A stretch of DNA of 64,000 bases, from contig CACOWV010000003.1 in the NCBI GenBank assembly GCA_902630945.1, positions 1 to 64,000 on the forward strand. Direction: 5' to 3'. Below the pieces are notes generated by a model. That model searched no databases. It saw only the letters and a program-made list of their open reading frames with translations, and was not told where the DNA came from. Below are positions 1 through 64,000 of the stretch, piece by piece. The translations under genes were made by a program, and so were the position numbers. Source of the DNA: an uncultured Pelagibacteraceae bacterium. Its GTDB lineage: Bacteria; Pseudomonadota; Alphaproteobacteria; Pelagibacterales; Pelagibacteraceae. Positions within the stretch are counted from its first letter, which is position 1, and every line of letters starts with the position of its first letter.

Positions 1-704
1 AAAAAATAAAAGTTGATAAAGATAATAGTACGATAGTAAATGGCAGTGGTAAAAAATCTGATATTGAAGCTAGATGCTCTTCAATTAAACAACAAATAGA
101 TGAAACGACTTCTGATTATGATAAAGAAAAACTTCAAGAAAGATTAGCTAAATTAGCTGGTGGTGTTGCGGTAATTAAGGTTGGTGGTGCTACTGAAGTT
201 GAAGTTAAGGAAAGAAAAGACAGAGTTGAAGACGCATTAAATGCTACTCGAGCCGCTGTTGAAGAGGGTATCGTTACTGGTGGTGGATGTGCATTGCTAT
301 ATGCAGCTCAAGATCTTGATAAAGTTAAAGCAAAAGGTGAAGATCAAAAAGCTGGTGTAGATCTAGTTAGAAGAGCTTTAGAGGCTCCTATTAGACAAAT
401 TACAAAAAATGCTGGCGTAGATGGCTCTGTAGTAGTTGGAAAATTATTGGAACAAAATAAAAAAACTCATGGTTATGATGCTCAGAATGAAGAATATTGT
501 GACATGTTTGCAAAAGGAATTATTGATCCTGTAAAAGTTGTAAGGACAGCTCTTCAAGATGCAGCCTCAATTTCTGGCTTATTAGTTACTACAGAAGCTA
601 TGATAGCTGATAAACCCGAAGATAAAGATGCAGCTCCTGCTGCGATGCCTGGTGGAATGGGAGGCATGGGCGGTATGGGAGGCATGGGTGGCATGGGAAT
701 GTAA
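1..704 (+). CDS. groEL: Chaperonin GroEL (Hsp60), 3' part
   Basis: Partial gene: the frame is open from base 3 and its start lies before the window. The encoded end of GroEL covers the distal apical/intermediate and equatorial parts. Family segments seen are [37 protein letters not shown] and VTGGG, and the protein ends in the usual Gly-Gly-Met repeat tail. GroEL forms the 14-subunit cytosolic folding chamber with GroES and hydrolyses ATP to fold client proteins. An internal ATG at 294 is not the start, because family sequence continues upstream of it. A strong hairpin terminator follows. Confidence 0.98.
651..701 (+). repeat. GGM-repeat tail of GroEL
   Basis: Short imperfect repeats of a GGN-GGN-ATG unit encode the flexible C-terminal Gly-Gly-Met tail of GroEL. 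This low-complexity tail is normal for the family and projects into the folding cavity. Confidence 0.9.
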
Positions 705-731
705 CCTAAAAACCATTTCTTAAACAAATTC

Positions 732-760
732 AAAGGCCATCTTTTGATGGCCTTTTTTTT
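732..760 (+). terminator. Rho-independent terminator after groEL
   Basis: A 10-bp perfect inverted repeat (732-741 with 746-755) closes on a TTTT loop and runs into an unbroken T tract to 760. It is one of the few textbook intrinsic terminators in the window and ends the groEL transcript. Confidence 0.93.
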
Positions 761-781
761 TATAATCTGTAAAATATAAAT

Positions 782-892
782 ATGTCTAAACGTTATAGTG
801 GAAAATCGTTTAAAGACTCTAGTACAAATAAAAAACCTAAGTTTACACTTAAAGAAAAAAGAGCTTTAAAGCGAAATAAATCAAAAAGATAG
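782..892 (+). CDS. Small basic protein (36 aa), unknown
   Basis: A complete short ORF starts at an ATG 21 bases after the groEL terminator and ends 14 bases before the next gene. The product begins MSKRYSGKSFKD and ends LKEKRALKRNKSKR. It has 11 Lys and 4 Arg in 36 residues against two acidic residues. Such a charge suggests binding to RNA, the ribosome or DNA, but no family is recognised. It fills space that would otherwise be empty in a very compact genome, which supports it being real. No clear Shine-Dalgarno sequence is seen. Confidence 0.5.
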   Translation: MSKRYSGKSFKDSSTNKKPKFTLKEKRALKRNKSKR

Positions 893-906
893 TATTAGTA
901 ATTTTA

Positions 907-1707
907 ATGATTAATTTTAAAAAAGAAAAAATTGATGAAAGAAAAATTATTAAAATAATAAAAAAATATATTAATAAAAAAATCTTTAAATATTATTTTA
1001 TAGAGACTGATCTTCAAAAACTTCCTGATATAAGTTACCCTGAAGAGGGAGATCTTGAATATCAAAAAAAGCTGATAGACAAATTTGATCAAACACAATC
1101 TCAAACTTCGTCTATGACATGTCCTCATTTAATGGAATTATTATTAATGAAATTTGACTCTAAGCAAAACTTTTCTTTCTTAGATGTTGGTGGAGAAAAA
1201 ATTGATTTTTACTTAGAATTAAAAAAAAATTTTAAAAATATTGAATATTTTCTTTATAATCAAAAATCTATGTTGGATCCATTTTATAAAATCAGAGACG
1301 AATTTAATTTTAAAGACTTTCATTTAATTGACAACTTAGATGACATTTCTGACGATTATGATTTTATAAATTTCGGAAGTTGCATTCAATATTTTAATAA
1401 TTATGAAGTATTTTTAAAAAAAGTTACTCGGAATTCTAAATTCATCTTTTTTAGTGGAACACATCTTTATGATAAAATAGGCAACAATCAGAATAAAAAT
1501 GTTGTTGTTAAACAATTGAATGTTGCATCACAGATAAATTATCTCTTTTTTTTTTGTAGAAAAGATTTTTTTAAAATTTTTGAGGAAAAAGAATATAATT
1601 TTATCTTTGAAAGTAAAAATTTAACTGACAAAATTAATTATGATAATTTAAAATATAAATTTATGAATATTCAATACTCTGATTTCTTATTTTCAAAAAA
1701 AATTTGA
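907..1707 (+). CDS. Putative methyltransferase, TIGR04325-like
   Basis: The 266-residue protein has a stretch FLDVGGEKIDFYLELKK near residue 95. This looks like the glycine-rich SAM loop of the TIGR04325 (LIC12133-type) putative methyltransferases. DFINFGSCIQYF and FIFFSGTHLYD follow, matching the later strands of a Rossmann-like methyltransferase fold. Such proteins are often found in surface-polysaccharide loci; here the gene stands alone between groEL and typA. The N-terminal 40 residues are almost all Lys, Ile, Asn and Phe. The substrate is unknown. The family call comes from motif memory and is moderate. Confidence 0.55.
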   Translation: MINFKKEKIDERKIIKIIKKYINKKIFKYYFIETDLQKLPDISYPEEGDLEYQKKLIDKFDQTQSQTSSMTCPHLMELLLMKFDSKQNFSFLDVGGEKIDFYLELKKNFKNIEYFLYNQKSMLDPFYKIRDEFNFKDFHLIDNLDDISDDYDFINFGSCIQYFNNYEVFLKKVTRNSKFIFFSGTHLYDKIGNNQNKNVVVKQLNVASQINYLFFFCRKDFFKIFEEKEYNFIFESKNLTDKINYDNLKYKFMNIQYSDFLFSKKI

Positions 1708-1822
1708 TTCACGAAAAATTAAAACACCTAGAAAAATAAAAAACTTTGTTGAATTATATAAGTAAAATCATCCTTTTTTTTAGTTTTCAAAAAAAAAAAT
1801 TAATGTATAAGAGCCAGGATTT

Positions 1823-3649
1823 ATGAGCAAAGAAATTCGAAATATTACAATCATAGCCCACGTGGATCACGGCAAAACAACGTTAATTGATAATCTAATG
1901 AAACAGAGTGGTTCATTTAGAGAAAATGAAGTTGTTGATGAAAGATTAATGGACTCAGGTGAACTCGAAAAAGAGAGGGGAATTACGATATTAGCAAAAC
2001 CAGCTTCCATCAATTGGAATAACTCAAGAATTAATATCATTGATACTCCAGGACACAGGGATTTTGCTGCTGAGGTTGAAAGAGTTTTAAGTATGGCTGA
2101 TGGAGCATTACTCTTAATTGACTCTGCTGAAGGTGTAATGCCTCAAACAAAATTTGTACTATCAAAAGCTTTAAAACAAGGATTGAAGCCTATAGTCGTA
2201 ATCAATAAATTAGACAAATCAGACCAAAGAGCAAATGAAGTTTTGGATGAAACTTTTGATTTATTCGTAAGTTTAGATGCAAATGAGGAGCAATTAGATT
2301 TTCCTGTTCTTTATGCAAGTGGTAGATCTGGATGGGCAGATAAGGAGGTTGATGGACCAAGAAAAAACTTAAACCCCCTTTTAGATCAAATAATTGATCA
2401 TGTTAAACCTGCGGAATTAGATAAATCTAAACCGTTTGCAATGCTTTCAACTCTACTTTACGCAGATAGTTTTTTAGGCAGAAGTTTAGTTGGCAAAATA
2501 GCTCAAGGTACTGCAAAAGCTAATCAGGCAATTAAAGCTATTAATTTAAAAGGTGAAAAAATTGACGAAGGAAGACTAACAAAAATATTTAGATATGAAG
2601 GAACAAAAAAAGTTCCAATCGATGTGGGTGAAGCTGGTGATATTGTGGTTGTCGCTGGTTTAGAAAAAGCAAATGTAGCGGATACGATCTGTGATCTAGA
2701 GGTAAATGAACCAATAAAAGCTACTCCTATTGATCCACCAACTATGTCAATTACAATCACTGTTAATACTTCCCCTCTAGCAGGTACTGAAGGGAAAAAA
2801 CTAACAAGTACTCAAATACGAGATAGATTAATTCAGGAAGCTCAAAATAATGTTGGAATTACTTTTACTGAAAATACTGGTAATGATTCATTCGTTGTTA
2901 GTGGTAGAGGCGAATTGATGTTAGAAATTTTACTTACTCAAATGAGAAGAGAAGGTTTTGAGATGACAGTAAGTCCACCAAAAGTTTTATATAAAAAAGA
3001 TGAAAATGGAAAAAAACTTGAGCCAATAGAGGAAATTACTATGGATCTTGATGAAGAATATTCATCAAAAATTATAGACTCAATGAACAAAAGAAAAGGT
3101 AAATTAATAGAATTAAAAGATACTGGTAAAAATAAAAAAAGATTAATTTTTCATGCTCCAACAAGAGGTTTAATGGGGTACACGAGTAGATTTTTAACTC
3201 TTACAAAAGGGAACGGTGTAATCAATAGAATTTTTCATAGCTATGGTGCTTTTGAAGGTGAAATGGAAGGCAGAAGAAATGGAGCATTAATCTCAATGGA
3301 ACAAGGTAAAGCTGTTGCCTTTGCAATCTTTAATTTGCAAGCTAGAGGTGAGATGTTTGTAACTCACAATGATCCAGTATATCCAGGTATGATTGTTGGT
3401 TTATCTCCAAAACCAGGGGACATGATAATAAATGTCATGAAAGGTAAAAAATTAACTAACATGAGAACACAGGGTACAGACGAAAATGTTGTTTTAACTC
3501 CAGTAAGAAAAATGTCAATTGCTGAACAATTAAGTATGTTAAATACGGATGAAGCTTTGGAAATCACACCTGACTCATGTAGACTCAGAAAAGCTATTCT
3601 AGATCCACACGAAAGAAAAAGAAGTGAAAAAGCTGGCGCTGCAGCTTAA
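1823..3649 (+). CDS. typA: Translational GTPase TypA/BipA
   Basis: TypA (BipA) is a ribosome-binding GTPase of the EF-G/LepA class that helps 50S assembly and stress adaptation. The P-loop AHVDHGKTT lies at residues 12-20, the switch II motif DTPGH at 74-78 and NKLD at 128-131. The EF-G-like domain III and V segments and the TypA-specific C-terminal region (APTRGLMGYTSRFLT, RRNGALISMEQGKAVAFA) follow. The length of 608 residues is typical. The gene stands alone on the forward strand, and its stop overlaps the stop of the convergent membrane-protein gene by 4 bases. Confidence 0.98.
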   Translation: MSKEIRNITIIAHVDHGKTTLIDNLMKQSGSFRENEVVDERLMDSGELEKERGITILAKPASINWNNSRINIIDTPGHRDFAAEVERVLSMADGALLLIDSAEGVMPQTKFVLSKALKQGLKPIVVINKLDKSDQRANEVLDETFDLFVSLDANEEQLDFPVLYASGRSGWADKEVDGPRKNLNPLLDQIIDHVKPAELDKSKPFAMLSTLLYADSFLGRSLVGKIAQGTAKANQAIKAINLKGEKIDEGRLTKIFRYEGTKKVPIDVGEAGDIVVVAGLEKANVADTICDLEVNEPIKATPIDPPTMSITITVNTSPLAGTEGKKLTSTQIRDRLIQEAQNNVGITFTENTGNDSFVVSGRGELMLEILLTQMRREGFEMTVSPPKVLYKKDENGKKLEPIEEITMDLDEEYSSKIIDSMNKRKGKLIELKDTGKNKKRLIFHAPTRGLMGYTSRFLTLTKGNGVINRIFHSYGAFEGEMEGRRNGALISMEQGKAVAFAIFNLQARGEMFVTHNDPVYPGMIVGLSPKPGDMIINVMKGKKLTNMRTQGTDENVVLTPVRKMSIAEQLSMLNTDEALEITPDSCRLRKAILDPHERKRSEKAGAAA

Positions 3650-4293
3650 TTAAAAATTTTATCTGTTAAATAAAGTCCTAAAGCAACACAGGGTCCTATA
3701 CCAAAAGCAAATAAAAGGGTACCAACTCCAACAATTCCACCTAAATACCATCCAACACTAACAACTGAAATTTCAAGTGTTGCTCTAACCAAAGCTATTG
3801 GTAAATTTGTTTTTTTTTGCAAACCTACCATTAAACCATCTCTTGGGCCTGCTCCAAGATTTGCAACCAAATAAATTCCTCCACCAATTCCAACTGTTAT
3901 TACCGAAACTATCGCTAAAATTATTTGATTAAAATAATTAGAAGGAGTTGGGACAAATTTGATACATAAATCAATCATTAGAGCAATTATTAATGCATTT
4001 AAAATAGTCGCAAGACCTGGTTTTTGTTCAAGTGGTATCCATAAAATTAAAACAGTAACACTTATTAAAAATGTAAGCATTCCAATACTTAAGTTTGTTT
4101 TTAGAGAAAGACCTTGGGCTAAGACGCTCCAGGGTGAGGCTCCAGTAAAAGAGACAATTAATAATCCTTCACCTAAACCAAACAACATCAAACCAAAACA
4201 GCAAAAAAATAGTGTCGAAAATTTTGGTTTAAAATTATACGTTTTTTTAGAGGTCCAGTTTACTTTTGGTATTTTTTTTATCTTTAAGAACAT
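3646..4293 (-). CDS. YczE/YitT-type integral membrane protein
   Basis: The 215-residue protein has about five hydrophobic segments. It carries the segment LVANLGAGPRDGLMVGL, then GIGTLLFAFGIGP-like sequence (here VGVGTLLFAFGIGP), which is the signature of YczE-family membrane proteins. Their molecular role is not established; some sit beside lipopeptide or antibiotic genes. Here the gene is single, convergent with typA and divergent from the exported protein that follows. The start at 4293 gives a short basic N-terminus before the first membrane helix. Confidence 0.75.
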   Translation of the reverse strand: MFLKIKKIPKVNWTSKKTYNFKPKFSTLFFCCFGLMLFGLGEGLLIVSFTGASPWSVLAQGLSLKTNLSIGMLTFLISVTVLILWIPLEQKPGLATILNALIIALMIDLCIKFVPTPSNYFNQIILAIVSVITVGIGGGIYLVANLGAGPRDGLMVGLQKKTNLPIALVRATLEISVVSVGWYLGGIVGVGTLLFAFGIGPCVALGLYLTDKIFN

Positions 4294-4345
4294 TTTTTGA
4301 CAAAATACTTCTATTGTAAGAAAAGTCTACTATTGTAATCAATAA

Positions 4346-5023
4346 ATGAAAAAAATTCTCATCATAATTCTTGTATCATTATATTCAAATGCTCTTGCTC
4401 ATATGGATCATTATAAAAAGATAAATAAGATTGAAATGGACATTTTTAGAAATGGAGAATTAATAGGATACAATTATTATTTTTTTACAAGAAAGGATGA
4501 TAAGACAATAGTTACTAATCAGATAAAGTTTTCTGTAAAAATTTTAGGAGTTACTATTTTTCAAGTGGAGGGATATGGTGAGGAAATATATATTAAAGAT
4601 CAATTAATTTCTTATGACTCTAAAACTTTACAAAACGATAAAGAGAAATTTGTTAATTTATTTTTTGATAAAGAAAAGAAAAAATTTATAATAAAAGGTT
4701 CTTCTTATGAAGGAGACACATCAGCTGATAATATAATAGGAAATTGGTGGAGTCATAAAATTTTACAAACTGATAGCCAAATCAGTCCGATTTCTGGAAG
4801 TATAAAAAAACAGGTTGTAACTTTTATTGGTAAAGAAAAAATTGAACAATATGGTAAACTTTATAGTGTCGATCTTTTTACACTGAAATCTAAAGATATG
4901 ACTTTACCAAAAGATAAAAGATTAGATTTTAACATATGGTACGACCCAAAAACCAATCAAATTATAAGGGTGTCATATTCAAGGATGGGTAATTGGGAAT
5001 ATCGTTTAAAAAATTTTGAATAA
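4346..5023 (+). CDS. Exported protein, DUF6134-like
   Basis: A clear Sec signal peptide (MKKILIIILVSLYSNALA, predicted cleavage after ALA) precedes a 200-residue, mostly beta-strand domain. The closing segment LDFNIWYDPKTNQIIRVSYS and a WEYRL tail match my recollection of DUF6134, and the layout recalls DUF3108-type periplasmic proteins. It is probably periplasmic; the function is unknown. The gene is single and ends 3 bases before the convergent pmbA. Confidence 0.6.
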   Translation: MKKILIIILVSLYSNALAHMDHYKKINKIEMDIFRNGELIGYNYYFFTRKDDKTIVTNQIKFSVKILGVTIFQVEGYGEEIYIKDQLISYDSKTLQNDKEKFVNLFFDKEKKKFIIKGSSYEGDTSADNIIGNWWSHKILQTDSQISPISGSIKKQVVTFIGKEKIEQYGKLYSVDLFTLKSKDMTLPKDKRLDFNIWYDPKTNQIIRVSYSRMGNWEYRLKNFE

Positions 5024-5026
5024 TTA

Positions 5027-6343
5027 TTATTTACCTGCAACTACCATACCTTCGATCATCATCGTTGGAGAATTAGTCGCGTATTCAAAATCCAGATCAT
5101 CAGCAAGAGTTATGTTTTGAAACATGTCATTTAAATTTCCTGCAATTGTAATCTCATTTATTGGATATTTAAATTCACCATTTTCAACTAGAAAACCCGT
5201 GGCTCCAACAGAATAATCACCTGTAACTATATTGTTTCCATGACCTATAGTTTCGGTAATATAAAGACATTTTGAATTTGAGCTCAAAAGATCATTAAAA
5301 GAAACTTTCCCTCTATTGAAATAAAGATTACTTGTTCCACCACTTCTACCGTTTGACTTAAGACTTAACTTTTTACCATTATAAGTATCCACTAAATAAT
5401 GTTTTAAAACACCTTGGTCTACTAATTTTAATGTTTCAGTTTTAACCCCTTCAGAGTCAAAGTTTCTAGATCCTAAACCTTTTAATATATCTGGTTTATC
5501 GAAAATATTTATTTCATCAGAAAATATTTTTTGATTTATCTTATCTTTTAAAAAAGAAGTTCCTCTTGAAATAGCAGAAGAAGAAATTGCACTAGCAAAA
5601 GTATTCAGGATTCCTTTAGCAATTCTTTTATCAAAAATTAAAGCAATTTTTTCACTACTAATTTTTTTTGGACTCAGTTTTCTTATAGTTTGATCAGCAG
5701 CTAATTTCCCTAATATTTCTGCATCCTTGATATCTTTAAAATGACATTTGCTACTATATTCGTAGTCTCGCTCCATACTTTTTTCATCTTTTGCAACAGT
5801 AACACTTGAAGCAATAAATGATGAGTCTTTATAACCTTCACAAAAGCCATCACTGTTAGCTAAAATAAAATTTGATTTATCCTCAGTAAAACTGGACTCA
5901 GTGTTAACAATTTTTTTATTGTTAGAAGCTGATACTTCTAATCTTTTTAAATATTCAATTTTATCTTCATTTTTAATATGAGTGTCATCGTATAGATCCA
6001 AATCTTTAACTTCTTTTGCTAATAAATCTTTATCTGGAAGTGAATTAAATTCATCCGCAGGGGTATTTTTTGCAGTTTCAATACATTTTTCAATAAGAGT
6101 ATTTAAATTATCACTTAATAAATTTGACGATGATATTGATGATTTTTTTTTGCCAATATAAGTAGTGATTCCAATAGCAAGATTATCTGATCTATTAGAT
6201 TCATCTAATTTTTGATTTCTAAAATTAACTGTCTCAGAAATCGAATTACGTACAACAACACTTGCATCTGTTGCTCCCAACTTTTTTGATAAATCTAAAC
6301 AATAGGATGCTTTTTTTGAAAGATATTCCTGATCTTTTATCAT
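5027..6343 (-). CDS. pmbA: TldE/PmbA subunit of the TldD/TldE protease
   Basis: PmbA (TldE) is the non-catalytic partner of TldD in a cytosolic metalloprotease that trims peptides such as microcin B17 precursors and clears unfolded peptides. The 438-residue protein shows the conserved family segments GATDASVVVR, a SFLKD region, LVDTYNGKKLSLKSNGRSGG and the closing TMMIEGMVVAGK. It has no HExxxH zinc motif, as expected for this subunit. Its start codon overlaps the tldD stop (TAATG), which implies translational coupling. Confidence 0.93.
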   Translation of the reverse strand: MIKDQEYLSKKASYCLDLSKKLGATDASVVVRNSISETVNFRNQKLDESNRSDNLAIGITTYIGKKKSSISSSNLLSDNLNTLIEKCIETAKNTPADEFNSLPDKDLLAKEVKDLDLYDDTHIKNEDKIEYLKRLEVSASNNKKIVNTESSFTEDKSNFILANSDGFCEGYKDSSFIASSVTVAKDEKSMERDYEYSSKCHFKDIKDAEILGKLAADQTIRKLSPKKISSEKIALIFDKRIAKGILNTFASAISSSAISRGTSFLKDKINQKIFSDEINIFDKPDILKGLGSRNFDSEGVKTETLKLVDQGVLKHYLVDTYNGKKLSLKSNGRSGGTSNLYFNRGKVSFNDLLSSNSKCLYITETIGHGNNIVTGDYSVGATGFLVENGEFKYPINEITIAGNLNDMFQNITLADDLDFEYATNSPTMMIEGMVVAGK

Positions 6344-7755
6344 TAAAGTTTTGTTCCACCTACTGTCATCTTATTTATTAAAATAGAAGGTTGAGCAACT
6401 CCAACTGGGACGCCTTGGCCAGCTTTTCCACAAGTTCCAATTCCTGGATCCAACATCATATCATTTCCAACCATAGAAACCTCTTTTAAAATAGATGGAC
6501 CATCTCCTATAAGGGTTGCACCTTTTATGGGTGATCCAATTTTACCATTAATAATTTCGTATGCCTCTGTACAATTAAATACAAATTTTCCTGAAGTAAT
6601 ATCGACTTGTCCACCACCAAAGCTTACAGCAAAAATACCTTTATCAACTGATTTTATCATTTCATCTTGAGTGTGATTACCATTTAGCATCATTGTGTTT
6701 CTCATTCTAGGGAGAACTATATGCCTATAATTTTCTCTTCTGCCATTACCAGTCGACCTGGTTTTCATTAATCGAGCATTCATCCTGTCTTGCATGAAAT
6801 TTTTTAATATTCCATTTTCTATCAATACTGTTTTTTCTGTTGGTGTGCCCTCATCATCTATCGTTAAGCTGCCTCTTCTGTTATCAATAGTTCCATCATC
6901 TACAATAGTTACACCTTCACTTGCAACTTTTTGACCCATTAGGTTATAAAACGCAGAAGTTTTTTTTCTATTAAAATCTCCCTCTAAACCATGGCCAACT
7001 GCTTCATGAATTAAAATTGCTGGCCAACCAGGTCCTAATACAACTTTCATTTCACCAGCAGGTGCGGGTTTACTCTCTAAATTTACAGAAGCTATTCTTA
7101 AAGCCTCATCACAAACATTTTTCCAGTTGTCTTCTTTTAGATAGGAATCATATGATTGTCTGCCACCAATGCCATATACACCGCTCTCTTTTCTGCCATT
7201 TTTTTCTAACATGACTGACACATTAAATCTTATTAGTGGACGCACATCCGACAAAGTCTCACCACCTAATCTAATTATTTCTATTGACTTTTGTTCACCC
7301 AAGAAATTAGCGGTAACTTGTTTTACATTTTTATTTTTTGATCGAATATAATTATTAACATCGTTTAATATCTTTATTTTTTCATTAAGCGTCTTTTGGT
7401 CTATAGGATTAATATTTTCGTAATACTTTTTATTAGATTTAGGAATAGAATGATTGTAAGAACCTTGTGCAGATTTTAATGTTGACTTTAAGTTTTCTGA
7501 AGATTGTTTTAATGAGTTTTTTGAAATTTCATTAGAATGAGAGTAAGCAACGATTTCACCTGAAATAGCTCTAAATCCAAAGCCTAAATCAGAATTATAA
7601 CTGGAATTTTTAATTTTATTATCATCTAACAAAATTGACTCAGATTTTGAATTTTCTAAATATAATTCTCCATCATCACATTTTTGTAAAGTGTCAGAAA
7701 TTATATTCTCCGCTTCATTTCTAGATAAATCGGATTTTTCAAAGAAGTTACCCAT
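6343..7755 (-). CDS. tldD: TldD metalloprotease subunit
   Basis: TldD is the catalytic subunit of the TldD/TldE peptidase. The zinc-binding HEAVGH lies at residues 250-255, followed by GLEGDFNRKKTSAF. The C-terminal segments FNCTEAYEI and MLDPGIGTCGKAGQGVPVG are typical. The length of 470 residues is normal for the family. The gene is first in a two-gene operon with pmbA and is divergent from the DCC protein gene. Confidence 0.96.
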   Translation of the reverse strand: MGNFFEKSDLSRNEAENIISDTLQKCDDGELYLENSKSESILLDDNKIKNSSYNSDLGFGFRAISGEIVAYSHSNEISKNSLKQSSENLKSTLKSAQGSYNHSIPKSNKKYYENINPIDQKTLNEKIKILNDVNNYIRSKNKNVKQVTANFLGEQKSIEIIRLGGETLSDVRPLIRFNVSVMLEKNGRKESGVYGIGGRQSYDSYLKEDNWKNVCDEALRIASVNLESKPAPAGEMKVVLGPGWPAILIHEAVGHGLEGDFNRKKTSAFYNLMGQKVASEGVTIVDDGTIDNRRGSLTIDDEGTPTEKTVLIENGILKNFMQDRMNARLMKTRSTGNGRRENYRHIVLPRMRNTMMLNGNHTQDEMIKSVDKGIFAVSFGGGQVDITSGKFVFNCTEAYEIINGKIGSPIKGATLIGDGPSILKEVSMVGNDMMLDPGIGTCGKAGQGVPVGVAQPSILINKMTVGGTKL

Positions 7756-7845
7756 AAATAATTACATAGTTTGTTTAAAAAAATTTTCAACTAGAGTATT
7801 TTACGCATATACATTAATTAAATAAGTTAGTAATAAGTGATTATT

Positions 7846-8205
7846 ATGAAAGTTTATTTTAATAATTCCTGTAAAATTTGCAAAGCCGAGATTGATTTAT
7901 ACAAAAAAGAGGAAATTAATGAAATTAATTGGATTGATATCACAAATAATAAAATAGCTGAAAAAGAAACTTTAAAAGATAGTAAACAACTTTTGCGAAG
8001 ACTTCATGTAAAAGACGGCGAAAAAGTCATAGAGGGAGCTGCAGCATTCTTATTATTATGGAAAAAAATGCCTAAATATAAATTTTTATACAATTTTTTT
8101 AAACTACCAGTCATCTTTAATATCTTTTCATTTGCTTATGAAATACTTGCTTATTTTTTATACCTTAAGAATAAAAAACAATTAAATTTAACTGAAAAAA
8201 AATAA
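7846..8205 (+). CDS. DCC-family thiol protein (DUF393)
   Basis: A 119-residue protein with VYFNNSCKICKAEI at its N-terminus, giving a thioredoxin-like CxxC at Cys9/Cys12. This matches the DCC family (DUF393), predicted thiol-disulfide oxidoreductases. I preferred the ATG at 7846 over an in-frame GTG at 7837 because the family core begins directly after it. The tail is hydrophobic (FNIFSFAYEILAYFLYL) and may associate with the membrane. The last 18 bases overlap the convergent small membrane-protein gene. The substrate is unknown. Confidence 0.75.
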   Translation: MKVYFNNSCKICKAEIDLYKKEEINEINWIDITNNKIAEKETLKDSKQLLRRLHVKDGEKVIEGAAAFLLLWKKMPKYKFLYNFFKLPVIFNIFSFAYEILAYFLYLKNKKQLNLTEKK

Positions 8206-8481
8206 CAAAAATTTACTCAGCAATGACATTGAGGCAATAAACATTACGAGAATTATTGAGTACATTAATAAAATAATTTTGTTTTTTTTTCTTCTAAGTC
8301 TCACAAAATCTTTATCATCTAAGTCAGAAATATCTCTTTCGCCTACTACTGGATAATCATATGTAAATCGCCAAGTACTTTCCCCTAGTCTAGGGTCTAA
8401 GTTATTGTAATAAGAAATCCATGCTAAGATATATTTTAATATCAAATATAGAATTATCAAAAAAGAAGTTCCTAAAATCAT
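8188..8481 (-). CDS. Small two-helix membrane protein, unknown
   Basis: The 97-residue protein has a hydrophobic helix at about residues 3-22 and another at about 70-93. The loop between them carries LDPRLGESTWRFTYDYPVVGERD and a DLDDKDFVRLRRKK charged stretch. The loop composition does not look random and suggests a real conserved protein, but no family is recognised. It shares its 3' end with the DCC gene and lies downstream of the lysine-rich protein gene on the same strand, 30 bases away, so the two may be co-transcribed. Confidence 0.55.
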   Translation of the reverse strand: MILGTSFLIILYLILKYILAWISYYNNLDPRLGESTWRFTYDYPVVGERDISDLDDKDFVRLRRKKNKIILLMYSIILVMFIASMSLLSKFLLFFFS

Positions 8482-8511
8482 GTCAAATAATATATAATCA
8501 AATTTATTTTT

Positions 8512-9699
8512 TTAATTAATATTTTTATCTCTTTTTTTTGCAATAAGTTGGGTTAACGAGTCAACCATCGTATCTGAAGCCTTAAATATATCTACTCCTC
8601 TAAACTCATGAGAAACGTTTTTTTCTGGATTAGTTTTATCTTCAATTACAATTCCTTCATCAGGAGAATTATTTTTAATATAAATTAATAAAAGCCACTG
8701 ATCATCATCTGTCTCATCCCATTTTATAAATACTTCGCCCGTCTCAAATCTTCTATCTATACATCGAAAGATGGACATGTCTCTTGTAATATGTCTTTTA
8801 TTAAGTTGAAATACTAAACTACTTGCACTTCTATAAAAACTCTCTAATGCAAATTCAATTTTTTGTCTTGCTAATGTATATTCTTTTTCTTTAAATAATA
8901 ATGTTTCTCTATCCTCGTCACCTTGAAGTTTCACTCCAAGGGCTTCTACTCTCTCTTTAATTTTTTGATCTCTAATTACTCTATATTTTTCCTTAAGTTT
9001 GTTTATTCTCTCTTGGAGTCCAACATAATCTTCTCTTTTTTCTCTTAAGGAAATTTTCTCAAGTTTTTCTAATTCCTTTACTTCTCTAATTCTAAACTTT
9101 TCAATTTGTTTATCTAATTTTAATTGTTGTAAAAATTTTTTTTGTTTTTCTGCTTGCTCAATTCTAAGTAAAGCTTGTTCTTTTCTCAAAAATGACTTTA
9201 TGTCTTTAGTTCTCTCTTTTTCTAATTTAGCTTCTTCTTTCAAGGCTTTTTCCATTAATTTAACTTTTTCTGCCTCTTCATCTTTTTTTTGTTTTTCAAG
9301 AGCTAATTTTTCTTTTCGTTCATTTTCAATTTTCTCTAATTTTAATCTTCTGTTTTCATCTTGTTTTAAAATTTTATAATTAGAGATAGTTTCAGAAATT
9401 TTATCAAAAAAACCTTGGATATATTTTTCTAAATTAAAACTAATCTTAAAATTAAATTCTGGCTTTAGGGATGCTTGTAATTTTACCAATTTAAGCGCAA
9501 AACTATCTTTTTTAGCTTTATATGGAAGAGAATTATCTTTAATTTTTTTTAACTTTTTTTTCTTTTTAAATGTAATTTTTTTTTTATAAAATTTTTTTAT
9601 TTTTTTTTTTATCTTTTTTGATTTCTTTGAAGATTTATATTTTAGATTTTTTATCTTTTTAATTTTTTTTTTTTTGAGTTTTTTTCGTTTTTTTTTCAT
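8512..9699 (-). CDS. Lysine-tailed coiled-coil protein, unknown
   Basis: The 395-residue protein has three parts. The first is an extraordinary basic tail with 34 Lys in the first 54 residues. The second is a long charged Glu/Lys/Arg heptad-like region (about 110-270) that should form a coiled coil. The third is a folded-looking C-terminal domain of about 110 residues with IFRCIDRRFETGEVFIKWDE and WLLLIYIKNNSPDEG. No signal peptide or membrane segment is seen. The tail recalls histone-H1-like nucleic-acid-binding tails, but that is an inference from composition. The gene follows cfa on the same strand after a 29-base gap. Confidence 0.65.
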   Translation of the reverse strand: MKKKRKKLKKKKIKKIKNLKYKSSKKSKKIKKKIKKFYKKKITFKKKKKLKKIKDNSLPYKAKKDSFALKLVKLQASLKPEFNFKISFNLEKYIQGFFDKISETISNYKILKQDENRRLKLEKIENERKEKLALEKQKKDEEAEKVKLMEKALKEEAKLEKERTKDIKSFLRKEQALLRIEQAEKQKKFLQQLKLDKQIEKFRIREVKELEKLEKISLREKREDYVGLQERINKLKEKYRVIRDQKIKERVEALGVKLQGDEDRETLLFKEKEYTLARQKIEFALESFYRSASSLVFQLNKRHITRDMSIFRCIDRRFETGEVFIKWDETDDDQWLLLIYIKNNSPDEGIVIEDKTNPEKNVSHEFRGVDIFKASDTMVDSLTQLIAKKRDKNIN

Positions 9700-9728
9700 T
9701 ATTGAAGAAGCTTAATTCTATCAATAAT

Positions 9729-10916
9729 TTATTGATAAATATAGTCTCTAGTCACTGGAGTTGATTTATAATTTTTTGTAAGTTGAAATTGATATACAAC
9801 TTGGTCGCCCCACTTGAAAGCCATTTCACAACCAGCAAGATAAAACTCCCACATTCTAAAAAACTTCTCATCGAACATTTTTACAATTTTGTCCTTATTT
9901 CTAATACAATTTTCTTTCCAGTGTCTTAGTGTATGTGAATAATGAAGTCTTAAAACCTCGATATCAGTCACTATTAATCCAGCATTTTCTATAGGTGTTG
10001 TAACCTCGCTTAAGCTAGGTGTATAACCTCCAGGAAAAATATATTTAGTAATCCATGGATGTGGATCTCTTGGCGGATTTACTGATCCGATTGTATGGAT
10101 CAACGAAACACCATCCTCATTCAACAAATTTTCTACTTTATTAAAAAACTTTTTATAAAATTTTCTTCCAACATGTTCAAACATCCCAACACTTACTATC
10201 CTGTCAAATTTTTCGTTCAACTCTCTATAATCCATTAATCTAAATTTCACCTGATTTTCTAAATTCAACTCTTTTGCTTTTTTATTACAATAATTAAATT
10301 GATTTTCTGATAATGTAATACCTGTTACTTCACAACCTGCACTTTTGGCAATATCAATTGCTAAAGAACCCCAGCCACAACCTATATCTAAAACTTTTTG
10401 ATTTGGCTTAATATTTAATTTTTTTATTATATGTTGAATTTTGTTATTTTGCGCAGTTTCAAGATTATCATTTTCGTTTTTAAAATATGCGCATGAATAT
10501 TGTCTTTTTGGATCTAGAAATAAATCATACAAGTCGTCTTTGATATCATAATGGTGTGATACATTCATTTTAGATTTTTTAATGAAATTAAAATTTGTTA
10601 AATATCTGTAAGAGCCTCTTAGTCTATTAATTAAATAACTAAAAAAATTTAATTCTCCTCTTCCAATATTCATTAAAGCTAAGTTTAAAAAATCTGTTAA
10701 GGTACCGTTTTCAATAATTATTTCACCATTAGTATAAGCTTCTCCAAAATATAAATCAGGATGAAATAATAATTTAAAATGAAGATTTTTTTTTAAAATT
10801 TTTAATTTAATGGGTTTCTCTTTCGGATTTCCAATAATGTATTCTCTTGCATTGGCATCAACTAAAATAAACCCTCCTTTTTTGAACATTTTATCTAAAA
10901 ATTTTGCAAGTTGCAT
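9729..10916 (-). CDS. cfa: Cyclopropane-fatty-acyl-phospholipid synthase family
   Basis: This SAM-dependent enzyme class adds a methylene bridge to unsaturated acyl chains of membrane phospholipids. The SAM loop VLDIGCGWGS lies at residues 175-184, preceded by SHHYDIKDDLYDLFLDPKRQYSCAYF. SVGMFEHVGRKFYKKFF and HTIGS follow, and the C-terminal catalytic region has LRLHYSHTLRHW and FRMWEFYLAGCEMAFK. All of these are strongly conserved in the family, and the length is typical. The gene starts one base after the DapA-like gene ends, so they form one operon. Confidence 0.93.
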   Translation of the reverse strand: MQLAKFLDKMFKKGGFILVDANAREYIIGNPKEKPIKLKILKKNLHFKLLFHPDLYFGEAYTNGEIIIENGTLTDFLNLALMNIGRGELNFFSYLINRLRGSYRYLTNFNFIKKSKMNVSHHYDIKDDLYDLFLDPKRQYSCAYFKNENDNLETAQNNKIQHIIKKLNIKPNQKVLDIGCGWGSLAIDIAKSAGCEVTGITLSENQFNYCNKKAKELNLENQVKFRLMDYRELNEKFDRIVSVGMFEHVGRKFYKKFFNKVENLLNEDGVSLIHTIGSVNPPRDPHPWITKYIFPGGYTPSLSEVTTPIENAGLIVTDIEVLRLHYSHTLRHWKENCIRNKDKIVKMFDEKFFRMWEFYLAGCEMAFKWGDQVVYQFQLTKNYKSTPVTRDYIYQ

Positions 10917-10917
10917 A

Positions 10918-11802
10918 TCAAGCCGCCAAATTTGAGTTGATTTGAAAATCTAGTTTTTTTAAATTTAACATAAGATTATTAGCATCCATACCTTTTAAAA
11001 TACTTAGAGGTGGTAAAAGATTTTTATAAATTTCATCCTCTTTAGACTTATAAGTATGAAGGGCTGAAATTAGATTATATTTTTCAAATACATCTCTTAC
11101 ATCAATTAGTTTTTGGTTGTAAACTTGATCTTTTCCTTTGTAAAAATCATCATAAACTCTTCTAGCAAGTTGTGCAGTTACATTACAAGTAGCTGTAATT
11201 ATACCTGAACATCCAAGTTCTAAACCTTTTAATAATTTCGACTCTGAACCAGGAAATAAAGAAAAATTTTTTAATTTTAATTTTTCAAATAAATTATAAG
11301 AACTATCTTTGACTCCAACTATTTGCTTTGGAAATCTTTTTACAAGTTCTTCAACACATTCCACACTAAATTTATAACCACATAATTTTTCAAAATTGTA
11401 AAGAACAATAAAACACTCTGGCACTGCGTCGATAATTTTAGAATAAAATTTTATAACATCTTTATCCTCATATTTGTAATAAGCGGGTGGCATAATTAAA
11501 AATTTTTCGAAGCTTAAAGACTTAGATATTTTGATGAAGTTAATTGTTTCATTAAGAGAGTTTAGGCCTGTACCGATTAAGTACTTATTTTTATATTTGC
11601 TATCTGATAAATTGTTCAATAACTTTATTTTTTCTGAAATAGATATTAATTGGGCTTGTCCAGTGCTTCCAAAAATTGCAGTTCCGTGACATCCTTGATC
11701 AATTAACTTTTCAGCATGATTTATCGTTTTTTCAATATTTAAGCTTAAATCAGAATTTAAAACTGACATTGAAGCCGCAAAAATTCCACTTATTTTTGTC
11801 AT
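10918..11802 (-). CDS. DapA/NanA-family aldolase, substrate unknown
   Basis: The 294-residue protein is a TIM-barrel class I aldolase of the dihydrodipicolinate synthase/N-acetylneuraminate lyase superfamily. It has GSTGQ at residues 45-49 (the GTTGE-like pyruvate-carboxylate motif), Tyr135 and the Schiff-base Lys165 in GVKDSS. The region after Tyr135 lacks the NxPxRT pattern of true DapA, so this is probably a paralogue acting on another 2-oxo acid. It sits upstream of cfa, which does not point to lysine synthesis. The symbol is left empty for that reason. Confidence 0.8.
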   Translation of the reverse strand: MTKISGIFAASMSVLNSDLSLNIEKTINHAEKLIDQGCHGTAIFGSTGQAQLISISEKIKLLNNLSDSKYKNKYLIGTGLNSLNETINFIKISKSLSFEKFLIMPPAYYKYEDKDVIKFYSKIIDAVPECFIVLYNFEKLCGYKFSVECVEELVKRFPKQIVGVKDSSYNLFEKLKLKNFSLFPGSESKLLKGLELGCSGIITATCNVTAQLARRVYDDFYKGKDQVYNQKLIDVRDVFEKYNLISALHTYKSKEDEIYKNLLPPLSILKGMDANNLMLNLKKLDFQINSNLAA

Positions 11803-11851
11803 AATAAAAATTTATATAAAAAATATACTTAGTAAATATTATAAATACTAT

Positions 11852-12814
11852 ATGAAAATTTTAGCAATTCAAAACAGAATGGGTATTGGCGATACTGTTA
11901 TTTTTTTGCCCTTTATCAAGGCATTATATAAAAAATTTAATTCACCAATAAGTATACTAGTGAAAGAAAGTTCTAAAGCGGATCAATATTTATTCAACAC
12001 TGATTATATTGATAAGATTCTTATTTTGGAAAGAGCAGGTAATAACAATAATAGGCATAGTGGCTTATTTGGAAGTTTTAATTTAATCAAAGATTTAAAA
12101 AAAAATAATTTTGACAAAGTTTTTATTTTTAATTCATCATTAAGATTTAATTTGATTGCAAGGCTTTCAAATATTCAAGAAATTTATCAATATCCATTAT
12201 TTAAAAAAGATAAACAGCACATTGTAGATGTTCCAAAAAAATTCATAAAAGATAAATTAGACTTGGATGTGAGTGAAGATCCTAACATTCAAATTAGTGA
12301 AAAATCAGTGTTAGAAACTTTTAAAAAATTTCAAATAAATAAAAGTGAGCTAAATATTCTTTTGGGTATCGGGGGATCTGGACCAACAAAGAGAATTCCT
12401 TCCAGAATATTCTTGGATGTTATTAGTAAAATATTAAAGATAAAAAAATGTAAGTTTTTTCTTGCAACAGGAAAAAACAATGAGGAGCAAATTATATTAA
12501 ATGAAATATTAAACTCAAAATTTAATAATTTCTGTGTACCATTAGATAAATTATCGATTAAAGAAACTCTACCAATAATAAAAAGCTGTGATATTTCTAT
12601 TTGTAATGATTCAAGTTTTAGTCATTTATCAGCAGCATTAAATATTAAAACAATTACCTTGATGGCTGACACTCCATTAATTTATGGAAATTATAGCTCT
12701 AATATGTTCCCTATTATTCCTGATGGAGTAGAGACCGTTGGCCATAATACTTTGGGGAAAGAAAAAATAAATCCACAAAAAATTTTAGATAAAATAATTG
12801 AAATTATTAACTAG
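11852..12814 (+). CDS. Glycosyltransferase family 9 (heptosyltransferase-like)
   Basis: The 320-residue protein starts ILAIQNRMGIGDTVIFLPFIKAL, the N-terminal fold of GT9 heptosyltransferases. It has the nucleotide-sugar region LLGIGGSGPTKRIPSRIF and the late motif CDISICNDSSFSHLSAALNIKTI (compare the family's NDSGxxHLAAALGxP). It probably adds a sugar to lipopolysaccharide core or another surface glycan. The acceptor cannot be read from the sequence. The gene is single, and its last 4 bases overlap the convergent J-domain gene. Confidence 0.87.
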   Translation: MKILAIQNRMGIGDTVIFLPFIKALYKKFNSPISILVKESSKADQYLFNTDYIDKILILERAGNNNNRHSGLFGSFNLIKDLKKNNFDKVFIFNSSLRFNLIARLSNIQEIYQYPLFKKDKQHIVDVPKKFIKDKLDLDVSEDPNIQISEKSVLETFKKFQINKSELNILLGIGGSGPTKRIPSRIFLDVISKILKIKKCKFFLATGKNNEEQIILNEILNSKFNNFCVPLDKLSIKETLPIIKSCDISICNDSSFSHLSAALNIKTITLMADTPLIYGNYSSNMFPIIPDGVETVGHNTLGKEKINPQKILDKIIEIIN

Positions 12815-13314
12815 GATATATCATTTAAAACAATGTCCTTAGCTTCATTTACAATTGAAGAAAGTCTAGAAGTTTCTGGAGAAATGTCTGGATGAATTTT
12901 TTTTTGAATATTAATATACGCTTTGTTTACTTCATCTTTAGTTACTTTTTTATTTTTATCTAAATTTAATATTTTATATGCTTCTGATACAGAAATGGAC
13001 GATTGATTGTTTAAATTAGATTGGTTAAAAGAAAATCTTCCTGATCTCCTCAAAGTTTGAATTAGTCTAAAAAGTGATATCAATTGAAAAATAGATAAGC
13101 CTTTAAGCTTTAACAGCGCCAAGCTTGCAAGTGTAAGAGGTAAAGTTAATAAAAACCTTCCTCCTATTGCAAATAAAACTGCAAGAAGTATCAAACCTAT
13201 GATTATCAAAACTCTTAGAGTTTTAGATATTTTTTTTGATGAAATGTTGCTAACAAATTTCAATAGAAAATAAAAAATAGTCAATATTACTACTGTATAA
13301 ATTATTATATTCAT
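12811..13314 (-). CDS. Membrane-anchored J-domain protein
   Basis: A 167-residue protein with one N-terminal helix, a second hydrophobic hairpin (about 34-70), and a C-terminal J-domain with HPD at residues 141-143. The layout resembles the Pam18/TIM14-like DnaJ proteins of alphaproteobacteria, which recruit DnaK at the membrane. I chose the ATG at 13314 (MNIIIYTVV) over an upstream one at 13341 because the latter would overlap the divergent ptrB start. The two start codons are only 14 bases apart. Confidence 0.83.
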   Translation of the reverse strand: MNIIIYTVVILTIFYFLLKFVSNISSKKISKTLRVLIIIGLILLAVLFAIGGRFLLTLPLTLASLALLKLKGLSIFQLISLFRLIQTLRRSGRFSFNQSNLNNQSSISVSEAYKILNLDKNKKVTKDEVNKAYINIQKKIHPDISPETSRLSSIVNEAKDIVLNDIS

Positions 13315-13328
13315 ATATTTGTACCTAG

Positions 13329-15404
13329 ATGAAAATACCACAACTTAAAAAAAAAATAGAACTAAAATCTTGTCACAACAAGACATGGGAAGATGATTAT
13401 AGTTGGGTTCATCAGAAAAATATTCTTGAAGTTTTAAGTGATAGTTCGAAACTACTTCCAGAAGTAAGAGAATATCTAGAAAAAGAAAATGAATATACGC
13501 AGTTTAATCTTAAGGATACAAAAGATCATCAAAAAAAAATATTTGATGAGATCAAAGGGAGAATAAAATTAGAAGATGAGTCTTTAAAGTTTAAAGATTA
13601 TCGATATGAATATTGGACAAAAACAACGAAAGAAGGAAACTATTCTATAAAACTTAGAAAGGAAATAGGTACTAACAAAATTGAAGAAATTTGGAATGGA
13701 GATGAAGAAAAAGAAAAGTTAAAAACTGAATATTTTGGTGTAGGAGATTTAGAGGTAAGCTATAATGATAAATTTTTAGGTTATTCACTCGATTTAAAAG
13801 GATCTGAATATTTTTCAATATATTTAAGAGATATTCATTCAAAAAAATTAATTACAGAAAAAATAGATAACACAAGTGGAAGTATAACTTTTAGTTTAGA
13901 TGATAAATATTTTTTTTATTCAAAACTTGATGAATTCCATAGACCAAGAAAAATTTTTAGGCATAAAATAGGTACTTCTCCTAAATATGACGAACTTATT
14001 TTTGAGGAGCAAAGTGATGCTTTCACTGTTGGAATAAGTTTAAGTTCAGATGAGAAATTTTTTATCATAACAACATCAGACCATAACACTTCTGAACAAT
14101 ATTACTTTGGAGTTAATGAAAAAAAACCAAAGCCAAAATTAATTAAGACCAGAAAAAAGGGTATTATTTATTCTGTAAATTCATGGGATAATTTTTTTTA
14201 TTGTCACACAAATGAAAATGCTGAGGATTTTAAAATTGAGAGGTGTAAAAAATTAGAAGAGCAAAATTGGGAAACTTATATTCCCCCAAAAAACGAAGTT
14301 CTCATTGGTGGTTTGATATTTTTAAAAGATTGGATAATTAGAGCTGAAAAATCTAATGCTTTAGGAAAGATATTTGTTAAAAACTATCAAACCGGAATTG
14401 AGGAAGAATTAAAGTTCAGCGAGGAAAAAGTAATCGTGCCTAGTGTTTCATTAATACAAAGAGATAAAGATACTGATTTAGTTTATTTATCTTATTCATC
14501 TCCAAAAACTCCAAGTAAAACATATTTATATAATTTAAAAACTAAAGAAAAAAAATTAATCAAACAACAGGAAATTCCATCAGGTCATAATTCAAATGAT
14601 TATATTGTAGAGAGATTAGAATGTTCTTCGCATGATGGAAGATTAATCCCAATAACAATTACAAGACATAAAAAAACAGAAATTGACGGATCTGCCAATT
14701 TACTTCTGTACGGTTATGGATCTTATGGAAGTTCAATATCTCCAGATTTTTCATCAGCTAAATTTAGTTTAATTGATAGAAATATTATTTGGGTTACAGC
14801 ACATATAAGAGGTGGAATGGAAAGGGGTATGAAGTGGTGGAAAGAAGGAAAGCTTTTAAACAAAAAAAATACTTTTGAAGACTATATAAGTGTTGCAAAA
14901 TATTTGATTAAAAAGAAATATTCATCAAAAGGAAAAATAATTGGTATGGGTGGATCAGCTGGGGGTTTATTAATGGGAGCAGTAGTAAATCAAGCACCTG
15001 AATTATTTTTGGGAATTATTATGGCAGTACCATTTGTCGACTCTTTAACAACCAATCTTGATCATTCCCTACCTCTTACAATCGGTGAATTTGATGAGTT
15101 TGGAAATGCGAAAGATAATAGAGAACATTTTGATTATATTTTTTCCTATGCTCCTTATAATAATATAAAAAAAATGGATTATCCTCACATTTTAATTACA
15201 ACTAGTTTAAGTGACAATAGAGTTTTATTTGATGAACCATTGAAATTTACAGCTAAACTAAGGGATTTTAAAACAGATAATAATTTACTTCTTTTAAAAA
15301 CAGAAATGAATGCTGGTCATGGAGGAAAATCTGGCAGAGATGGTGCTATTGAAGAAATTGCTCTTGATTATGCATTTATATTAAAAATTGCGAAAAAAAA
15401 TTAA
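13329..15404 (+). CDS. ptrB: Oligopeptidase B (prolyl oligopeptidase family)
   Basis: This serine peptidase of family S9A cleaves oligopeptides after basic residues in the cytosol. The 691-residue length fits. The N-terminal DDYSWVHQKN is typical, followed by a beta-propeller, then the catalytic alpha/beta-hydrolase domain. The nucleophile Ser543 is in GGSAGG, Asp629 is in SLSDNRV and His664 is in NAGHGGKSGR, so the triad is complete. The gene is single and divergent from the J-domain gene with almost no space for a promoter between them. Confidence 0.94.
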   Translation: MKIPQLKKKIELKSCHNKTWEDDYSWVHQKNILEVLSDSSKLLPEVREYLEKENEYTQFNLKDTKDHQKKIFDEIKGRIKLEDESLKFKDYRYEYWTKTTKEGNYSIKLRKEIGTNKIEEIWNGDEEKEKLKTEYFGVGDLEVSYNDKFLGYSLDLKGSEYFSIYLRDIHSKKLITEKIDNTSGSITFSLDDKYFFYSKLDEFHRPRKIFRHKIGTSPKYDELIFEEQSDAFTVGISLSSDEKFFIITTSDHNTSEQYYFGVNEKKPKPKLIKTRKKGIIYSVNSWDNFFYCHTNENAEDFKIERCKKLEEQNWETYIPPKNEVLIGGLIFLKDWIIRAEKSNALGKIFVKNYQTGIEEELKFSEEKVIVPSVSLIQRDKDTDLVYLSYSSPKTPSKTYLYNLKTKEKKLIKQQEIPSGHNSNDYIVERLECSSHDGRLIPITITRHKKTEIDGSANLLLYGYGSYGSSISPDFSSAKFSLIDRNIIWVTAHIRGGMERGMKWWKEGKLLNKKNTFEDYISVAKYLIKKKYSSKGKIIGMGGSAGGLLMGAVVNQAPELFLGIIMAVPFVDSLTTNLDHSLPLTIGEFDEFGNAKDNREHFDYIFSYAPYNNIKKMDYPHILITTSLSDNRVLFDEPLKFTAKLRDFKTDNNLLLLKTEMNAGHGGKSGRDGAIEEIALDYAFILKIAKKN

Positions 15405-15413
15405 TTATTAAGT

Positions 15414-15441
15414 CTTGAAAAAATTTAAATAATTCTTACAT
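15414..15441 (+). promoter_or_regulatory. Candidate RpoH (sigma-32) heat-shock promoter
   Basis: CTTGAAA at 15414-15420 is followed after 14 bases by CTTACAT at 15435-15441. This fits the heat-shock sigma factor pattern (CTTGAAA, then CCCATNT or CYTATNT in alphaproteobacteria) and lies directly upstream of hsp20. Transcription would start near 15449. Confidence 0.65.
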
Positions 15442-15446
15442 AATTT

Positions 15447-15474
15447 TTGTTGGTCGCCTAAATGGGACTAACAA
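15447..15474 (+). promoter_or_regulatory. Stem-loop in the hsp20 leader
   Basis: TTGTTGGTC (15447-15455) pairs with GACTAACAA (15466-15474), giving nine pairs including one G-U, around a 10-base loop. It would lie at the very 5' end of the hsp20 mRNA. It does not cover the AGGAGG at 15496-15501, so it is more likely a stability element or an operator-like palindrome than a classical ROSE thermometer. Confidence 0.5.
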
Positions 15475-15505
15475 TAATAAACTTGCTTAAATAAAAGGAG
15501 GATAT

Positions 15506-15955
15506 ATGACAAGTAAGGATCTATCTATATTCAACTCATTAAGACCTTTTTCAATTGGTTTTGACGATATGTTTGATCAATTTGAAAATATGTTAGGCAA
15601 TGGAGGTTTGACTATGCAATCAAATTATCCACCATATAACATAAGAAAAACTGGTAAAGATAACTACGCTATTGAAGTGGCTCTTGCTGGTTTTAATAAA
15701 GATGATGTTGAAGTTGAGTTTGAAGATAATTTGTTAACTGTTAGAACTAAACAAGTTGATAAATCTGAAAACAAAAATAATGAAGATGGTGAAGTAATCC
15801 ACAGAGGTATTTCACAAAGGCAGTTTGCTAGATCATTTACAATAGCAGATGATGTTAAAGTAAATGGTGCCGAGTTAAAAGATGGTCTTTTAACTGTGGC
15901 ATGTGAAAGAGTTTTACCTGATCATAAGAAAAAAAGACTTATTAAAATCAAATAA
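15506..15955 (+). CDS. Small heat-shock protein Hsp20 (IbpA-like)
   Basis: A 149-residue holdase with an alpha-crystallin domain. NYPPYNIRKTGKDNYAIEVALAGF opens the domain, then VEVEFEDNLLTVRT, and the conserved strand LKDGLLTVACER near the end. It binds unfolding proteins in the cytosol until DnaK/ClpB release them. A full AGGAGG Shine-Dalgarno 4 bases before the ATG, a heat-shock-type promoter and a leader hairpin suggest strong, inducible expression. An 11-bp hairpin follows the gene. Confidence 0.95.
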   Translation: MTSKDLSIFNSLRPFSIGFDDMFDQFENMLGNGGLTMQSNYPPYNIRKTGKDNYAIEVALAGFNKDDVEVEFEDNLLTVRTKQVDKSENKNNEDGEVIHRGISQRQFARSFTIADDVKVNGAELKDGLLTVACERVLPDHKKKRLIKIK

Positions 15956-15965
15956 GTTATACCTT

Positions 15966-15991
15966 ACTTGCGAGGATTATTCCTCGCAAGT
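15966..15991. terminator. Hairpin between hsp20 and the lipoprotein gene
   Basis: An 11-bp perfect inverted repeat (15966-15976 with 15981-15991) with a TTAT loop lies between two convergent genes. The T tract is weak on both strands, so it may act as an mRNA 3' end or a modest bidirectional terminator. Confidence 0.75.
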
Positions 15992-15996
15992 ATGCT

Positions 15997-16302
15997 TTAA
16001 AAACATCCATTAGAAACAAATCCTATAACAATTTTATCCGAATTTATTTCAAATCTTCTCTCACAAGGAATTAAATATTTTTTTGAATTATAGACAAATT
16101 CAAGGTTTCCTCTAGAATTTTTAAAGTCCTCATCTGGTTTCCCTAATTCGATCTCAAGTTCATTGTAAGATTTTCCTATAAATTTGCTTAGTTTTTCATT
16201 TTCTTTTTTTACTATCGCATTTGTTTTGTCCTGAACTGATTGACAACCCATTAATATTGCTACAACTAAAAATGAGATAAAAATAACTTTTAATTTTTGC
16301 AT
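15997..16302 (-). CDS. Small lipoprotein, BamE/SmpA-like
   Basis: A 101-residue protein with a lipoprotein signal peptide: basic start MQKLK, hydrophobic core, lipobox ILMGC with the acylated Cys at about residue 20. The rest includes FIGKSYNELEIELGKPDED, which resembles the BamE/SmpA-OmlA fold segment seen in small outer-membrane lipoproteins. I used the ATG at 16302, because an upstream start at 16332 would put ten extra residues before the signal peptide. It is convergent with hsp20. The specific role is unknown. Confidence 0.7.
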   Translation of the reverse strand: MQKLKVIFISFLVVAILMGCQSVQDKTNAIVKKENEKLSKFIGKSYNELEIELGKPDEDFKNSRGNLEFVYNSKKYLIPCERRFEINSDKIVIGFVSNGCF

Positions 16303-16428
16303 ACTAATAAACTTGAAACACAATTGTGGCATAAATATAAACTTCTTAGTTGAATTTTGTGAATAAACATTATTTTGAGAGAGTATTTCTCTAAAGAATC
16401 AAATAATTATCAACTATTAGGAGGAAAT

Positions 16429-17739
16429 ATGCTTGATAATTATTTTGATTATAAAAAACATAAAACTGATTTCAAAACAGAAGTGATAGCCGGTACTACA
16501 ACCTTTTTAACAATGGCTTACATAATGTTTTTAAATCCTTTTATCTTGTCGGGAGAGTTTGCCGGACCCGAAAAAGGTTTCTTTGATTTCGGTGCAGTTT
16601 ATACAGCAACAATATTAGCGACCGCATTAGCATGCTTTATAATGGCTTTTTATGGAAAAACTTGGCCAATTGGACTTGCTCCTGGAATGGGAATAAATGC
16701 TTTTGTTGCTTTTGGTGTTTGTGCTGGAATGGGATATACACCGCAAGAAGCGCTTGGAGCAGTATTAGTAGCAGGAGTATTGTTTTTAATTATTTCACTT
16801 ACTCCAATTAGAGCGTGGCTTATCAATTCAATACCTAAAAGTTTAAAACTTGGCATAGGTGCAGGAATAGGTTTATTCTTAGCAATAATTGGTCTTCAAA
16901 TAATGGAGGTTGTTGTGGATAACCCAGTAACATTAGTTCAATTAGGTAATCTTAGTGATCCACTAGTTTTACTAGGATGTGCTACTTTTATTGCAATAAT
17001 AGTTTTAGATAAAATGAATGTTAAAGGTAACATCATTATTGGGATTCTAGCTTTTAGTATTATTGCGTGGGCTACAGGTCTTGCAAAATTTAATGGTATA
17101 GCAAGTTCTCCACCACCAATGACATATTTATTTGATTTTGACTTATCTGCTGCAATGACTGCAAGTATGTCGACCGTAATATTTACTTTGTTATTTATTG
17201 ACTTTTTCGATACTGCCGGAACATTAACATCAGTTGCTAACGTTGCAGGCAAAGTAGATAAAGATGGAAAGGTTAAAGATATTAATAAAGCGATGCTATC
17301 TGACAGTGTTAGCACTGTAGCAGGTTCATTAATGGGAACTACGACTGTTACAAGTTATGTTGAGTCTGGTGCGGGAGTGAAGGCTGGAGGAAAAACTGGT
17401 ATGACCTCTCTGGTAATTGGTATATTATTCTTAGCGTGTATATTCTTTGCACCTTTAGCGACAAGTTTACCTAAACAAATTGATGGTGCTGCTTTACTTT
17501 TTGTTTCAGTTCTATTTATAAGAAATATTACAGATATAGAATGGAATGATATTTCAGAGTCAGCTCCTGCTATTCTAGCAATGATTGCTATGCCTTTAAC
17601 TTACAGCATAAGCAACGGTATTGCATTAGCATTTGTATCTTATGCTTTAATAAAAATATTTACTGGAAAGTTTTCTACAACTTCTCCAGCAATATGGGTA
17701 ATAGCAATACTTAGTGTTGTAAGTTTTGCTGTTGCATAA
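16429..17739 (+). CDS. NCS2-family purine permease (AzgA type)
   Basis: A 436-residue inner-membrane transporter with about 12-14 helices. AGTTTFLTMAYIMFLNP at the N-terminus, APGMGINAFVAFG and LFIDFFDTAGTLTSVA are hallmarks of the AzgA/PbuG branch, which imports hypoxanthine, guanine or adenine with protons. The start at 16429 is preceded by AGGAGG four bases upstream. An earlier in-frame ATG at 16375 lacks such a site. It faces a purine-type phosphoribosyltransferase across a shared hairpin, consistent with purine salvage. Confidence 0.9.
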   Translation: MLDNYFDYKKHKTDFKTEVIAGTTTFLTMAYIMFLNPFILSGEFAGPEKGFFDFGAVYTATILATALACFIMAFYGKTWPIGLAPGMGINAFVAFGVCAGMGYTPQEALGAVLVAGVLFLIISLTPIRAWLINSIPKSLKLGIGAGIGLFLAIIGLQIMEVVVDNPVTLVQLGNLSDPLVLLGCATFIAIIVLDKMNVKGNIIIGILAFSIIAWATGLAKFNGIASSPPPMTYLFDFDLSAAMTASMSTVIFTLLFIDFFDTAGTLTSVANVAGKVDKDGKVKDINKAMLSDSVSTVAGSLMGTTTVTSYVESGAGVKAGGKTGMTSLVIGILFLACIFFAPLATSLPKQIDGAALLFVSVLFIRNITDIEWNDISESAPAILAMIAMPLTYSISNGIALAFVSYALIKIFTGKFSTTSPAIWVIAILSVVSFAVA

Positions 17740-17748
17740 AAGTATTTG

Positions 17749-17781
17749 ATAGGGCTAGTTTATACTAGCCCTATTCATTTT
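17749..17781. terminator. Bidirectional terminator between permease and PRT
   Basis: An 11-bp perfect stem (17749-17759 with 17764-17774) with a TTAT loop is followed by a T-rich run on the forward strand. It ends the permease transcript. The reverse-strand gene's stop codon lies inside the hairpin. Confidence 0.88.
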
Positions 17782-18292
17782 TTTCGATTATTTCCTTTAT
17801 AGATAACTCCTCGTAATGTTCTGTAGGCTGAACTATCCAAGGATCAGACTCTAATTTAATTGGACAAAAATCAGGTTCGAATTTTGATGATTTTTTTTTC
17901 CATAGGCAGGCTGTTTTTACCTCTTTAATAAAGTCTTTTGTAGTTTCATAATTTTTTAACCACTCAATACTTTTGTTAAGTGTAAGACCGGTATCTGATA
18001 AATCATCTACTAAAAGAACTTTACTAAAATCCTCATTTTTTGCTAATGAGCTTATTTCTCTAGCAAACATCAATTTTCCTTGATTGTCTTCCATACCTTT
18101 TCCCGAATAACTTTGAATAACTATATAAGCTGTTGGTAATTTTAATATTCTTGATAAAATATCGATTATTGGCGCAGCACCCCTCATAATACCCACAAGC
18201 ACTGTAGGTTGGTATTCTTTATGAATTTCAATCGCTAACTTTTCAACAATTTTAGTGTATTCTTCGAAACTTATAATTAATTTATCTGCCAT
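17771..18292 (-). CDS. Phosphoribosyltransferase, probable purine salvage (Gpt-like)
   Basis: A 173-residue type I phosphoribosyltransferase. VLVGIMRGAAPIIDILSRIL forms the first strand-loop, and VLLVDDLSDTGLT is the PRPP-binding signature. WIVQPTEHYEE near the C-terminus resembles xanthine/hypoxanthine-guanine enzymes. It would join a purine base to PRPP. The start at 18292 (MADKL) fits the family better than an ATG 15 bases upstream, but both are possible. Opposite a purine permease, its job is most likely salvage of imported bases. Confidence 0.82.
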   Translation of the reverse strand: MADKLIISFEEYTKIVEKLAIEIHKEYQPTVLVGIMRGAAPIIDILSRILKLPTAYIVIQSYSGKGMEDNQGKLMFAREISSLAKNEDFSKVLLVDDLSDTGLTLNKSIEWLKNYETTKDFIKEVKTACLWKKKSSKFEPDFCPIKLESDPWIVQPTEHYEELSIKEIIEKNE

Positions 18293-18340
18293 GGAATTTT
18301 TTATCATATAAAAAAAATTAAAAAAGATTAAAAAGTAAAT

Positions 18341-19231
18341 ATGAAAATTTATGATTGTTTTATGTATTTTGATGAGGAGATGATCTTAGACCTCAGACTT
18401 AATATACTTGATAAATATGTAGATTATTTTGTTATAGTTGAAAGTATTTTTAATCATAGAGGAGATAAAAGAAGTTTAAAATTCAATCCCAAAAAATTTG
18501 AAAAATTTAGGCACAAAATTATCTATCTTACTTATGATGAGTGCCCTGATAAAATTGAAGAAGTATACAAAGAAGATAGTGATGAGAATAAATCACGTAA
18601 ATTTATATTTAATGCTGCTTTTAGAGAAAATGGACAGAGAAATTTTATAGTCAATGGATTAGATAAAGCAAAAGATGATGATATCATTCTAATATCTGAT
18701 GTAGATGAAATTCCCAATATTGAAAAGATAGATCTTAATAAAATAACAGAAAAAATTATTTTATTTCATCAAGATATGTTTTATTATAAATTTAACCTTA
18801 AGCTTCCAGGCCTAATTTGGACTGGCACAAAAGCATGTAAAAAAAAATATTTAAAATCACCTCAGTGGTTAAGGAATGTCAAAGATAAAAAGTTTCCTTT
18901 TTTTAGAATTGATACTTTTTTTTCAAAAACAAAATATATGAATATAAAGATTGTCAACAATGGCGGTTGGCATTTTACTAACATAAAAACTCCTGGTGAA
19001 ATTCAACATAAACTTAAATCTTATCTTCATCATTTTGAATTTGATGCAAATCCTCTAAGTGAAGATCAAATTGAAAATATTATGAAAGAAAAAAAGGCTA
19101 TCTATAATTTAAAGATAGATAAAAGATCAACAAAATTTGATGGTGGAGATAAGTTAGAACAATACCCTCTTGAAAAATTACCTAAATTCCTTCAAGATAA
19201 CATAAATAATTATCAAAAATGGATTGATTAG
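18341..19231 (+). CDS. Glycosyltransferase family 17 protein
   Basis: The 296-residue protein matches the GT17 fold: KIYDCFMYFDEEMILDLRLNIL at the start, VDYFVIVESIFNHRGDKRSL, then ILISDVDEIPNIE containing the DxD-like metal site, and a late GGWHFTNI. GT17 was named for eukaryotic bisecting N-acetylglucosaminyltransferase; bacterial members are thought to modify surface glycans. No partner glycan genes are adjacent. The donor and acceptor are unknown. The following DUF1330 gene starts one base after the stop. Confidence 0.83.
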   Translation: MKIYDCFMYFDEEMILDLRLNILDKYVDYFVIVESIFNHRGDKRSLKFNPKKFEKFRHKIIYLTYDECPDKIEEVYKEDSDENKSRKFIFNAAFRENGQRNFIVNGLDKAKDDDIILISDVDEIPNIEKIDLNKITEKIILFHQDMFYYKFNLKLPGLIWTGTKACKKKYLKSPQWLRNVKDKKFPFFRIDTFFSKTKYMNIKIVNNGGWHFTNIKTPGEIQHKLKSYLHHFEFDANPLSEDQIENIMKEKKAIYNLKIDKRSTKFDGGDKLEQYPLEKLPKFLQDNINNYQKWID

Positions 19232-19232
19232 A

Positions 19233-19532
19233 ATGAAAAAAGGTTACTGGATTAGTCTTTATACAAAAATAGATAATCAAGAAAAATTAAAAGAATATGC
19301 TGATATTATAACTCCAATTGTAAAAAGTTATGGTGGTAAAGCATTAGTCAGAGGTGGAAAGTATCAAACTTATGATGGAGATAATTTTATACGTACTGTA
19401 ATTTGGGAATTTCCAAATTATGAGAAAGCTATTGAATGTCACCAATCTAAAGAATACCAAGCTGGTTGGGAAATTGCAAAAGATACTACTACAAGGCATA
19501 TGCAGATAGTAGAAGGTTTTAGTACTGAATAG
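19233..19532 (+). CDS. DUF1330 family protein
   Basis: A 99-residue protein of the ferredoxin-like, dimeric alpha/beta-barrel type. KGYWISLYTKIDN opens it, followed by YGGKALVRGGKYQTYDGDN and VIWEFPNYEKAIECHQSKEYQ, which are the DUF1330 pattern. Its biochemical role is not established. I chose the ATG at 19233 rather than an in-frame TTG at 19224, because it avoids overlap with the GT17 stop. The last 14 bases overlap the convergent DNA glycosylase gene. Confidence 0.87.
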   Translation: MKKGYWISLYTKIDNQEKLKEYADIITPIVKSYGGKALVRGGKYQTYDGDNFIRTVIWEFPNYEKAIECHQSKEYQAGWEIAKDTTTRHMQIVEGFSTE

Positions 19533-20154
19533 GTTCTGGATCTATACTTCTCCAAAGATACCAAGTTGCTACGGAGCAGTAAGGTGAGTATCTTTTTTTT
19601 AGCAAACTAACAAACTTTGGTGGAGGTAAATAATTTTTATTATAGTTTTTTGAAATGGCTCTTAATAGACCAATATCTTGGACAGGCCAAATATTTGATC
19701 TATTGTAAGTAAAAAGTAATATCATTTCTGCAGACCATCTTCCTATTTGTCTTAAATTAGATAAATAATTTATTGCTTCCTCGTCATCCATTTTTTCAAT
19801 TAGTTTAGGATTAAAAGATTTATTAAGAATTTGTTTAGCTAAATTTTTGATCCCAAATACCTTTTGACGACTTAAACCACAATTTCTTAATTGGTTGAAT
19901 TTCAACTTAGAAACAGTTTTTGCATTGATACGGTTATTGCATTTTTTTTTAAACTTTAAAAAAACTGAATTAGCGGCTGTAACACTTATCTGTTGTCCAA
20001 TTATACTTTTACATAAAGAAAAAAATATATCTTTTCTTGAAGATAAAATTACTTCTGAGGGGCCTTGATAATAATTAATAAGTTTTTTCATAATCTTATC
20101 TTTTTTTGATAAATATTTTTTAGCTTTATTCCAGTATTTTGGAAATTTAGTCAT
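19519..20154 (-). CDS. DNA-3-methyladenine glycosylase (AlkA type)
   Basis: A 211-residue HhH-GPD superfamily base-excision enzyme that removes alkylated purines. The segment SIIGQQISVTAANSVF precedes a helix-hairpin-helix (LRQIGRWSAEMILLFT), then PVQDIGLLRAI with the catalytic Asp. There is no C-terminal iron-sulfur cysteine cluster, which separates it from Nth/MutY. The start overlaps the end of the EamA transporter gene by 8 bases, so the two are co-transcribed. Confidence 0.87.
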   Translation of the reverse strand: MTKFPKYWNKAKKYLSKKDKIMKKLINYYQGPSEVILSSRKDIFFSLCKSIIGQQISVTAANSVFLKFKKKCNNRINAKTVSKLKFNQLRNCGLSRQKVFGIKNLAKQILNKSFNPKLIEKMDDEEAINYLSNLRQIGRWSAEMILLFTYNRSNIWPVQDIGLLRAISKNYNKNYLPPPKFVSLLKKRYSPYCSVATWYLWRSIDPEPIQY

Positions 20155-21031
20155 TAATTGTTTCGGAAGTGATAATTTTTTTTTTATAAATTTCTCTCCT
20201 AAAAATTATCAATGTGGAAATAATTACCAAGAAAGCACCAATCAATGTTTTAATTGTAGGTATCTCTCCCCAAATTAAATAGCCAAAAATTATTGCAAAA
20301 ACCAAAGCTAAATATTTTAATGGTGTAACAAGAGAAACTTCAGAATATTTGTATGATTGACTAAGCCATAAATTGGCAACCCCCCCAAAAATACCAACAA
20401 ATGAGAGTAAGATGAGATGATTAAAACTTGGCATAATCCAACCTTGTGGGATGGTAAAAAAACTTAACAAAGTTATAGATAATGAAAAATAAAAAGAAAT
20501 TAACCAAACCGGTTCAGTAGAGGAAAGTTGTCTAATTGTTATTGCAACATAAGAAAGTCCCAAACAAAAAATTATTGGAAAAACATAATAGATATTTAAT
20601 TGACTTATTCCTGGCTCAGTTATGATCAAGATTCCTAAGAAACCAATCAATACAGCTAACCATCTAAATATTCCGACTTTCTCACTTAATAAAAATATTG
20701 AGAGAATTGTTGTAAATATTGGAGCAGCGAATGATATACTTACAACTGTTGCTAAAGGTAATTTTCGTAAAGCAATAAAAATTGCAACTAGTGCAATTAA
20801 TCCAGAAATACATCTTAAAAAATGTAGTCCTGGCCTGCTTGTTTGATAAAAATTGTGCAGTCGGTTCCGAGGTATTACAAAAAAATAAAAAATAATACCA
20901 AAAAAACCCCTAAAAAATAATACTTGTCCAATTGGATAATCAACCGACCATTTAACTATCACATCCATAAGAGAAAATGCACAAATGGACATAAACATGT
21001 ACAAAAAACCTAATTGATTTTTACTTAGCAT
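20147..21031 (-). CDS. EamA/DMT-family transporter
   Basis: A 294-residue inner-membrane protein with about ten helices arranged as two EamA repeats. MLSKNQLGFLYMFMSICAFSLMDVIVKW and RGFFGIIFYF belong to the first repeat. The second contains SYKYSEVSLVTPLKYLALVFAIIFGYLIWGE, a very typical EamA segment. Such carriers export or import amino acids, nucleotides or other metabolites. The substrate cannot be assigned. It is first in an operon with the DNA glycosylase and divergent from msrA. Confidence 0.88.
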   Translation of the reverse strand: MLSKNQLGFLYMFMSICAFSLMDVIVKWSVDYPIGQVLFFRGFFGIIFYFFVIPRNRLHNFYQTSRPGLHFLRCISGLIALVAIFIALRKLPLATVVSISFAAPIFTTILSIFLLSEKVGIFRWLAVLIGFLGILIITEPGISQLNIYYVFPIIFCLGLSYVAITIRQLSSTEPVWLISFYFSLSITLLSFFTIPQGWIMPSFNHLILLSFVGIFGGVANLWLSQSYKYSEVSLVTPLKYLALVFAIIFGYLIWGEIPTIKTLIGAFLVIISTLIIFRREIYKKKIITSETIND

Positions 21032-21066
21032 ATGAATAATTTGTAAATTAATTTAAATCATAATCA

Positions 21067-21510
21067 ATGGAAATAGCAGTTTTAGCTCTTGGATGTTTTT
21101 GGGGACCAGAAATTAAATTTAGTAAAATTGATGGTGTTATCAAAACAGAAGTTGGCTATTGTGGGGGTAATAGTCCTACAACAACTTACAAAGAAGTTTG
21201 TACGGGTGACACAAATCATGCTGAAGTTGTAAAGCTTGATTTTGATGAAAAAATCATATCATATGAAAAGATCTTAAAAACTTTCTTTCAAATTCATGAT
21301 CCAACGACTTTAAATTCCCAAGGTCCAGATTTTGGTACTCAATATAGAAGTGAAATATTTTATCTAAATGATAACCAAAAAAAAATTGCTGAAAAAGTTT
21401 TAAGCGATACTAATGAAAGATTATCGGGAAAGGTTGTTACTAAAATTTCATTATTAAAAAATTATTGCCCTGCTGAGGAATATCATCAAAAATATTTAGA
21501 AAAAAGATAA
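21067..21510 (+). CDS. msrA: Peptide methionine-S-sulfoxide reductase A
   Basis: Repairs methionine-S-sulfoxide in oxidised proteins. The catalytic Cys10 lies in the canonical GCFW motif (9-12), followed by GYCGGN, NHAEVVKLDFD and FFQIHDPTTLNSQGPDFGTQYRS. The 147 residues make a compact version of the family. The resolving Cys is probably in NYCPAEEYHQKYL. The gene starts a probable operon with a sulfurtransferase one base downstream. Confidence 0.96.
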   Translation: MEIAVLALGCFWGPEIKFSKIDGVIKTEVGYCGGNSPTTTYKEVCTGDTNHAEVVKLDFDEKIISYEKILKTFFQIHDPTTLNSQGPDFGTQYRSEIFYLNDNQKKIAEKVLSDTNERLSGKVVTKISLLKNYCPAEEYHQKYLEKR

Positions 21511-21511
21511 G

Positions 21512-22327
21512 ATGTCTTTAGTAGAAACTGATTGGTTAGAAAAAAATATAAATTCTGTTAAAATTATAGATTGTTCATGGCATATGCCACAAACTAAAAG
21601 AAATGGTTTAGAGGAATACAAAAACCAGCATATACCGAATTCTATTTTTTTTGATTTAGATGATAATTCAAAAAAAAAAATTAATTTACCACACATGTTA
21701 GTTAACAAAAGTGATTGGGAAGAGATTGTATCAAAAATGGGAATTAAGAATGAAGATAAAATAGTTATCTATGATAACTCAGATGTAATTAGCTCATGTA
21801 GATGTTGGTTTAATTTTATTTATTTTGGTCACAATCCTAGGTTGGTCCATGTTTTAAATGGTGGATTAAAAAAATGGATCAAAGAAAATAAAAAAGTTAC
21901 TAACGAAATTACTAATGTTCAAACATCGAGCTATAAAAGTTTTGAAAAAAAAGAACTTGTTAAAAATAAAAAATTAATTGACCAGAATATCGATGAAAAA
22001 AATTTCAAGGTTATTGATGCAAGAAGCAAGGAAAGATTTGACGGCAAGGTTCCAGAGCCTAGAAAAGGTTTAAGAAGTGGTAGTATAAAAAATTCTTTTT
22101 GTATACCTTTTAATCTTTGTATAAAAAAAGACAAAACGTTTAAAAATAAAGAAGAACTTCAACTTGTCTTTGAAACATGTTTGGAAAATATAAAAGAAGA
22201 AAATATAGTTTTTTCATGTGGTTCAGGAGTTACTGCGTGTGTTTTGGCACTAGCATATTCTCTGATAAATGATAAATATCAGCCTTGTATTTATGATGGC
22301 TCTTGGTCTGAATACGGCATAATTTGA
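21512..22327 (+). CDS. sseA: Sulfurtransferase (3-mercaptopyruvate type, rhodanese fold)
   Basis: A two-domain rhodanese protein of 271 residues. The N-terminal domain has WLEKNINSVKIIDCSWHMP and FFDLDD. The C-terminal domain has the active loop CGSGVTA with Cys236, the pattern of 3-mercaptopyruvate sulfurtransferases rather than thiosulfate rhodanese. It transfers sulfur from mercaptopyruvate to thiols or cyanide. It is packed between msrA and the RND adaptor gene with gaps of 1 and 7 bases. Confidence 0.88.
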   Translation: MSLVETDWLEKNINSVKIIDCSWHMPQTKRNGLEEYKNQHIPNSIFFDLDDNSKKKINLPHMLVNKSDWEEIVSKMGIKNEDKIVIYDNSDVISSCRCWFNFIYFGHNPRLVHVLNGGLKKWIKENKKVTNEITNVQTSSYKSFEKKELVKNKKLIDQNIDEKNFKVIDARSKERFDGKVPEPRKGLRSGSIKNSFCIPFNLCIKKDKTFKNKEELQLVFETCLENIKEENIVFSCGSGVTACVLALAYSLINDKYQPCIYDGSWSEYGII

Positions 22328-22334
22328 ATTTTAT

Positions 22335-23204
22335 ATGAAAAGATCTACAAAAATTATCTCAATAATACTGGTGTTTTTCATAATTATAGCAATCGTGATT
22401 ATTGGAAGAACAATGGTGGGAAATCATTTTAAAAAAAAATTTAGCAAAAGACCTCCTCCAGGAATAATTGTAACAGAGGTGATTAAAAAAGAATTTTCAG
22501 AAAAAATTGAAACTTTTGGGACAGCAATTTCAAAAAAATCAAAAACATTTAAAATAAAAAAAGATGATCTCGTTGAAGATCTTAAATTGAAAAATTTTGT
22601 TAAAAGTGGTGAAATCTTAATTAAATTGAAAAGTGGAAATATAATAGCTCCATTTAGTGGTGTGTTGGGATACACAGGTTTGACTGAAGATATCCTTGTG
22701 TCAAACAATATAGTCATTATTACGCTCGATGATAATTCTATTATTTATTCTGACATAAAGATTCCTGAAAATTACTCTGCATTTATTAAAAAGGGGCTGC
22801 CAGTAGAAGTAAAATTAACTAGCTATAAAGATAAAACATTTAAAGGTGAAGTAGACTTCGTTTCAAGTAGAATTAATGCAGATACAAGAAGTTTACTATC
22901 TAGAATAAAAATAGATAATCAAAATTTAGAGTTAATATCAGGATCATTGTTAGAAGTTGGGGTTAAATTTAATTTAAGAAATTCTTTAAGTGTGCCAGAT
23001 ACAAGTGTAATGATTGAGGGGGATAAGTCCTATGTTTATATAGTTGATGAAGAGAGTATTGCCAATAAAATTGAGATAAAAACAGGTTTAAGAACTGATA
23101 AAAGTATAGAAGTAATCTCTGGCTTAACCGAAGGCGATATTATTGTGGCTGAAGGGTTAAAAAAAGTTAGACCACTCGGAAAAATTAAACCAATTAATAA
23201 ATAA
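22335..23204 (+). CDS. RND efflux periplasmic adaptor (membrane fusion protein)
   Basis: A 289-residue adaptor with an N-terminal membrane anchor (IISIILVFFIIIAIVII). A lipoyl-like half-motif (LVEDLKLKNFVKSGEILIKL ... IIAPFSGVLGYTG) follows, then a beta-barrel and the terminal IEIKTGLRTDKSIEVISGLTEGD membrane-proximal domain. It links the inner-membrane pump to an outer-membrane channel. The pump gene begins directly after its stop codon. At under 300 residues it is short for the family; the alpha-helical hairpin appears reduced or absent. Confidence 0.9.
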   Translation: MKRSTKIISIILVFFIIIAIVIIGRTMVGNHFKKKFSKRPPPGIIVTEVIKKEFSEKIETFGTAISKKSKTFKIKKDDLVEDLKLKNFVKSGEILIKLKSGNIIAPFSGVLGYTGLTEDILVSNNIVIITLDDNSIIYSDIKIPENYSAFIKKGLPVEVKLTSYKDKTFKGEVDFVSSRINADTRSLLSRIKIDNQNLELISGSLLEVGVKFNLRNSLSVPDTSVMIEGDKSYVYIVDEESIANKIEIKTGLRTDKSIEVISGLTEGDIIVAEGLKKVRPLGKIKPINK

Positions 23205-24743
23205 ATGTTTATCACTGAATTAAGTATAAAAAGACCAACTGTATCTTGGGTCATGTCTCTAATTTTAATTGTTTTTGGTTTGTTTGTTTTTTGGAAATTG
23301 CCAGTTAGAGAATTACCAAACGGTATACAACCACCTGTAGTCCAGATACAAGTAGATTATAAATCTGCTGCAGCTTCAATTGTGGACCAAGAGGTAACCC
23401 AAGTTGTTGAGGATGTAATTGGCGGTGCTGAGGGCATAAAAAATATTGACTCTAAATCAGAAAATGGAAGAAGCACAATAAATGTTGAATTTGACACTAG
23501 TATAGATTTAGATAATGCTGCTAATGATATAAGAGAAAGAGTTGCAAGAGTAGTTGATAATTTACCTTCAGAGTCTGATCCTCCACAAATACTTAAAAGG
23601 GCAGCTGGTTTTACAACAACCATGTGGTTGTCTTTGTCATCATCAACGTGGAGTGACCTTGAGTTAGGAGACTATGCCGAAAGATATTTAGTTGATCAAT
23701 TCTCGAGTGTAAAAAATGTTGGAAGAATAAGAGTTGGTGGATTAAGAGAGTTGAGTATCAGAATATGGATAGATCCTATTAGACTTGCAGCTAATGATTT
23801 AACAATTAAGGAAGTTGAAAATGCAATACGTGGAGAAAATATAAGTCTTCCAGCTGGCACTCTAGAAGCAGACAATATTGATTTAACACTTAATTTAAAT
23901 AAATCCTATAATGATATTAATTCGATCAAACAGCTACCAATTAAAAAAACCGATAATAAAGTTATTTTATTATCTGATGTTGCAAACATAGAATTTGGTC
24001 CGGTTTCAGAAAAAACTCTTTTTAAAGCTCAAACTAAAGATCAAATTAATTTAAAAACTGTTGGAATTGGTATTTATGCTAGAAGTGGTGCCTCGACAGT
24101 TGAGCTTTCAAAAGATATTGAAAAAAAAATTATTCAAGTTAAAAAATCGTTGCCAGAAGAGTTAGATTTAAGGGTCTCTTTCAACAGAGCAAATTATGTG
24201 GAGGCTGCTATTGAAGAGGTATATAAAACTTTATTAATAGCTTTTGTTTTGGTCGTTTTAATAATTTATCTATTTCTGGGTAATTTAAAGGCTGTAGTAG
24301 TACCTGCCATAGCGCTGCCTGTGAGCCTTATAGCATCTTTTTTAGGTCTATATCTATTTGGATTATCAATAAATATTTTTGTCCTTTTAAGCTTTATTTT
24401 AGCTATAGGAATAATAACAGATGACTCTGTAATAATGACAGATGCAATATATAGAAGAATAGAAAACGGTGAAAATCCATTGGTAGCTGCTTACAAGGGC
24501 TCTAAACAAATTTCTTTTGCAATTGTAGCTACCACATTAATTCTAGTTGCAGTTTTTTTACCATTGATTTTTATCGAGGGAATTTCTGGAACTTTATTTC
24601 GAGAAACAGCAATTGCTTTGTCTTTTTCAATAGTTGTGTCTTCTTTTGTAGCATTAACATTGTCACCAATGCTTGCAAGTAAATTTTTATATAAAAAAAA
24701 TCAAAAAAAGTTTTTATACAAAGATTTGAAAAATTTTTTTTAG
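23205..24743 (+). CDS. RND efflux pump, N-terminal half (frameshifted)
   Basis: The first 512 residues of an AcrB/MexB-type pump, which exports small molecules using the proton gradient. It contains TM1 (TVSWVMSLILIVFGLFVFWKLPVRELP), the porter domain (VTQVVEDVIGGAEGIKNIDS) and TM2-TM6. Membrane helix 4 has the paired acidic residues of proton relay in GIITDDSVIMTD. The frame hits TAG inside a T8 run, and the rest continues in the -1 frame. Joined, the two parts give 1042 residues, the normal family length. No outer-membrane channel gene is nearby. Confidence 0.9.
   Translation: MFITELSIKRPTVSWVMSLILIVFGLFVFWKLPVRELPNGIQPPVVQIQVDYKSAAASIVDQEVTQVVEDVIGGAEGIKNIDSKSENGRSTINVEFDTSIDLDNAANDIRERVARVVDNLPSESDPPQILKRAAGFTTTMWLSLSSSTWSDLELGDYAERYLVDQFSSVKNVGRIRVGGLRELSIRIWIDPIRLAANDLTIKEVENAIRGENISLPAGTLEADNIDLTLNLNKSYNDINSIKQLPIKKTDNKVILLSDVANIEFGPVSEKTLFKAQTKDQINLKTVGIGIYARSGASTVELSKDIEKKIIQVKKSLPEELDLRVSFNRANYVEAAIEEVYKTLLIAFVLVVLIIYLFLGNLKAVVVPAIALPVSLIASFLGLYLFGLSINIFVLLSFILAIGIITDDSVIMTDAIYRRIENGENPLVAAYKGSKQISFAIVATTLILVAVFLPLIFIEGISGTLFRETAIALSFSIVVSSFVALTLSPMLASKFLYKKNQKKFLYKDLKNFF
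24734..24741 (+). other. T8 run at the RND pump frameshift
   Basis: Eight consecutive T bases end in the TAG stop of the N-terminal frame. Reading TTT TTT and slipping back one base gives TTA GGT and restores the conserved pump frame immediately. The site could be a homopolymer sequencing error, a one-base deletion, or a slippage site. Confidence 0.8.
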
Positions 24744-26332
24744 GTTTTGCAGATTTTTATAAAGAAACTTTAGATACAATTTTTAGAAAAACAAAAACTG
24801 TTAGTTTTTTTATAGTCTTAATAGTCATTTCATCAATATTATTATTTAATTTTTCCAAAAAAGAATTGTTGCCTATGGAAGATCGTGGGGCATATTTAAT
24901 CATTGGATTCACAGATGAAGGGACTTCCTTCGAATATACGCAAAAACAAGCTCAAAAAGTAGAAGCCAGACTTCTTCCACTTCTCCAAGCTGAGAATAGT
25001 CCGTATTCAAGATTTATAATGAGGGTTCCTGGGTTTGGAAGTTCAGCTAATTCATATAATAGTTTTATAATAATTGCTTTATTAGATGATTGGAAAAATC
25101 GAAAAAAAGGGCAAGAAGTTGTTTTAAGAGAAGCGATAGGAAAAATAGTAACTTTACCTCAAGCAGTAGCCTTTCCTATTTCTCCTCAATCAATAAGAGT
25201 AAGTAATTACAATAAACCTGTGCAAATGGTCGTTTACGGAAGAACTTATGACGAGCTTGAAGAAATACAAAAAAAAGTAATTAGAGAACTAAGATCTAAT
25301 AAAAACCTATCTAGAATTGAGTCTGATTACAATCGAAATAAACCAGAGGTAAGATTAATAATTAATAAAAATAAAGCTAAAGATTTAGGTGTTTCTACAA
25401 AATCAATTGGAGAAACTCTTGAAACTCTTTATGGAGGAAAAAAAATTACAACTTTTAATAAATTAGGTAAAGAGTATCCTATAATTGTTCAACAATATTT
25501 ATCCGATAGAAGAAACAAAGAAGGTGTTTCTAAAATATTTGTTCGTTCAGAAACAAATGGAAAACTTATTTCCTTAGCAAATCTAGTTAGTTTTGAAGAA
25601 GAGGGTTCAGCAAAAGAACTCGCAAGGTATAACAGACAACCAGCAATAACAATATCGGCAAATATCAATGAAGGATACACTTTGACAGAAGCTATTAAGT
25701 ATTTTGAAGAGGTAATGGCTGATTTATCTCCTGAAAATCAAATTACATGGAAAGGAAAATCTCAGGAAATTAAAGAGACTAGTAACGAATTGTTAGTTAT
25801 TTTTGCACTAGCCTTACTTACAGCATATTTAGTTATGGCAGCAACATTCAATTCTTTCATTCATCCATTTATAATTATCCTCACAGTGCCCTTAGCAATT
25901 TTTGGTGGGCTAGTATTTATTTTATTTCTCAATAGCTCTGTAAACATTTTTTCTCAAATTGCTTTAATTATACTGATAGGTATTTCGACAAAAAATAGTA
26001 TTTTAATTGTAGATTACGCAAATCAAATTAGAACTACTGGAAAAAATATTGAAGCAGCAGTTAAAGAGGCTTGTGCAGTGAGATTTAGACCTATAATCAT
26101 GACTTCACTAAGTACAATGATTGCTATGCTCCCTTTAGTAATAGGAAATATTGGCCCAGGTGCTGGCGAAGGTTCTCGATTAGCAGTAGGATCAACTATC
26201 TTAGGAGGAATGATAATTTCAACTTTTTTTACTTTGTATGTTACTCCATCAATGTATCTAGCTTTAGCAAAAAATACTAAGCGAATTGACTCAGTAGACG
26301 TAGAGCTTAAAAATCAATTATCTAAAAAATAA
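24740..26332 (+). CDS. RND efflux pump, C-terminal half (frameshifted)
   Basis: The second part of the same pump, 530 residues, without its own credible start; the first ATG is at 24866 and lies inside conserved sequence. It begins LGFADFYKETLDTIFRKTK, continues through TM7 and ELLPMEDRGAYLI (porter PC1), and ends with TM8-TM12. GISTKNSILIVDYANQ contains the Lys equivalent to the proton-relay lysine of AcrB. No further stops or motif losses are seen, so decay, if any, is very recent. The last 11 bases overlap the convergent transglycosylase gene. Confidence 0.88.
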   Translation, partial: LGFADFYKETLDTIFRKTKTVSFFIVLIVISSILLFNFSKKELLPMEDRGAYLIIGFTDEGTSFEYTQKQAQKVEARLLPLLQAENSPYSRFIMRVPGFGSSANSYNSFIIIALLDDWKNRKKGQEVVLREAIGKIVTLPQAVAFPISPQSIRVSNYNKPVQMVVYGRTYDELEEIQKKVIRELRSNKNLSRIESDYNRNKPEVRLIINKNKAKDLGVSTKSIGETLETLYGGKKITTFNKLGKEYPIIVQQYLSDRRNKEGVSKIFVRSETNGKLISLANLVSFEEEGSAKELARYNRQPAITISANINEGYTLTEAIKYFEEVMADLSPENQITWKGKSQEIKETSNELLVIFALALLTAYLVMAATFNSFIHPFIIILTVPLAIFGGLVFILFLNSSVNIFSQIALIILIGISTKNSILIVDYANQIRTTGKNIEAAVKEACAVRFRPIIMTSLSTMIAMLPLVIGNIGPGAGEGSRLAVGSTILGGMIISTFFTLYVTPSMYLALAKNTKRIDSVDVELKNQLSKK

Positions 26333-26921
26333 TATATTTTTTTTTGTTAAGAGAATTTTTACATTTTAATAATTGTTTTTTATAGACAAAAGATTGTTTT
26401 TCTACTTTCTTAGCTAATTTAATCACTTTCTTATTTTTTTTATAATTTTTATAATTTCCCCAGCCTTCGTGATAGGCAAGATATTGCTTAAAGGCATCTT
26501 TTTTAGAAATTTTTAAAATAGATTCTGTTTTATTTGTATACCAACCAATAAAATCAACACTGTCTTTAAATCTTGCTCTAGTAGCTAGTTTGTTATTTGT
26601 TTCTTTTTTATATTGTTCCCACGTTCCTTTTACAGCTTGAGAGTAACCAAATGAACTTGATGGTCTTTTAAAAGGAATTACTTTAAAAATTTTTTGTCTT
26701 TTTGGCTTCGCTAACCAATCGAAATCGGACTCCATTTTTATAATTGCTAGTTGAATATAAATCGGTGTGCCCCATTTTTGCTCAGTTTTTTTTGTATATT
26801 TGTACCAAAGATATCTTTCATCAAATATTGAACAGCTATTAGCTGTATTTGAAGGAATAGAAGAGCAGCTAGTTATTAATAAAAAAAATATTATTAATAA
26901 TTTATTTTTTAAAAAAACCAT
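26322..26921 (-). CDS. Lytic transglycosylase-like lipoprotein (SLT domain)
   Basis: The 199-residue protein has a lipoprotein signal (MVFLKNKLLIIFFLLITSC, acylated Cys about 19). It then has an SLT-like domain with the catalytic-type Glu in IQLAIIKMESDFDW and FGYSQAVKGTWEQYK. YLAYHEGWGNYKN recalls the SLT_3-type variant of the fold. It would cleave glycan strands of peptidoglycan while anchored to the outer membrane. Its start overlaps the VanZ-like gene by 20 bases, indicating co-transcription. Confidence 0.82.
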   Translation of the reverse strand: MVFLKNKLLIIFFLLITSCSSIPSNTANSCSIFDERYLWYKYTKKTEQKWGTPIYIQLAIIKMESDFDWLAKPKRQKIFKVIPFKRPSSSFGYSQAVKGTWEQYKKETNNKLATRARFKDSVDFIGWYTNKTESILKISKKDAFKQYLAYHEGWGNYKNYKKNKKVIKLAKKVEKQSFVYKKQLLKCKNSLNKKKYIIF

Positions 26922-27297
26922 ATTTGTTTATAAGATTCTTAATAAAAATTACAACAATGACTCCAGACAAATTTCCAAATAAATCAGACCATTGAAAACT
27001 TCTTTCTGGAATAATCAAATGAAAAATTTCAAGAATTATTGATAATAAAATTAAATAAACAATTAAAATTTGTTTTTCATTTTTTTCTACAAAAGTAAAA
27101 AAACCGATTATTGAAACTACCAAAAATACGTAAAAGTGATTCGAGGATACTATAAAATCAGAAGTTATTTGAGGTTGTATTTTTACATCATTGTAAATAA
27201 ACCATCCAAGTAAGCTTCCTGGAAAAAGATATAAAAAGATCAACAAAAAGTTAGTAGAAAAAAAAATAATTTTATATTTAGAAAAAAGTTTTATCAT
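26902..27297 (-). CDS. VanZ-like membrane protein
   Basis: A 131-residue protein with four hydrophobic segments. The pattern of a FYVFLVVSIIGFFTF helix, then ILEIFHLIIPERSFQWSDLFGNLSGVIVVIF matches the VanZ-like fold (conserved E, P.R, D..N..G). VanZ-like proteins often sit with envelope genes, and their exact activity is unclear. It is first in an operon with the lytic transglycosylase and divergent from gpmA with a 45-base gap. Confidence 0.78.
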   Translation of the reverse strand: MIKLFSKYKIIFFSTNFLLIFLYLFPGSLLGWFIYNDVKIQPQITSDFIVSSNHFYVFLVVSIIGFFTFVEKNEKQILIVYLILLSIILEIFHLIIPERSFQWSDLFGNLSGVIVVIFIKNLINKYGFFKK

Positions 27298-27342
27298 TAA
27301 ATTATATAGTTTTATTTATAAATTTATTTTAGAAATAACAAT

Positions 27343-28056
27343 ATGAGTTTTTTAATATTAATAAGACACGGACAGAGTGTGTGGAATCTCGAAAAAAAAT
27401 TCACTGGGTGGGTAGATGTGGACCTTACTGAAAAAGGCAAATTTGAGGCTGAAAAGGCAGGTTTATTAATTAAAAAAAAAAATATCAAAATTGATTTTTA
27501 TTATTCATCTCTTCAATTAAGAGCAAATAATACACTTAAAATTATACAAAAAATTTTAAATGATAAAAAAAATTTTGCCCGAGCTTGGCAACTTAACGAA
27601 AGACATTATGGTGCTTTTACAGGTCTTAATAAAATAGAAATGGGCAAAAAAATAGGTGAAGATAAATTACACGAATTTAGGAGATCTTGGGATATCAAAC
27701 CAGAACCTCTTAAAAGAGAAAGCCCATATCATCCAATAAATATAAAAACTTATAATAATATCTCTAAAGAAATTATTCCTGATACCGAGTCACTAAAAGA
27801 TACTTACGAAAGAGTAATGAAATATTTTCATGATGAAATAAAAGAAAAATTAAAAAACAATAATGTTTTAATCACTGCTCACGGAAACTCTATTAGAGCA
27901 TTGTGTAAAAGTTTGTTTAATTTGGATAATAAACAAATCTCTAAACTAGAAATACCCACAGGTAACCCTCTATTTATAGAGATAAATGAAAAATCAAAAA
28001 TATCAAAATGTGAATATCTTGATAAAGAAAGAGCTAAAAGTCTTTTAGTTTATTAA
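27343..28056 (+). CDS. gpmA: 2,3-bisphosphoglycerate-dependent phosphoglycerate mutase
   Basis: Interconverts 3- and 2-phosphoglycerate in glycolysis/gluconeogenesis through a phosphohistidine. LIRHGQSVWN gives catalytic His9, then KKFTGWVDVDLTEKG, the acid residue in WQLNERHYGAFTGLNK and a second His in ITAHGNSIRAL. The 237-residue length is typical of GpmA. The last 23 bases overlap the convergent nucleotidyltransferase gene, the longest tail overlap in the window. Confidence 0.96.
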   Translation: MSFLILIRHGQSVWNLEKKFTGWVDVDLTEKGKFEAEKAGLLIKKKNIKIDFYYSSLQLRANNTLKIIQKILNDKKNFARAWQLNERHYGAFTGLNKIEMGKKIGEDKLHEFRRSWDIKPEPLKRESPYHPINIKTYNNISKEIIPDTESLKDTYERVMKYFHDEIKEKLKNNNVLITAHGNSIRALCKSLFNLDNKQISKLEIPTGNPLFIEINEKSKISKCEYLDKERAKSLLVY

Positions 28057-28723
28057 AAATATTTAAATTTGTTAAATGATAAAACTCACTAACACTTTCA
28101 AAACCATTTAATTCATTTTTTTCTAATAATTTGTCCCAAATTTCTGATATTGAAAAAATTCTCTCTTTATAATTTTCAAACAAAGCTCTATCTAAAATTT
28201 GGCATCCAATATAAATAAAATCGTTATTAGTATTTTTTTTTAATAAATTATTTTTTAATTTAAAATCTCCCTTAAGATTCTGATCAAAACTTAATTTTCT
28301 ATGTGATAACAAAAGAATGTTGTTTAATTTTTTAGAAAAATAAAATTTCTGCATAGTATGAATTTCTTCAACATAATTTTTGTGCCATAATGTATCAGGA
28401 TTAAAAACTATAAAGTGATTGTCTTGTGAATGTTTAATCATATTTAAAACTCCTCCTCCTGTATCTAAAATTTTATTTCCATCTTCTATTATTTGAATAT
28501 CAATTGGAAATTTTTTAATTTTTACAAATTCAGAAATTTGAGGACCTAAATGAAACGTATTTATTAAAATTCTTTTAATTCCTAGTTTGATATTTGTGTC
28601 TATACAGTTTTCTAACATTGTTACATCTTTTAATTTAAGAAGTGGTTTAGGAGTTGATAAAGTTAAAGGATTAAGTCTTTTGCCTAGTCCAGCACATAAT
28701 ATTAATGCAGTATTAATTTTCAT
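28034..28723 (-). CDS. murU: Sugar-1-phosphate nucleotidyltransferase, MurU-like
   Basis: The 229-residue protein starts ALILCAGLGKRLNPLTLSTPKPLLKL, the signature of sugar nucleotidyltransferases, and has FIVFNPDTLW as the metal-binding Asp loop. Directly upstream are an AmgK-type kinase and tsaE, the arrangement that accompanies MurU in proteobacteria. It would convert N-acetylmuramate-1-phosphate to UDP-MurNAc in peptidoglycan recycling. A mannose-1-phosphate guanylyltransferase is possible by sequence alone; context favours MurU. Confidence 0.8.
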   Translation of the reverse strand: MKINTALILCAGLGKRLNPLTLSTPKPLLKLKDVTMLENCIDTNIKLGIKRILINTFHLGPQISEFVKIKKFPIDIQIIEDGNKILDTGGGVLNMIKHSQDNHFIVFNPDTLWHKNYVEEIHTMQKFYFSKKLNNILLLSHRKLSFDQNLKGDFKLKNNLLKKNTNNDFIYIGCQILDRALFENYKERIFSISEIWDKLLEKNELNGFESVSEFYHLTNLNIFNKLKDF

Positions 28724-29660
28724 TTTGTTTTATTCTAAAATATTGTTTTAATAAATATTCTAAATCATTAAATAAGTTATTTTCTTTAATTCGCATTTGA
28801 ATTAATTTCCATGTATATGGAATCATTTTTAAGTAATTTTTTTTACCATCTCTTACAGCGAGTCGCGTAAAAATTCCTATAATCTTAAGATTTCTCAAGA
28901 CTGATAATATTTCAAAATCGTTTTTTAATTTATTAATTTCTACTTTTTTTAATTTATTGGTATAATAGTTAAAAACTTTATCTTTAAATAATTTTGGAGT
29001 TTTATATCTTACATCATCTATAAGTGATGCCAAATCGTAAGCTTTATTTCCAATCAAAGCATCTTGACTATCTATTACTCCAATTCGATCTTTAATGATC
29101 ATTAAGTTTGAAATATGAAAATCTCTGTGCACAAATACATCATTTTTTAATTTTAAATTTAAAGTTAATTTTTTTACAATTTTCTTAAATTTTTTTGAAA
29201 ATTTATCTCTTTTTTTTCGTGAAAGTTTATTATTTACATACCAATCACAAAATAAATTTGCTTCTTTTATCAATATTTTTTTATCATACTCAGGAATTAT
29301 ATAACCTTTGTTCTTAAAATTTATAATCTTTCTGTCTTTAATTAATTGTATTTGATTTAATAATTTTATGATTTTTTTGAAATAAGAAAATTTATTTGTT
29401 TTTTTTTTATTTAATTTATTAAAAACAGTTTCATTTCCAAAATCCTGTATCTCAATATAGTTCTTTCCATAATTTTCATTATACAAATTTGGTGCTAAAA
29501 TATTGTTTTTAATTAAAATTTTATTAATAGCATCATAAACTAGTAAATTTCTAAATTTTTCCTTTTCAGCGATTATTATTATTGAGGAATAATTATTTTT
29601 TTTTTTTCTAAAAAATTTTCTATACGATGCATCACCTTTAATCTTAGTTAAATTTTTCAT
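28713..29660 (-). CDS. amgK: Anomeric sugar kinase AmgK-like (APH family)
   Basis: A 315-residue aminoglycoside-phosphotransferase-fold kinase. GDASYRKFFR is the N-terminal nucleotide region, VFVHRDFHISNLM contains the catalytic Asp loop, and IGVIDSQDALIGNKAYDLASLIDDVR is the metal loop as in AmgK. It would phosphorylate N-acetylmuramate/GlcNAc at C1. It overlaps tsaE upstream (4 bases) and murU downstream (11 bases), so the three are translated as one unit. The protein is unusually lysine-rich. Confidence 0.83.
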   Translation of the reverse strand: MKNLTKIKGDASYRKFFRKKKNNYSSIIIIAEKEKFRNLLVYDAINKILIKNNILAPNLYNENYGKNYIEIQDFGNETVFNKLNKKKTNKFSYFKKIIKLLNQIQLIKDRKIINFKNKGYIIPEYDKKILIKEANLFCDWYVNNKLSRKKRDKFSKKFKKIVKKLTLNLKLKNDVFVHRDFHISNLMIIKDRIGVIDSQDALIGNKAYDLASLIDDVRYKTPKLFKDKVFNYYTNKLKKVEINKLKNDFEILSVLRNLKIIGIFTRLAVRDGKKNYLKMIPYTWKLIQMRIKENNLFNDLEYLLKQYFRIKQNEN

Positions 29661-30121
29661 TTAGAAGTAAAATTTAAACCTTTAATTTGTACAAATCTTG
29701 TTTGATGATCTTTTCCATATTCAAAAATCAATTCTATCAAATTTTTTGGTTTTTTCTCAATAATTTGGGGCCATTCTATCAATGTGATCGTATTTTCATT
29801 ATCATCAAATAAATTTAAATCTTTTATTTCATTAGTTGTTTTTATTCTAAATAAATCATAATGATTAATTTTAATTTTTTTAATTTGATATTCATTAAGT
29901 AAATTAAACGTTGGACTAGTAACTTCGGTTATTTTTAATTTATTAACTTTTTGAAATATATTAATTAGATATCTTACGAAAGTGGTTTTGCCTACACCAA
30001 TTTCTCCATACAAAAAAACTATGTCTCCATGTTTAAGCTTTTTTACAAATTTTCTTGCAAATTCTTCTGTTTTTTTTTCTGAAGATAAGTCTAATTTATC
30101 ACTGCTAATAGCGGTATGCAT
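29657..30121 (-). CDS. tsaE: tRNA threonylcarbamoyladenosine synthesis ATPase TsaE
   Basis: TsaE is the small ATPase that drives the TsaB/TsaD complex to make t6A37 in ANN-decoding tRNAs. The Walker A motif is [12 protein letters not shown], followed by [12 protein letters not shown] and the family HYDLFR, and IEWPQII near the end. The 154-residue length is typical. It overlaps the end of ahcY upstream by 17 bases, and amgK downstream by 4. Confidence 0.94.
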
Positions 30122-31391
30122 TAGGTTTAAAAGGACCCTCTACTCCAACGCTTATATAGTCTGCTTGATCTTTAGATAATTTAGTTAATTTTGCACCAAC
30201 CTTTTTTAAATGAAGAGTAGCAACTTTTTCATCTAAATGTTTGGGTAAAACATAAACTTTATTTTCATAATTTTTATGGTTATTCCAAAGTTCTATTTGA
30301 GCTATAACCTGATTTGTAAATGACGCACTCATCACAAAACTAGGATGACCTGTTGCACAGCCCAAATTTACCAACCTACCCTCTGCAAGTAAAATAATTC
30401 TTTTTTTACTAGGTAATTCAATTTCATGGACTTGGGGTTTTACCTCCGTCCATTTATAATTTTTTAAAGCTTCAACCTGTATCTCGTTATCAAAATGTCC
30501 AATATTACATAGAATAGCTCTATCTTTCATTTCTCTCATATGATCTGCGGTAACAATATCTTTATTACCTGTTGCGGTTACAACAATGTCGGCCTTATTT
30601 ATAGCTTCATCCATTAGAACCACCTCATAACCCTCCATTGCAGCCTGTAATGCACAAATTGGGTCCGCTTCAGTAACTAATACTCTAGCCCCACTTTGTC
30701 TTAATGATGCAGCACTTCCTTTCCCAACATCGCCAAAACCTGCTACTATAGCAATTTTACCAGACATCATTACATCGGTGGCTCTTCTAATTCCATCAAC
30801 TAAACTTTCCCTACATCCATATAGGTTGTCAAATTTTGATTTAGTAACTGAGTCATTTACGTTTATTGCGGGGATTAAAAGTGAATTATCTTTTTCCATT
30901 TTGTTTAGAGCTTTAATCCCTGTAGTTGTCTCTTCAGACACACCTTTCACATCTTTTAATAAATCTTTATATTCTTGATGCATTATTGCAGTAAGATCGC
31001 CCCCATCATCTAAAAGCATATTTGGTTTCCAATCTTTTTTACCAATAATAGTTTGTTTGATACACCACAAATATTCATCTTCTGTTTCACCTTTCCATGC
31101 ATAAACTGGTATATCTGCCTTAGCTACTGCTGCGGCTGCATGATCTTGAGTTGAAAAAATATTACAAGAAGACCATCTTACTTCTGCTCCTAAATCTACT
31201 AAAGTCTCAATTAAAACAGCAGTTTGAATTGTCATATGCAAACAACCAATTATTCTTGCCCCTTTCAAAGGTTTCTTACCTTCATATTCTTCTCTTAATG
31301 CCATCAAACCAGGCATTTCACTTTCTGCTATAGAAATTTCTTTTCTGCCAAATTCTGCTAGTGATAAATCTTTAACTTTGAAATCTTCCAT
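30105..31391 (-). CDS. ahcY: Adenosylhomocysteinase
   Basis: Splits S-adenosylhomocysteine to adenosine and homocysteine, closing the SAM cycle. The 428-residue protein shows [16 protein letters not shown], the NAD-binding [31 protein letters not shown], and the hallmark C-terminus ending KPNAYRY. It heads a reverse-strand run with tsaE-amgK-murU. Homocysteine made here can re-enter methionine synthesis. Confidence 0.98.
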
Positions 31392-31435
31392 TGGTGATTT
31401 TCTAACAATAAAGGATTAAATAATCAATAGACACT

Positions 31436-32977
31436 TTACACTTTTGGAAACATAATTTCCATACTTGCTCCTTTATGATTTTTTCTATTGGATGCTTTAA
31501 TTGTTGCATTATGTAAATCAACTAAGTTTTTAACTATATTCAAACCTAAGCCTGAATGCTGGCCAAATTTATCAGGTCGATTACTATAAAATCTGTTAAA
31601 AATTTTATTTGTATCTTTTTCTTTAAATCCTTCCCCCTCGTCTAAAATATTGACCAATACTTTGTTATCATTCATTTTAGAAACTTTAACAACTACGTCT
31701 TTATTATCTTCGCTAAATGAAATTGCATTATCTAATAAATTTGCAATTATTTGTTCAATTCTATTTTCTATTCCATTGATATAATATTTATTTTTTCCAT
31801 CATTTTGGTATGAAATTTTAATTCCCCTTTTTAATTTATAAAGATTATTAAAATCATCTACAACAGATTTTATAATCGGTTCAATATCTAGTTTTTTTAT
31901 TTTTTCTTTACTTAATGCAACCTCATCTTTTAGCATTTGAGAGTAATCAGTAATTAATCTTTCAATTCTTTGAACATCATGACTCAATATATCTATCAAT
32001 TTTTTTCTTTGATTAATATCACCAGTTTCATGTAAAATTTCAGAAGCACTTTTTAAAGATGCAAGAGGGTTTCTTATTTCATGAACAAGGTCAGTAGAAA
32101 AATTTTCTGCATGAGAAATTCTTTTTTGAAGTTCTAACGTCATATCATCCAAAGAGTTTGATAGTAATCCTAACTCATCATTTCTCGATTTTAATTGATC
32201 AATATTTGTATTTTTCGAATTTTTATCTTTAATCATTTTTGTATAACTGACTAAATTTTTTATTGGTTTAAGAAAATATTTATTTAAAACAAATGAAAAG
32301 ATAAAGATTACAATTCCAACTGCGATAGCAGTTCTAATTACAAAAGTTTTTCTTTCATCTATTGCAGCTTTTATATCATTAGCATTCTCAGTAATTGCTA
32401 AATATCCAATATTTTCATCTTGCCACATTACATTTTTGATTGTTGTTAATTCAAATTTATTAAATTCTTCTTGTGTGAATGTAAACGGTATCCCAAAATT
32501 TTTTGATGCTGCATAATTATATAAAATATCTTTTAATGAAACTGAATTTTCATTTCCAATATCAATGTTTTTTTTTTCAGTTATTTCTTTTGTCTTTTCC
32601 TCATTTAGAATTTCTAATTCCACCATATCTAATCTGGTAGAGAATGATCTAGGGTCTAAATCTAAGGTATCAGTATCTCCAATAAGATTTAATTCATTAT
32701 CAAAAAAAATTACTCTATCAAGACTTTGAAAGAGAAATCTAGTTGAAAATAAAAATCTTCTTATGTCCTCTTCCACAAATTTAACTTCTAATCTTATCAA
32801 ATTATCAATAGTATTATTAATAACTTCTATATGATTTGATGATTTTTTTTTTATTAAATTTGGCTGTACATTTTTCAAATACAAGAATGTAAATAAACCA
32901 ATAATTGTAAAAAATATAAGATTGATTAATAAAAACTTTTTAAGGATTGATAAATTTTTAAGAATATTGTTTAACAT
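31436..32977 (-). CDS. chvG: Sensor histidine kinase, ChvG-like
   Basis: A 513-residue membrane kinase. One helix lies near residues 15-32, a periplasmic sensor follows, then a second helix at about 208-225 and a HAMP region. The H-box DLVHEIRNPLASLKSA has the phosphorylated His, and the N-box, DEGEGF, FNRFYSNRP and SGLGLNIV complete the ATPase domain. The layout matches ChvG/ExoS kinases, which sense acid or envelope stress in alphaproteobacteria. Its start overlaps the end of the regulator gene by one base. Confidence 0.9.
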   Translation of the reverse strand: MLNNILKNLSILKKFLLINLIFFTIIGLFTFLYLKNVQPNLIKKKSSNHIEVINNTIDNLIRLEVKFVEEDIRRFLFSTRFLFQSLDRVIFFDNELNLIGDTDTLDLDPRSFSTRLDMVELEILNEEKTKEITEKKNIDIGNENSVSLKDILYNYAASKNFGIPFTFTQEEFNKFELTTIKNVMWQDENIGYLAITENANDIKAAIDERKTFVIRTAIAVGIVIFIFSFVLNKYFLKPIKNLVSYTKMIKDKNSKNTNIDQLKSRNDELGLLSNSLDDMTLELQKRISHAENFSTDLVHEIRNPLASLKSASEILHETGDINQRKKLIDILSHDVQRIERLITDYSQMLKDEVALSKEKIKKLDIEPIIKSVVDDFNNLYKLKRGIKISYQNDGKNKYYINGIENRIEQIIANLLDNAISFSEDNKDVVVKVSKMNDNKVLVNILDEGEGFKEKDTNKIFNRFYSNRPDKFGQHSGLGLNIVKNLVDLHNATIKASNRKNHKGASMEIMFPKV

Positions 32978-33684
32978 TAACTAACATTCCACCTATATCC
33001 ACTTCCATATCTTGTTTCTATAGCTGAAAATTCAGGGTCAACTTTTTTAAATTTTTTTCTAATTCTCTTTACATGGCTATCTATTGTCCTATCTTCAATA
33101 TCCGTGTCCTCTCTATAAGCAATGTCCATAAGTTGAGCTCTCTCTTTAATAATGCCTGGTCTTTTAGCTAGCTCTTTTACTAAAAGAAATTCAGTTGTTG
33201 TCAATTTATCGGGTAATTGTTTTCCATTCCATTCACATTCTAATTGAGATGGATCTAATTTCAATTTTCCATGAGAGATTATACTTTTATTTTCCTCTAT
33301 AGTCTCTTTAGAGTCTTTTTTGCGAAGCTGGACTCTAATTCTCTCTATAAGCACCTTGATTGAAAAACCTCCTGATTTTTTTACAAAATCATCTGCGCCC
33401 AATTTTAAACCTAGTAATTCATCAATTTCATCATCTTTTGAAGTAAGAAAAATAACTGGCAAAGAAGTTTTTTTTCTTAATTTCTTCAATAATTCCTCTC
33501 CATCCATTTTGGGCATTTTAATATCGACTATTGCTAAATCAGGAGGAGTTCTTGTCAAACCTATAAGAGCACTTTCTCCATCAATATAAGTTTGGACTTT
33601 AAAACCTTCTTTTTCAAGAGCTATACTTAGGCTTGTTAAAATATTTCTGTCATCATCAATTAGAGCAATTGTTTGTTTATGCAT
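32977..33684 (-). CDS. chvI: Response regulator ChvI-like (OmpR family)
   Basis: A 235-residue OmpR/PhoB-type regulator. The receiver domain has the acidic pocket IDDD at its start, phosphoacceptor Asp54 in VDIKMPK and Lys in LTSKDD. The C-terminal winged helix carries LTTTEFLLVKELAKRPG and DRTIDSHVKRIRKKF. It is first in a two-gene operon with the kinase and follows polA. The regulon cannot be read from this window. Confidence 0.93.
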   Translation of the reverse strand: MHKQTIALIDDDRNILTSLSIALEKEGFKVQTYIDGESALIGLTRTPPDLAIVDIKMPKMDGEELLKKLRKKTSLPVIFLTSKDDEIDELLGLKLGADDFVKKSGGFSIKVLIERIRVQLRKKDSKETIEENKSIISHGKLKLDPSQLECEWNGKQLPDKLTTTEFLLVKELAKRPGIIKERAQLMDIAYREDTDIEDRTIDSHVKRIRKKFKKVDPEFSAIETRYGSGYRWNVS

Positions 33685-33736
33685 AACTACATTTAAAAAT
33701 ACTAAATTGTTCTAAATTGGGCAATTAAAAATAAAC

Positions 33737-36511
33737 TTAATGAAGGGCTCCCCAATTATCTCCTATATTTAAATCAACAGTTAAAGGTATGGAAAATGAA
33801 TGTTGATTGCTCTTAGCTACGCTTGACATACTGTCAATTATCATTTTACTGATTCTTTTAACTTCATCTTTAGGGGTTTCAAAAATTAGTTCGTCATGAA
33901 TTTGTAATAACATCTTAGTATTGTAGTTTTTTTTATTATTTAATTCTTTTTCTAGTTTAATCATAGCTAATCTCATAATTTCAGCAGCAGATCCCTGTAT
34001 TGGTGCATTAATGGCTGCTCTTTCTTGAAAATTTCTGACATTATAATTCTTGTCATTAATATTAAGAAAATGTGATCTTCTACCAAAAATATTATTTACA
34101 AATCCACTTTTTCTACAAAATTTAATTGTCCGATCCATATAAACTTTGATTTCTGGAAATTTAGCAAAATATGAATTTAAGAATTCTTCAGCCTCAAAAT
34201 TTGTTACATTTATTTGTTTTGCTAAACCATATTGGGATATTCCATATATAATTCCAAAATTTATAGCTTTAGCTTTTCTTCTTTGATCTTGATTAACTTT
34301 TTTTATGTCAATATTAAATATTTGACTAGCAGTAAGTGAATGAATATCTTCATTATTTTTGAATGCTTTTTTCAATTCTTTAACATCTGCTAAATCTGCT
34401 AAGATTCTCATTTCAATTTGATTATAATCAGCAGAAATTAAGACATTATTTTTTTCAGCAATAAATGCTTTTCTTATATCCTTTCCATCTTCTGATTTAA
34501 TTGGAATATTTTGTAAATTTGGGTCACTGGATGCTAATCTTCCTGTTGTAGTAGCTGCCAGTAGAAAAGATGTGTGCACTCTTTTTGAATTTGGATTTAT
34601 ATGTTCTGGTAAAGAGTCTGAATAAGTATTCTTTAACTTAGAAACTTGTCTCCAATCCAAAACTAATTGTGGAAATTTATGACCTTTAAAAGCAAGATCT
34701 TCTAAAACTGATGCACTTGTTGCAAAACCTCCTTTTTTAGTTTTTTTTAGGTTAGCAATTTTAAGATCATTGTATAGAATTTCTCCAAGTTGTTTTGGTG
34801 AAGCGATATTAAATTCTTTTTGAGATATTTTAAAAACCTCTTTTTGAATTTTATCAATTTTTTTTTCAAATTTGGATGACAAGGATTTAAGAGATTTACT
34901 GTCAATTTTAATTCCTTGAATTTCCATATGAGCTAAAATTCTAATCATTGGTTTTTCGAAAACCTCGTAAATATTAATCATCTTTTCATCTTTTAAACTT
35001 TTAAAAAATTTTTTATATAATCTTAAAGTTATGTCTGCATCTTCAGCTGCATAGTCTTTTGCTTTTTCAACATCTACATCACTGAAGTTTATTTCTTTTT
35101 TTCCAGATCCAACCAAATCTTTAAAAGTAATTGTTTTATGATTTAAATGTATTTCAGATAATGTATCCATGTTATGTCTATTTTTTCCTGCGTCTAACAC
35201 ATAGGACATAAGCATCGTATCTTCCATTGATGAAACATCAATTCCATTTTTAAATAACACGATATAGTCAAATTTTATATTTTGACCAATTTTTTTAATA
35301 CTAGGATCTTCAAACAAAGGTTTTAATTTTTTTAAAACTATTTCTTTTTTAATACATTTTTTCGATTTATGGCCAATTGGTATATAACAGGCTTTGCCTA
35401 TTTTGGTGCTTAAAGAAATACCAATTAAATCCGCTTGATGAGGATCAAGGGAACTTGTTTCTGTGTCTATAGCAATCTCACCTATCTCCTCAGCTTCTTT
35501 TATCCAGGCATCTAATTCCTTAGGTTCATCAATTAAATAATATTTACTATTATCTATTTTTTCTTGAGTTAAATTATTTTTAACTTCAGTCTTTATGTTG
35601 CTTAAAGCAGGCTCTCCGTAGGCAGATATGGCTGAGCTCAAGAGTCTATTGAACTCCATTTCTCTTAAAAACTTATATAGTTTATCTTTATCGATGTCTT
35701 TTAATTTTAATTCATCTAGATCTTTTTCTACAGGCGCGTCATGTTTCAAGGTTACTAATTTTTTGCTTATTAAAGCTTTATCTTTATTTTCTATCAAAGT
35801 TTCTCTTCTTTTATTTTGTTTAATTTCATGTGCTGATTTTAAAAGCGTTTCTAAATTACCATATTTGTTTATGAGTTCTGCTGCAGTTTTGACGCCAATA
35901 CCAGGCACTCCTGGAACGTTATCGCTACTATCTCCTGCAAGTGATTGAACATCAATTACTTTGCTTGAACCAACTCCAAATTTTTTATGAACATCCTCTT
36001 CACTTATAAATTTATTTTTCATTGGATCAAAAATTCTCACATCTTTTTTATATAATTGCATCAGATCCTTATCAGATGAAACTATTGTGACTTTTGCTCC
36101 TTGTTTAAGAATTTTATCAACATATGTAGCTATCAAGTCATCTGCTTCATAGTTCACTAGTTCAATAGATGGTAAGTTAAATGCTAAAACAGACTTTCGT
36201 ATATATTCAAACTGTGGAGCTAAATCATCTGGAGCTTCGGCTCGATTAGCTTTGTAATCACTATAAATTTCGTTTCGAAATGTTTTTCTTGCAGAGTCAA
36301 AAATGACAGCAAAATGAGTTGGTTTCTGCAAATTTTGATTTGATTTAGAATCCTCTAAAAGTTTAAAAAGCATACTGCAAAAGCCACTTACTGCACCAGT
36401 TGGTAGCCCATCACTTTTTCGAGTAAGAGGTGGTAAAGCATAATAAGCTCTGAATATGTAACCAGATCCATCGATGAGATAAAAATGATCTGATTTTTGA
36501 ATTTTTGCCAT
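33737..36511 (-). CDS. polA: DNA polymerase I
   Basis: Fills gaps and removes RNA primers during replication and repair. All three domains are intact in 924 residues. The 5'-3' exonuclease starts YLIDGSGYIFRAYYALPPLT and has GDSSDNVPGVPGIGVKTA. The proofreading exonuclease has DTETSSLDP, NIKFDY and YAAEDADIT. The polymerase has DYNQIEMRILADL (motif A), RRKAKAINFGIIYG (B) and QIHDELIFE (C). The start at 36511 is divergent from bioY. Confidence 0.98.
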   Translation of the reverse strand: MAKIQKSDHFYLIDGSGYIFRAYYALPPLTRKSDGLPTGAVSGFCSMLFKLLEDSKSNQNLQKPTHFAVIFDSARKTFRNEIYSDYKANRAEAPDDLAPQFEYIRKSVLAFNLPSIELVNYEADDLIATYVDKILKQGAKVTIVSSDKDLMQLYKKDVRIFDPMKNKFISEEDVHKKFGVGSSKVIDVQSLAGDSSDNVPGVPGIGVKTAAELINKYGNLETLLKSAHEIKQNKRRETLIENKDKALISKKLVTLKHDAPVEKDLDELKLKDIDKDKLYKFLREMEFNRLLSSAISAYGEPALSNIKTEVKNNLTQEKIDNSKYYLIDEPKELDAWIKEAEEIGEIAIDTETSSLDPHQADLIGISLSTKIGKACYIPIGHKSKKCIKKEIVLKKLKPLFEDPSIKKIGQNIKFDYIVLFKNGIDVSSMEDTMLMSYVLDAGKNRHNMDTLSEIHLNHKTITFKDLVGSGKKEINFSDVDVEKAKDYAAEDADITLRLYKKFFKSLKDEKMINIYEVFEKPMIRILAHMEIQGIKIDSKSLKSLSSKFEKKIDKIQKEVFKISQKEFNIASPKQLGEILYNDLKIANLKKTKKGGFATSASVLEDLAFKGHKFPQLVLDWRQVSKLKNTYSDSLPEHINPNSKRVHTSFLLAATTTGRLASSDPNLQNIPIKSEDGKDIRKAFIAEKNNVLISADYNQIEMRILADLADVKELKKAFKNNEDIHSLTASQIFNIDIKKVNQDQRRKAKAINFGIIYGISQYGLAKQINVTNFEAEEFLNSYFAKFPEIKVYMDRTIKFCRKSGFVNNIFGRRSHFLNINDKNYNVRNFQERAAINAPIQGSAAEIMRLAMIKLEKELNNKKNYNTKMLLQIHDELIFETPKDEVKRISKMIIDSMSSVAKSNQHSFSIPLTVDLNIGDNWGALH

Positions 36512-36556
36512 TATAATTATTATAGATTATCGATTAAAATAAGAGTATTATTTTTT

Positions 36557-37108
36557 ATGGAACTTATAAAGCAAAATTCTCAAACTAAAATAATTAAATC
36601 ATTGCTTGTAATTTTTTTAGGGTCATTGATACTTGCTATTTCCGCAAAAATAAAAATACCATTTTATCCAGTACCAATGACTATGCAAACATTTGTAGTT
36701 TTGTTTCTTGGAATTAGTTTTGGATATAAGATTGCTCTTTCCACTGTAAGTTTATATTTAATAGAAGGAATTTTAGGTTTGCCTGTTTTCTCTAATTCTC
36801 CAGAAAGAGGTATTGGATTAACTTACTTTATGGGTCCAACAATGGGTTATTTGATTGGATTTCTGTCTGCTTGTTTTTTATCATCATTTATTAAACTTTC
36901 TGATAATTATTTCATAATTTTTACAAAATTAATTCTTTCTGTTTCATCGATATATATTTTAGGTTTTTTATGGTTAGGAACTCTAATAGGATGGGATAAA
37001 CCTGTTTTTGAATTTGGAGTTGCGCCCTTTTTATTAGCTGAATTTTTTAAAATAACTATTTTACTAATTTTAACTAAGAAAATTTTGAAATTTAGAAAGT
37101 TTATTTAG
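36557..37108 (+). CDS. bioY: Biotin transporter BioY
   Basis: A 183-residue S-component of ECF-type vitamin transport with about six helices. KIPFYPVPMTMQTFVVLFLG is the BioY signature, then GLPVFSNSPERGIGLTYFMGPTMGYLIGF. No EcfA/EcfT genes are adjacent; solitary BioY proteins are known that can take up biotin alone. I chose the ATG at 36557 because the upstream in-frame start would run into polA's start codon. The last 8 bases overlap the convergent regA. Confidence 0.93.
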   Translation: MELIKQNSQTKIIKSLLVIFLGSLILAISAKIKIPFYPVPMTMQTFVVLFLGISFGYKIALSTVSLYLIEGILGLPVFSNSPERGIGLTYFMGPTMGYLIGFLSACFLSSFIKLSDNYFIIFTKLILSVSSIYILGFLWLGTLIGWDKPVFEFGVAPFLLAEFFKITILLILTKKILKFRKFI

Positions 37109-37691
37109 GTGATCTTTTAGAGAGAATTCTTTGTAAAGTTCTTCTATGCATTTTTAATCTTCTTGCCGTCTCTGAAACATTTCTATTACATAATTCGAAA
37201 ACTCTATGAATATGCTCCCATTTAACTCTGTCTGCTGACATTGGATTTTCTGGAGGAGCTGCTTTTTTTGCAGGGTCGGCTAATAATGCTTTTTCTACAT
37301 CATCAGCATCAGCAGGTTTTGCTAAATAATCTATAGCGCCTTCTTTAATAGCAGCAACTGCTGTAGGAATATTTCCATACCCTGTCAGCATTATAATTCT
37401 GCTTTCTGAATTAGATGATTGAATTTCTTTTACAACTTCAAGACCATTTCCATCATTTAATCTTAAGTCTACAACAGCGAATCCTGGTTTTTTTGCTTTA
37501 ACCGAATCGATTCCTTTTTGCACACCTTCAGCTTGAATAACCTCAAATCCCTTTTTTTCCATTGCTCTAGCCAATCTTTCCCTAAACGGGTTATCATCAT
37601 CGACAATTAATAGGGATTTATTGTCGAAATCAGCTAAATTTTGAAGTGGAGCTTCATTTTTCATAAATCTAATATGTGTATTTTTTTCCAC
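37101..37691 (-). CDS. regA: Response regulator RegA/ActR/PrrA
   Basis: A 196-residue redox-type response regulator. The receiver has the IVDDDNPF acidic pocket and phosphoacceptor Asp75 in VVDLRLNDGNG, with LTGYGNIPTAVAAIKEGAIDYLAKPAD after it. The C-terminal Fis-type helix-turn-helix has NVSETARRLKMHRRTLQRIL. In alphaproteobacteria RegA controls respiration, carbon and nitrogen genes with kinase RegB; regB is not in this window. Confidence 0.95.
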   Translation of the reverse strand: MEKNTHIRFMKNEAPLQNLADFDNKSLLIVDDDNPFRERLARAMEKKGFEVIQAEGVQKGIDSVKAKKPGFAVVDLRLNDGNGLEVVKEIQSSNSESRIIMLTGYGNIPTAVAAIKEGAIDYLAKPADADDVEKALLADPAKKAAPPENPMSADRVKWEHIHRVFELCNRNVSETARRLKMHRRTLQRILSKRSPK

Positions 37692-37811
37692 AATTCAATG
37701 GGTAATTATTTACTTTACATTGAATAACTATTGAATTAATTGCTCGTTTTATTAAAGTTTTTTAAATAAAAGACTTTTTTTTTGTTAAATTTTTTTTGGG
37801 GGGCATTTAGG

Positions 37812-38996
37812 ATGCAAAAATTTAAGTCAGTTGAAGATTTAGTAAATCAACTGAAACCAGATAAACCGGTATACTGTATCAGAAAGAATTCAATTCTTTC
37901 TGCATCAAATTTTTTTCAAAAAAAATTCCCTGGCAAAATTTTATTTGCGGTAAAAACAAATCCACATCCTGAAGTAATAAAAACACTTATTAAAAGTGGA
38001 ATTAGTCAATTCGATGTTGCTTCTATTGAAGAGGTAAAAGCAGTAAGAAAATTTAGTCTTACAGCTAAATGCTCATTTATGCATACTGTTAAAAGTAGGG
38101 AAAGTATAAGTGAAGCATACTTTAAATATGGAATTAAAACTTTTGCTGTAGACACAAAAGACGAACTTATCAAGATTATTGAAAGCACTAGTAATGCAAA
38201 AGATCTTGAGCTTTTTGTAAGAGTTGCAGTATCAAATTAACATGCTGAAATCGATTTATCAAAAAAATTTGGAGCTTTAAATTCTGAAGCAGTAGGACTT
38301 TTAAGGCTTGTAAAACAACAGTCTAAAAAAATTGGTTTAAGTTTCCATGTTGGATCACAGTGTATGCATCCAATTTCCTATGCGAAAGGTATATCTGAAA
38401 TTGGAAATATAATTAAAAAAACAAAAATTGTTCCTAATTATATTAATGTAGGTGGTGGGTTTCCAACTATTTATCCTGATTTAGTTCCAAAGCCATTAGA
38501 TAGTTATTTTGATGAAATTAAAAAAAGTTTAGAAAATTTAAAAATCGATACTTTACCCGAAATAATTTGTGAGCCTGGAAGAGCACTTGTAGCAGAAAGT
38601 GGATCAACAATTGTTAGAGTAAATTTAAGAAAAAAACAAAAACTTTATATTAATGATGGAACTTATGGAACACTTTTTGACGCTGGAACTCCAAATATTG
38701 TATTTCCATCTAAAATGATTAAAGATAGTTCAAATAAGATTATTTCGAAAAAATTAACAGCTTTTGATTTTTATGGCCCTACATGCGATAGCATGGATTA
38801 TATGAAGGGCCCTTTTCTTCTTCCAAACAACATTAAAGAAAATGATTATATTGAGCTTGGTCAATTAGGTTCGTACGGATTAACATTTAGAACGCAATTT
38901 AATGGTTTTTATTCAGATGAGATATACGAAGTAGATGATAAACCGATTATGAGCCTTTATGGCAAAGATTTAAATAAAGCTACTTTGGTGGCTTAA
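37812..38996 (+). pseudogene. Ornithine/lysine decarboxylase (type III PLP) with in-frame stop
   Basis: A group IV, alanine-racemase-fold decarboxylase that would make putrescine (or cadaverine). FAVKTNPHPEV holds the PLP lysine and SQFDVASIEEV follows. Downstream are LSFHVGSQ, CEPGRALVAESG and FYGPTCDSMD with the catalytic Cys. A single TAA at 38238-38240 interrupts the frame after RVAVSN. The same frame resumes at once with HAEIDLSKKFGA and stays open and fully conserved. Total length is 393 sense codons plus the stop, normal for the family. It is the first gene of a polyamine operon; the next gene overlaps its stop by one base. Confidence 0.88.
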
Positions 38997-40039
38997 TGGC
39001 AGATAAAAAAAACTTAGGCCACAACAGCAAAAAAGATTTTCTAAAAAATCCAGTTGAGCATATAGATATCACTTCGTTCGACTCTAGAAAAATTATTTCA
39101 CAAATGAAAAAAATGTCTTTTGTTTCGAGAGAAACTGCTAATGCTGCAAATATTTACAATGAAATGTTAAAAGATAAAGACTGTACAATTTTTTTAACTT
39201 TGGCTGGTTCTACGTCAGCAGCCGGTTGTATGAACATATACAAAGATATGGTTAAATATAATATGGTCGATGCGATAGTTGCAACTGGAGCTTCAATAAT
39301 TGACATGGATTTTTTTGAGGCTCTTGGCTTTAAACATTATCAAGGATCTCAATTTCAAGATGATGCGGAATTAAGAAAAAATTATATAGATAGAATTTAT
39401 GATACTTATATTGATGAAGACGAATTACAAATATGTGATAAAAAAATATGTGAAATAGCTGATAATTTAGAAGCAAGAAGCTATACCTCAAGAGAATTTA
39501 TTTATGAAATTGGCAAATATTTAAAAAAAAATTCTGTTAAAAAAGATTCTTTAATTGAAACTGCTTATGATAACAATGTTCCAATCTTCTGTCCTGCTTT
39601 TACAGATTCTAGTGCAGGGTTTGGTTTAGTTATCCATCAAGAAAAAAATCCTTCAAAACACTTAACTATAGACTCAATAAGAGAATTCAGAGAATTAACT
39701 GAGATAAAAATTAAATCTAAAGGATCAGGTTTATTTATGATCGGTGGAGGTGTGCCAAAAAATTTTATTCAGGATACCGTAATATGTGCTGAACTTTTAG
39801 GTAAAGAAGTTGATATGCACAAATATGCAGTTCAAATTACTGTAGCAGACTCAAGAGATGGGGCATGTAGTAGCTCAACTTTAAAAGAAGCAAGTTCATG
39901 GGGTAAAGTTGATTTATCTCAAGAACAAATGGTTTATGCAGAGGCTACGAGTGTGCTACCATTAATTGCAAGTGATGCCTATCATAGAGGTGAATGGAAA
40001 AATAGAAGTAAAAAAAACTTCTCAAAAATTTTTGGATAA
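38996..40039 (+). CDS. Deoxyhypusine-synthase-like enzyme
   Basis: A 347-residue NAD-dependent enzyme of the deoxyhypusine synthase family. TIFLTLAGSTSAAG and MVDAIVATGASI are family segments. PIFCPAFTDSSAGFGL and the catalytic lysine region ASSWGKVDLSQEQMVYAEATSVLPLI match the human enzyme's SWGK motif. Bacteria lack eIF5A, so the natural reaction is probably aminobutyl transfer onto a small amine, such as homospermidine formation. Its place between ornithine decarboxylase and a ureohydrolase supports polyamine synthesis. The exact product is not known. Confidence 0.88.
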   Translation: MADKKNLGHNSKKDFLKNPVEHIDITSFDSRKIISQMKKMSFVSRETANAANIYNEMLKDKDCTIFLTLAGSTSAAGCMNIYKDMVKYNMVDAIVATGASIIDMDFFEALGFKHYQGSQFQDDAELRKNYIDRIYDTYIDEDELQICDKKICEIADNLEARSYTSREFIYEIGKYLKKNSVKKDSLIETAYDNNVPIFCPAFTDSSAGFGLVIHQEKNPSKHLTIDSIREFRELTEIKIKSKGSGLFMIGGGVPKNFIQDTVICAELLGKEVDMHKYAVQITVADSRDGACSSSTLKEASSWGKVDLSQEQMVYAEATSVLPLIASDAYHRGEWKNRSKKNFSKIFG

Positions 40040-40043
40040 AAAA

Positions 40044-40919
40044 TTGCAATATTTATCAAATAAAAATGGATTTCTTGGAATTAATAATAAATCCAATTTT
40101 AAAGAAAAGGTTATTATAATTCCGTTTGGTCTAGAAAAAACAGTTAGTTACGGCAAAGGTACTAGAAATGGGCCAAGGGAAATAATTAAAGCTTCTCATC
40201 AAGTGGAGCTTTATGATGAAGAATTAAATTGTGAACCATACAAAAAAATTGGAATAAAAACATTAAAGCCTTTTAAAATTCATAGAAATATTGATAAGGC
40301 TCTTGATAAAATAGCAAATTTAAATAAAGAAATTTTAGATAAAAAAATTTTTCCAATGACATTTGGTGGAGAACATTCAATAACTCCAGGATGTATTAAA
40401 CCATTTACAAAAAAATTTAAAAAAATTTGTATTTTACATTTTGATGCTCATGCAGATTTAAGAAATAGCTACAATGGTGAAAGATTTTCACATGCATCTG
40501 CTATTAGAAGATGTTTGGATTACAAAAATGTGTCTTTAATTTCTTTTGGAATAAGAAATATCTCTGAAAGTGAGATACCTTTTTTAAAAAAAAACAAATC
40601 TAGAATAAATATTTTTTGGGCTAAAGATAAAAAAAACTGGAATTTAAATAAGTTTAAAAAACTTATCATGAATAAGACAGTTTATTTAACTTTTGATGTA
40701 GATGGTTTAGATTCAAGTATTATGCCTGCTACTGGCACTCCTGAACCTGGTGGATTATTATGGGATGAAGCTTTGGAAATTATTAAAATGACAGCCAAAA
40801 ATTCAAATATTGTTGGTGCCGATATCAATGAACTTTCACCGATTAAGGGTTTTAATTCTTATAACTTTTTAGTCGCAAAATTGGCCTATAAAATTTTAGC
40901 CTATAAATTTTTTTACTAA
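40044..40919 (+). CDS. speB: Agmatinase/arginase-family ureohydrolase
   Basis: A manganese ureohydrolase with FGGEHSI, LHFDAHADLR, SHASAIRR and TFDVDGLDSSIMPATGTPEPGG, so all metal ligands are present. The family hydrolyses agmatine, arginine or related guanidino compounds. I placed the start at the TTG at 40044, giving 291 residues, because earlier starts (39966 TTG, 39975 ATG) would lie deep inside the preceding gene. In the operon it may act on agmatine or on a guanidino-polyamine made by the preceding enzyme. Confidence 0.85.
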   Translation: MQYLSNKNGFLGINNKSNFKEKVIIIPFGLEKTVSYGKGTRNGPREIIKASHQVELYDEELNCEPYKKIGIKTLKPFKIHRNIDKALDKIANLNKEILDKKIFPMTFGGEHSITPGCIKPFTKKFKKICILHFDAHADLRNSYNGERFSHASAIRRCLDYKNVSLISFGIRNISESEIPFLKKNKSRINIFWAKDKKNWNLNKFKKLIMNKTVYLTFDVDGLDSSIMPATGTPEPGGLLWDEALEIIKMTAKNSNIVGADINELSPIKGFNSYNFLVAKLAYKILAYKFFY

Positions 40920-40921
40920 TA

Positions 40922-41470
40922 TTAAATTGGTTTAAAAGTTTTTAGAAGTAGTCTAAACGGAATTAACATTATTAATGCAACAAAAATTTTTACGGCTAAA
41001 TCACCTAAGGCCAAAGTGAGCCATGATATACCTGTTGCATAAAAAGAAATTGAAAAAAATAGGAAAGTATCAACAGTTGAACCAATCGTTGAAGATGTTA
41101 TTGGTGCAATAAACCATCTTTTTTTTCTTAAGTTATCAAATATCTGAACATCCAAAAGTTGAGCTGATAAGAAAGCCACACCAGAACCAATTGCAATTCT
41201 AATTGAAATAAGATCTGCGAAGTCGGTTGAAAATAAGATCGTGAATGTGATGCCTAGTATAAAGCCAAAATAAACAATATTATTTGCAGCTTTTTTTCCA
41301 TATGATCTATTGGCTAGATCAGTAATTAAAAAAGCAATTGGATAACTGAAGGCACCGTAAGTTAATATTTCATTTAAACCATAATAATTTATCGGAAATT
41401 GAACTAAATAATTTGAGGATAGAACAACTGCTCCCATCAAAAATGACAGTAGAAAAAAAGATTTTGTCAT
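40922..41470 (-). CDS. VUT-family transporter (YhhQ-like, queuosine precursor)
   Basis: A 182-residue membrane protein with about six helices. SFFLLSFLMGAVVLSSNYLVQFP, GAFSYPIAFLITDLANRSYGKKAAN and APITSSTIGSTVDTFLFFSISFY are the VUT/YhhQ pattern. YhhQ imports queuine or 7-deazaguanine precursors for tRNA modification. Substrate assignment here is from family only. Its ATG shares one base with the rpmB stop (TAATG). Confidence 0.87.
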   Translation of the reverse strand: MTKSFFLLSFLMGAVVLSSNYLVQFPINYYGLNEILTYGAFSYPIAFLITDLANRSYGKKAANNIVYFGFILGITFTILFSTDFADLISIRIAIGSGVAFLSAQLLDVQIFDNLRKKRWFIAPITSSTIGSTVDTFLFFSISFYATGISWLTLALGDLAVKIFVALIMLIPFRLLLKTFKPI

Positions 41471-41784
41471 TAGACTGTCTTAGTGTGGACAGGTTTTTTT
41501 TGATATGGAGACTTAATCAACAAATTTTTTTTAATTTTTTTTAAGCGTGGAGACAAATTTTTATTTTTTACTGTCTTTAAAAATTCATCAAAACTACCTT
41601 TTTTATCAACTGATCTTACACCAGCATTGCTAACTGTTAATTTCAAACTTCTTTTTAAGACTTCACTTGTAAACTTTACTTTTTTTAGATTAGGTAAAAA
41701 TCTTCTTTTTGTCTTATTGTTAGCATGACTAACATTATGACCCTTCATGGGATTTTTTCCAGTAAGTTCGCATTTTTTTGACAT
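41470..41784 (-). CDS. rpmB: 50S ribosomal protein L28
   Basis: The N-terminus [31 protein letters not shown] is diagnostic for L28, a late-assembling protein of the large subunit. The 104-residue form with a basic C-terminal extension is the alphaproteobacterial type. The gene is translationally coupled to the VUT transporter gene downstream. Confidence 0.98.
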
Positions 41785-41841
41785 AATAAGACCGACTATA
41801 TAAAGTGAGATATTGGTCGCGTCAAGTTTATTAGATTTAAG

Positions 41842-42888
41842 TTATTTTGTTTTTCCTATAATTTCACTAAAATTTTTAACACCATCCTTCAATAATAATT
41901 CTTTAAGCTCTTTTTTAATCAAGTTCACTATATTAGGGCCTCTAAAAACCATACCAGTATAAAGTTGAATATAATTTGCTCCAGCTAAAAATTTTTCATA
42001 AGCACCCTTTCCTGAATCCACACCTCCAACTCCAATTATCTTTAATCTTCCATTTAAAATTTTGTAAAATTTATTAATTAATTTTGTAGATTTTAATTCT
42101 ATAGGTTTACCTGATAATCCTCCTTTTTGATAACCCTGAATATTTTTTAATTTATCTCTTGTAGAATCTGATGAATTAGAAACTATAATTGCTTCAATAT
42201 CGTTATTTAGTAAAACTTCTGAGATTAGTTTTATTTCATAATCATTAATATCTGGTGAAATTTTGACTGTAATTGGAGTTTTTGAATTTAAACTTTTTTT
42301 TTCTTTATCAAGTACTTTTAATAATTCATCTAATTTAGATTGATTATGAAAACTTCTTAGATCCTCAGTGTTTGGAGAAGAAATATTTATTGTAATATAA
42401 TCTGCCACATCATTAAAAGTTTTCAAGCATTCAATATAATCACCTGCTCTGTTGTTTGAGTCTTTATTTGGTCCAATATTTATTCCGAGTAAACCAGCTG
42501 GATAATTTCTTTTTATCCGATCAATGACATTTTCAGCACCCACATTATTAAAACCGAGCCTATTGATTAAAGCTTCATCCTCAACCAATCTGAAAACTCT
42601 TGGTTTGGGATTTCCAAATTGTTTTAATGGAGTAACTGTTCCTACTTCAACAAATCCGAACCCAAGTTTAAATAAAGAATTATAAACCTCGGCATTTTTA
42701 TCAAATCCTGCTGCCATACCTATTGGATTATCTATATCTTTATTAAATAACTTTGTTTTAAATAGTGGATTATTTTTTTCACTTTCAACAATATTTGTTA
42801 CGAAATTAAATTTTAAAGATTTTATTGCTAAACTATGAGCTGTCTCAGGATCTAATTTAAAAATTAAAGATCGTAAATTTGAAAACAT
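41842..42888 (-). CDS. pyrD: Dihydroorotate dehydrogenase (quinone)
   Basis: The membrane-linked class 2 enzyme oxidises dihydroorotate to orotate in pyrimidine synthesis and passes electrons to quinone. The N-terminal helix (LRSLIFKLDPETAHSLAIKSLKF) is the class 2 membrane domain. IGMAAGFDKNAEV, VEVGTVTPLKQFGNPKPRVFRL and ISSPNTEDLR with the catalytic Ser region follow, and GVGGVDSGKGAYEKFLAGANYIQLYTG is the FMN phosphate site. Its ATG overlaps the lysS stop by one base. Confidence 0.97.
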   Translation of the reverse strand: MFSNLRSLIFKLDPETAHSLAIKSLKFNFVTNIVESEKNNPLFKTKLFNKDIDNPIGMAAGFDKNAEVYNSLFKLGFGFVEVGTVTPLKQFGNPKPRVFRLVEDEALINRLGFNNVGAENVIDRIKRNYPAGLLGINIGPNKDSNNRAGDYIECLKTFNDVADYITINISSPNTEDLRSFHNQSKLDELLKVLDKEKKSLNSKTPITVKISPDINDYEIKLISEVLLNNDIEAIIVSNSSDSTRDKLKNIQGYQKGGLSGKPIELKSTKLINKFYKILNGRLKIIGVGGVDSGKGAYEKFLAGANYIQLYTGMVFRGPNIVNLIKKELKELLLKDGVKNFSEIIGKTK

Positions 42889-44450
42889 TATTTAATTTTA
42901 TTTATTATAAGATCTTTTGTCTCTTTAACACCAAAAAAACTAATAAAAAAACCCATTCGTGGTCCATTTTCATCACCAAATACAACTTCATAAATTAATT
43001 TAAACCAATCTCTAAGATTTTCAGAATAACCATTTTCTTTTCCTGTGGTATAAATCATAGTTTGAATATCCTCTGGCTTCATTTGATCGTTACATTTTTC
43101 TAATGCTTTAATTAAGGCTTCCAAAGCTAATTTTTCATCAATATTTGGTTTTTTATATTTTTTTTTAATCCTAATTACATCATTAAAGTACTTAATTGCG
43201 TATCCCACAAGATTATCAAAAATTGGATGATTTTTTTCTGAGATTTCAGATTTGTATTTTTTTACAAACTTCCATAATAATTTTTTTGTATCCGCATTAC
43301 TTGTTTCTACTAAATTAAGAAGCATAGAAAAAGACATGATCATTTTTTCCTCAGGCACTTTACCATTATGAACATGCCAAACTGGGTTCATCAACAATTG
43401 CAACTCATTTTGTGTTTTTGCTTTTTCTACAAAATCTAAATATTCATCAACAGTTTTTGGAACTATATCTTTATATAATTTTTTAGCTCTTCTGGGATTT
43501 TGATACATGTACAATGATAAACTTTCAGGAGATGCATATTCTAACCACTGATCAATTGTAATACCATTTCCTTTTGATTTTGATATTTTTTCACCCTTTT
43601 CATCTAAAAACAACTCGTATGCAAATCCCGATGGATTTGTTTTACCGATTAATTTAATTATTTTTGATGATAATATGGCGCTTTCAATCAGATCCTTTCC
43701 ATACATCTCAAAATCAACATCAAGTGCGTACCATCTCATTGCCCAATCAACTTTCCATTGTAATTTGCAATTTCCATCTAAAATACTTGCCTCTAAATCT
43801 TTACCACTATTATCAAAAATAATTTTTGATTTGTCTTTGTCAATTTTTTTAACAGGAATTTCTAATACGTGACCAGTATCAGGACATATTGGTAAAAATG
43901 GACTATAAGTTTTTTGACGTTCTTTTCCTAAGGTTGGTAATACAATGTTCATAATACCATCATAATTCTCTAAAATAATTTTAAGAGAAGAATTAAAAAA
44001 ACCAGATTTATAAAGTAAAGATGAACTTTTAAAGACATAATTAAAATTAAAATTATCTAAAAAAGTTTTTAACATAGCATTATTGTGTTCACCAAAACTT
44101 TCAAATTTATTAAATGGGTCTGGCACTTGAGTAAGTGGCTTGTGTAAATTTTTTTCTAACAATTCTTTTTGAGGAACATTATCTGGAACTTTTCTAAGTC
44201 CATCCATGTCGTCTGAGAATGTAATTATTTCTGTGGGTAGATCAGTCAATTGTTTTAGAGCATTTACCATCATTGAAGTTCTTGCAACCTCTCCAAAAGT
44301 CCCTATATGTGGTAAGCCACTAGGTCCATAACCTGTTTGGAGAGTTATTTTTCCTTTTTTTTCAATTAATTTTTTTCTCTCTCTAAGCATTTTTTTTGCT
44401 TCAACAAAAGGCCAAGCACTAGTTTTATCTATATTTTCTTTTTTAATCAT
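42888..44450 (-). CDS. lysS: Lysyl-tRNA synthetase, class I
   Basis: This is the class I (archaeal/alphaproteobacterial) LysRS, unrelated to the common class II enzyme. It has the HIGH-type motif PHIGTFGEV near residue 50, the KMSKS-type EKISKSKGN, and the family segment SPESLSLYMYQNPRRAKKLYKDIVPK. The length of 520 residues is typical. It charges tRNA-Lys in the cytosol and is coupled to pyrD. Confidence 0.97.
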   Translation of the reverse strand: MIKKENIDKTSAWPFVEAKKMLRERKKLIEKKGKITLQTGYGPSGLPHIGTFGEVARTSMMVNALKQLTDLPTEIITFSDDMDGLRKVPDNVPQKELLEKNLHKPLTQVPDPFNKFESFGEHNNAMLKTFLDNFNFNYVFKSSSLLYKSGFFNSSLKIILENYDGIMNIVLPTLGKERQKTYSPFLPICPDTGHVLEIPVKKIDKDKSKIIFDNSGKDLEASILDGNCKLQWKVDWAMRWYALDVDFEMYGKDLIESAILSSKIIKLIGKTNPSGFAYELFLDEKGEKISKSKGNGITIDQWLEYASPESLSLYMYQNPRRAKKLYKDIVPKTVDEYLDFVEKAKTQNELQLLMNPVWHVHNGKVPEEKMIMSFSMLLNLVETSNADTKKLLWKFVKKYKSEISEKNHPIFDNLVGYAIKYFNDVIRIKKKYKKPNIDEKLALEALIKALEKCNDQMKPEDIQTMIYTTGKENGYSENLRDWFKLIYEVVFGDENGPRMGFFISFFGVKETKDLIINKIK

Positions 44451-44537
44451 GAATAATCCAAAAAAAAATCAATTTTACGATTTAACTAATTTTTATAGAG
44501 TTGAAATTTATTTACCATAAAATAATGTTCTTTCAAA

Positions 44538-45977
44538 ATGTCTAATTATAAAACTGTTTTTTTTACTCTTGGAATTTTGCAGATAACTCTAGGTATCTTT
44601 ATGTTGATCCCAGTAATTGCACAATTTTTTTACAATGAAATTGACTCATCATTTTTTGGAGCCTCAATTGTTACAATTATATTTGGAACACTATTTTTTT
44701 TATCAAATCTTGATCATGATAAAAAATTAAATCTACAACAGGCATTTTTGCTGACTGCTTTATCTTGGTTGAGTGTGGCTCTATTTGGTTCACTACCCTT
44801 TGTTTTTTCTAGTGTTGATTTTTCATTTACTAATGCCTTCTTTGAAAGTATGTCTGGAATTACAACAACTGGCTCTACAACAATCTCAAATCTTGAGAAT
44901 ATACCTAAAGGAATTTTATTATGGAGAGCAATATTACAGTGGCTTGGTGGGATTGGTATAATTGTAATGGCTATAACATTGATGCCAATAATGAACGTTG
45001 GAGGAATGCAATTATTTAAAATTTCCAGTAATGATTCTTCAGAAAAAATTCTTCCAAAATCAAAGGAAATTGCATTAAGGTTAATTTATATTTATTCAGG
45101 ACTTACTGCTTTATGTGCAGTTTCATATAAAATTCTAGGTATGAATATTTTTGACAGTTTAACACACTCAATGACAACAATAGCTACTGGAGGTTTTTCA
45201 AATTATAACGAGTCTATTGGTTTTTTTGACAGTGTTTACATCGAGATTTCAGCGATGATTTTTATTATTTTGGGCAGCTTGCCTTTTATAGCTTACATAA
45301 AGTTTTTGAGTGGGAATAAAAAAATTTTTATTTCAGATATTCAAATAAAAACTTTTCTAAAAATAATTATTTACAGTATTGTTATTTTAACTGTTTACCT
45401 TATTTTAATTGATTCAAATCAACTTAATTTAAGATCAATTTTTTTTAATGTCATCTCAATTTTAACTGGAACAGGATATGTAAATGCACAATATGATAAT
45501 TGGGGTGGTTTTCCAATAATTTTATTTTTAGGATTGATGTTTATCGGTGGTTGTGCTGGCTCAACAACGTGTGGAATTAAGATATTTAGAATACAAATTC
45601 TTTACTCATTCATTTCAAATCAACTAAAAAAAATAATTTATCCAAAAGGTATTTTTATATTAAAATATGACCAAAATCCTGTTGATCAAAAATTTATATC
45701 CTCAATAATTTCATTTATTTTTATGTACCTAATAATATTTTTTGCAATAACTGCACTTCTCTCACTATCTGGCCTTGATTTTATTACAGCTATATCTGGA
45801 GCGGCCACTTCAATTTCTAATGTAGGGCCAGGCTTAGGAACTATCATAGGTCCAAATGGAAACTTTTCCTCTCTTCCAGATATATCAAAATGGATACTGG
45901 CTATGGGTATGATTTTAGGTAGACTTGAATTATTCGCTATACTAGTATTATTTCTACCATCTTTTTGGAGAAATTAA
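44538..45977 (+). CDS. trkH: Trk-type potassium uptake protein TrkH
   Basis: A 479-residue inner-membrane K+ channel subunit built from four M1-P-M2 repeats. Filter-like pore segments are seen at SGITTTGSTT, TTIATGGFSNYN, FIGGCAGSTTCGIKIFR and ATSISNVGPGLG. The regulatory NAD-binding subunit TrkA is not adjacent. The downstream ampG-like gene starts 3 bases after its stop. Confidence 0.95.
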   Translation: MSNYKTVFFTLGILQITLGIFMLIPVIAQFFYNEIDSSFFGASIVTIIFGTLFFLSNLDHDKKLNLQQAFLLTALSWLSVALFGSLPFVFSSVDFSFTNAFFESMSGITTTGSTTISNLENIPKGILLWRAILQWLGGIGIIVMAITLMPIMNVGGMQLFKISSNDSSEKILPKSKEIALRLIYIYSGLTALCAVSYKILGMNIFDSLTHSMTTIATGGFSNYNESIGFFDSVYIEISAMIFIILGSLPFIAYIKFLSGNKKIFISDIQIKTFLKIIIYSIVILTVYLILIDSNQLNLRSIFFNVISILTGTGYVNAQYDNWGGFPIILFLGLMFIGGCAGSTTCGIKIFRIQILYSFISNQLKKIIYPKGIFILKYDQNPVDQKFISSIISFIFMYLIIFFAITALLSLSGLDFITAISGAATSISNVGPGLGTIIGPNGNFSSLPDISKWILAMGMILGRLELFAILVLFLPSFWRN

Positions 45978-45979
45978 AT

Positions 45980-47356
45980 ATGTCAGAGATAAAAAAATCA
46001 TCATGGTTGGATTCTTTATCAGTTTATAAAGATATTCGAATGTTAAGAATTTTACTGTTAGGTTCAATCAGTGGTTTCCCGTGGGTTTTAATTGCAAGCA
46101 GCTTAAGCCTATGGCTTAAAGAAGAAGGATTAAGCAGATCAACAATTGGATGGGCAGGTTTAATTTTTGGAGTGTATGCATTTAATTATTTATGGGCTCC
46201 AATAATAGATAGAATTCAGATACCAGTTTTGACAAGAAAACTAGGCCATAGAAGAGGCTGGATAGTTTTAATGCAAATAATTATTTTAATAAGTTTAATA
46301 ATCTGGAGCTTAATAAATCCTTCACAAAATTTAGCTTTATTAATATCAGTAGGGTTAATAATTGCCATAGCGTCTGCAACTCAAGACATAACAGTTGATG
46401 CTTTAAGAATTGAACAAATTGGAGAAAATGAGGGAAAATCTATGGCGGCTGGTGCAGCAATGGCCGTTGTTGGTTGGTGGACAGGGTATAAATTAGGAGG
46501 AGTAGTTGCGTTATTTACCGCAGAATTTTTTGAAAATATAGGTATTGTAAATTATTGGCAAGCTACTTTTTTAGTTTTGGGAGTTTTAATTATTTTAATG
46601 AATATAGGTTTAATGTTTGTTCATGAGCCCACTGAGACTAATAGACAAACCAAACAAAAAGAAACTGATAGATTAATTGAAGAAAAGTTGGGTTCTAGCA
46701 ATACTATAACAAACTTCATTGCTTATATTTCAGGAACTATTGGGGGGCCTATAATAAGTTTTTTCAAAAAAAATGGCATTGCTATTGCCGCGGGTATATT
46801 AGGTTTTGTTTTTCTGTTTAAAATTGGTGAAGCTTTTATGGGTAGAATGTCTATTATTTTTTATAAAGAGATTGGTTTTTCAAAAGGTCAAATAGCGATT
46901 TATTCTAAAGGACTAGGCTGGATAACAACAGTTGTATTTACATTATTAGGTGGAATAATGGCTATGCGAGCAGGAACAATTAAAACAATGTTTTTTGCTG
47001 GAGGATTAATGGCTATAACAAATCTTTTATTTGCAATACTTGCGTGGACTGGTAAATCGGAGATTTTATTTGCTATAGCAGTTATAGCCGATGACATTAC
47101 TGCTGCTTTTGCAACAGTAGCATTTGTTGCATTTATTTCACTATTAGTTGACAGAACTTACACAGCAACGCAGTATGCTCTACTTGCTTCAATAGGTACA
47201 GCAGGTAGAACAACTTTGGCTTCTTCATCTGGTGCGTTAGTTGACTGGTTAAATGGAGATTGGGGAACATTTTTTGTTTTAACAACTATAATGGTCATAC
47301 CTTCGTTAATTTGTTTATGGCTTATAAAAAATAAAATCAAAATTGGTGCAAAATAA
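45980..47356 (+). CDS. ampG: AmpG-like muropeptide permease (MFS)
   Basis: A 458-residue major facilitator protein with about 12-14 helices. GSISGFPWVLIASSLSLWLKEEG and FGVYAFNYLWAPIIDRIQIP are the AmpG signature, followed by ATQDITVDALRIE. AmpG imports anhydromuropeptides released by lytic transglycosylases. I chose the ATG at 45980 over one at 45965 that overlaps trkH. The next gene encodes an NlpC/P60 peptidase, consistent with handling of muropeptides. Confidence 0.87.
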   Translation: MSEIKKSSWLDSLSVYKDIRMLRILLLGSISGFPWVLIASSLSLWLKEEGLSRSTIGWAGLIFGVYAFNYLWAPIIDRIQIPVLTRKLGHRRGWIVLMQIIILISLIIWSLINPSQNLALLISVGLIIAIASATQDITVDALRIEQIGENEGKSMAAGAAMAVVGWWTGYKLGGVVALFTAEFFENIGIVNYWQATFLVLGVLIILMNIGLMFVHEPTETNRQTKQKETDRLIEEKLGSSNTITNFIAYISGTIGGPIISFFKKNGIAIAAGILGFVFLFKIGEAFMGRMSIIFYKEIGFSKGQIAIYSKGLGWITTVVFTLLGGIMAMRAGTIKTMFFAGGLMAITNLLFAILAWTGKSEILFAIAVIADDITAAFATVAFVAFISLLVDRTYTATQYALLASIGTAGRTTLASSSGALVDWLNGDWGTFFVLTTIMVIPSLICLWLIKNKIKIGAK

Positions 47357-48092
47357 TTTTTATTTTAAAGGAAATTTTTCAAATATTTATAAAAAACCCT
47401 CAAATAATTCTGAGGTAACTTCTCAGCTATTATATGGAGAAAAATTTAAGATTCTCTCAAAAAGTAAAAATTGGATAAAAATTAAAACTTTTTTTGACAA
47501 TTATGTTGGATATATAAAAAATCTCAAATATGTAAAGAAATTTAATCCTGTTTATAAAGTCTACAGTCTAAAAACGAGAATTTTCAAGAAACCCAAAATT
47601 ATCACTAACAGTTGGTTACCTCTTGGATCAAAATTGTCTATTATAGAGGAAAATAAATTTTATGTGAAAATTGATAAAAATAAATGGATTAAAAAAAAAG
47701 ATTTAAAAAAAATAGATCATATAGAAAAAAACTATACAAAAATTTTCAAAAAATTTTTAAATATAAATTATATTTGGGGTGGAAAAACGTATAAAGGTAT
47801 TGATTGTTCTGCTTTGTTACAAATATTTTTTATATATAATAATAAATTTTATCCGCGAGATACTACAGATCAAATTAAATTTTCAAAAGGGAAATTAAAA
47901 AAAACATTTAAAAAAGGAGATATTATATTTTGGAAAGGTCATGTCGCTATTTGTTTAAACTCAAATCAACTTATCCATGCTTATGGTCCTAAAAAAAAAG
48001 TACTGATTATGCCAATAATTCAAACAATAAACAGAATTAAAAAAACAGCTAAACTAAGTGTTAAAAAAATATATAATATTAAAAGCCTCTAG
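47346..48092 (+). CDS. NlpC/P60 cell-wall endopeptidase with SH3 domains
   Basis: The N-terminal two thirds contains two bacterial SH3-like repeats (LLYGEKFKILSKSKNWIKIK; LPLGSKLSIIEENKFYVKI). The C-terminal NlpC/P60 domain has IDCSALLQIFF with the catalytic Cys, then GDIIFWKGHVAICLNSNQLIHAYG with the His pair. This layout resembles YkfC-type gamma-D-glutamyl-diamino-acid endopeptidases of muropeptide recycling. No signal peptide is seen, which also favours a cytosolic recycling role. The start is GTG (47346) or TTG (47343), both overlapping ampG. Confidence 0.87.
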   Translation: MQNNFYFKGNFSNIYKKPSNNSEVTSQLLYGEKFKILSKSKNWIKIKTFFDNYVGYIKNLKYVKKFNPVYKVYSLKTRIFKKPKIITNSWLPLGSKLSIIEENKFYVKIDKNKWIKKKDLKKIDHIEKNYTKIFKKFLNINYIWGGKTYKGIDCSALLQIFFIYNNKFYPRDTTDQIKFSKGKLKKTFKKGDIIFWKGHVAICLNSNQLIHAYGPKKKVLIMPIIQTINRIKKTAKLSVKKIYNIKSL

Positions 48093-48985
48093 TCTCTTCC
48101 GAAATCTGGTTTGTTGATGTCTTGTTTCAATTTAATTATTTTAGATCTTACTTTTTTAGTTTGAGTTAATTTTTTAAGGATTGATTTGTTATTTTTTAAA
48201 TTTATATCTTTTTTAAATGCGTTCAAATTTTTAGTAAAAATATCTATCGCTTTTGAAACATTTTTTCTATTATCAAAGAAAATATCTCTCCACATAATCT
48301 CATTTGAGGCTGCTATCCTTGAAAAATCTCTTAATCCTCCAGCACTGTATTTAATCAAATCATATTTTTGTTTTTTTTCAAAATCTTGAGCTGATTTCAC
48401 TAAATTATAAGCAACTAAATGTGGAAGATGGCTGGTAATCGAAAATATTTTATCATGTTTTTCAGAATTCATTGTAACAACCTTAGAGCCCATTTTTTTC
48501 CAGAAAAAATTCAAAAATTTTAAATGTTTTAGATTAGTTTTTTTATCTTTAATTAAAATACACCATTTGTTTTCAAACAAATCTTGTTTACCATACTCTG
48601 GGCCACTTACCTCAGATCCAGAAATTGGATGACTTGAAGTCCAATTAACATTTTTTTTTAAATTTTCTTTTATGACCTCTTTAGATTCTAATTTTGATGA
48701 CCCAACATCAGTAATAATATGTTTTGAGTTAAGACTTCTATTTATTTTTAAAATAATTTTCTTGTATTGACTCATAGGAGTACAAAAAATAATCAATTCA
48801 GATTGTAAAACTGCATTATTTAATTTTTTAACCACTATACCAGGCAGTTTCAGCCTTTTAATCTTTGATATGTTTTTTTCTAATTTTTCATAAACAAAAA
48901 TATTTTTTGCTAATTTCGTTTTATGAATTCTTCTCACTAGTGAAGATCCTAATAAGCCACAGCCAATTATTAATATATTTTTCAT
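48089..48985 (-). CDS. tyrA: Prephenate dehydrogenase
   Basis: A 298-residue NAD(P)-dependent enzyme of tyrosine synthesis. NILIIGCGLLGSSLVRRI is the nucleotide-binding start, then IIFCTPMSQYKKI, TDVGSSK, and SSHPISGSEVSGPEYG with the catalytic His. ITSHLPHLVAYNL and SAGGLRDFSRIAAS complete the pattern. It could also act on arogenate. The start overlaps the end of hisC by 4 bases, so both are one operon. Confidence 0.94.
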   Translation of the reverse strand: MKNILIIGCGLLGSSLVRRIHKTKLAKNIFVYEKLEKNISKIKRLKLPGIVVKKLNNAVLQSELIIFCTPMSQYKKIILKINRSLNSKHIITDVGSSKLESKEVIKENLKKNVNWTSSHPISGSEVSGPEYGKQDLFENKWCILIKDKKTNLKHLKFLNFFWKKMGSKVVTMNSEKHDKIFSITSHLPHLVAYNLVKSAQDFEKKQKYDLIKYSAGGLRDFSRIAASNEIMWRDIFFDNRKNVSKAIDIFTKNLNAFKKDINLKNNKSILKKLTQTKKVRSKIIKLKQDINKPDFGRD

Positions 48986-50067
48986 TTTTTAAATATGCTT
49001 TTTATTGCATTCATAAATCTTAAATTATCCTGTCTTGAACCGATTGTTAATCGCAACATATTTTTAATTTTATATCCATTTTCAGTTGATCTTAAAATAA
49101 TTCCTTTTTCTTTTAATCTTTCATTTAAAAATTTAGCGTTAAATTTACATTTTTCAAAGTTTAATAATAAAAAATTGGCAGATACCTTGTTTGAACTAAT
49201 ATTATATTTATTTAAAAAAGATTTTAATTTTGTAGCATAAAAAATGTTGTGTTTAATAGAACGAGCAACAAATTGAGAGTCCTTAAGAGATTCAATTGCT
49301 GCTTTTTGAGCAACCTCATTTACATTAAATGGAGGTTTAATAATATTCAATGCTTCAATAATTTTTTTAGATCCATATCCCCATCCTATTCTTAAAGATG
49401 AAAGGCCATATATTTTTGAAAAAGTTCTCAATATAAAAACATTTTGTTTATTTTTAAATAAATCTAAACCAGATTTGTAATCTAAATTTTTCATATATTC
49501 AGCATATGCATCATCAACAACTAGTAATATATTTTTTTTTAATTTTTTTCTAAGTTGAGTCAGTTCAAGCTTAGTCAAATAAGTTCCGGTTGGATTATTA
49601 GGGTTTGCTATAAAAATAATCTTAGTTTTATTTGTTACTTTTTTTAAAATTTCTGAGATTGATACCTTGTATTTATTTTCTTTCGCAAATACTACTTTTC
49701 CACCAACTATTTTTGAGTAAATTCTATACATCAAAAAACTAAACTGTGGCACTATAACCTCATCTTTTGGTTCTAGAATTAACTGACAAAGCATTTGAAT
49801 TACTTCGTCTGACCCAGCACCACAAATAATTCTTTCTTTATCACATTTAAATTTCTTTGATATTTCTTTTCTCAATTTATTTGATTTTGAATCTGGGTAT
49901 CTAAAAAAATTTATATTTTTGTTAGATATAATTTTTTTTACCTTAGAACTAACTCCTAATGCGGACTCATTAGCTGAAAGTTTTACAATATTTTTTATAT
50001 TTTTAAGACCAGATTTACCCGGTTTGTAAGCTTCAATATTGATTTTTTTTAATTTAATAATTGTCAT
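48982..50067 (-). CDS. hisC: Histidinol-phosphate/aromatic aminotransferase
   Basis: A 361-residue PLP aminotransferase of class II. KLSANESALGVS starts it and IICGAGSDEVIQML follows. IFIANPNNPTGTYL, VVDDAYAEYM and the PLP lysine in FSKIYGLSSLRIGWGYG complete the active site. Coupled to tyrA, it may serve both histidine and tyrosine/phenylalanine synthesis. It is divergent from the metX regulatory region. Confidence 0.93.
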   Translation of the reverse strand: MTIIKLKKINIEAYKPGKSGLKNIKNIVKLSANESALGVSSKVKKIISNKNINFFRYPDSKSNKLRKEISKKFKCDKERIICGAGSDEVIQMLCQLILEPKDEVIVPQFSFLMYRIYSKIVGGKVVFAKENKYKVSISEILKKVTNKTKIIFIANPNNPTGTYLTKLELTQLRKKLKKNILLVVDDAYAEYMKNLDYKSGLDLFKNKQNVFILRTFSKIYGLSSLRIGWGYGSKKIIEALNIIKPPFNVNEVAQKAAIESLKDSQFVARSIKHNIFYATKLKSFLNKYNISSNKVSANFLLLNFEKCKFNAKFLNERLKEKGIILRSTENGYKIKNMLRLTIGSRQDNLRFMNAIKSIFKK

Positions 50068-50141
50068 TTTTTTTAAATTTTAAGCTCTTTATAAATAAAA
50101 TAACAATTTTTTATATAGAATTAGTTAAAATATTTTTCAAT

Positions 50142-50170
50142 TTGACATACTAAATAACTTCTAGTACAAA
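50142..50170 (+). promoter_or_regulatory. Sigma-70 promoter of metX
   Basis: TTGACA (50142-50147), a 17-base spacer and TACAAA (50165-50170) form a near-consensus housekeeping promoter. The predicted start of transcription is close to 50177, at the first stem of the SAM-II riboswitch. Confidence 0.75.
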
Positions 50171-50173
50171 AAA

Positions 50174-50226
50174 TCGTGCGCTGATTTACCTGAATTGCGA
50201 GCGCTTTAAAAAAACCGCTAAAAAAG
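50174..50226 (+). ncRNA. SAM-II riboswitch (SAM_alpha) upstream of metX
   Basis: The leader has P1 stem GCGCT (50178-50182) with AGCGC (50200-50204). They enclose GATTTACC...ATTGCG, and the 3' part ends with CGCTAAAAAAG. This closely follows the SAM-II aptamer found before metX in Sargasso Sea metagenomic DNA. SAM-II folds as an H-type pseudoknot that binds SAM and lowers expression. No clear Shine-Dalgarno sequence lies in the element, so whether control is translational or transcriptional here is open. Confidence 0.9.
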
Positions 50227-50260
50227 TTTTTTTCTCTCAATTCAATAATCAGCTATAGCT

Positions 50261-51379
50261 ATGAATGTAAAAGAAAATATAAAAAAACTGATTATTAAAA
50301 AACCACTAAAACTTGATTGTGGTAAAATTATCAATAATTTTCCTCTTGCATATGAAACTTATGGAGAACTTAATAAAAAAAAAGACAATGCAATTTTAAT
50401 TTTTCATGCTCTAACAGGAGATCAGTTTGTCACTGGAATAAATCCTGTTACTAAAAAGGATGGTTGGTGGACTTATGCAGTTGGCCCTGGTAAATCTATT
50501 GATACTAACAAATATTTTGTACTTTGCGCAAATGTGATTGGTGGATGTATGGGTTCCTTTGGCCCAGGACATGAAAATCCTGAAACAAAAAAAATATATG
50601 GTACTGATTTTCCTGTCATTACAATTAACGATATGGTTAACGCTCAGATAAATTTGCTTGAATATTTCGGAATTGAAAAGCTTTTTTCAGTTGTTGGTGG
50701 TTCAATGGGTGGCATGCAAGTTTTACAATTTATTAGTAATTATCCAAATAAGTCTAAAACAGTTGTGCCAATAGCTTGTACCTCTAATCATTCTGCACAA
50801 AATATTGCATTTAACGAACTTGGAAGACAGGCTATTACTGCAGATCACAATTGGTTGGATGGAAAATATAATTCTCAAAGTACCGTTCCAGATAAAGGAT
50901 TAGCTGTTGCTAGAATGGCTGCACATATTACTTATCTATCAAAAAAAGGTCTTCAGGAAAAGTTTGGAAGAAAACTTCAAGAAAGAGATGACTTGAAATT
51001 TGGTTTCGATGCTGATTTTCAAATAGAGAGTTATTTAAGATATCAAGGATCAGTATTTGTGGATCGTTTTGATGCCAATAGTTATCTTTATATAACAAGA
51101 GCTATGGATTATTTTGATTTGGTAAAACAATTTAATGGAAATTTATCTAGCGCATTTAAAAATACTAAAGCTAAATTTTTTGTAATTTCCTTTACTTCTG
51201 ACTGGCTTTATCCAACACAGGAAAATAAAGATATTGTTATTGCTTTAAACGCTATTGGTGCAAACGTAGGTTTTGTAGAAATTAAATCAGATAAAGGACA
51301 TGACTCTTTTTTATTAGATGTGCCAGATTTTTTAAAAGCTCTAAAAAATTTTTTAGATAAATCATACTTAGAAAAATGA
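50261..51379 (+). CDS. metX: Homoserine O-acetyltransferase
   Basis: Acetylates (in some members succinylates) homoserine, the first step to methionine. The 372-residue alpha/beta-hydrolase shows FHALTGDQF, the nucleophile Ser in [14 protein letters not shown], and the oxyanion region [10 protein letters not shown]. The late FTSDWLYP (Asp) and [10 protein letters not shown] (His) complete the triad. Controlled by a SAM-II riboswitch and overlapping metW by 4 bases. Confidence 0.96.
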
Positions 51380-51978
51380 ATATGAAGCCAGAATTTAAAA
51401 TCATATCTGATTTGATTAATGAAAATTCTCACGTTCTTGATGTTGGTTGTGGAGATGGTATTTTAATGGAATATTTAATTAAAGAAAAAAAAGTAGATAT
51501 AAGAGGAATAGAAATTTCAAAGACTAAAGTTCAGAATTGTATTGCTAAAGGATTAACAGTGATAGAGGGGAATGCTGAAGAAGATCTAAAACAATTTCCG
51601 GACAAGTCATTTGAATATGTAATTTTAAGCCAAACTCTTCAAGCTTTCTTTAATCCAGAAAAGGTAATAAACGAACTCTTAAGAATCAGCAAACAAGCTA
51701 TTGTGACAATACCTAACTTCGGTTACTGGAAAATTAGATTACATCTATTATTAAAAGGTACAATGCCTGTTACAAGAACTTTACCTGATGAATGGTACAA
51801 TACTCCTAATATTCATCTTTGTACAATAAAAGACTTTGTTTTTTTTAGTAAATCTAAAAACTTCAAACTATCAAAATCTATTGCTTTAAAAAGTAATGAA
51901 CCCTCATATATAAATAATAAAAATCTAAATATAAAAAATTTGAGTTCAAATCTTGGAATTTTTTTAATAGAAAGTTAA
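51376..51978 (+). CDS. metW: Methionine biosynthesis protein MetW
   Basis: The 200-residue methyltransferase-fold protein has [15 protein letters not shown] and [17 protein letters not shown], then [16 protein letters not shown] and [12 protein letters not shown], which are diagnostic for MetW. MetW assists MetX in O-acylhomoserine formation. The start overlaps the metX stop (ATGA), showing tight coupling. gloB follows after one base. Confidence 0.95.
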
Positions 51979-51979
51979 G

Positions 51980-52699
51980 ATGAAAATTGAAATTATCCCA
52001 TGTTTAAATGATAATTATTCATATTTAATATTTGATGAAGATAAAAGAAGTGCCTGCGTTATTGATCCAAGCGAGGCAAAACCTATCATTGAAATAGTTG
52101 AAAAAAATAAATTAAAGTTAAGATATATCTTAAATACTCACCATCATCATGATCATGTTGGTGGAAATAGTGAGTTAAAAAAGAAATATAATTCAAAAAT
52201 AATTGGTTTTAAAGATGATAAAGATCGTATTCCTGAAATTGATATCCTTGTAAAGAATAACCAAATCTGGAAAGAAGAAAATTTTGAAGCTAAGATTTAT
52301 CATATACCAGGTCATACATCTGGCCATATAGCTTTTCACTTTTTTAAAGAAAAAAAAATTTTTACTGGAGACACATTATTTTCTTTGGGCTGTGGAAGAA
52401 TTTTTGAAGGTACCTATGAACAAATGTTTAACTCATTAAATTTAATTAAAAAACTTCCAAAAGATACGGAAATTTATTGTGGACATGAGTATACCTTACA
52501 AAATGGAAATTTTTGTATGGCAAATGACACTAATAATTTAAAATTAAAAGATAAGTTTTCAAAAGTAAAAAAAAAATTAGAAAATAACCAGCCAACTATT
52601 CCAACAATTTTAGAAGATGAAATCGAATGTAATATATTTCTAAGAGCAAAAGATTTAGAAAGCTTTTCAAAATTAAGAGATTTAAAGGATAATTATTAA
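51980..52699 (+). CDS. gloB: Hydroxyacylglutathione hydrolase (glyoxalase II)
   Basis: A metallo-beta-lactamase-fold enzyme of 239 residues that hydrolyses S-lactoylglutathione in methylglyoxal detoxification. The zinc motif is THHHHDHVGGN, then HIPGHTSGHIAFHF, FTGDTLFSLGCGRIFEG and YCGHEYTLQN. All metal ligands are present. It is the last gene of the metX operon. Confidence 0.95.
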   Translation: MKIEIIPCLNDNYSYLIFDEDKRSACVIDPSEAKPIIEIVEKNKLKLRYILNTHHHHDHVGGNSELKKKYNSKIIGFKDDKDRIPEIDILVKNNQIWKEENFEAKIYHIPGHTSGHIAFHFFKEKKIFTGDTLFSLGCGRIFEGTYEQMFNSLNLIKKLPKDTEIYCGHEYTLQNGNFCMANDTNNLKLKDKFSKVKKKLENNQPTIPTILEDEIECNIFLRAKDLESFSKLRDLKDNY

Positions 52700-52709
52700 T
52701 TTATAAACC

Positions 52710-52737
52710 TTGACTAAATGGTTTCTCAGACTATATT
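52710..52737 (+). promoter_or_regulatory. Promoter of the rplU operon
   Basis: TTGACT (52710-52715), a 16-base spacer and TATATT (52732-52737) lie 26 bases before the rplU ATG. This is a good sigma-70-type promoter for the ribosomal protein genes that follow. Confidence 0.7.
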
Positions 52738-52763
52738 GCGATAATTAAATTTACAGTACAAAT

Positions 52764-53165
52764 ATGTCATTTGCAGTAATACAAACAGGTGGAAAACAAT
52801 ACAAGGTAAAATCTGGTGAGATCTTAAAAATAGAGAAATTACCAAATTCAAATCCTGACACAAAAATAGAATTTAAGGAAATATTAGCTTACGGTGACGA
52901 TAAACTAATTGAAATTGGTGCACCAACAGTTCAAGGAGCTAAAGTAGAGGCTAATTTAATAAAGAATAGTAAAAATAGAACTGTTCTAATTTTTAAAAAA
53001 AGAAGAAGACAAAATTCGAGAAGAAAAAATGGACATAGACAAGAATATTCTATGATTAAAATTGACAAAATTTTTTCAAAGGACGGTAAGGTTTTATCTG
53101 AAGCTGAAAAGATTTCAAAGCCTTCAAAAAAAAAAGAAGAGCCTAAAAAAGAAGCAAATAAATAG
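52764..53165 (+). CDS. rplU: 50S ribosomal protein L21
   Basis: FAVIQTGGKQYKVKSGEILKIEKL at the N-terminus and KKRRRQNSRRKNGHRQEYSMIKI are characteristic of L21. At 133 residues it has a lysine-rich C-terminal extension beyond the usual 103. It binds 23S rRNA and heads a long co-directional run. Confidence 0.98.
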   Translation: MSFAVIQTGGKQYKVKSGEILKIEKLPNSNPDTKIEFKEILAYGDDKLIEIGAPTVQGAKVEANLIKNSKNRTVLIFKKRRRQNSRRKNGHRQEYSMIKIDKIFSKDGKVLSEAEKISKPSKKKEEPKKEANK

Positions 53166-53178
53166 TTGGTAATAAGAT

Positions 53179-53433
53179 ATGGCAACAAAAAAAGCAGGTG
53201 GATCATCTAGGAACGGTCGTGATAGTGCTGGCCGAAGACTTGGTGTCAAAAAATATGGCGGAGAAAGTGTTATACCTGGAAACATTATTGTTAGACAAAG
53301 AGGCACTAAAATTTTTCCTGGTGAAAACGTAGGTATGGGTAAAGATCACTCAATTTTTTCAGTGATTAAGGGTAAAGTAGTTTTTAAAAAAACTAAATCA
53401 GATAGAACTTTTGTTTCAGTAAAACCCAATTAA
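53179..53433 (+). CDS. rpmA: 50S ribosomal protein L27
   Basis: The 84-residue protein starts [20 protein letters not shown] and has [18 protein letters not shown], the L27 signature. Its N-terminal tail reaches the peptidyl-transferase centre. It follows rplU by 13 bases, as in most bacteria. Confidence 0.98.
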
Positions 53434-53461
53434 TAGTACAACTTAAAAATAGCGTTGTATT

Positions 53462-54445
53462 ATGAAATTCTTAGATCAAGTCAAAATTTATGTAAAAGCT
53501 GGTAACGGTGGTGATGGATCTCCGAGTTTTAGAAGAGAAAAATTTATTGAATTTGGAGGACCAGATGGTGGTGATGGCGGAAATGGTGGATCAATAATAT
53601 TAAAAGCTGAACAGAATTTAAATACATTAATTGATTTTAGGTATCAACAACACCATAAGGCAAAAAAAGGAGAGAATGGAAGAGGGCAAAATTGTACAGG
53701 CAAAAGAGGAGACAATCTTATTCTAAAAGTTCCTTTGGGCACCCAAGTTTTTGAGGAAGATAATAAAACTCTATTATACGATTTTACTAAAAGTAAAGAA
53801 GAATATATTGCTGCAGTTGGAGGTAAAGGAGGGCTTGGAAACACAAGGTTTAAAAGTTCAACAAACAGAGCTCCAAGAAAATTTACAAAAGGAACGAAAG
53901 GGGAAGAATATACTATTTGGCTTCAACTAAAAACTATTGCAGATATTGGTATAATAGGATTGCCAAATGCTGGTAAATCTAGTTTATTGGCAGCAATAAC
54001 TAATGCCAATCCAAAAATTGCAAATTATCAATTTACAACACTCAATCCAAATCTTGGTGTAGCTAATTATGATGACAAGGAGGTTACAATAGCTGATATA
54101 CCAGGTCTAGTAGAAGGTGCTCATAAAGGCGTAGGACTTGGAACGCAATTTTTAAAACATATTGAAAGATGTAAATCACTTCTCCATATGATTGACATAA
54201 CAAGTAAGAATCTTTTAGAAAACTACAAACAAGTTAAAAATGAATTAAAAAGTTATAGCTCTAAACTTGAAAAAAAAGAAGAGTTAGTTGTTTTAAATAA
54301 AATTGATTTGATTGATGAAGCTTTATTAAAAAAAATTATTAAAGATTTCAAAAAAAATATAAAAGGTGAGGTTTTTACATTATCTACCTTAGATAAAAAA
54401 TCTGTGTCAAAATTTAAATCAAAACTTATCAAATATGCAACTTAG
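53462..54445 (+). CDS. obgE: Obg-family GTPase ObgE/CgtA
   Basis: A ribosome-assembly GTPase of 327 residues. The glycine-rich Obg fold (VKAGNGGDGSPSFRREKF, GGPDGGDGGNGGS) fills the first 158 residues. The G domain has GLPNAGKSSLL, DIPGLVEGAHKGVGLG, and NKIDL. It lacks any long C-terminal extension. It overlaps proB by 11 bases. Confidence 0.97.
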   Translation: MKFLDQVKIYVKAGNGGDGSPSFRREKFIEFGGPDGGDGGNGGSIILKAEQNLNTLIDFRYQQHHKAKKGENGRGQNCTGKRGDNLILKVPLGTQVFEEDNKTLLYDFTKSKEEYIAAVGGKGGLGNTRFKSSTNRAPRKFTKGTKGEEYTIWLQLKTIADIGIIGLPNAGKSSLLAAITNANPKIANYQFTTLNPNLGVANYDDKEVTIADIPGLVEGAHKGVGLGTQFLKHIERCKSLLHMIDITSKNLLENYKQVKNELKSYSSKLEKKEELVVLNKIDLIDEALLKKIIKDFKKNIKGEVFTLSTLDKKSVSKFKSKLIKYAT

Positions 54446-55541
54446 TAACTCAAAAATAATAATCGTTAAAATTGGATCATCCTTACTTGTTGATAAAGAT
54501 AAAAAAGTAAGAAAAAAATGGTTGTTAAGCTTTGCAAAAGACATAAGAAATCTTAAAGATAAAAATAAAAAAGTTGTGATTGTGAGCTCAGGGTCTATAG
54601 CACTTGGCTGTAAAAAAATGGGCTATAATAAATCAAATCTAAAGTTAGATCAAAGTCAAGCAATAGCGTCTATTGGACAAATAGAGTTAATGAATTTATT
54701 TTCACAAACATTTTCAAAATATAAATTAAACATTTCTCAAATTTTATTAACTTTGGAAGATACAGAAGAAAGAAGAAGATCGATAAATGCAAAAAGAACT
54801 TTTGAAAATTTATTTAAGCTTAACTATATACCCATAGTTAACGAAAACGATACTATTGCTACATCTGAAATAAAATATGGTGATAACGACAGATTAGCTT
54901 CTAGAGTTGCACAAATTACTAATGCAGATACTTTAATCCTACTATCTGATGTAGACGGTTTATTCACCAAAAATCCAAAAAAATTTAAAGATGCAAGATT
55001 AATAAAGCAAGTTAATAACTTAAATAAAGACATAAGAAAAATCAAGATTGGAGGAACAAATCAGTTTGGTAGTGGTGGGATGAATACGAAAATTGAAGCT
55101 GCAAAAATTTGTAATTTAGCTGGATGCAACATGATAATATCAAATGGATTATATCTTAATCCAATTAATCAAATTGAGAAAAAAAATAATTGTACTTTGT
55201 TTATTTCAAAAATTTCAAAATTACATGCAAGAAAAAAATGGATTATCAGCTCTATTTCACCAAAGGGTGAATTAACTATTGATGATGGAGCGAAAAGAGC
55301 TCTAATAAATGGAAAAAGTCTACTGGCAGCGGGTATAAAAAAAGTTTCGGGAAAATTTAACAAGGGAGATCATATAAAAATTTTAGATTGTAAAAAAAAA
55401 GAATTTGCCAGAGGACTTAGCTCCTTTTCCTCTCAGGAGATAGGTAAAATTATGGGCTGCCAATCAAATGAAATTCAAAAAATTCTTGGATATGTCTCAA
55501 AATCTGAGGTAGTACACAAAGATGATATGGTGGAAGTGTAA
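54435..55541 (+). CDS. proB: Glutamate 5-kinase
   Basis: First enzyme of proline synthesis, phosphorylating glutamate. The amino-acid-kinase domain has VKIGSSLLVDK, VSSGSIALG, PIVNENDTIA and GTNQFGSGGMNTKI. A C-terminal PUA domain (GELTIDDGAKRAL ... SLLAAGIKKV) brings the total to 368 residues, the normal size. The stop overlaps the proA start by one base. Confidence 0.96.
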   Translation: MQLSNSKIIIVKIGSSLLVDKDKKVRKKWLLSFAKDIRNLKDKNKKVVIVSSGSIALGCKKMGYNKSNLKLDQSQAIASIGQIELMNLFSQTFSKYKLNISQILLTLEDTEERRRSINAKRTFENLFKLNYIPIVNENDTIATSEIKYGDNDRLASRVAQITNADTLILLSDVDGLFTKNPKKFKDARLIKQVNNLNKDIRKIKIGGTNQFGSGGMNTKIEAAKICNLAGCNMIISNGLYLNPINQIEKKNNCTLFISKISKLHARKKWIISSISPKGELTIDDGAKRALINGKSLLAAGIKKVSGKFNKGDHIKILDCKKKEFARGLSSFSSQEIGKIMGCQSNEIQKILGYVSKSEVVHKDDMVEV

Positions 55542-56791
55542 TGAAAAATTTAATACTTAATATTGGTAAAAAATCCAGAAAAGCATTTTCAGTTAATCTT
55601 ACTACAAAAAAAAAGAATAAAGTTTTAAAAGATTATTATCAATTAATTTATAAAGAAAAAAAAAATATAATTAATGAGAATAAAAAAGATATCAGAATAG
55701 CTATAAACAAAAGATTAAAAAGAAATATCATAAAAAGACTTGAACTGAATAATGAAAAAATTTTAGGGTTAATAGACACTATTAAAAATGTAGTCAAACT
55801 TAAAGATCCAACTAACGTAACTTTAAAAAAATGGAAGAGGCCTAATGGATTAAATATTTCAAAAATAACAGTTCCTATAGGAGTGATTGGTGTCATTTAT
55901 GAAAGTAGACCAAATGTTACTTCAGATGTAGCATCTTTATGTTTTAAATCTGGAAATCCAGTAATTTTAAAAGGTGGATCTGAGGCCTATTACTCAAATC
56001 GTATTCTTTCAAAATTATTTAGAAATTCTCTAAAAAAAAATAAGATTGATCAAAATTTTGTTCAATTTATTAATCTCAAAGATAGAAAAGTTGTTGATAT
56101 ACTTTTAACAAAAATGAGTAAATTTATAGACATTATCATTCCAAGAGGTGGAAAAGGTTTAGTCAAAAAAGTACAAAATATTTCTCATGTTCCTATAGTT
56201 GGTCATCTTGAGGGTATTTGTCACACTTATGTAGATAAAGATGCAAATCAAAAAATGGCAATCGATGTTGTTCATAATGCTAAATTAAGGAATACTGCAA
56301 TTTGTGGTGCAACAGAGACTGTTCTCATACACGAAAAAATTATAAAAAAAATAGGATTACCAATTCTTAAAAATTTAGAAAAAAATGGATGTAAAATTAT
56401 TGGTGATAATAAAATTAAAAAAATTTATAAAAAAAATATCCAAAAAGCGACCAATAAAGATTGGTCAAAAGAATATTTGTCATCAACCGTATCTGTAAAG
56501 TCAGTAAAGAATATTAATGAAGCTATCAATCATATAAATAAATTTGGAACAATGCATACTGACTCTATCATCACAAAAAACCAAAAGTCTGCAAAAAAAT
56601 TTTTAAAAGCAGTAAAAAGTTCTATTGCAATGCACAATACTTCTACTCAATTTGCTGATGGAGGTGAATTTGGTTTTGGTGGTGAGGTAGGTATCTCTAC
56701 AAGTGTTTTACCACCGCGAGGACCAGTAGGTTTAGAACAGTTAGTTTCTTACAAATATCAAATTACAAGCCAAGGGAAAATAAGGAATTAA
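55541..56791 (+). CDS. proA: Gamma-glutamyl phosphate reductase
   Basis: Second enzyme of proline synthesis, reducing glutamyl phosphate with NADPH. The 416-residue aldehyde-dehydrogenase-fold protein has PIGVIGVIYESRPNVTSDVASL, IIPRGGKGLVKKV, and the catalytic Cys in LRNTAICGATE. The ending FGGEVGISTSVLPPRGPVGLEQL is typical. Confidence 0.96.
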   Translation: MKNLILNIGKKSRKAFSVNLTTKKKNKVLKDYYQLIYKEKKNIINENKKDIRIAINKRLKRNIIKRLELNNEKILGLIDTIKNVVKLKDPTNVTLKKWKRPNGLNISKITVPIGVIGVIYESRPNVTSDVASLCFKSGNPVILKGGSEAYYSNRILSKLFRNSLKKNKIDQNFVQFINLKDRKVVDILLTKMSKFIDIIIPRGGKGLVKKVQNISHVPIVGHLEGICHTYVDKDANQKMAIDVVHNAKLRNTAICGATETVLIHEKIIKKIGLPILKNLEKNGCKIIGDNKIKKIYKKNIQKATNKDWSKEYLSSTVSVKSVKNINEAINHINKFGTMHTDSIITKNQKSAKKFLKAVKSSIAMHNTSTQFADGGEFGFGGEVGISTSVLPPRGPVGLEQLVSYKYQITSQGKIRN

Positions 56792-56792
56792 T

Positions 56793-57314
56793 TTGAAAAA
56801 AAATAAAAAAAAAATTGGTATCCTTGGTGGCTCATTTGATCCAGCTCATAAAGGCCATTTAATAATATCTAAAGAGGCGGCAAAAAAATTCAAACTGAAA
56901 CAAATAATATGGGCTATAACAAAAAAAAATCCCTTTAAAAAACATAGCAAAAAAAATTTAGGTGAAAGAATCAAATATTGCAAGAAAGTAATTGGTAAAA
57001 TAAAATTTATAAAAGTGGGATTTTATGAAAACATAATCAAGTCAAACAAAACTATAGATTTGATTAATTTCTTTTCAAAGAATAAGAATTATCAAATTTA
57101 TTTTATTATGGGTGCTGACAACCTCATAAATTTTCACAAATGGCACAAATGGAAAATAATTTCAAAAAAATGTAATATTTTAGTTTTTGATCGTCACGGT
57201 TACAAAAGAAAGTCTTTAAATTCAAGTACATTTAAAAGATTAAATAAGAAAAATTTAGAATTTGTAAAATTTAAAAAAGTCAATATTTCATCTTCTCAAT
57301 TGAGAAAAATTTGA
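56793..57314 (+). CDS. nadD: Nicotinate-nucleotide adenylyltransferase
   Basis: Makes deamido-NAD from nicotinate mononucleotide. GILGGSFDPAHKGHL carries the HxGH-type nucleotidyltransferase motif, and FIMGADNLINFHKWHKWKII follows. The end has the ISSSQLRK variant of the ISSTxIR motif. The start must be TTG, as no ATG lies before the conserved motif. At 173 residues it is compact. Confidence 0.93.
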   Translation: MKKNKKKIGILGGSFDPAHKGHLIISKEAAKKFKLKQIIWAITKKNPFKKHSKKNLGERIKYCKKVIGKIKFIKVGFYENIIKSNKTIDLINFFSKNKNYQIYFIMGADNLINFHKWHKWKIISKKCNILVFDRHGYKRKSLNSSTFKRLNKKNLEFVKFKKVNISSSQLRKI

Positions 57315-57331
57315 TAGTCTGAATTTAATTA

Positions 57332-57682
57332 ATGGATAAAATTTCTGATTTAAAACAAGTCGTTATTCAAACTCTAGATTTAAATAAAGCGCAAGATATT
57401 ATCAGTATTGATCTTAAGGATAAAAGTTCAATGGCAGATTACATGATTATTGCTAGTGGTACGTCCTCAAGGCATATACAGTCTTTATCAGAACAAGTTT
57501 TAGAAAAGCTTAAAGATAATGGTATTAAAGAATCTAAAATCGAAGGAAAAGAAAGTACTGAATGGAAATTAGTAGATGGAATTGACTTGATAATTCATAT
57601 TTTTCATCCTGAAAAAAGGAAATTTTATGAACTTGAAAAAATGTGGTCAGAATTAATACCCAAAGAAAAGTTAATAATATGA
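57332..57682 (+). CDS. rsfS: Ribosomal silencing factor RsfS
   Basis: A 116-residue Iojap/DUF143 protein that binds L14 and blocks subunit joining when nutrients are short. KAQDIISIDLKDKSSMADYMIIASGTSSRHIQSL and EWKLVDGIDLIIHIFHPEKRKFYELEKMW are diagnostic. It overlaps ctpA by 4 bases; rlmH, which often comes next in this lineage, is not present here. Confidence 0.95.
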   Translation: MDKISDLKQVVIQTLDLNKAQDIISIDLKDKSSMADYMIIASGTSSRHIQSLSEQVLEKLKDNGIKESKIEGKESTEWKLVDGIDLIIHIFHPEKRKFYELEKMWSELIPKEKLII

Positions 57683-58815
57683 TTTTAAAAAAAAGTTATA
57701 CTATATTTTTATTTTTAATTTTATCTATGCAGATTGCATATACTTCGGAAAAAGATATTTATGAAAAAATTGACTTATTTGGAGAAGTTCTTGAAAAAAT
57801 AAATAAAGAATACGTGGATGAAGTGAATCAATCAGATAGTATGGATTCTGCTATTAATGGTCTCCTCCAATCATTAGATCCTTACTCTGCCTATATGTCA
57901 CCTGAAATTCTTAATGAAATGCAAACTGAAACAAGTGGTGAATTTGGCGGACTTGGAATTGAAGTAAGTATGGAGTCTGGAGTTGTCAAAGTAATTTCTC
58001 CCATAGATGATACTCCTGCATCTAGGGCAGGTATTAAAGCTGGAGATTATATAGTTAAAATTAATGACATCCAGGTACAAGGCAAATCATTAAGTGAGGC
58101 TGTTGATTTAATGAGAGGACCTGTAGGATCAGGTATAGAATTAACAATTAGACGAAGAGGACAAAAAAAAGCTCTTACATTTTTTATCACACGTGAAATT
58201 ATTCAAATTCAATCTGTTAAAGCTGATCTTTTAGAAAAAAATATCGGATATATTCGATTAACTTCTTTTAACGAAAATAGTGGAAGACAGATTAAGCAAG
58301 AAATAGAAAAATTTGAAAAAAATAGTAGTATCAATGCATATATATTAGATCTTAGAAATAATCCTGGTGGTTTGCTTTCTCAAGCTATAAAGATTTCTGA
58401 TTTTTTTCTTGATGACGGTGAAATAGTATCAACAAAAAGTAGAAAAAAGTCTGAAAATAGAAAATGGTTTGCAAACCAAGGAGATTTAACAAATGGGAAA
58501 ATAATTTTAGTATTGATTAATTATGGATCTGCTTCAGCATCTGAAATTGTAGCAGGAGCCTTAAAAGATCATAAAAGGGCAATAATATTAGGGGAAAATA
58601 GTTACGGAAAAGGTTCCGTCCAATCCATAATTCCTTTGAAAAATAAAGGAGCAATAAGGTTGACAGTTGCTAAGTATTATCTTCCATCTGGAAAATCGAT
58701 TTCAGAGGTTGGAGTTTCACCTGATATTGAAATTACCGAAGACTCAGACAATTTCAAAATAAAAACTGATACTGATAATCAACTAAACTACGCCATTAAA
58801 TTAATTAATGGTTAA
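57679..58815 (+). CDS. ctpA: Carboxy-terminal processing protease (S41)
   Basis: A periplasmic serine protease of 378 residues. A signal peptide (ILKKSYTIFLFLILSMQIAYT) precedes the S41 N-terminal helices and a PDZ domain (GGLGIEVSME ... GDYIVKINDIQV). The catalytic Ser is in YGSASASEIVAGAL and the Lys in GENSYGKGSVQS. It trims C-termini of envelope proteins. I used the ATG at 57679 since it starts the signal peptide. Confidence 0.94.
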   Translation: MILKKSYTIFLFLILSMQIAYTSEKDIYEKIDLFGEVLEKINKEYVDEVNQSDSMDSAINGLLQSLDPYSAYMSPEILNEMQTETSGEFGGLGIEVSMESGVVKVISPIDDTPASRAGIKAGDYIVKINDIQVQGKSLSEAVDLMRGPVGSGIELTIRRRGQKKALTFFITREIIQIQSVKADLLEKNIGYIRLTSFNENSGRQIKQEIEKFEKNSSINAYILDLRNNPGGLLSQAIKISDFFLDDGEIVSTKSRKKSENRKWFANQGDLTNGKIILVLINYGSASASEIVAGALKDHKRAIILGENSYGKGSVQSIIPLKNKGAIRLTVAKYYLPSGKSISEVGVSPDIEITEDSDNFKIKTDTDNQLNYAIKLING

Positions 58816-58816
58816 A

Positions 58817-59293
58817 ATGAATGAAAAATTTAAAAATTTACCTTTTAGAAATGGTGTAGGTATTGTTGTTTTAAATAAAGATAATAAAGTTTTTGTCGCA
58901 AAAAGAATTGATAATCCAAAAAATTTTTGGCAAATGCCACAAGGTGGCGTTGATGACGGTGAAAACTTTTTTAATGCTGCTCTAAGAGAATTGGAGGAAG
59001 AAACAGGAATGAAAAAAGTTAAATTAATTCAAGAATTAGATGGTATAATGACCTATGAGCTTCCTAACCATTTATTGGGTATAATTTGGAAAGGAAAATA
59101 TAAAGGACAAAAACAAAAATGGTTTTTAATGAGGTATTTAGGAAGTGATGATGAAATAAATATTCAAACAAACAAACCGGAGTTTTTAGAGTGGAAGTGG
59201 ATTGATTTAGATATGATAACTGAAGTGGTAGTAGACTTTAAACTACATATATATAAAGAGCTCAAAAAAAAAATTAAAAAAATAATTAATTAA
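58817..59293 (+). CDS. rppH: RNA pyrophosphohydrolase (Nudix)
   Basis: Removes pyrophosphate from mRNA 5' ends to start decay. NPKNFWQMPQGGVDDGEN leads into the Nudix box with REL-EEETG. The later ILGIIWKGKYKGQKQKWFLMRY and PEFLEWKWIDLD are typical of RppH. An alternative ATG at 58808 overlaps the ctpA stop. The last 8 bases overlap the convergent atpC. Confidence 0.94.
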   Translation: MNEKFKNLPFRNGVGIVVLNKDNKVFVAKRIDNPKNFWQMPQGGVDDGENFFNAALRELEEETGMKKVKLIQELDGIMTYELPNHLLGIIWKGKYKGQKQKWFLMRYLGSDDEINIQTNKPEFLEWKWIDLDMITEVVVDFKLHIYKELKKKIKKIIN

Positions 59294-59677
59294 GATTCCG
59301 AAGAACTTCAATTTTCTTTTCAGACAAATATTTTAATTGATCAGAAATTCCAGGTTTACTTGATTCTTCCTCCGCAACTTTAATTAAATCTTGTACTTTT
59401 TGTTTTTCCATATCGTCTAAATTAAAAATAGAGCTTGTTAAAATTGACAAATTATTATTTGTAAATTCAACTATTCCATCTTCCACATAAAATTTTTCTT
59501 CTCCTGACTTAGAATAAATTGTGATTATACCTGGTCTTAAAAAGGAGATTATAGATATATGGTCTTTGAGAATTCCCATTTCTCCTTCAAAAGCAGGAAT
59601 CACTACTTCAATTATATTATCTTTAGAGAAAAAAGATTTCTCAGGATTAATTATTTCTATCTTAAATTCCTCACCCA

Positions 59678-59678
<1 letters not shown>
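59286..59678 (-). CDS. atpC: ATP synthase F1 epsilon subunit
   Basis: The 130-residue protein has KIEIINPEKSFFSKDNIIEVVIPAFEGEMGIL and ISFLRPGIITIY, the beta-sandwich of epsilon. A helical C-terminal part (VQDLIKVAEEESSKPG) follows. Epsilon is part of the central stalk and can inhibit ATP hydrolysis. It is last in the operon and shares one base with atpD (TAATG). Confidence 0.95.
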
Positions 59679-61974
<2,296 letters not shown>

Positions 61975-61982
61975 AAAAATAT

Positions 61983-63518
61983 TTAAGATTTAAGAATTTT
62001 TTTTAAATTAGTAATTGCCTCAATTAAATTTTTTTCAGAATTCTCGTCTAATTTCCCTGAACTTATAATTGAATCTATAATTTCTGGGTGATCAGATTTA
62101 CATTTCTCAATTATTTTATTTTCAAAATCAGCAATATCTTTTAAATCAATATCATCAAGGTAGCCTTTAACACCACAAAATACTGAGATTACTTGTTCTG
62201 CTACGGTCATAGGAGAATATTGTTTTTGTTTTAAAAGTTCAGTTAATTTAGAACCTCTATTAAGAAGTTGTTGAGTTGAGGCATCTAGATCGGATCCAAA
62301 TTGAGCAAATGCTGCCATTTCTCTATACTGAGCTAGCTCAAGTTTCATTGAACCTGATACTTTTTTCATTGCCTTTGTTTGAGCTGCAGATCCCACCCTA
62401 GATACGGATAATCCAACATTAATAGCTGGTCTAATTCCTTGATTAAACAATTCTGTTTCTAAAAATATTTGCCCATCAGTAATTGAAATTACATTTGTTG
62501 GAATATAGGCTGACACATCTCCTCCTTGAGTTTCAATTATTGGTAGAGCTGTTAAAGATCCTCCACCATGTTCATCACTTAATTTTGCAGCTCTTTCAAG
62601 AAGACGACTATGCAAATAAAAAACATCGCCTGGATATGCTTCTCTGCCTGGGGGTCTTCTTAAAATCAGTGACATTTGTCTATAAGCCACAGCTTGTTTT
62701 GAAAGATCATCATAAATAATTAATGCATGCATTCCATTATCTCTAAAAAACTCACCCATTGCACAACCTGTGTAAGGAGCTAAAAATTGTAAGGGCGCTG
62801 AATCTGAGGCTGTTGCGGCTACTATTGTTGTATATTCCATAGCCCCAGCTTCTTCTAGTGTTTTTTGAATTTGTCTTACTGTTGATCTTTTTTGTCCTAC
62901 AGCAACATAAATACAGTAAAGTTTTTGTTTTTCATCACCCGACTCATTTATTTTTTTTTGATTAATAATTGCATCAATTGCAACAGCTGTTTTTCCAGTT
63001 TGTCTATCACCAATAATTAATTCCCTTTGACCTCTTCCAATCGGAACAAGGCTATCAATTGATTTTAGTCCTGTTTGCATTGGCTCACTAACAGATTGTC
63101 TCGGAATAATTCCAGGTGCCTTTACCTCTACTCTACTTTTTTTTACACCTTTTTCTAATACACCTTTTCCATCAATTGGATTACCTAATCCGTCAACAAC
63201 TCTTCCTAACAATTCTTTTCCTACTGGTGTATCAACAATGCTTCCAGTTCTTTTAACAATATCTCCTTCTTTTATATTTCGATCATCTCCAAAAATTACT
63301 ACCCCAACATTTTCACTCTCTAAATTTAAAGCCATTCCTTTTGAACCATCTGAAAATTCAACCATTTCTCCAGCTTGAACATTATCTAAACCATAAATTC
63401 TAGCTATTCCATCACCTACAGATAAAACTTGTCCTACTTCAGAAACTTCTGTTTTCTCTCCAAAATTTTTAATTTGTTCTTTTAATATTTTAGTAACTTC
63501 TGAAGGATTAATTTCCAT
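61983..63518 (-). CDS. atpA: ATP synthase F1 alpha subunit
   Basis: Regulatory nucleotide-binding subunit of F1, 511 residues. The Walker A motif is [15 protein letters not shown], with [37 protein letters not shown] and [18 protein letters not shown] further on. The N-terminal helix that contacts delta is present. Confidence 0.99.
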
Positions 63519-63519
63519 A

Positions 63520-64000
63520 TTATGCCTCTATCATTCTATTTTCGATTTGTTTTAGTTTATTTTTAATAGAGGTGTCAATCATTATGCTACCTACTTGAAT
63601 AACTAAACCTCCAATTAAACTTTGATCATGATTATAATTTAATTTTATCTTAGAATTAAAATTATTTGACAATTCATTTTTAATTTTAATAAGTTCTTCT
63701 TGATTTAAATCTTTTGCAGATCTTATCTCTGCTTTGAGCTCACCTCTTTTTTCTGAACATATTTCATTAAAACTTTTAAGTATTTGTTTTAAATAAAAAA
63801 ACCTTCTTTTAATTATTAAGAAACTTAAAAAATTTTTAAATAAATTATCTAGTTCAAAATTATTATGTATCTTATTAATTATATTTATTAAAACATCTTG
63901 TCCTACAGTAGGATCTTTAATTAAATTTCTAAAATCTTTGTTTTTTAAAATCAAATCCAGAAAAGCAGATGAGTTTTTTTCCACTTGATTAAGCGAATTA
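63520..64000 (-). CDS. atpH: ATP synthase F1 delta subunit, 3' part
   Basis: Peripheral-stalk subunit linking F1 to Fo. The frame stays open to the window end, so the true start lies beyond it; a GTG at 63984 is internal, as family-like sequence ([17 protein letters not shown]) runs through it. The closing [27 protein letters not shown] matches the delta C-terminus. It is the first F1 gene of the operon visible here. Confidence 0.95.

Follow-up and report, generated by a model that had tools for sequence, protein, structure and literature searches.

A gene for an AR-fold PLP decarboxylase, probably acting on arginine, is interrupted by one in-frame TAA at codon 143 in the window, by which we mean the whole 64,000-nucleotide stretch analysed here (contig CACOWV010000003.1 of assembly GCA_902630945.1, from an uncultured Pelagibacteraceae bacterium). 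The stop is genuinely present in the sequence as given, and we consider it probable that it is a single-base error of the assembly. It most likely does not represent a new biological device: an error is the most likely cause, or else the gene is a very young broken copy. The gene and the positions within it are as follows.

37812..38996, + strand: AR-fold PLP decarboxylase gene, 394 codons plus stop, interrupted at codon 143
37953..37955, + strand: codon of the presumed PLP lysine K48 (AVKTN), 5' of the stop
38238..38240, + strand: in-frame TAA replacing a Glu codon, read in relatives as GAA or GAG
38364..38996, + strand: leftover C-terminal ORF of 210 aa, starting at an internal ATG and without the PLP lysine
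38784..38786, + strand: codon of the presumed catalytic cysteine C325 (GPTCDSMD), 3' of the stop

Translation of 37812-38996 runs from ATG to TAA and is open apart from the single TAA at residue 143 of 394. Residues 1-142 match Orn_Arg_deC_N (3e-15), and residues 144-394 match the remainder of this domain (7.9e-16) as well as Orn_DAP_Arg_deC (4.6e-07); both Pfam domains expected of an AR-fold PLP decarboxylase thus pass their cut-off, one on each side of the stop. Furthermore, the entire reading is 92-93% identical to the intact single ORFs of its closest relatives, which excludes a chance pair of ORFs. By position, AVKTN (K48) precedes the stop, and FHVGSQ (178), CEPGR (253) and GPTCDSMD (C325) come after it. 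We take K48, C325, FHVGSQ and CEPGR to be functional sites of the decarboxylase, and since such residues are split between both sides of the stop, neither half could hold a full active site. The earlier note had described one TAA at 38238-38240 within a frame that is family-like on both sides, a description borne out by translation, Pfam and relatives alike. SAR11 genomes are known for their few pseudogenes.

The relatives are uniform at the interrupted codon. All 80 nearest named relatives have Glu at position 143 (GAA in 64, GAG in 16), preceded by VSN and followed by HAEID, and none of the 80 genes is interrupted by a stop; likewise, Glu is found in all 29 congener loci read (GAA in 23, GAG in 6), a set that is not independent of the former as the two share contigs (e.g. 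L004, L034). Judged from these codons, the original one was Glu, encoded by GAA or GAG, and from GAA a single G-to-T step would create the stop. The alignment to SAR11 orthologues proposed earlier therefore places Glu between the Asn and the His, and of the one-base origins suggested for the TAA, namely CAA, GAA and AAA, the second agrees with the relatives and the other two do not.

A full-length search of 399 genomes of the genus, including that of the window (G000), recovered the decarboxylase in 316, each of which, G000 among them, was inspected for stops; 14 of these matches (G101, G146 and G261 among them) are partial, mostly at contig ends, and were judged in their matched part. An unshifted decarboxylase match with a stop occurs in G000 and in none of the others. 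One-base frameshifts occur in three of the 316 genomes (G159, G187 and G224, at loci L184, L182 and L186), each at a different place. The gene itself is nearly universal, being present in 54 of 57 congeners that are at least 90% complete. An exact 32-base search of viral contigs for the TAA form gave no match. Among the decarboxylase loci, two irregular joins were seen as well. At the start of G076:C3 (L009 / L180), the N-terminal side of the decarboxylase is fused to part of the gene for DNA polymerase I, which in the window lies upstream of the decarboxylase on the opposite strand; this fusion looks like an inverted amplification chimera. In L178 (G193:C10), the match lacks the first 76 codons in mid-contig, through either a join or a deletion.

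With respect to its age, the stop has left no trace in the surrounding gene. Against the six nearest named relatives, dN/dS amounts to 0.03-0.06 for the whole gene and 0.03-0.07 for each half, with about 0.04 both before and after the stop, similar to pairs among the relatives themselves, which served as control. The copy departs at two residues, L113V and the stop, from columns invariant in the 80 others, and other genomes show 0-3 such departures. No second lesion was found within the gene. With dN/dS of about 0.04 on each side and no decay, the stop would be either very young or not real; as the nearest of the six relatives lies at a dS of 0.85, a mutation could be placed anywhere along a long terminal branch. 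An established pseudogene, or a split gene with two cooperating halves, is accordingly an exceedingly improbable explanation. The internal ATG at 38364 could begin a C-terminal protein of 210 residues, but this restart would lose residues 144-184 and with them the conserved stretches HAEIDLSKKFG and FHVGSQ, and no examined relative is divided at codon 143. Neither relaxed selection nor further lesions, by which a pseudogene would be recognised, appeared in the gene, and a long-standing pseudogene was rejected on account of the unchanged dN/dS.

Readthrough or recoding of the UAA, resulting in a full-length enzyme, is also very doubtful. The intact downstream frame and its purifying selection would agree with it, but both are equally expected under an error or a young mutation. 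Moreover, all relatives read have Glu at the site and no other unshifted stop occurs among the 316 genomes, and the conservation of the stop that would be expected for recoding was found in 0 of the 80 named relatives and 0 of the 29 partly overlapping congener loci. TAA also terminates 44 of the 64 genes of the window, none of these being halves of its two broken genes. No tRNA with a UUA anticodon was present among 23 tRNA matches in the 68.7% complete genome: ARAGORN gave the anticodon for 22 of them, the weak 23rd match shows GTG in its anticodon loop by eye, and the tRNA-Leu carrying anticodon TAA decodes UUA. The RNA structure 3' of the stop was not unusual (z -0.41). Readthrough was thus rejected on the basis of TAA usage, no suppressor tRNA among the 23 matches of this incomplete genome and no notable downstream structure, leaving the slightest of chances to a real UAA that is decoded at some frequency in this lineage and keeps arginine decarboxylase and, through stop-start coupling, the agmatine-coupling enzyme encoded next at a low, possibly regulated level.

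The explanation that we prefer, a base error, would require a G-to-T change at the first base of the GAA codon for Glu143, arising in a probable single-cell amplified genome, either because the DNA was damaged or miscopied early in whole-genome amplification or through base calling at low coverage; the living cell would most likely have had an intact decarboxylase. The isolate names of the 80 nearest named relatives (AG-, AH-, SAG-MED, SCGC AAA) follow the naming habit of SCGC and mark them as single-cell genomes, although 27 of their 80 titles start with 'MAG:'. From the resemblance to these relatives, we infer that the window genome (an assembly of 766,095 bases in 28 contigs, 68.73% complete) is a single-cell genome as well, and the base change would then be of in vitro origin.

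Such an event is in line with reported error rates. For the SCGC workflow, PMC11247762 and PMC8443664 report an error level of 5.0 mismatches and 3.0 indels per 100 kb. With 5.8% of random coding substitutions producing a stop, the predicted number of error nonsense codons is 0.0034 per decarboxylase copy, or about 1.1 in 316 copies versus the one seen; for the coding DNA of the window it is 0.16 and for the 766-kb assembly about 2. If the substitution rate is scaled by the indel ratio (0.66 vs 3.0), about 0.24 nonsense errors are expected per 316 genes versus one, which is still unremarkable, although a real mutation then gains weight.

An oxidative-damage signature was sought in the private amino-acid changes of 42 gene groups, in which the window genome was typed against five relatives. 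G>T accounts for 10 of the 249 single-base cases in the window genome, which is no excess over the relatives (6/169, 5/126, 4/127, 2/123 and 16/498, i.e. 1.6-4.0%). Private changes numbered 323 in the window genome, 149-207 in four relatives and 737 in the fifth, with branch lengths uncontrolled. Since there is no G>T excess, the case for an artefact is carried by the error-rate and rpoB evidence and not by the spectrum. Among the three origins considered in the earlier note, namely a fresh nonsense mutation, readthrough and a base error, the last is favoured, the first stays in play as a recent null allele, and readthrough is without support.

The window contains a second broken gene, in which the lesion is of a different kind.

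23205..26332, + strand: RND (AcrB-family) permease, 1042 codons, one base missing near 24690-24705, beside an A-run

The first frame of this permease ends at 24743, and the gene is intact in all five relatives compared (G064, G201, G150, G216 and G024). As a second private one-base lesion of the window, it speaks for an error. G201 has a private frameshift in another place, where an extra T in a T-run affects a 225-aa gene. On the other side of the balance, a further 120 kb of the window genome (about 96 kb of matched coding DNA) revealed no clear broken gene. In these stop scans, flags at ORF residues 5-31 were treated as over-extended starts (52746, 58784 and 58802 in the window), and the flag at 24771 was assigned to the same frameshift as that at 24741. 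Flags of G000:C1 at 34565-34718 were excluded because the ORF that holds them matches poorly (62%); one of these flags falls at residue 68. Also excluded were, in the relatives, those at 73730/73754 of G064 and 33303 of G024 (137-143-aa ORF), at 55116 of G024 (residues 25, 51), at 36263 of G024 (agmatinase residue 25), and at 22497 and 4913 of G065 (50-66% matches).

As a control for technical damage we used rpoB, which is indispensable to living cells. It was searched for in the same 399 genomes and matched in 297. The rpoB of the window genome is intact, and no internal stop was found among the 150 rpoB genes listed. However, at least 8 of the 297 genomes (G063, G215, G037, G221, G323, G025, G309 and G158) have rpoB broken in frame within one contig and on the same strand, always at runs of 6-10 A or T and with a net shift of +1, or of +2 in G323 through two breaks. 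These come from the 19 genomes with two rpoB matches, which comprise 8 frame breaks, 9 cases on two contigs, 1 inverted join (G180) and 1 with two copies (G305); 128 single-match genomes beyond the 150 listed were left outside the stop and break counts. Because living cells need rpoB, the breaks must be technical, or repaired at expression. At least 8 breaks per about 1.2 Mb correspond to a rate of at least 0.66 per 100 kb, and the decarboxylase frameshifts, 3 per about 0.37 Mb, to about 0.80 per 100 kb. Frame breaks are thus roughly equally common in the two genes, by a control that gauges indels and not substitutions. In single-cell amplified genomes, errors likewise appear as small lesions breaking otherwise intact genes, even rpoB; those demonstrated in this analysis are indels at A or T runs, and the lesion of the decarboxylase differs from them in being a substitution.

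The break loci of rpoB (L203, L202, L209, L210, L204, L212, L200 and L214) are partly clustered, with three around codons 1153-1170 and another two at codon 440, and these clusters are likely technical hot spots. Transcriptional correction of slippage has been reported for A-rich endosymbionts, and, less likely, slippage at the rpoB runs could be corrected at transcription in a similar manner. Furthermore, rpoB occurs twice on the single contig G305:C3 (L199, L218), as equally good matches separated by 28 kb, probably because a stretch of the assembly is duplicated.

In this genus, whose nearest reference genomes are single-cell assemblies, an isolated stop or frameshift within a conserved gene is to be expected at the reported error rate, and caution is advisable: at least 8 of the 297 genomes have even rpoB seemingly broken inside a single contig. 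With regard to the decarboxylase gene itself, our finding matters little.

As to its substrate, the name ornithine decarboxylase, under which the gene had been introduced, is unsupported and was dropped, because two assayed SAR11 homologues were inactive on ornithine in PMC9992855. There, the 'ODC' of Ca. Pelagibacter ubique (WP_075506504, 394 aa) is presented as a PLP-dependent arginine decarboxylase without ornithine or lysine activity, and a Fonsibacter homologue decarboxylates arginine and likewise neither ornithine nor lysine (Table 2). The same paper describes clustering of the Pelagibacter gene with an arginase/agmatinase homologue, and the legend of the cluster figure names a deoxyhypusine-synthase homologue. 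The window gene agrees in its 394 codons and in the deoxyhypusine-synthase homologue and agmatinase-family gene downstream of it; both proteins come from SAR11, and the likeness to WP_075506504 is one of length, clade and neighbourhood and not of compared sequence. Unlike WP_075506504, the window copy has a stop at codon 143. By this analogy, the substrate is probably arginine and the gene an arginine decarboxylase.

Family models were less specific. In an NCBIfam scan of the full reading and of the intact relative L034, no equivalog of the fold scored above its curated cut-off: the best, lysA, reached 126.5 and 124.7 bits, respectively (cut-off 297.9), and speA 23.7 and 21.8 bits (cut-off 624.1). 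Neither arginine nor ornithine was hence assigned to the decarboxylase by any NCBIfam model above cut-off. Solved structural relatives include lysine/ornithine, ornithine, arginine and diaminopimelate decarboxylases. For instance, the lysine/ornithine decarboxylase 2plj, presumably from Vibrio, matches residues 43-367 (E 9.2e-36) and shares the AR-fold PLP decarboxylase class with the window gene, but is named for a different substrate and aligns a Ser with the position of Glu143.

Two genes follow the decarboxylase on the same strand.

38996..40039, + strand: deoxyhypusine-synthase homologue (NCBIfam NF002699, 1,9-bis(guanidino)-5-aza-nonane synthase, 577.7 bits, cut-off 500)
39966..40919, + strand: agmatinase-family ureohydrolase (TIGR01230, 210.9 bits, cut-off 174.3)

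The ureohydrolase probably starts further downstream than the listed TTG. The ATG of the deoxyhypusine-synthase homologue overlaps the decarboxylase's own stop (TAATG), an overlap kept in 80 of 80 relatives (TAATG in 69, TGATG in 11). In the proposed pathway, the decarboxylase would yield agmatine from arginine as step one of a conserved three-gene polyamine operon, ordered as decarboxylase, agmatine-coupling deoxyhypusine-synthase homologue and ureohydrolase.

This arrangement bears on the other way to read the stop, as a real and very recent nonsense mutation that created a null arginine decarboxylase allele, in a transient mutant or at an early stage of gene loss; we regard this as rather unlikely, yet worth serious consideration. 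It would take the sequence as given: a 142-residue fragment without much of the active site would be made, the translationally coupled downstream synthase would probably be under-expressed, the overlap kept in all 80 relatives suggesting that an early stop would affect the next gene, and the cell would live on imported polyamines. In support of import, PMC8437039 reports uptake of each of the five polyamines tested by two SAR11 strains. Apart from an intact lysA-like gene, no further member of the decarboxylase family was found in the genome (68.7% complete), so that no backup is seen. Nevertheless, there is neither a second hit nor relaxation within the gene, which is nearly universal among the more complete congeners, and a frameshift rate similar to that of rpoB does not point to null alleles segregating as a class. 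Were the stop real, it would offer a snapshot of a SAR11 cell that had lost its own agmatine route and become reliant on imported polyamines.

Under the preferred explanation of a base error, the intact operon would likely lead to polyamines by one of two routes. In the first, two agmatines would be coupled and urea removed to give homospermidine, as described for Thermus in PMC10981699. There, the caldomycin synthase CdmS of Thermus thermophilus couples agmatine before a ureohydrolase acts, analogous to the two downstream genes; CdmS is likened here by function and not by sequence comparison, and the assignment of the SAR11 gene comes from NCBIfam NF002699. In the second route, agmatine would likely be converted to putrescine and then to spermidine through a 346-aa protein in which S-adenosylmethionine decarboxylase is joined to spermidine synthase (SpeD-SpeE fusion), encoded on G000:C2 of the window genome (L176:787-1827, - strand); PMC8437039 notes a fused SpeE in SAR11. 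The deoxyhypusine-synthase homologue of SAR11 is labelled homospermidine synthase in PMC9992855, and low homospermidine production is reported in PMC8437039. Coupling of agmatine could reconcile the NCBIfam match with this label and with the low production.
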